Origin: a virus
Reading direction: 5' to 3' (one strand)
IMG/VR virus record: IMGVR_UViG_3300025889_001128
Location: 1-21,190 of that record
DNA length: 21,190 nucleotides
The position numbers and the translations under genes are program-made. A model generated the notes under the pieces. It was not told where the DNA came from. It ran no database searches and saw nothing but the letters and a program-made list of their open reading frames with translations. Below are positions 1 to 21,190 of this stretch, one piece after another; position 1 is the first letter of the stretch; each line of letters begins with the position of its first letter.

Positions 1-423
1 CGCAACAAGGGAGCCAGCTTCGAGCGTGAGCTTGCAAAGCTGTTGCATGAGGAGCTTGGCCTGACGTTTAAGCGAGACATAGAACAGTACCGCGCTGCCG
101 ATCACGGCGACCTGATCTGCGTTGAGATGCCTGACTTTCCCTTTTCGATTGAGGCAAAGCGGTATCGGCAAGGCTACGGCATCCAGCCCGCTTGGTGGGA
201 TCAGTGCTGCGCTAGTGCAGTGGCGACACACAAGTTGCCTTTGCTGGTTTACAAGTACGACCGCCTGCCTATCCGCTGGCGTTTCCCAGTCGCTGCGATT
301 GTCGGGATGGATGGCTTCGAGCCAACAGGCGACATAGCCGAGCAGTACGATTGGCGGTACGCGGTCGAGTGCGACACGATGACGGCGATGATGATCGTGC
401 GGGAGCATTTGGCTGATGGCTAG
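1..423 (+). CDS. Hjc-like Holliday junction resolvase / PD-(D/E)XK endonuclease (5' partial)
   Basis: The frame is open from the first base, so the N terminus lies upstream of the window; 140 residues are visible. It opens with KGASFERELAK, the N-terminal motif of archaeal-type Hjc resolvases, with the conserved Glu at visible residue 8. An Asp follows in GDL at residue 37 and an E-x-K at residues 51-53 (IEAKR). Together these form the metal-binding PD-(D/E)XK core. In the Hjc family this site cuts four-way junctions, which in a phage would resolve or debranch replicating DNA before packaging. It overlaps the next gene by 8 nt and sits in a replication block, which fits that job. The motif set is seen directly; true junction specificity is inferred, and another structure-specific nuclease of the same fold is possible. 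Confidence 0.75.
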   Translation, partial: RNKGASFERELAKLLHEELGLTFKRDIEQYRAADHGDLICVEMPDFPFSIEAKRYRQGYGIQPAWWDQCCASAVATHKLPLLVYKYDRLPIRWRFPVAAIVGMDGFEPTGDIAEQYDWRYAVECDTMTAMMIVREHLADG

Positions 424-832
424 GCCGATGTATGAAACCGAGGCCGACAGGCGCAAAGAGCAGGCACTAGCCGACGCCTTTGCGGCTCACGGTTACGATT
501 TCTACAAGCTGCCGATACAGTATCGCCTCGACTTTGTGGTGTTTAAGGATAACAAGGCCAAGGCATTTATTGAGGTGAAGCATCGCAACGTGCGGCTGCT
601 TCAGTACGACACGGCGATGATTAGCCTGTCAAAAGTTATACAAGCGCGGCTGCTGACACAGCACACCGGCTTGCCAGCGTACTTGCTGAATGTTTATAAG
701 GATAATATCGCCCGGTTCGATTTCGCGGGCGAATACGAAATTGGGAAGGGTGGAAGGTCTGACAGGGGCGACCCACAAGACGCAGACATTTGCGCCTATT
801 TCCCGATCCAAGCCGCACTGGTCGTGCGGTAG
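416..832 (+). CDS. PD-(D/E)XK nuclease-like protein
   Basis: This 138-residue protein starts at an ATG 8 nt inside the upstream resolvase gene, behind a GGGAG element. Near the N terminus an acidic/basic helix (residues 7-24) is followed by LDFVVF with Asp39, then FIEVKHR with Glu53 and Lys55. That D...E-x-K spacing is the PD-(D/E)XK nuclease signature, as in small phage and VRR-NUC-type nucleases. The C-terminal half has no motif I recognise. It could be a second recombination or host-DNA-degrading nuclease, or a non-catalytic partner of the upstream resolvase. The fold call rests on the short motif and predicted strand-strand-helix order; the biological role is unknown. Confidence 0.6.
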   Translation: MARPMYETEADRRKEQALADAFAAHGYDFYKLPIQYRLDFVVFKDNKAKAFIEVKHRNVRLLQYDTAMISLSKVIQARLLTQHTGLPAYLLNVYKDNIARFDFAGEYEIGKGGRSDRGDPQDADICAYFPIQAALVVR

Positions 833-854
833 TTCTAAAGTTTAGGAGTTAAAA

Positions 855-1484
855 ATGGCTTTAGGTTTTACAGAGACTAGCAGTTCCGGCGGTGGGGATT
901 TCCTGCCAATCATGAAATTTAGTGCAAAGGATGGCTCATTCGTGCGCCAAGACCGGCACCAAGGGGCAGACGGCCACTGGGAAAAGAGCGAAACCGAAAT
1001 GGATTTGCCTTTTAAGGTGGTGATGGATATGGACGCCATCGAGGTTGGCTTCATCGCCTTTACCACGACTGGCCCAGACTTTCGCTTTGTCCAAGTTGGC
1101 GAGCCAATGCCGATCAAGCCGTCTGACGAACACAAGGAAGGCTTCCGCATTCGTATGTTCAACAAGGAAATCGGCCTGCGCGAGATGAGTAGCAGCAGCA
1201 AGATCGTGCGTAATCAGATGAATGATTTGCACGATGCCTACTTGGCTGGCAAGGCCGACAACCCCGGCAAGGTGCCAGTGATTGAGATCACCGGCAGCGA
1301 CCGCATCCAGATTGAGACTAAGGCGCAGGGAACGCAGACGTTCCGCTCGCCCAAATGGTCGATTGCTGGCTGGGTTGATCGCCCCGCTGGACTTGACAAG
1401 GCAGAAACTGCCCCAGAACCCGCCGCTGTAGCAGCCCCGGTTGCTGCAACCCCTTCGGTAGTCGAGGGCGCTGATTTGTTCTAG
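855..1484 (+). CDS. Probable phage single-stranded DNA-binding protein
   Basis: This 209-residue protein starts at an ATG 6 nt after a good AGGAG (844-848). The first ~160 residues are rich in beta-prone aromatic and charged segments, for example FRFVQVGEP and FRIRMFNKEIG. They are followed by a low-complexity Ala/Pro/Glu linker (about 173-202) and a short tip, EGADLF. A folded core, flexible linker and acidic tip ending in Phe is the layout of many SSBs, including T7 gp2.5 and bacterial SSBs, where the tip recruits replication partners. Its position between nuclease genes and the primase-helicase fits coating of ssDNA during replication. I see no diagnostic OB-fold motif, so the call rests on layout and context; it could be an unrelated replication accessory protein. 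Confidence 0.5.
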   Translation: MALGFTETSSSGGGDFLPIMKFSAKDGSFVRQDRHQGADGHWEKSETEMDLPFKVVMDMDAIEVGFIAFTTTGPDFRFVQVGEPMPIKPSDEHKEGFRIRMFNKEIGLREMSSSSKIVRNQMNDLHDAYLAGKADNPGKVPVIEITGSDRIQIETKAQGTQTFRSPKWSIAGWVDRPAGLDKAETAPEPAAVAAPVAATPSVVEGADLF

Positions 1485-1492
1485 CGGCGGTA

Positions 1493-1533
1493 GTGATCGG
1501 CGGCGGGTTCCTCCCTTGACCGTCGCCGATCAC
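1493..1533 (+). terminator. Long intergenic hairpin, terminator-like without a U-tract
   Basis: An inverted repeat has arms GTGATCGGCGGCGG (1493-1506) and CCGTCGCCGATCAC (1520-1533). It forms a 14-bp stem with one G-U wobble and a 13-nt loop. It begins 9 nt after the stop of the ssDNA-binding-protein gene and ends 33 nt before the primase-helicase ATG. No run of T follows, so it may be a weak or Rho-assisted terminator, an RNase processing site, or a 3' stabiliser of the upstream message. The structure is seen; the function is inferred. Confidence 0.5.
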
Positions 1534-1566
1534 GCTTTCAAAGGGGCAAGGGATTGGGGTAATGAG

Positions 1567-3375
1567 ATGACAAATATTGCAGCATATATTGAGCAGGTGG
1601 CGAGGCACTATTGGGGTGAGCCGAACCCGCGCCTGTCGAAAGGCACCGAGTTGCGCTGGGGAAATCACGGCAGCAAAAGCATTGACGTGCGTAAAGGGGT
1701 TTGGACAGATTTTGAGACAGGCGAAAGCGGGGGCGTGGTGGCATTGGTAAAAGCAAACGAGCCAGCCAGCATTAACGGCAACATCCCCGACGTTCTTGAG
1801 AGAAAGTTCGGCATCAGCAGGCAGCAGCAAAAGAGCCTGCCAGTCGTGCCGAGCCTCGCACGTTCTTATGATTATTATAATGCTGACGGCGTACTGGCAT
1901 ATCAGGTGTTGCGATTTGACAACCCAAAGACCTTCCGGCAGCGTCGGCCTGATGACCGGGGCGGCTGGATCAACAGCATCAAAGACATTGAAGCCCTGCC
2001 ATATAATCTTCCGGCAATAATCACCAACCCAACAGCGCCAATATTTATCGTTGAGGGCGAGAAATGCGCCGATGCTTTGATTGAGCTTGGCCTAGTCGCC
2101 ACGACAAACAGCGGCGGCTCAAAGAACTGGAAGCCGGAGCTTGCGCAGTATTTCGCTGATCGCAATGTAGTCGTGCTGCCCGATAACGATGAGGCTGGTC
2201 AGGCGCACGCGGACACAGTGATAGCGGCGCTTTATGGCACGTCTGGCAAGATCAAGCGCCTCGACTTGCCGAACCTGCCGCCCAAGGGTGACGTGGCCGA
2301 CTGGCTGGCGTCAGGCGGTGACAAGGCGGCGTTGCTGGCACTCGCCAAGCAAACGCCAGTGGTTGAGGTAGCGCCAGAGCCGAAGCCTGACGTGTTTGAG
2401 ACGTACAACCTCGAATACCTCAAGAACATGCCGCCGGTTGAGTGGTTGCTGGATGGAATACTAACGCGGCACGGCTTTGCTGTGCTGTACGGTGCGCCGG
2501 GCATTGGTAAGTCGTTCATGTCGATTGATTGGGCGCTCTCTATTGCTTATGGGCAGGATTGGCACGGCAGGCAAACAAAGCAAAACGCTGTGTTGTACCT
2601 AGCAGCGGAAGGCGTGGGTGGTTTGGGGCGCAGGATCAAATCGTGGCAATCGTACTATGATAAATACGATGATGCGCCATTCTACGTCTTGCCAATGGCT
2701 GTTAAGCTGCTTGACCAGCAAGAACTCGACAAGCTGATACGCACTATCGACAATTTCAAGCAAGAGTTTAGCCTGATTGTTATTGATACAGTGGCTCGCA
2801 CACTAGCCTCAACCGGCTCAGATGAGAATGACGCAACGGCTATGGGGCAGTTTGGCGAGATGTGCGGCGTCATACAGCGACACGCTGACTGTGCTGTGTT
2901 GGCTGTGCATCACTCTGGTAAGGACGCTGCAAGGGGAATGAGGGGCAGCAGCAGCCTTTTGGGTCTGTCTGATACTGTTCTAGCCCTGTCAAGCAGCGAA
3001 GGCCGGGTAACGCTAAAGATGGAAAAGCAAAAGGACAGCGAGCCAATAGCCGATGCACAGTACGAGCTAACGCCTGTCGCGCTGATAGATGACGGCAGCG
3101 CAGTTATGTTGCCAGTCGAAGCCGCCGCAAAGAAGCGCGGTGCAAAGCTGACGAGTGGTCAGTTGTTGGCATTGCAGGCGTTGCAGAATGGCCTGATTGA
3201 TATGAGCGCAACGGCAATGTCAGTTGATCGCTGGCATGAATTGCACAAGAATAAATGCCCGGATCTTACGTCAAGCAAGCGCCGAGATGACCGCGCAGCA
3301 CTGCAAAACAAGGGTGTGTGTGTGATTGACGGTGGCAAAGTATGGATTAACAAGGAGTTAGGGGAAAATGTGTGA
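1567..3375 (+). CDS. Bifunctional DNA primase-helicase (Toprim + RepA-like RecA-fold ATPase)
   Basis: This is a 602-residue protein from the ATG at 1567. A TTG at 1516 is in frame but lies in the loop of the preceding hairpin, and the typical family N terminus begins at MTNIAAY. Residues 1-60 match the N-terminal region of phage Toprim primases (LRWG...SIDVRKGVWTDFETGESGG). A Toprim site follows, with EGEK at 163-166 and DND at 206-208, binding catalytic metal for primer synthesis. A RecA/RepA-type motor then has Walker A GAPGIGKS at 309-316, Walker B LIVID ending at Asp407, and an HH at 448-449 ahead of a GMRGSSSLLG loop. The C-terminal ~100 residues look like a basic helical DNA-binding tail. 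Its role is fork unwinding and priming. It is one of the clearest calls in the window. Confidence 0.9.
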   Translation: MTNIAAYIEQVARHYWGEPNPRLSKGTELRWGNHGSKSIDVRKGVWTDFETGESGGVVALVKANEPASINGNIPDVLERKFGISRQQQKSLPVVPSLARSYDYYNADGVLAYQVLRFDNPKTFRQRRPDDRGGWINSIKDIEALPYNLPAIITNPTAPIFIVEGEKCADALIELGLVATTNSGGSKNWKPELAQYFADRNVVVLPDNDEAGQAHADTVIAALYGTSGKIKRLDLPNLPPKGDVADWLASGGDKAALLALAKQTPVVEVAPEPKPDVFETYNLEYLKNMPPVEWLLDGILTRHGFAVLYGAPGIGKSFMSIDWALSIAYGQDWHGRQTKQNAVLYLAAEGVGGLGRRIKSWQSYYDKYDDAPFYVLPMAVKLLDQQELDKLIRTIDNFKQEFSLIVIDTVARTLASTGSDENDATAMGQFGEMCGVIQRHADCAVLAVHHSGKDAARGMRGSSSLLGLSDTVLALSSSEGRVTLKMEKQKDSEPIADAQYELTPVALIDDGSAVMLPVEAAAKKRGAKLTSGQLLALQALQNGLIDMSATAMSVDRWHELHKNKCPDLTSSKRRDDRAALQNKGVCVIDGGKVWINKELGENV

Positions 3376-3388
3376 TGGCTATAATTTA

Positions 3389-3431
3389 AATCACACACCA
3401 ATCACATACCAATCACATACCAAATCACATA
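3389..3431. repeat. Iteron-like 11-bp tandem direct repeats
   Basis: Three contiguous 11-bp units, AATCACACACC (3389-3399), AATCACATACC (3400-3410) and AATCACATACC (3411-3421), are followed after one base by a partial fourth copy, AATCACATA (3423-3431). An AT-rich stretch containing TATAAT (3380-3385) directly precedes them. The 11-bp period puts each unit near the same helix face, as for cooperative protein binding. The array lies just after the primase-helicase stop and one gene before a winged-helix initiator gene. A replication origin or an operator over a promoter are the two readings. Confidence 0.7.
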
Positions 3432-3474
3432 TGTGTGAGATGCGATCCCCCCTATAGGGGATCACAATCACACA
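3432..3474. promoter_or_regulatory. Nested inverted repeats next to the iterons
   Basis: An outer inverted repeat TGTGTGA (3432-3438) / TCACACA (3468-3474) encloses an inner one, GATCCCC (3444-3450) / GGGGATC (3457-3463). The centre is the palindrome CCCCTATAGGGG (3449-3460). The outer arms share the TCACA core of the adjacent direct repeats, in both orientations. The segment lies between the repeats and the start of the next gene. It can form a cruciform in DNA or a hairpin in RNA. It probably belongs to one cis-acting control region with the repeats; whether for replication or transcription cannot be told from sequence. Confidence 0.6.
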
Positions 3475-3504
3475 GTGGGAATGATCGCAGGGAGAGTATT
3501 TAAG

Positions 3505-4071
3505 ATGGTTAAGAAACCAACTAAACCAAGCAAGCAATACTATGCGCCTAGTCAGATGGCGATGCGCCGGATGCAGGATGCGCTGCATGAATATGATCGA
3601 GCCGCAACAGCGATGGAAGCGAAGTGGGGGGTGGATAGATTGCCTTGGCTTGTGGCAGAGGGATTGCGTGGTAGGTTTGAAGCGCAGATGGATAAGCTGA
3701 ATGAGGCGATAGAAAGCCAGCACGATGTTGAGCATCAGGTGTCGGTGACATTGCGGGGGTTGGCTGCGCTTGAGCAGGCCGCTATCGCTGGTGGGCATGA
3801 GCCGTTGAGTGGTGACTATTGGGAAGCGGCAATGGATGATGGCAAGGTGCTGGCAATCACGCGCAATGGCTATGAGGCTGGTAAGGTTGCCCGCGAGCAT
3901 CGTGATATGGTGGTCTATAGTGTTGATGAGATTGCAGCTATCGTGTCAGGCTGGCGTCAGGACAAGGCTGGGCAGGTGGCTGACATAGCCAAGGCGATGT
4001 GGCCGGGTGCCGCTGTTGAGAAAGTAAAGACAAGAACTGAGAAGGAACTGAATGATGAAATCCCTTTCTGA
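3505..4071 (+). CDS. Unknown protein with SSB-like C-terminal tail (NDEIPF)
   Basis: This 188-residue protein starts at the ATG at 3505, 8 nt after AGGGAGAG (3489-3496). Earlier in-frame GTG (3475) and ATG (3481) starts overlap the inverted repeat and lack such a site. The protein is mostly helical and charged, with a likely coiled segment at about residues 18-75 (MDKLNEAIESQHDVEHQ). No catalytic motif is recognised. Its last residues, NDEIPF, closely resemble the acidic Phe-ending tip of bacterial SSB (DDDIPF), which binds host replication and repair proteins. The gene lies between primase-helicase and initiator genes, and the initiator ATG is inside its 3' end. A replication adaptor is a plausible role; the function is unproven. 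Confidence 0.75.
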   Translation: MVKKPTKPSKQYYAPSQMAMRRMQDALHEYDRAATAMEAKWGVDRLPWLVAEGLRGRFEAQMDKLNEAIESQHDVEHQVSVTLRGLAALEQAAIAGGHEPLSGDYWEAAMDDGKVLAITRNGYEAGKVAREHRDMVVYSVDEIAAIVSGWRQDKAGQVADIAKAMWPGAAVEKVKTRTEKELNDEIPF

Positions 4072-4753
4072 GAATAAGCGACCGTGGTCTGTCGTGCCGA
4101 TGCGTTGCTTTAGCGAGAGGCAGCTTAACGAGACTGACCTGCGTGTGCTTGGTGCCTTGTGTGGCTTTACGAACCGGCACGGCGTGTGCTGGCCGTCAAT
4201 GGAAACGCTGATGACTGTCAGCAGTATGAAGAGCCGCACGTCAGTGCATCAGAGCGTCAAGAAGCTCAAGAAGCTCAAGTATGTGCGACAGTTAAACCCG
4301 AAAGATTATCAAGAGACAGCAAGCGGCTGGAAGAGCAATAGGTATCAGGTGCTGTGGGATGGTGACGAGGCATTGCCCCGGTGGGAAGATGTACAGTCTG
4401 CCAAGCCATTACAGCTACGCAGTGACGCAGGCGATGAACCCGAAGAGATAGGGGGTCTGGGGGATTTACAATCGCTCTCTCACACGCACGGCTTGGCCGG
4501 TCGAGGTCAGCCAAAGTTAACCAAATTGCAGTTAACTTCTGCCGAACTTTGTCACGCCTACATCAATGTCGTAATGCAAGCGACCGGGCAGGTGCGCCTG
4601 TTCGATAATGAGATCTCACACGCCACGCGGCTGGCGAGCGCTGGGTTCACTGCGGCTGATGTAAAGGCAGCAACCCTCAACACCTGCGATGCTGCGCTTG
4701 AGCGCAGGGCAGGGGTGCCTTCGCTCTACGATGTAGCAGAGGGGATGCTATGA
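4052..4753 (+). CDS. Winged-helix replication initiator-like protein
   Basis: This 233-residue protein starts at an ATG 5 nt after AAGGA, 20 nt inside the previous gene. Residues ~27-85 form a helix-turn-helix/winged-helix region: TDLRVLGALCGFTNRHG, then CWPSMETLM and a basic SVKKLKKLKYV recognition/wing segment. This arrangement is typical of phage replication initiators of the lambda O/DnaD-like helix-turn-helix type. A variable acidic linker (about 105-150) leads to a helical C-terminal domain (about 158-233), which in such proteins contacts helicase or loader. The nearby iteron-like repeats are an obvious candidate target. A transcription regulator with the same fold is the main alternative. 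Confidence 0.65.
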   Translation: MMKSLSENKRPWSVVPMRCFSERQLNETDLRVLGALCGFTNRHGVCWPSMETLMTVSSMKSRTSVHQSVKKLKKLKYVRQLNPKDYQETASGWKSNRYQVLWDGDEALPRWEDVQSAKPLQLRSDAGDEPEEIGGLGDLQSLSHTHGLAGRGQPKLTKLQLTSAELCHAYINVVMQATGQVRLFDNEISHATRLASAGFTAADVKAATLNTCDAALERRAGVPSLYDVAEGML

Positions 4754-5004
4754 TGTACTGCGCAGCAAATGTTGGTTTGTCGAACTACACCGCAGCCGCC
4801 AGCGGCGATACCCGGCCACAGCAAAAGCGACCCCTTGCCCCCCGCCCCTCCTCTTTACCTATAGGGGGTGTCGCACAAAATTTTCGCCCAAAACCCTGCC
4901 GCGACTGCGACAACGGCTTTATCCGCGAGCCGGACGGCTATGGTTGCGTCCAGTGGACTTCGTGCTATTCTTGTGGTGGAACAGGAGAGGCCGATGATAT
5001 ATGA
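4750..5004 (+). CDS. Small DnaJ-type zinc-finger protein
   Basis: This 84-residue protein overlaps the upstream stop by 4 nt (ATGA), with AGAGGGG 5 nt before its ATG. The first ~45 residues are Ala/Pro-rich and probably disordered. The C-terminal part has CRDCDNGF and CYSCGGTGE, two CxxC pairs in the C-x2-C-x-G style of the DnaJ central zinc domain. It probably binds one zinc ion and may mediate protein or nucleic-acid contacts in the replication block. Its coding sequence contains the CCTATAGGGG string that also occurs near the iterons. The exact role is unknown. Confidence 0.65.
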   Translation: MMYCAANVGLSNYTAAASGDTRPQQKRPLAPRPSSLPIGGVAQNFRPKPCRDCDNGFIREPDGYGCVQWTSCYSCGGTGEADDI

Positions 5005-5161
5005 GGGCGATGGATCGTTTGAACGTAAGCTGGCGAACAACCAATGCCCACGCTGTCGCAGCTTGATCGAGTTACGGCGCGATGATAAGCACAAGCGAGA
5101 GTATCAATGCACCGCTTGCAACTTAAAAATTATTGACGTTAAAGGGGATACCGAAGGATGA
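4994..5161 (+). CDS. Small zinc-ribbon protein
   Basis: This 55-residue protein starts at an ATG only 3 nt after AGGAGAGG (4983-4990), a tight but plausible spacing, and overlaps the previous gene by 11 nt. The frame is open further upstream, but that extension shadows the previous gene and has no ribosome-binding site. NQCPRCRSLIE and YQCTACNLKI supply two CxxC pairs about 20 residues apart, a classic zinc ribbon, with a basic segment (RRDDKHKRE) between them. Such ribbons bind nucleic acid or act as adaptors for polymerases and nucleases. No family name can be given. Confidence 0.7.
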   Translation: MIYEGDGSFERKLANNQCPRCRSLIELRRDDKHKREYQCTACNLKIIDVKGDTEG

Positions 5162-5439
5162 ACAGATACGAATTATTAGACGCCGCCAAGGCCACTGTCG
5201 CTGATCGTGGCGAGGATTACGGCAGCATATGGGAAAACCACGAGCGCATCGCTATTATTTGGACGGCGCTTATTGGCATACAGATTGAGCCGGAACACGT
5301 TGCTATGATGATGGCGGGTGTAAAGTTGGCTAGGTTAGCGGCCACGCCGGATCATCAGGATAGCTGGGTGGATCTGGCTGGGTATGCCGCAACTGGATCG
5401 GAGTGTTTGCATGTCAGACAAAACAACGCCAACGATTAG
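5158..5439 (+). CDS. DUF6378-like small phage protein
   Basis: This 93-residue protein overlaps the zinc-ribbon gene by 4 nt (ATGA), with a GAAGGATG start context. The pattern RGEDYGSIWENHERIA, then a helix around HVAMMMAGVKLARLA and DSWVDLAGYAATGSE, is the conserved three-helix signature I associate with DUF6378. That group is common in phage genomes and resembles a compact all-alpha MazG-like nucleotide-hydrolase fold, with acidic residues E15xx D/E and D74 suitable for metal binding. A role in nucleotide metabolism is inferred only from that resemblance. The terminase-like gene begins inside its 3' end. Confidence 0.6.
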   Translation: MNRYELLDAAKATVADRGEDYGSIWENHERIAIIWTALIGIQIEPEHVAMMMAGVKLARLAATPDHQDSWVDLAGYAATGSECLHVRQNNAND

Positions 5440-5812
5440 GCAGCAGCGAGCGGCGCTGGCCTCATCCGATGAGGCTCGGCGCGAGGCGGTGGTGCAGGAG
5501 TTAGAGGCTATTGGCGCTGGTGAGGCGACTGACGTTATCCAGTGGGATGATATGGGGCGGGTCACGTTGACGCCCAGCGATCAATTGTCTGAGCGAGCCA
5601 AGCGGGCGATTAAGAAGGTCAAGGTGACGCCCAATCAGTTTGGCAATCAGATCGAGGTTGAGATGCACGACAAATTGTCTGCCTTGAGGCTATTGGCGAA
5701 GCATCGCGGGTTGTTAGAGCCTAATGCGAATGATCAGAAGCCGAGCATGATTGGTATTAACATCACTGGGCCAACGGCGAAGATTGTCGAGATTGATGGT
5801 GACGATGGGTAA
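5411..5812 (+). CDS. Terminase small subunit-like protein (no N-terminal HTH)
   Basis: This 133-residue protein starts at the ATG at 5411, 7 nt after CGGAG, overlapping the upstream gene by 29 nt; an ATG at 5384 is in frame but lacks a site. Residues ~62-102 (RAIKKVKVTPNQFGNQ, then HDKLSALRLLAKHRGLLEP) match the C-terminal half of phage small terminases, where a short beta pair precedes the oligomerisation helix. Family members usually begin with a DNA-binding helix-turn-helix of ~60 residues. Here that part is replaced by a short charged helix (DEARREAVVQELEAIG). The large terminase begins ~200 nt downstream. The role is recognition of the phage genome and regulation of the packaging motor, with DNA binding perhaps supplied otherwise. 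Confidence 0.65.
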   Translation: MSDKTTPTIRQQRAALASSDEARREAVVQELEAIGAGEATDVIQWDDMGRVTLTPSDQLSERAKRAIKKVKVTPNQFGNQIEVEMHDKLSALRLLAKHRGLLEPNANDQKPSMIGINITGPTAKIVEIDGDDG

Positions 5813-6029
5813 AGTTATCGACATGAAGGACTATATTAGCGTCAGGTTTTTTAAGCACGATATTTTATGTGGGTATTGTAATCAGTTGACTAGGGGTCGG
5901 GTATATGATGGCGGTGAGGCTATTGTTTGCACGGTGTGCAGCGGGCCTATGCTTGAGTTGACTAGTGATGAGTATTGCGGAGAAACCACTATTATTTTTG
6001 ACCCAGAGGATTATGATGGCGCGAGCTAG
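5805..6029 (+). CDS. Small zinc-ribbon protein
   Basis: This is a 74-residue protein from the ATG at 5805, overlapping the small-terminase stop by 8 nt; a second possible start is the ATG at 5823. Both have weak ribosome-binding sites, so translational coupling is likely. CGYC and CTVC, about 20 residues apart, make a zinc ribbon. The C terminus is acidic (DPEDYDG). It lies between the two terminase genes and overlaps the large-terminase start by 14 nt, so it could be a packaging accessory protein, but nothing in the sequence shows that. Confidence 0.6.
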   Translation: MGKVIDMKDYISVRFFKHDILCGYCNQLTRGRVYDGGEAIVCTVCSGPMLELTSDEYCGETTIIFDPEDYDGAS

Positions 6030-7569
6030 AGCAGCAACAGACAGATCACCCCGGCGCAGGAAGCAGCCAACCACTGAGGCTTTGGCGGGGTTGAATTTAG
6101 ATTTTTCGGAAAGTCCGACCGTATGGGAATTTTTGCAAGACGACAGCTTCGTGCGTGGATTGATGGGGCCAGTGGGGTCTGGCAAGACATTCGGTTCGTT
6201 AGCGGAAGTGATGTTGCGGGCTGTGAAACAGGAACCATCGCCGATAGATGGGATCAGATATACCAGATTTGCAGTAATCCGAAACAGCTACCCGGAACTG
6301 CGCACGACCACGATCAAGACGTGGCAAGAGTTATTCCCTGAGAATGTTTGGGGGCCGATGCGCTGGTCGCCGCCGATCACCCATCACATCAAGCTGCCGC
6401 CGCGTGATGGCGCGGCTGGGCTTGATTGTGAGGTGATTTTCTTGGCGTTGGATCAGCCGCGTGACGTGCGAAAGCTGTTGTCGCTTGAATTGACCGGCGG
6501 CTTTATTGACGAGGCGCGTGAGTTGCCTAAAGCGGTGGTTGACGGTTTAACGTCGCGTGTCGGCCGTTTTCCGACTAGGGCGAATGGCGGTTGCACTTGG
6601 CGCGGCGTGTGGATGAGTACCAACCCAATGGATAGTGACCACTGGTGGCATCAGTTGGCTGAGAAAAATCCTATTCGCGGAAAGTACCCTTGGAAGTTTT
6701 ACAAGCAGCCCGGCGGCGTTATTGAGGCAACCAAAGAACACGAGGACGCTATATTCTCTGCTGATAAATACTGGATCAATAACCCAGCGGCTGAGAACGT
6801 AAATAATTTGCCGCCCGGCTATTACGAGCAGCAGTTAGCGGGCAAGACCATTGACTGGATACAATGCTATGCCGGGGCTAAGTATGTTTATGTGCAGGAC
6901 GGCAAGCCGGTCTGGCACGAGTTCGTTGATAGTATGATGTCGGCTGACGTGCATATCGAGGAAGGTTGGCCGGTGCATATCGGGCTTGACTTTGGTTTGA
7001 CCCCTGCGGCTGTCTTTGGGCAGAAGATGCAGAATGGGCGGTGGCACGTTGTGCATGAGCTAGTTGCCTTTGATATGGGGCTGGAGCGGTTTTGCCATCA
7101 CTTGCTGGCTGACATACAGCAGCACTTTCCAAAGTCGGACGTGTTGATCTGGGGTGACCCGGCGGGCGTCAAGCGTGACGAGATATTTGAGGTCACGGCG
7201 TTTGAGCATTTGCGCACGATGGGGCTTCACGCTAGGCCGACCAGCACCAACGATTTTATGGTTCGGCGTGAGGCTGGGGCTATGCCGATGAATAGGTTGA
7301 TTGACGGCAAGCCCGGTCTGTTGGTTAATCGTTCTTGCGCCAAGGTGCGTAAGTCATTGGCTGGCGGGTATCATTTCAAGCGTATGGCTGTCGGATCTGG
7401 GCAGGAACGGTTCCGCGATGTGGCTAATAAAAACCAGCACTCGCACGTTGGTGACGCATTTGGCTATCTAATGCTTGGGGCTGGCGAGGTGCGGAACATT
7501 ACGCGCAACAGCCAGTTCAGCAAGCAGTTTAAGCAGGCCACAGCCAATATGGATTTTAGTATTTTCTAA
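6016..7569 (+). CDS. terL: Terminase large subunit (packaging ATPase-nuclease)
   Basis: This is a 517-residue protein from the ATG at 6016, 5 nt after AGAGGA; the ATG at 6013 is equally possible, while the longer frame from 5965 lies inside the upstream gene. The ATPase domain has Walker A GPVGSGKT at 51-58 and Walker B GGFIDEARE with Asp165 and catalytic Glu166. The C-terminal RNase H-like nuclease has its three metal-binding Asp in HIGLDFG (Asp325), IWGDPAG (Asp381) and HVGDAFGYL (Asp480). All catalytic residues are present and the length is normal for the family. It drives DNA into the prohead through the portal and cuts concatemers. It stops in TAATG, coupling it to the next gene. Confidence 0.93.
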   Translation: MARARAATDRSPRRRKQPTTEALAGLNLDFSESPTVWEFLQDDSFVRGLMGPVGSGKTFGSLAEVMLRAVKQEPSPIDGIRYTRFAVIRNSYPELRTTTIKTWQELFPENVWGPMRWSPPITHHIKLPPRDGAAGLDCEVIFLALDQPRDVRKLLSLELTGGFIDEARELPKAVVDGLTSRVGRFPTRANGGCTWRGVWMSTNPMDSDHWWHQLAEKNPIRGKYPWKFYKQPGGVIEATKEHEDAIFSADKYWINNPAAENVNNLPPGYYEQQLAGKTIDWIQCYAGAKYVYVQDGKPVWHEFVDSMMSADVHIEEGWPVHIGLDFGLTPAAVFGQKMQNGRWHVVHELVAFDMGLERFCHHLLADIQQHFPKSDVLIWGDPAGVKRDEIFEVTAFEHLRTMGLHARPTSTNDFMVRREAGAMPMNRLIDGKPGLLVNRSCAKVRKSLAGGYHFKRMAVGSGQERFRDVANKNQHSHVGDAFGYLMLGAGEVRNITRNSQFSKQFKQATANMDFSIF

Positions 7570-8042
7570 TGTGGCAAAAGGAAATAACAAACAACCGCCA
7601 GATCCAGATTGTGCCGTTTCACTGGGCGCATCCCTACGCGGCTGATTTGCGAGAACACGACAAGAAGGTTTTTGAGCATATTCCTAATTATCAGGATATG
7701 CTCAAGGCGTTCCAAGCCGAGGGTGATGCGGTGACTGCAATGTGGCGCGGTAGAATTGTGGCTTGCTTGGGCTGCAATATTATGTGGCCGGGAACAGCCG
7801 AGGCGTGGATGATAACATCTATAGAATTTCCTAATATTTCTGTTACAGTGACGAGGGCTGCTATTAGATACTTTGATAAGATTTCTACAATTCATAATTT
7901 AAAAAGATTACAGATCACGGTTGATATGGAAAACGAGCTTGCGATGCGGTGGGCAAAGATGTTAAAATTCACGCCAGAGGGCGTTCTGCGAAAATATGGG
8001 CCGGGCGGTTTTGATTACACAATGTTTGCAAGGATATATTGA
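7569..8042 (+). CDS. GNAT-like / T7 gp13-like (DUF2833) protein
   Basis: This 157-residue protein overlaps the terminase stop by one base (TAATG). The sequence follows the small phage GNAT-like family: a strand-turn-strand around TAMWRGRIVACLGC, a region near AWMITS, then a helix and the C-terminal RWAKMLKFTPEGVLRKYG typical of GNAT ends. T7 gp13-type (DUF2833) virion-associated proteins belong to this group, though in T7 the gene lies after the tail genes rather than beside the terminase. Whether it acetylates anything is unknown; I do not see a convincing acetyl-CoA pyrophosphate loop. A segment at about 7800-7920 is clearly more AT-rich than the gene's flanks, with ATA, AGA and TTA codons. 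Confidence 0.6.
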   Translation: MWQKEITNNRQIQIVPFHWAHPYAADLREHDKKVFEHIPNYQDMLKAFQAEGDAVTAMWRGRIVACLGCNIMWPGTAEAWMITSIEFPNISVTVTRAAIRYFDKISTIHNLKRLQITVDMENELAMRWAKMLKFTPEGVLRKYGPGGFDYTMFARIY

Positions 8043-8263
8043 TGAGTGGTCTTTTTAAAACTCCAAAGATGCCAGCGCCAGAAGAGGTTGCCCCAGAGGT
8101 GACTGCTGCGCAAAAGCGTCAAGAAGAGCGCCTCGAAGCTCAAGAAGAAAGCCAAGCCCGGCAAATAGCTGCTCGGCGCAGGGCTAGACAGCGTGGCGGC
8201 GGTCGCATGTTGATGGCAAGTATTCGCGGCGGCACAGCCGATGATGAAACAACTTTAGGATAG
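8042..8263 (+). CDS. Small basic protein, RRR...GGTADDETTLG tail
   Basis: This 73-residue protein has its ATG overlapping the upstream stop by one base (TGATG), behind AAGGAT. The N terminus (SGLFKTPKMPAPEEVAPE) is Pro-rich. The middle is a Glu/Gln/Arg helix (about 22-44) and then an Arg/Gly stretch ARRRARQRGGGRMLM. Short proteins of this style, with a GLF...P start and an RARQRGG motif, recur between terminase and portal genes in podoviruses; their function is not known to me. The end of the protein resembles that of the next gene product. Confidence 0.6.
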   Translation: MSGLFKTPKMPAPEEVAPEVTAAQKRQEERLEAQEESQARQIAARRRARQRGGGRMLMASIRGGTADDETTLG

Positions 8264-8267
8264 TATT

Positions 8268-8561
8268 ATGGGTTCAGCGGGAAAAATGATGACGAAGATT
8301 GCCAAATCATCAGGCGCCTTAGCAGAAAAGACGTTATCATCTAAAGAAAATAAATTTGCTCAAGTTATGGTCAAAGCTGGCGCAGAGCTAGAGGCTGGTC
8401 GTGATCCAACAGATAAAGCAAAGTCTGCTGCGACTATGAAAGAACGAGCCGATGCTGCGCGTAGGCGTGTCCGCAGAGCGAGTCGCCGTGGGCTGATGAT
8501 GGCTGGTAGTCTAGGCGGCGGTGGTCAAGAAGAAGAAACCAAAACAACATTAGGAGCGTAG
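8268..8561 (+). CDS. Small basic protein, paralogous tail to upstream gene
   Basis: This 97-residue protein has an AGGA 7 nt before its ATG, encoded within the last codons of the previous gene. The N-terminal two thirds are a Lys/Ala-rich helix. The C terminus (AARRRVRRASRRGLMMA, then GG...EEETKTTLGA) aligns with the end of the upstream protein (AARRRARQRGGGRMLMA ... ETTLG), suggesting a duplicated module. Strong positive charge would suit DNA or portal contact, but that is speculation. No enzymatic motif is visible. Confidence 0.6.
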   Translation: MGSAGKMMTKIAKSSGALAEKTLSSKENKFAQVMVKAGAELEAGRDPTDKAKSAATMKERADAARRRVRRASRRGLMMAGSLGGGGQEEETKTTLGA

Positions 8562-8563
8562 TT

Positions 8564-8599
8564 ATGCCGAAGAAAAAAGGTAAGGGTTACGGTAAGTAA
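8564..8599 (+). CDS. Tiny Lys-rich peptide ORF (11 aa)
   Basis: The ORF encodes MPKKKGKGYGK from an ATG preceded by TAGGAG at 7 nt spacing, and ends in TAATG shared with the next start. The strong ribosome-binding site and both-sided coupling suggest it is translated. Its main role may be to carry ribosomes into the next gene. Very short MPKK...GK peptides at this place are familiar in phage genomes. Length alone makes the call uncertain. Confidence 0.45.
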   Translation: MPKKKGKGYGK

Positions 8600-8760
8600 T
8601 GGAAAAGAAAAAAGAGGTTTGGGATAAGAAACGCCCAAAGGGTTTGGGCAAGCCAAAGGGTTTGACCACAGCGCAAAAGCGCAAAGCTATGCGGGCGGCA
8701 GCAAAGGCTGGTCGTCCATATCCTAACCTTGTCGATAACATGAGGGCGGCGCGTGGCTAG
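8599..8760 (+). CDS. Small basic phage protein (53 aa)
   Basis: This 53-residue protein is very rich in Lys/Arg/Ala: it opens with MEKKKEVWDKK, continues with KGLGKPKGLTTAQKRKAM and ends in AGRPYPNLVDNMRAARG. The latter motif is one I have seen at the end of small phage proteins near portal genes, without a known function. The start overlaps the preceding tiny ORF by one base, with no clear ribosome-binding site of its own, so translation is probably coupled. Its last 8 nt overlap the GTG start of the next gene. Confidence 0.55.
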   Translation: MEKKKEVWDKKRPKGLGKPKGLTTAQKRKAMRAAAKAGRPYPNLVDNMRAARG

Positions 8761-9052
8761 ATCACCGGCTTGGACACGCAAGGCGGGTAAGAATCCAGAG
8801 GGCGGTCTAAATGAGGCCGGTCGCCGTTCTGCCAAAGCGCAGGGCATGAACCTAAAGCGCCCAGTTAAGTCTGGTGACAATCCGCGCCGCGCATCTTTCT
8901 TAGCAAGGATGGGTGGTATGCCGGGGCCAGAATATAAAAACGGCGAACCAACGCGCCTGCTCTTGTCGCTTCGCGCTTGGGGCGCAAGCTCCAAGGCAGA
9001 CGCCAAGAAAAAAGCGGCAGCCATAAGTAAAAGGAATAAAGCCAGTGCGTAG
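8753..9052 (+). CDS. DUF6321-like small phage protein
   Basis: This 99-residue protein starts at a GTG 6 nt after GAGGG and overlaps the upstream stop by 8 nt. The motif PAWTRKAGKNPEGGLNEAGR, followed by LKRPVKSGDNPRRASFLARM and a basic C terminus, is the recognisable pattern of a common phage family that I believe is DUF6321. It is strongly basic throughout, with a Lys/Ala tail. Its biochemical role is unknown. It overlaps the start of the portal gene by 8 nt, so it probably belongs to the packaging/portal operon. Confidence 0.65.
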   Translation: MARSPAWTRKAGKNPEGGLNEAGRRSAKAQGMNLKRPVKSGDNPRRASFLARMGGMPGPEYKNGEPTRLLLSLRAWGASSKADAKKKAAAISKRNKASA

Positions 9053-10610
9053 TGTTGAGGAAATCCTAAAGCGTCACGATATTGCGCAGCGCCGCAAAGA
9101 CAATTGGCGGCAGATTTACGAAGATTGTTATGAATTCGGTTTGCCGCAGCGCAATCTGTACGATGGCTATTACGAGGGCGGTGGCTCTCCGGGGCAAAAC
9201 AAAATGGCTCGCGTGTTCGATAGCACGGCTATTAATGCGACACAGCGGTTTGCCAACCGCATCCAGTCTGGGTTATTCCCGCCTTATGCGCCGTGGTGCC
9301 GCTTAGAGCCGGGGCCAGAAATCCCAGAAGAGCGTAAGATTGAAGCGCAAATGGCGCTGGATATGTACAGCGACACAATGTTTAGTGTGCTTCGCCAATC
9401 TAACTTTGATTTGGCTATGGGCGAGTTCTTGCTAGATCTGGCAGTTGGCACGGCTTGTATGTTGATCCAGCCCGGCGATGAGCTAAACCCAATCCGCTTT
9501 ACCGCCGTGCCGCAATATCTGGTTGCTATTGAAGAGGGTGCGCACGGCAGGGTTGATAATGTTTACCGGCGTATGCGTATGAAGGGCGAAGCCATCAGCC
9601 AGCATTGGCAAGATGCCGAGATCCCAGAGCGTATGCAGCGCATGATTGACGAGAAGCCAACCGAAGAGATCGAGCTTATCGAGGCGACTTTGTATGAGCC
9701 TGAGATGGGCGAGTTCTGCTATCACGTCATTTGGCCGGAAGGCAAAGCTGAGTTATTGAAGCGTTACATGAAATCCAGCCCTTGGATCGTGGCGCGTTAT
9801 ATGAAAGTAGCCGGTGAGGTCTATGGTCGTGGGCCGTTGGTTACTGCAATCCCAGACATTAAAACGCTAAACAAGACGCTAGAGTTGCTGCTTAAAAATG
9901 CCAGCTTGTCTATTGCCGGTGTTTACACTGCCGCTGATGACGGCGTTCTAAACCCGCAGGCAATCCGCATTGCGCCGGGTGCTATTATCCCGGTGGCGCG
10001 TAACGGTGGCCCGCAGGGTGAGAGCTTGCGTCAGATGCCACGATCCGGCGACTTTAACGTGTCGCAGATTGTCATCAATGACCTGCGTATGAACGTCAAG
10101 AAGATCTTGCTCGATGACACATTGCCGCCTGACAACATGAGCGCAAGGTCTGCGACAGAGATTGCAGAACGCATGAAAGAACTGGCGCAGAACCTTGGCT
10201 CCGCTTTTGGTCGTTTGATTACCGAGACTATGGTGCCAATGATTGCGCGTATATTGTATGTGATGGATGAGCGTGGCCTGATTGAGATGCCACTGCGCGT
10301 CAATGGCCTTGAGGTTAAAGTGACGCCGGTCAGCCCAATTGCGCAAGCGCAAAATATGGGTGATATTGAGAAAATTATGCAGTGGGTGCAAATGTCGTCA
10401 GCCCTTGGCCCAGAAGGTCAAATGGCTGTAAAGACAGGCAGCATTGCAGATTATGTTGCTGACAAGCTGGGTATCCCGGCTGAGTTGCGCACAACACCAG
10501 AAGAACGCGAAGCAATGATGCAGCAGGCAATGGAAGCCGCCCAAATGGCGGCGCAAGCAGAGGGTGGTGCGCCAGTTGAAGGCGAGGCACCACCAGAAGG
10601 GATGATCTAA
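9045..10610 (+). CDS. Head-tail connector (T7 gp8-like portal protein)
   Basis: This 521-residue protein starts at a GTG (GTGCGTAGT) preceded by AGGAAT, and matches the T7 gp8 family in length and pattern. Key segments are the N-terminal helix with RRKDNWRQIYEDC, then NATQRFANRIQSGLFPPYAP (about 65-83), and the helical stem/clip region around GRGPLVTAIPDIKTLN. The C terminus becomes Met/Gln/Ala-rich (MMQQAMEAAQMAAQAEGG) and acidic. Twelve copies would form the portal ring through which DNA enters and leaves the capsid. The order terminase, connector, scaffold, capsid supports the call. Confidence 0.9.
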   Translation: MRSVEEILKRHDIAQRRKDNWRQIYEDCYEFGLPQRNLYDGYYEGGGSPGQNKMARVFDSTAINATQRFANRIQSGLFPPYAPWCRLEPGPEIPEERKIEAQMALDMYSDTMFSVLRQSNFDLAMGEFLLDLAVGTACMLIQPGDELNPIRFTAVPQYLVAIEEGAHGRVDNVYRRMRMKGEAISQHWQDAEIPERMQRMIDEKPTEEIELIEATLYEPEMGEFCYHVIWPEGKAELLKRYMKSSPWIVARYMKVAGEVYGRGPLVTAIPDIKTLNKTLELLLKNASLSIAGVYTAADDGVLNPQAIRIAPGAIIPVARNGGPQGESLRQMPRSGDFNVSQIVINDLRMNVKKILLDDTLPPDNMSARSATEIAERMKELAQNLGSAFGRLITETMVPMIARILYVMDERGLIEMPLRVNGLEVKVTPVSPIAQAQNMGDIEKIMQWVQMSSALGPEGQMAVKTGSIADYVADKLGIPAELRTTPEEREAMMQQAMEAAQMAAQAEGGAPVEGEAPPEGMI

Positions 10611-10879
10611 TGAACCCGGACGGTTGGGAAGGTTTGCAAACCGTAAACCCCGAAATAGCAGAAAAGCAACAAGTTGATAAAGATGACATTGATCGTCTTT
10701 ATTTGCGCGTGTTCGCCAGCGATGATGGGGCAAAGCTGCTCACCCATCTAAGGTCGCTGACGATAGAGCAGCCAACGTGGTATCCCGGCGAAGAGGCCAG
10801 CCACGGCTATGCTCGCGAAGGCCAGAATAGTCTGGTCAGGGAAATTGAGCGGCGAATGAAAAGAGCGAGATCACTATGA
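10610..10879 (+). CDS. Bbp19-like small phage protein
   Basis: This 89-residue protein overlaps the portal stop by one base (TAATG). A short N-terminal tail is followed by LYLRVFASDDGAKLLTHLRS and a C-terminal helix REGQNSLVREIERRMKRA. This VF...G...L..L...EG...LV..I pattern is that of the Bbp19 family, found next to podovirus portal and scaffold genes. The role is not established; a small capsid or connector-associated protein is likely from position. Its stop overlaps the scaffold start (ATGA). Confidence 0.65.
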   Translation: MNPDGWEGLQTVNPEIAEKQQVDKDDIDRLYLRVFASDDGAKLLTHLRSLTIEQPTWYPGEEASHGYAREGQNSLVREIERRMKRARSL

Positions 10880-11652
10880 ATGAAACTGATGGCCTGCTGG
10901 CCGATGCTCAAATTGAGAGTGACGATAACCAGCAGCAAGCAGAAGAAACAATCTCACACGTCAAGCCTGACGGCGAGACTGTATCTAGTGACGCAGTAGC
11001 GTCAGAGGCGGCAACCGAAGAAACAAAGCCTGAGTGGTTGCCAGAAAAGTTTAACAGCGGCGAAGATTTGGCAAAGGCTTATTCTGAGTTGCAGAAAAAG
11101 TTTAGCCAAGGAAAGCACAAAGCCCCAGAAGAATACGACGAAAGCGTCTTTGCCGAGGCAGGCATCCCAGAAGACGACGAGCTTTACACAACATACAAAG
11201 ACTGGGCTAAAGAAAACGGCATTAGCCAATCTGCGTTTGAAGAGCTTGCTGAAAAGTTCATTTCTATGGCTGGTAATGAGGCTGCGGCAGCAGAAACATC
11301 TTACAAAGAAGAATACGAAAAACTAGGCAACAATGCTGACGCAATAATTAAGTCAATGTCTGACTGGGCTTCTGGTATGGTGCGCAAGGGCGTTTTGTCT
11401 GAGGATGATTTTGCAGAGTTTAAAATTATGGCTGGTACAGCCCAAGGCATAAGAGTTTTTCAAAAAATCCGCAACCTATATGGCGACAAGGCTATCCCGG
11501 TAGATGTTGCACCACTTGCCGGTGCGCCATCAAAAGAAGAGTTGATGGCAATGGTCGGAAAGCCAGAGTATCAAACAGACCCAAGCTACAGAATAAAGGT
11601 TGAGAAAATGTTTGAGCAGGCTTTTGGCAGCGACGAATACTCGCCAACATAA
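10876..11652 (+). CDS. Capsid scaffold / assembly protein
   Basis: This 258-residue protein has a strongly acidic, Gln/Glu-rich disordered N terminus (1-50). It contains the PEWLPEKFNSGEDLAKAY motif typical of T7-like capsid assembly (scaffold) proteins, then long helices and a C-terminal helix with KVEKMFEQAFG that would bind the capsid protein. Size, charge and the position directly before the major capsid gene match T7 gp9-type scaffolds, which guide prohead assembly and then leave. It ends the upstream operon: a strong terminator begins 9 nt after its stop. Confidence 0.8.
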   Translation: MNETDGLLADAQIESDDNQQQAEETISHVKPDGETVSSDAVASEAATEETKPEWLPEKFNSGEDLAKAYSELQKKFSQGKHKAPEEYDESVFAEAGIPEDDELYTTYKDWAKENGISQSAFEELAEKFISMAGNEAAAAETSYKEEYEKLGNNADAIIKSMSDWASGMVRKGVLSEDDFAEFKIMAGTAQGIRVFQKIRNLYGDKAIPVDVAPLAGAPSKEELMAMVGKPEYQTDPSYRIKVEKMFEQAFGSDEYSPT

Positions 11653-11660
11653 AGGTCAAG

Positions 11661-11689
11661 AGGGAACTGTTTACAGTTCCTTCTTTTTT
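11661..11689 (+). terminator. Intrinsic terminator after the scaffold gene
   Basis: A perfect 7-bp stem GGAACTG (11663-11669) / CAGTTCC (11674-11680) closes on a TTTA loop. It extends by a G-T and an A-T pair at the base and is followed at once by TTCTTTTTT (11681-11689). This is a textbook Rho-independent terminator, placed 9 nt after the scaffold stop. It would lower readthrough from the packaging operon into the capsid gene. The loop and right arm also contain the -35 box of the following promoter. Confidence 0.88.
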
Positions 11690-11698
11690 ACATATAAT
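11670..11698 (+). promoter_or_regulatory. Near-consensus sigma70-type promoter for the capsid operon
   Basis: TTTACA (11670-11675) matches the -35 consensus at 5 of 6 positions. TATAAT (11693-11698) is a perfect -10 box. The spacing is exactly 17 bp. Transcription would start near 11704-11706, leaving a leader of about 125 nt before the major capsid ATG. The -35 lies in the terminator loop/right arm and the -10 directly after its T-tract. This implies host RNA polymerase, not a phage enzyme, reads the capsid genes. Confidence 0.78.
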
Positions 11699-11703
11699 CC
11701 CTA

Positions 11704-11830
11704 TTGACAGACAATCGGCTTTCGACCTGTCGCCAACGCTTGGGGGCGTAGCGTATATGCCCAAGCCACAGCCCGCAAGGATACCTGATAGGCGCTAATC
11801 GTGTTTTAACTTTTACAAAGGAATAGGAAA
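11704..11830 (+). promoter_or_regulatory. Structured 5' leader of the capsid mRNA
   Basis: The ~127 nt between the predicted start site and the capsid ATG has no ORF but contains two clear inverted repeats: GACAG (11706-11710) / CTGTC (11727-11731), with an inner TCG/CGA pair, and GCTTGGG (11738-11744) / CCCAAGC (11760-11766) around a 15-nt loop. The last ~25 nt are A-rich and unstructured, with AAAGGAATAGGA as ribosome-binding region. The hairpins could stabilise the abundant capsid mRNA. No known riboswitch class is recognised. Confidence 0.55.
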
Positions 11831-12664
11831 ATGGCTGTAGGCATTTCCAATGCTTTTGTGCAATTGTTCGATGCGGAAGTGAAGCAGGCCTATCAAGCAT
11901 CCCGTGCTTTGGCTGGCATCACTCGCGAAAGAACAAGTGTCGAAGGCAATCAGGTGAAGTTTCCGAAGATCGGAAAAGGCACCGCAACAGTTCGCGTTCC
12001 GCAAACTGATGTTACACCTCTGAACGTGACTTATTCACAAGTCACAGCAACAATGAGCGACTACATCGCTGCCGAGTACAGCGACATCTTTTCACAGCAG
12101 AAAGTCAATTTTGACGAGCGAAGAGAATTAGTCGCTGTTGTGGGTAGCGCTATCGGGCGTCGTATGGATCAGCTTGTTATTGACGCGCTCAATGCAGCTT
12201 CCTCACCGTCAACCGTTGCAACATCTGTTGGTGGCGCAGGCACAAACATGAACCTCGCAAAGTTGCTCGCAGCTAAAAAGGCTCTGGATGTGAAAAACGT
12301 ACCAGCAGAAGGCCGTTGCATGATTATTCACGCAAACGGCTTGTCATCATTACTTGATGAGACAGAACTGACCAGCAGCGATTTTGCTACTGTGAAGGCT
12401 CTTTCAACAGGCGAGATCGACACCTTCCTAGGCTTTAAGTTCATTACGCTCGGTGATCGTGATGAAGGTGGCCTGCCACTACCATCAACCCGCACTTGCT
12501 TTGCGTTCCATCGCGATGCAATCGGCCTTGGTATCGGCATGAACCAAAAGTCTGAAATCAACTACGTTCCTGAGAAGACATCATTCCTTGTTTCTTCAAT
12601 GTTCTCTGCCGGTGCAGTAGCCATTGATGACGATGGTATTGTCAAAATCTCAGCGACTGAATAG
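11831..12664 (+). CDS. Major capsid protein
   Basis: This 277-residue protein, first gene after the scaffold, has a strong AAAGGAATAGGA site. The N terminus (ISNAFVQLFDAEVKQAYQ) and the segment VRVPQTDVTPLNVTYSQVTA, followed by a long spine-like helix (EYSDIFSQQ...AIGRRMDQLVIDAL) and the beta-rich C terminus, match small podovirus/marine-phage capsid proteins of the HK97 fold. The order scaffold, this gene, decoration protein is diagnostic. It would form the icosahedral shell in several hundred copies, which fits its own strong promoter and leader. No protease gene is nearby, so maturation by cleavage is not indicated. Confidence 0.85.
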   Translation: MAVGISNAFVQLFDAEVKQAYQASRALAGITRERTSVEGNQVKFPKIGKGTATVRVPQTDVTPLNVTYSQVTATMSDYIAAEYSDIFSQQKVNFDERRELVAVVGSAIGRRMDQLVIDALNAASSPSTVATSVGGAGTNMNLAKLLAAKKALDVKNVPAEGRCMIIHANGLSSLLDETELTSSDFATVKALSTGEIDTFLGFKFITLGDRDEGGLPLPSTRTCFAFHRDAIGLGIGMNQKSEINYVPEKTSFLVSSMFSAGAVAIDDDGIVKISATE

Positions 12665-12679
12665 AAAGGAGTTTAGAAA

Positions 12680-12952
12680 ATGGCTTTCAATTCAGCAGGA
12701 TGGAACGTGATCGGTGCAGCAAAGAAGGGCAACGCCCCATCGATGTACACCTACACATCAGCAGACGCGATTGCTGACGTGAACACAGAAGGTTATTTCA
12801 ATGACCTGTCAGACACACTGGCGGTTGGTGACATCATCTTTGTTCACGACAGCGCAACCCCAACAATGTCGATTGCTGTGGTCTTGTCAAACGCCGCTGG
12901 CGTTGTTGACATCTCAGACGGCACGGCTGTATCAGTCGCTGACGCAGACTAA
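12680..12952 (+). CDS. Probable capsid decoration / head protein
   Basis: This 90-residue protein has its ATG 6-10 nt after AAGGAG. The sequence has a small beta-rich domain: NAPSMYTYTSADAIADV, then GYFNDLSDTLAVGDIIFV and TMSIAVVLSNAAGVVDIS. I know this YTS.DA...V...GYF....L.VGD.IFV pattern from small proteins encoded after podovirus capsid genes and within some tail proteins. Decoration (cement) of the capsid is the best fit by position; it may instead be a minor head protein. It closes the short capsid cistron pair: a strong hairpin follows within 8 nt. Confidence 0.6.
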   Translation: MAFNSAGWNVIGAAKKGNAPSMYTYTSADAIADVNTEGYFNDLSDTLAVGDIIFVHDSATPTMSIAVVLSNAAGVVDISDGTAVSVADAD

Positions 12953-12959
12953 TCTAAGT

Positions 12960-12993
12960 GGAGCCGGGCAACCGGCTCCCTTTCCTCTATTTG
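12960..12993 (+). terminator. GC-rich hairpin with GCAA tetraloop after the decoration gene
   Basis: A perfect 8-bp stem GGAGCCGG (12960-12967) / CCGGCTCC (12972-12979) closes on the GNRA-type loop GCAA. Pyrimidines with broken T runs follow (CTTTCCTCTATTT). This is very stable, but the T-tract is poor, so partial termination or 3'-end protection of the capsid message is more likely than full termination. It would lower expression of tail genes relative to the capsid gene. Confidence 0.7.
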
Positions 12994-13004
12994 GAGCTAG
13001 TTAA

Positions 13005-13619
13005 ATGGCATCAGGCGATACCAAACTTTCAATATGTTCTGACGCTTTAATTATGCTTGGGGCTTCGCCCCTATCTTCTTTTTCAGAAAACACAGACAGC
13101 GCACAAGTTGCCGACCGCCTTTATGATGATGTGCGTGACACATTGATTATGCAATATCCTTATTCTTGGTCTGTTAAAAAGGTGAAGTTGTCCCGCCTTG
13201 CCAGCACCCCGATTAACGAGTGGAAATATAAGTTTGCATTGCCGGGCGATATACTTGGCAACCCAAAAGCTGTATTTAACAACGGCGCTGTAGGCGCGTT
13301 GCCGGTAAGAGATTTTGAAGTTTATAGCACAGGTTTATTTTCTTCTTACGAAGAGGTTTGGATTGATTACCAGTTCTTGCCTGACCCGGTCATATTCCCG
13401 CCGTATTTTGTTAGGCTGTTAAAGACAGCGCTGGCGTCTGAGTTCGCCGAGCCAATCACAGACCAAATTACAAAGGCTGATTATTATCATCAGAAGGCTT
13501 ATGGCGCACCATCTGAAAATATGCGCGGTGGATTGGTGCGTGTTGCCATTAATATTGACGGCGCTGACCGGCCAGCCCAAACAATACAAGAGTTTCCAAT
13601 TTCAGACATAAGGTTCTAG
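13005..13619 (+). CDS. Tail tubular protein A (T7 gp11-like)
   Basis: This 204-residue protein has TTTGGAG 7 nt before its ATG. The family pattern is clear: an N-terminal CSDALIMLGASPLSSF helix, YDDVRDTLIMQYPYSWSVKK (about 40-59), a strand-rich centre with KFALPGDIL, and a C-terminal helix bundle with FVRLLKTALASEFAEPIT. T7 gp11-like proteins form the adaptor ring between portal and nozzle. The tail tubular B gene follows after one base. Length (about 200) is normal. Confidence 0.88.
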   Translation: MASGDTKLSICSDALIMLGASPLSSFSENTDSAQVADRLYDDVRDTLIMQYPYSWSVKKVKLSRLASTPINEWKYKFALPGDILGNPKAVFNNGAVGALPVRDFEVYSTGLFSSYEEVWIDYQFLPDPVIFPPYFVRLLKTALASEFAEPITDQITKADYYHQKAYGAPSENMRGGLVRVAINIDGADRPAQTIQEFPISDIRF

Positions 13620-13620
13620 G

Positions 13621-15885
13621 ATGAGCCGTATTATCCAAATACAAAATGATTTTACGGCTGGCGCTATTGATCCAAAGCTGCGAGCGCGTACAGATATAAC
13701 CCAATATAAGTCTGGATTAACCACAGCCAGAAACGTCAGCATCCAGCCTCAAGGCGGTGCTAAAAGGCGAGATGGCACAAAATACATTACTGAACTTGAC
13801 AATGCCGTAAGTGTTGGGTCTGTCAGGATGGTGCCTTTTGAGTTTAGTGTTTCCGACAGTTATATGATCGTGTTTACTAGTGCCGCATCAAGCCCCGGCC
13901 TAGTATCAGGCATAATGTATATATTCAAAAACAGGCAGCAGATAACAGGCATATCAGGCACGGTTAATGGATCTATATACACATCAACTGATGCCCCAAG
14001 CATACCAAACTTGACAGAAGATATTGTGGCTGAAATGAATTGGGTTCAGAGCGCCGACAGTTTAATTTTGGTGCATGAGGATTTGGAACCTATACTTATT
14101 CAACGTGGTTTAAACGATCAAAAATGGAATATTGAAAACATACAATTCAGCCACATTCCTAAATACGCTTTTGATTTCGACACACATGAGCCGAATTATA
14201 CTGTTACGCCAAGTGCAACATCAGGTAATATAACGCTCACTGCGTCATCGGCAACAACTGATACTGGCGCGGCTCAAGCTGGAACAGCTAACACAATAAC
14301 GCTAAAAGCAGCAACCAGCTACACCACAGATGATGAGCCGAATGGTATGTTTATAACCATCACTAGCGGCACTGGTTCTGGTCAAGTTCGTCATGTTGAG
14401 GACTATGTTGCCTCGACAAAAATCTTAACTGTTTACCCTACTTGGGATACTGCCCCTGACGCTACCAGCAATTATAAAGTGCAACCATTTGGCACAGCTA
14501 CGGTTGACGAATATATTGTTGCTAAAAATGGATTTGGCCGTGCGCGTGTAACTGAGTTCGTCACCGACACGTCTGTGAAGGCGTTGGTTGAGGTTCCATT
14601 TTTTGACACTACCGCGATCACAGCGGGTAATTTTGAAACAGAACACGGTTATGAGGACGCTTGGTCATCGAGCCGTGGCTGGCCTCGAAGTGCTACATTT
14701 CACGAGGGGCGTTTGTTTTTTGGCGGGAGCAAGCAAAGGCCATCAACAATTTGGGGGTCTAGGGTTTCTGATTTTTTTAACTTTGACGTTGGCGAGGCTT
14801 TAGATGACGCAAGTGTTGAGGCAACTTTAGACACCGGCACGTTTAACGCAATTGTTGATGTTTATTCTGGTAGGCACTTGCAAGTGTTTACAACTGGCGG
14901 CGAGTTCTATGTGCCACAGTCACTGGATACCCCGATAACGCCATCTAGCCTAATTGTAAAACAGCAAACAGCATTTGGGATAAAATCTGGGGTGCGTGTC
15001 CAAAACGTAGATGGCTCAACTATTTTCGTTCAACGGCAAGGCAAGTCGCTACAAGAGTTTATTTATAGCGATACTGTTCAAGCCTATACATCAGTAAAAA
15101 TATCATTACTGTCATCGCACTTGATAAAGACCCCAACAGATATGGCAGTCAGGAAATCCACCTCAACTGATGACGGTGATCGTTTGTTGATTATCAATGG
15201 TGATGATGGGAGCATTGCTTGTTATACGTTGCTGCGCAGCCAGAATGTTATAGCGCCATCAGAGTGGACAACAGACGGTGAGTTTAAGGCTGTTGCGGTT
15301 GATGTTGATGATATTTATGTTGTAACTCAACGCACAAAAAGCGGCCAAGATTATTATTATGTAGAGGTGTTTGATGCTGACACGCTTCTTGATTGCGCAA
15401 CAACAGGCACATCAGGCACAACTATATCTGTGCCACAGTTACAAAATAAAACAGTCAAGATAATTCGTGACGGTGTTTTAGAGCCAGATCAGACCGTGCC
15501 AACACCGCCTAGTGCCGTTGAGATTACTTTTGCAACACCCGCCACCACAAGTTACCAGATTGGCCTCAACTTTACGCCAGAGGTAAAGACGTTACCTGTT
15601 GAGCCAAATTTGCCAAGCGGGTCACTGAAGGGATTTAAAAAACGCATTTTTGAAATTAATGCTGATCTGTTTGAAACGCAGTCTCTGACGATTGATGGAA
15701 AGCTGGTGCCGTTTAGAAGTTTTGGCACTGAAGTTTTGGATGGTGCGGTTCAAGAATACACAGGCATCAAGACATTGAACGGCGTTTTGGGTTATAGTTA
15801 TGATGGTCAAATCACAATCGGCCAAGACGTACCGCTAAAAATGAACCTTCTTGGGATTGATTACAAGGTGAGCATAGGACAGTAA
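13621..15885 (+). CDS. Tail tubular protein B (T7 gp12-like nozzle)
   Basis: This 754-residue, beta-rich protein starts one base after the upstream stop. The N-terminal DFTAGAIDPKLRARTDITQY and NVSIQPQGGAKRRDGTKYI, and later GWPRSATFHEGRLFFGGSKQ, are hallmarks of the tail tubular B family, which builds the nozzle of short tails. Residues ~191-292 are unlike the classic nozzle core: a Thr/Ser/Ala/Gly-rich repetitive beta domain (ITLTASS..., ITSGTGSGQ) like those found in tail adhesins, apparently inserted. C-terminal residues ~590-754 are also beta-rich. Confidence 0.9.
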   Translation: MSRIIQIQNDFTAGAIDPKLRARTDITQYKSGLTTARNVSIQPQGGAKRRDGTKYITELDNAVSVGSVRMVPFEFSVSDSYMIVFTSAASSPGLVSGIMYIFKNRQQITGISGTVNGSIYTSTDAPSIPNLTEDIVAEMNWVQSADSLILVHEDLEPILIQRGLNDQKWNIENIQFSHIPKYAFDFDTHEPNYTVTPSATSGNITLTASSATTDTGAAQAGTANTITLKAATSYTTDDEPNGMFITITSGTGSGQVRHVEDYVASTKILTVYPTWDTAPDATSNYKVQPFGTATVDEYIVAKNGFGRARVTEFVTDTSVKALVEVPFFDTTAITAGNFETEHGYEDAWSSSRGWPRSATFHEGRLFFGGSKQRPSTIWGSRVSDFFNFDVGEALDDASVEATLDTGTFNAIVDVYSGRHLQVFTTGGEFYVPQSLDTPITPSSLIVKQQTAFGIKSGVRVQNVDGSTIFVQRQGKSLQEFIYSDTVQAYTSVKISLLSSHLIKTPTDMAVRKSTSTDDGDRLLIINGDDGSIACYTLLRSQNVIAPSEWTTDGEFKAVAVDVDDIYVVTQRTKSGQDYYYVEVFDADTLLDCATTGTSGTTISVPQLQNKTVKIIRDGVLEPDQTVPTPPSAVEITFATPATTSYQIGLNFTPEVKTLPVEPNLPSGSLKGFKKRIFEINADLFETQSLTIDGKLVPFRSFGTEVLDGAVQEYTGIKTLNGVLGYSYDGQITIGQDVPLKMNLLGIDYKVSIGQ

Positions 15886-15886
15886 T

Positions 15887-16420
15887 ATGACACAGGCTAT
15901 TCCATTTGTATTAGCGGGGTTAACCGCTGCCACCGCTTACTCGCAATTAAAAGTAGGGCAACAACAGGCCAAAGGGCTGATGCAGCAAGCTGCGTTTAGA
16001 AGAGTGCAGGCGCGATCTGAGGCGCTTAAATATAAACAACAAGGCGTTGCCGTTATGGAAAACATACTGCAAACCAAAGCGTCAATTAACGCTAGAATTG
16101 CAGCCGGGGGCGTTGATGCTTTCAGTGGCAGCGCTGACGTTTTAGGCGTTATGACCGAAGCTAAAGGCGCAAACGAATTGTATTTAACTCGCGACGGTGA
16201 AAAGATCGCCTTTGGCGTTGGTGAGGCGCAGGCAATGCAATATGCATCACAAGCTAAATCAGCAATGGCGGCTGGCAGGACTGCCGCGCTAACAACAATA
16301 ACTGCCTATTCTGTCGGTCAGTTTGGTTTGGGCGGCAAACCGAGTGGTGGTAGTACTGGGTTAGAAGCTGGTCAATCGGCAACAGTGTCGAGAGCAGGGT
16401 TTAGAGGATACGGCGGGTAA
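15887..16420 (+). CDS. Internal virion protein B-like (T7 gp14-like)
   Basis: This 177-residue protein has AGGA upstream of its ATG. A hydrophobic N terminus (AIPFVLAGLTAATAYS) precedes a Gln/Ala-rich helix (QLKVGQQQAKGLMQQAAFRR) and KYKQQGVAVMENILQTKASI. The C-terminal 35 residues are Gly/Ser-rich. Size, Gln/Ala helices and place directly after tail tubular B match T7 gp14-type internal proteins, which are ejected first and form a pore in the outer membrane. It stops in TAATG, coupling it to the next gene. Confidence 0.7.
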   Translation: MTQAIPFVLAGLTAATAYSQLKVGQQQAKGLMQQAAFRRVQARSEALKYKQQGVAVMENILQTKASINARIAAGGVDAFSGSADVLGVMTEAKGANELYLTRDGEKIAFGVGEAQAMQYASQAKSAMAAGRTAALTTITAYSVGQFGLGGKPSGGSTGLEAGQSATVSRAGFRGYGG

Positions 16421-18180
16421 TGGCAGAGCTACCAAAATATAGACCCTTGGGTATAGGCATACCATCAGTGCCGACTGTTGACTTTGTGGCGACAGGCGCA
16501 GCCAAGGCGCGTAATTATGACGCCATTGCTAAAAGCCTTAACAGCATGAGTGATTATGTTTACAAAAAACAGGTCGCTCAAACCAAGCGAGAGGCGGCCA
16601 AGTACGCATTTGAAAACCCAGTAACTGCTGAACAAATCCAAGACGCAATATCTCAAGGCAGAGACATTGATGAAATTGTTGGTGACCCTGACACTGTATT
16701 TGGGGCTGTAACCAGCGCTACCATTGCGCAGCAGTTGACGACTGAGCTTGAGATTGACGCAAACAAAAAAATTTCCGCATATTCTGCTGCTATTAAATCT
16801 GGCGGCTTATATACAAATGCACAAATTGGCGCAATGCAGGATGACCTTACCGCAATGATCACTGGGCATTCTGAAATCATTGCAGCAATTGATCCTAACC
16901 AAGCCCTCAAATATAACGCTGCGGCAAACACTAGTGCGTCATCTGTTTATAAATCTGCACTTGAAATGCAGTTGTCGGTTAACCGGGCGGCAAAAGTTGC
17001 TGCCTCAGATGAGTTTCTGGCTGGTTTGCCTGACATGCTTAGAGACATATTAACGGCCAAAGATGTAGATGTTGAAAAAGCAATTGGAGATCTGAATATC
17101 TTAGCGCGTCAAGCTAATGACGTTGTAATAAGCACTGGCGATTTAGCCTACGCAAAAAGCAAATCAACAGAAATACAAACAATGGTTAGGGATGTGCAAG
17201 TTGGTGTATTGACTGATTACGTTATAGGTTTGCCCGGCGCCGCCCAAACTAGTGCTTTGCGCAGTGGCAATATGGGCGCGTTGACGCCAGTCTATGCGCT
17301 TTTGGATAGCAAAGAGCAAGCTAAATTTAGATTAAATGTAAGAACAGAGATTGCTGCTAGGCAGACTGCTGACGATCAAGTTGAGGCCGACAACCTAAAA
17401 ACAGCAAACAGAGATTTAGTTGGTGCTGTAGTAGGTTTTACAACAGCAGTGGATGGAACCCCTGCGTCTGATATGGAGCTAGCAAAAATTTATCAAATTG
17501 CAATTGACACCAATGGGGATGCTATTGATGGTCAGGGAATTATTGCATTAATAAAAGCAAAGCGAGCATTAGGAGAGGACGAGCCTACAAATCCCGTTGG
17601 TGAGTTGCAATTATTAGATCTAATTTATAATGACAAAATCACTACTTTGGCAGAACTACAAGCCGTTGCACAAGAAAAGGGCGTGGGGCCAAAAGCCCAG
17701 TTAAGATTGTTGCCAAAAATGAACACGGCAACAAAAGAAATTGAGCGCGGAGTTGCATCTATTGCTCGCCAACATTCGCAAATTGTTCCCGGCACGTTGA
17801 ACCCTTCAAAGAAAAAAGCCCAAGCATATGCCAGTTTTACAGCAAAAGTTGACGCTAGATTTATTGAAAAAATGAGTGCTTGGGAAACTAGCGCAGATGA
17901 GCCGGATATTACTAAAAAACCTAGTAAGGTTGAAATTGCAAAAGAGTTAAAAAATGATTTGATGTCGAGCGAGTACGGCAAAATCATTACAAGGTTGGTT
18001 AATACAACTGATGAGCGGCTAGATAAATACGGCATAGATTTTACAGAATATACAACAATTGACGAAATCAATAGCGTCAGGCGGGGTTATAATATGTCTG
18101 ACGATGATTACGATTATGTCGTGAAAAAAATCAAAGCTATTCAGCGAAACATTGTTTTGAGAGATGAATTGGTAGATTAA
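16420..18180 (+). CDS. Internal virion protein C-position protein (T7 gp15-like by context)
   Basis: This 586-residue, mostly helical protein has its start overlapping the upstream stop (TAATG) and AGAGGA upstream. The N terminus (KYRPLGIGIPSVPTVDF) then alternates Ala/Lys/Gln helices, with a KKQVAQTKREAAKYAFE segment that resembles the start of internal core proteins of podoviruses. Length and position equal T7 gp15, which forms the ejectosome tube in the periplasm. No catalytic motif is seen. The assignment rests on order and composition more than on strong sequence resemblance. The stop (TAATGG) couples it to the next gene. Confidence 0.55.
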   Translation: MAELPKYRPLGIGIPSVPTVDFVATGAAKARNYDAIAKSLNSMSDYVYKKQVAQTKREAAKYAFENPVTAEQIQDAISQGRDIDEIVGDPDTVFGAVTSATIAQQLTTELEIDANKKISAYSAAIKSGGLYTNAQIGAMQDDLTAMITGHSEIIAAIDPNQALKYNAAANTSASSVYKSALEMQLSVNRAAKVAASDEFLAGLPDMLRDILTAKDVDVEKAIGDLNILARQANDVVISTGDLAYAKSKSTEIQTMVRDVQVGVLTDYVIGLPGAAQTSALRSGNMGALTPVYALLDSKEQAKFRLNVRTEIAARQTADDQVEADNLKTANRDLVGAVVGFTTAVDGTPASDMELAKIYQIAIDTNGDAIDGQGIIALIKAKRALGEDEPTNPVGELQLLDLIYNDKITTLAELQAVAQEKGVGPKAQLRLLPKMNTATKEIERGVASIARQHSQIVPGTLNPSKKKAQAYASFTAKVDARFIEKMSAWETSADEPDITKKPSKVEIAKELKNDLMSSEYGKIITRLVNTTDERLDKYGIDFTEYTTIDEINSVRRGYNMSDDDYDYVVKKIKAIQRNIVLRDELVD

Positions 18181-20666
18181 TGGATGAGCTAAAAGAAGCA
18201 TTTGACTATCAGGCAGACGCCCACATTTTCTTGGGATCTCCGCAACCTATGTTGCGGGATATGCGTTTTGACGATGTTTCTATGCCACCAGAACCTGATG
18301 ATGAACCTGTTGAAAAACGCGGCGACAGACGACAGCGCCGCGAAGATATTAAGGTGGTGCCGCCAAAATATAATGAAGATCAGCTTGCTGTAATGCCTGA
18401 GTGGATCGGCGCGTCTAAAAAAATGTTTTCTGTTATGAATGATGGCGAACGTTTTATTGGCTCGGACAAGCAGGCGGCGGCATATGGTCTGGATTTAATG
18501 TCTGAGTTTAATTGGAACATGACCGGGCCTGCTGGCATACCCGGCAAAAGCGGTATAAGCGTACCCGGCTTTGCGTTTCAAGTGGCGGCTCTTATGTCAG
18601 ATAATGCTGGCGAAGAAAACGCTATGACGTTTTTGAAAATGCTCCACACCTACTCTGACACAGCAACAAATGGCGCAACAATCAAACGCGCATTTCGCGG
18701 TATCTTTGCAGACCCATTAACTTACGCTGGCGGTATTGCCAAGCTCTACGCTATGGGCGCGAAATCTATTGCTGGAAAAGTGTCAGGATCGTTGCTTAAA
18801 GACACGCTAATGAAAACAGCGGCTGGCACTGCTATGCCTTATGACCTTGCTGCCAAGTATCCGGGCAGGACTGGTATGGTCGCAGGCGCTGGTTATGGGG
18901 CAGGCTTTGAAGGCGGCAAAATGGCCGTTGAGGATGCGGCAGGACTTGGGCCTACTGTTGGTGAAGCAGCCGCTAGACTTGGCACTGCTGGCACTGTGGG
19001 CGCTGCTGTCGGTGGCGTAGCCAGCAAGGTTTTAAGTAAAGCTATTCCGGCTGCTGGCAGTGCTGTGCGCCAAGGGCTGGACACAGCAGGGCAAGCTGCC
19101 GAAGCTCGGATGGCCGAGCGTGGGCCTATTACTGATCGCCTTATGTCTGGCGGTGATCCTATGGATGTGATTGATCCGGTGTTGGCTGGGCTTGGCCGTA
19201 TAGCCAGATCTGAGCAACCGACAACAGGGTTGTCACAGGCATCAGATGAGGCGACAGTCAGCGGTTTAGCGCCAGAATATCGCGTCAATGTTGATGCCTT
19301 TGAGCCAGAGGGTACTGGCAAGCAATCTTTGGTGCCGATTAAGTTGACGCCAAAGAACTCAGAAAAAGTTAAGCCGGTGATGACGCAACTTGAGCAAGAG
19401 TTCCCTGACCCGCTGGCCTCGCCGCAATCATATGCGACTATGGTTGCCAAGATGCAAAACAAAAAAGAAGTGTCGATGCCGCCATCGTGGATGATCGAAC
19501 ACGCAAACAACCCGGAAAAGTGGGCTGATTGGTTTGGGCAAATTACGCCGGATCAAATCAAAGCGGCTGATGAGGGCTTGGCAGTACAGCAAAAGTTTGT
19601 TGATGCATACACCGCTGGGTCTGGGCCTGAGTTAACAGGTCAACTTATGCTCTGGGCTATCTTGTCAAGGCGCATGTCAGCATTCCCGCATGAGGCTGGT
19701 TATCTTGAGTTGGCTGAAGCCGCAATGCCATTTATCCAAAAGGCGGCGCGTGGTGAATGGTCTGATGCTGACAGCGCGGCTTGGCGTGAGATGTCAATGA
19801 GCATACAGCCAGAAGGTGCGCCCGGCAAAAGTGCCACATCAAATGCAAACGACTTTGGTGAAGTTTTCTTGAAAAAAATGTCTGCTGTTGATGAAGGCGG
19901 CGTGTCGGCATTAACGCGCTTACATAACTTAATTGCAGACCAAAGCAAAAACAGTAAAGAAATAAGACGCGAATACTACTCACTAGCAGAAGGCACTGGC
20001 ATTGGTAACAAGATCCTGTCATTTGCTTTGCTAGTATCTGGACGCAACGATGTTGTGGTTCTTGACCGCATCCAGATCAATCAAATGTGGGGCGGCGGCG
20101 ACAAGATTTATGACGACATTATGAAGCAGTTTGAAGGCGCACAAGGGCTTGTCCAATATGAGGCACTTGAGCGCTCATTGTTAAATCGTGTTCCTGATCT
20201 TTATAACCGCCTTGGACGCGGTGATGTTGGATCTGTTGGTAGATACCACTGGGAAAGCTGGGTAAGGTCATCAGGACAAGTTGTTTCGCATCCAACGCTA
20301 GAGGCTGTTGTTGGTATGGGGTCTAAGCGCCCCGGCGCGAATTTTAGCCCAACAGAAATGATGCCTATAACTGAAGGTCGGTTCCACACTAAATATTCTG
20401 GTGTGTCATACGAAAAAATGCCGGGTGGTGGAAGCCGGTTTATTTACAACACAAGTGACGGTCAGCCGTATCAGTTCACAAAAACAGAATTAGATGGTAT
20501 GTTCGATCAAGTGTTTAGTAAAAAGTCTGGCGTTCTTCCAGAGGACTTTCCGGGCGTCCAAGCATTTGAGGGTGGAAGCATACCTTGGTATGAATTTGAA
20601 GGAGTAGATCGTGGAAAACTTGACAAACTCATTAGATCAAAAGGACAACCAGCAGAAGAATACTAA
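18180..20666 (+). CDS. Large ejected virion protein with HhH-GPD-like DNA glycosylase domain (gp16 position)
   Basis: This is an 828-residue protein in the gp16 position. Residues 1-65 are acidic then basic (VEKRGDRRQRRED). Residues ~215-300 are Gly/Ala-rich and hydrophobic (MVAGAGYGAGFEGG, LGTAGTVGAAVGGVA), able to insert into membrane. Residues ~480-720 are helical: a first helix LTGQLMLWAILSRRMSAF, then GTGIGNKILSFALLVSG (Gly607-x-Gly609-x-Lys611) and VVVLDRI with Asp629. Lys611 to Asp629 is 18 residues, the spacing between catalytic Lys120 and Asp138 of E. coli endonuclease III, and GxGxK is the helix-hairpin-helix motif. RYHWESW (688-694) follows. No lytic transglycosylase motif of T7 gp16 is seen. 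The virion role is inferred from position, the glycosylase role from the motif alone. Confidence 0.55.
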   Translation: MDELKEAFDYQADAHIFLGSPQPMLRDMRFDDVSMPPEPDDEPVEKRGDRRQRREDIKVVPPKYNEDQLAVMPEWIGASKKMFSVMNDGERFIGSDKQAAAYGLDLMSEFNWNMTGPAGIPGKSGISVPGFAFQVAALMSDNAGEENAMTFLKMLHTYSDTATNGATIKRAFRGIFADPLTYAGGIAKLYAMGAKSIAGKVSGSLLKDTLMKTAAGTAMPYDLAAKYPGRTGMVAGAGYGAGFEGGKMAVEDAAGLGPTVGEAAARLGTAGTVGAAVGGVASKVLSKAIPAAGSAVRQGLDTAGQAAEARMAERGPITDRLMSGGDPMDVIDPVLAGLGRIARSEQPTTGLSQASDEATVSGLAPEYRVNVDAFEPEGTGKQSLVPIKLTPKNSEKVKPVMTQLEQEFPDPLASPQSYATMVAKMQNKKEVSMPPSWMIEHANNPEKWADWFGQITPDQIKAADEGLAVQQKFVDAYTAGSGPELTGQLMLWAILSRRMSAFPHEAGYLELAEAAMPFIQKAARGEWSDADSAAWREMSMSIQPEGAPGKSATSNANDFGEVFLKKMSAVDEGGVSALTRLHNLIADQSKNSKEIRREYYSLAEGTGIGNKILSFALLVSGRNDVVVLDRIQINQMWGGGDKIYDDIMKQFEGAQGLVQYEALERSLLNRVPDLYNRLGRGDVGSVGRYHWESWVRSSGQVVSHPTLEAVVGMGSKRPGANFSPTEMMPITEGRFHTKYSGVSYEKMPGGGSRFIYNTSDGQPYQFTKTELDGMFDQVFSKKSGVLPEDFPGVQAFEGGSIPWYEFEGVDRGKLDKLIRSKGQPAEEY

Positions 20667-20757
20667 TGTAATGTCATTAGTTGCTGAGTTATACGCAAAG
20701 CGCGAAGTGATGCCTATGCAGGCAGAGCCGCAAGAGGCTGGTCAATCAGAGGAATAG
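20611..20757 (+). CDS. Small overlapping protein of unknown function (48 aa)
   Basis: The GTG start has AAGGAG (20599-20604) at 6 nt spacing, one of the best ribosome-binding sites in the window. The gene overlaps the end of the 828-residue gene by 56 nt in another frame. The product begins MENLTNSLDQKDNQQKN and has one short helix (VMSLVAELYAKREV) between polar tails; it is acidic at the C terminus. No family is recognised. An ATG at 20671 would give 28 residues, but it lacks a comparable site. Confidence 0.5.
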   Translation: MENLTNSLDQKDNQQKNTNVMSLVAELYAKREVMPMQAEPQEAGQSEE

Positions 20758-20760
20758 ACT

Positions 20761-21190
20761 ATGGCGATACCTAAAGCACCGGATGAGCGGCGTAGCATTC
20801 TGGACACAGAGGCAGACATCAATGCCGCGCCTGAGACTGGTGCGCCAGAAGATGAGTATGTGCAAGTCGCCAGCCTTAGTTCTGGGATTACGTCTAAGCT
20901 AGCCAGAAGCAAAACCAAAGAAATCATTGGCGGCTTGACTGAGCCGGGCGCAAGGTTGTCACCAGAGGCGCGGGTAACAAAAGAAGCCGGGGAAATGCCA
21001 ACGGTCACTGATGTGCCTGTTGGGCCTGTCATTGGTGCGCCGGGAGCGGCACCACAGCCGCAACCAACGTCACCACCGCCAGTAACGCTAGAAGAGATGC
21101 AGGCGCGTTTGCAGGCGCGTCAGGCAGAGATTGGCACGGCGCGTGAGGTGCCATCGCCAACCAAGGCGCAAAAAATTGCTGGCTTAAAAG
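20761..21190 (+). CDS. Probable virion protein, N-terminal part (3' partial)
   Basis: The frame is open from the ATG at 20761 to the window end (143 residues), with AGAGGAA just upstream. The visible part is low-complexity and probably disordered: MAIPKAPDERRSILDTEAD, then Pro/Ala-rich linkers (GAPGAAPQPQPTSPPP) and a Glu/Gln/Arg helix (LEEMQARLQARQAEIG). The composition and place suggest another large internal/ejected virion protein whose enzymatic domain, if any, lies beyond the window. No function can be assigned. Confidence 0.6.
   Translation, partial: MAIPKAPDERRSILDTEADINAAPETGAPEDEYVQVASLSSGITSKLARSKTKEIIGGLTEPGARLSPEARVTKEAGEMPTVTDVPVGPVIGAPGAAPQPQPTSPPPVTLEEMQARLQARQAEIGTAREVPSPTKAQKIAGLK

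Follow-up and report, generated by a model that had tools for sequence, protein, structure and literature searches.

What does the C-terminal half of a large protein encoded among the ejection genes of a phage do, and on which DNA would it act? The window considered here is the whole analysed stretch of 21,190 nucleotides (IMG/VR record IMGVR_UViG_3300025889_001128), and the phage that it represents is short-tailed, aquatic and known from environmental DNA alone. A preliminary description had proposed that an 828-residue protein in this window carries a DNA glycosylase-like HhH-GPD domain and is injected with the genome, in the slot where T7 carries gp16. The open reading frame for a protein of that length was found at 18180-20666 on the plus strand, and it is uninterrupted in the near-identical contigs L001 and L002 as well as in orthologues. 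In our best explanation of the results given below, residues 428-722 are an OGG2-like HhH-GPD base-excision domain within a protein that is itself probably ejected, and the domain acts on the entering DNA; we consider this reading, taken as a whole, to be probable. The gene lies in the following neighborhood.

13005-13619, plus strand: open reading frame in the position of tail tubular protein A (TTPA), which precedes TTPB in MEP301 and LUZ100; no Pfam match
13621-15885, plus strand: tail tubular protein B-like tail protein (phrog_376, E 7e-119)
15887-16420, plus strand: gp14-like internal virion protein (phrog_418, E 8e-9)
16420-18180, plus strand: open reading frame in the gp15 position, assigned by position and by tblastn to MEP301 gp26, which occupies the same syntenic place
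18180-20666, plus strand: open reading frame of 828 residues in the ejection operon; the protein is gp16-like in an N-terminal stretch and has a predicted HhH-GPD domain in its C-terminal half
20761-21190, plus strand: next virion protein, start only, cut by the end of the window

Further upstream are a T7-type scaffold protein and the major capsid protein. The counterpart in L002 of the truncated last open reading frame is complete and encodes a gp16/internal virion protein D-like protein of 1069 residues, which matches phrog_6651 (E 2e-11) and the MEP301 internal virion protein (E 6e-32), and this gp16-like open reading frame also matches proteins that are named "internal virion protein D" in roseophages and pelagiphages. 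With the gp15 position upstream and a gp16-like open reading frame downstream, the 828-residue protein is therefore encoded between the gp15 and gp16 positions. Its place after the gp14 and gp15 positions fits that of T7 gp16, and the same gene order is present in the freshwater-type relatives L049 and L088. Among cultured phages, Methylophilales phage MEP301 is the closest by its portal protein, with 66% identity; the glycosylase domain is absent from both MEP301 and LUZ100. Residues 70-132 of the gp15-position protein match Pfam Ribosomal_L9_C above the cut-off (E 1.9e-5), a surprising match in an ejection protein that could be spurious or reflect a module taken from elsewhere, and two adjacent small open reading frames at 1-423 and 416-832 encode putative PDDEXK endonucleases (PDDEXK_15 and PDDEXK_14).

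The relation of the protein to gp16 is one of shared neighborhood and of a shared N-terminal module. Residues 67-184 are homologous to LUZ100 gp47 ("internal virion D", of the T7 gp16 class; tblastn E 8e-8, BLASTP 31% identity over 118 columns), and the match covers the N-terminus of LUZ100 gp47. The part of T7 gp16 that is of channel type corresponds, on the other hand, to the separate downstream gene, and the 828-residue protein has no Pfam transglycosylase match. The N-terminal enzyme of T7 gp16 is a transglycosylase, which is described as specific to particular phages and as capable of moving to the homologue of gp15 (PMC8954989). Since the N-terminus matches a gp16 homologue, gp16 may have split or duplicated in this lineage, with the glycosylase replacing the N-terminal enzymatic part. 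The proposed gp16 slot thus holds in part: the N-terminus has the homology, but the gene itself sits beside a separate gp16-like gene. Modular swapping is also suggested by relatives in which the N-terminal part (window 18180-19270) is replaced while the glycosylase domain is retained; in L004-L007, L009, L010 and L015 the module of residues 67-184 is exchanged for unrelated sequence. We consider packaging of the protein in the virion and its delivery into the cell to be likely.

The residues on which the glycosylase proposal had been built, namely G607, G609, K611, D629 in VVVLDRI, the helical segment LMLWAILSRRMSAF (residues 489-502) and the HW pair at 690-691, are all at the positions claimed, and K611 and D629 are indeed 18 residues apart. 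A bare GxGxK-x17-D pattern is nevertheless expected 0.04 times per shuffled protein, so that the motif alone is suggestive only, and the further elements given here draw on homology searches, structure prediction and a family alignment.

18378-18731, plus strand: LUZ100 gp47-homologous module, residues 67-184 (tblastn, BLASTP)
19461-20345, plus strand: predicted HhH-GPD/OGG2-like domain, residues 428-722 (AF2, Foldseek, hhalign)
19626-19664, plus strand: helix, residues 483-495, with invariant W492, followed by S496 (DSSP on the model; conservation)
19992-20012, plus strand: HhH hairpin G-I-x-N-K, residues 605-611, with the predicted Schiff-base lysine K611 as its last residue
20010-20012, plus strand: codon of K611, paired with MjaOGG K129 and invariant
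20064-20066, plus strand: D629, predicted catalytic aspartate, equivalent to MjaOGG D147 (alignments, invariance)
20247-20291, plus strand: predicted base pocket HWESWVRSSGQVVSH, residues 690-704 (hhalign register; OGG2 roles from PMC3397491)
20376-20663, plus strand: conserved C-terminal extension, residues 733-828 (predicted beta strands)

The C-terminal extension contains a conserved PWYEFEGV motif and matches no known family.

The structure of residues 428-722 was predicted with AF2 from an alignment of 85 homologues at pLDDT 95.5 and pTM 0.93, and the five models agree in confidence. In a Foldseek search of 350,542 PDB chains, this model matched 3n0u_C, 3knt_A and 3n0u_A with a probability of 1.00, all of them structures of OGG2 enzymes (8-oxoguanine DNA glycosylase/AP lyases, a subfamily of HhH-GPD), with TM-scores on target length in the range 0.64-0.69 (up to 0.69 for TmOGG, 3n0u, and 0.66 for the MjaOGG-DNA complex, 3knt). 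The E-values of the OGG2 matches are modest, at 2e-3 to 6e-3, but the next-best match has a probability of 0.04, and all non-OGG2 chains among the matches listed are at or below 0.14. The HhH-GPD fold that had been proposed is thus recovered with known members of the superfamily as its best structural matches. A model made from 13 close homologues reached only pLDDT 67.5 and gave meaningless Foldseek matches; it was set aside as uninformative and not taken as a refutation.

Comparison of profiles led to the same subfamily. The motif had already led to the expectation of OGG2 before the PDB profile search was run. In that search (hmmsearch with the family profile against 177,635 PDB sequences), MjaOGG (3fhf) ranked first with an E-value of 0.64, which is weak alone, and the alignment pairs K611 with K129 and D629 with D147. 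Alignment of the family profile with an OGG2 profile by hhalign gave the same pairing with a score of 33.0 (P 5e-4, 119 columns, probability 32%), compared with maxima of 22.1 for 40 column shuffles, 21.1 for reversed profiles and 22.3 for 68 unrelated phage families, and with 38.0 for MutY against OGG2, a true superfamily pair. Endonuclease III, MutY and AlkA were rejected as closest kin, with hhalign scores of 11.7, 13.0 and 19.9 that resemble those of the controls, and none of the three is among the best 50 PDB Foldseek matches listed. The domain shares with these enzymes the superfamily catalytic layout and the Lys-Asp spacing, but it is without the VDTH motif and without Fe-S cluster cysteines. 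The kinship with HhH-GPD proteins stands, and Endonuclease III, to which the preliminary description had likened the site, gives way to OGG2 as the closer relative. Helix 483-495 lies at the position of "ILTAN" in OGG2 and "LLSAQ" in Endonuclease III, a correspondence matched by eye only. Scans with Pfam, PHROG and PADLOC of the open reading frame, its close homologues and the giant relatives placed no family on the domain, the Pfam HhH-GPD models matched no member tested, and a PDB sequence search with the open reading frame or close homologues as query returned nothing.

These results bear directly on the explanation that the motif arose by chance in an unrelated alpha-helical virion protein. 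The shuffling frequency and the failure of the shallow-alignment model to match anything would be in keeping with it, but the deep-alignment model and Foldseek, and likewise hhalign and the profile search of the PDB, converge on one subfamily, and the sequence methods place both catalytic residues in register, so we hold a chance origin to be very improbable. The fold is almost certainly of the HhH-GPD/OGG2-like type.

The conservation of individual residues was assessed in a wider family. The close homologues, on 16 IMG/VR contigs, retain K611 and D629 but are too alike to be informative, and the family was therefore gathered with degenerate DNA patterns for three conserved stretches followed by profile searches. 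This yielded 204 open reading frames, some of them from one contig fetched repeatedly, and the final alignment contains 85 non-redundant phage domains with 30-90% identity to the window protein. The 85 distinct members are found in proteins of about 700-3540 residues. There are 21 invariant columns, which include W492, S496, E505, N555, R596, N610, K611, D629, R630, E661, H690, W691, W694, Q700 and H704. K611 and D629 are unchanged in 85/85 homologues down to 30% identity, and neither is lost in any homologue covering both, such a loss in close homologues being one of the outcomes that the preliminary description had named as contradicting its reading. Its GxGxK motif fared less uniformly: G607 and K611 are present and K611 is invariant, whereas G609 is not conserved, position 609 being Asp in 35, Lys in 14, Asn in 14, Gln in 9 and Gly in 6 of the 85 domains. 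The G-h-G of the hairpin accordingly has its first glycine in 80/85 and a conserved hydrophobic residue, with the second glycine in 6/85, and the motif of the family reads G-I-x-N-K-V-L-S-F...G-R-x-D-V-x-V-L-D-R. The hairpin is flanked by model helices 165-175 and 183-192. In the loop before D629, G621 is invariant and there is no proline; OGG2 likewise has a glycine and no proline at this place.

Because two of the fetch patterns themselves contain a portion of the motif, conservation was tallied per fetching pattern. K611 is present in 48/48 sequences fetched without specifying it and in 20/20 fetched through the distant HWESW pattern (68/68 in total), D629 in 49/49 and 21/21 of the sets fetched without specifying it (70/70), and the His/Trp/Trp/Gln/His set of the pocket in 47/47 and 46/46 of the two other fetch sets, which excludes ascertainment bias as the source of these invariances. 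Compared with its closest relatives, the window protein has a dN/dS of about 0.02-0.07, and it is under strong purifying selection. By sequence comparison, the family evidence lifts the putative catalytic pair K611/D629 far above chance. The same conservation weighs against the explanation that the fold is kept for DNA binding only, as a catalytically idle grip or ratchet during ejection. Ejection proteins are in contact with the DNA as it passes, DNA binding has been reported for gp16-C (PMC8954989), and the binding of DNA by HhH folds does not depend on sequence; however, strict invariance of the lysine, the aspartate and the pocket residues in 85 diverse homologues would not be needed for binding alone, and we regard an idle domain as improbable. 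A catalytically active domain is likely.

The domain is also found outside proteins of the present size. Some relatives hold it within proteins of 2000-3540 residues, and in L081, L090, L149 and L156 it is part of proteins of 2730-3540 residues that also contain one or more of LPD37, LPD38 and ART-PolyVal. LPD38 is restricted to phage-type polyvalent proteins, which are held to be injected along with DNA, and the survey describing them makes no mention of a DNA-glycosylase domain (PMC5512222). The window protein thus has a domain in common with these giant relatives, but it is smaller and, unlike them, has no Pfam domain. In GenBank phages, tblastn gave no match with the domain or with two distant members as query, nor did tblastn of the domain against plasmids or an alignment-based search of prokaryotic genomes. 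A DNA pattern scan of prokaryotic genomes gave 14 hits, of which one is real; this contig (L211, CAIMMO010000191.1, from an Alphaproteobacteria MAG), with an open reading frame of 1860 residues that is truncated where the fetched locus ends, is the sole genome-collection contig found to have the domain and is possibly a phage contig or a prophage.

Other phage proteins of HhH-GPD type, such as Streptomyces phage Sf3 gp35, the endonuclease III of HGTV-1 and Caulobacter phage CcrColossus gp190, are free-standing and, unlike the window protein, are not fused into ejection or polyvalent proteins. CcrColossus gp190 (L284:935-1504), a "hypothetical protein" encoded beside a DNA ligase, looks from its sequence like a free-standing HhH-GPD glycosylase/lyase (GVGPKTARMFL...AAIDTHVL, with DLAVW near the C-terminus), and CcrPW gave a similar match. 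Four uncharacterised viral proteins in BFVD (A0A6J7WE55, A0A6J5LC27, G8EYE9 from Synechococcus phage S-CBP42, and M1NWK4) match the same predicted fold with a probability of 0.99-1.00 at 13-17% identity, and are possibly further hidden phage HhH-GPD families.

The likeness to OGG2 extends from the predicted fold, the HhH hairpin and the Lys-Asp pair 18 apart to a series of positions after the lysine (S+3, L+6, G+10, D+13, V+14 and R+19) and to the base pocket. In the pocket of MjaOGG, Trp198 provides stacking on 8-oxoG, Asp194 is equivalent to Gln315, through which OGG1 contacts the base, and K207, the C-terminal lysine, tells 8-oxoG from G by means of its carboxylate (PMC3397491). In the hhalign register W694 (Trp in 85/85) corresponds to Trp198 and G699 to the following Gly203. 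The domain differs from OGG2 in its length, about 295 residues instead of about 200 and enclosed in a large phage protein, in its identity of about 18%, and in the rest of the pocket: H690 (85/85) stands in place of Asp194, and where OGG2 ends the chain runs on, with a variable residue 703 at the position of the C-terminal lysine beside invariant H704, and with invariant Q700 also near this site. Neither the C-terminal Lys carboxylate that serves OGG2 as its 8-oxoG sensor nor Asp194 is present in the family alignment. As it does not have the OGG2-defining C-terminal lysine, the domain is not classed as OGG2 itself but is placed in the HhH-GPD superfamily on a branch that resembles OGG2.

With the catalytic pair, the stacking tryptophan and the fold kept and the sensor residues replaced, base recognition appears to have been rebuilt, and since H690, Q700 and H704 take the place of Asp194 and the C-terminal lysine, the substrate may not be 8-oxoG. 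We infer a bifunctional glycosylase/AP-lyase with a base specificity unlike that of OGG2, AP-lyase activity being the safest prediction. Within this explanation, the domain could act mainly as an AP lyase, or else as a glycosylase that removes some lesion other than 8-oxoG. Truncation of the C-terminus of OGG2 abolishes 8-oxoG excision and spares AP-lyase activity (PMC3397491), and in the present family the chain continues past the OGG2 end with Q700 and H704 replacing the sensor; other residues could, however, sense 8-oxoG, as Gly42 does in OGG1, and we judge this narrower assignment to fall a little short of an even chance.

In the mechanism that we propose for the OGG2-like domain, the HhH hairpin (605-611) and the region of S496-R497 would grip bent DNA, and a base would be flipped into the pocket lined by W694, H690, Q700 and H704. 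D629 would position and activate K611, which would attack C1', free the base and nick the strand by beta-elimination, as in a bifunctional glycosylase/lyase. The most likely role would be to remove or process bases that are damaged or modified in the genome as it enters, ahead of host repair and replication. We put a role on incoming rather than host DNA at somewhat better than even. The N-terminal half of T7 gp16 ends in the periplasm (PMC8954989), which, if the same applies here, would be the wrong compartment for such a role.

Alternatively, the injected enzyme may be active and attack host DNA or a host-specific modified base, thereby aiding shut-off or nucleotide recycling. The substrate pocket unlike that of OGG2, the ART domains of the polyvalent relatives, a class that includes host-modifying enzymes (PMC5512222), and the two putative PDDEXK nucleases in the window would all suit such an attack, but the closest fold is that of a repair enzyme, injected copies would be few and better suited to one incoming genome than to a whole chromosome, and no modified-base pathway is seen in the window, itself a fragment; we therefore regard this alternative as unlikely. 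A more far-reaching form of the base-excision reading is that these proteins are a hitherto unrecognised phage family of virion-injected bifunctional glycosylases/lyases, derived from an OGG2-like ancestor, in which the new H690/W694/Q700/H704 pocket acts at entry on a base other than 8-oxoG. This is a tentative proposal that we consider less likely than not; if true, the target base could be a modification that is host-specific or made by host defence, and the family would represent a class of counter-defence or host-attack enzymes.

Enzymes known to be injected by phages include polymerases, ADP-ribosyltransferases, methylases and peptidoglycan hydrolases. The open-access literature searched yielded no account of a base-excision enzyme being injected, and the protein as modeled would combine a known enzyme fold and a re-tooled pocket with a delivery context for which no precedent was found there. 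The domain is shared by a large phage family that was previously unrecognised. Bacteria deploy DNA glycosylases against phages, as in the case of Brig1 (PMC11078745), and a phage-borne glycosylase domain complements that finding. Some of the dark matter among ejection and polyvalent proteins receives a catalytic label through this family, which also makes testable whether phages bring their own base-excision step into the cell, possibly for surviving oxidative or light damage outside the host, or for countering or exploiting base modifications.
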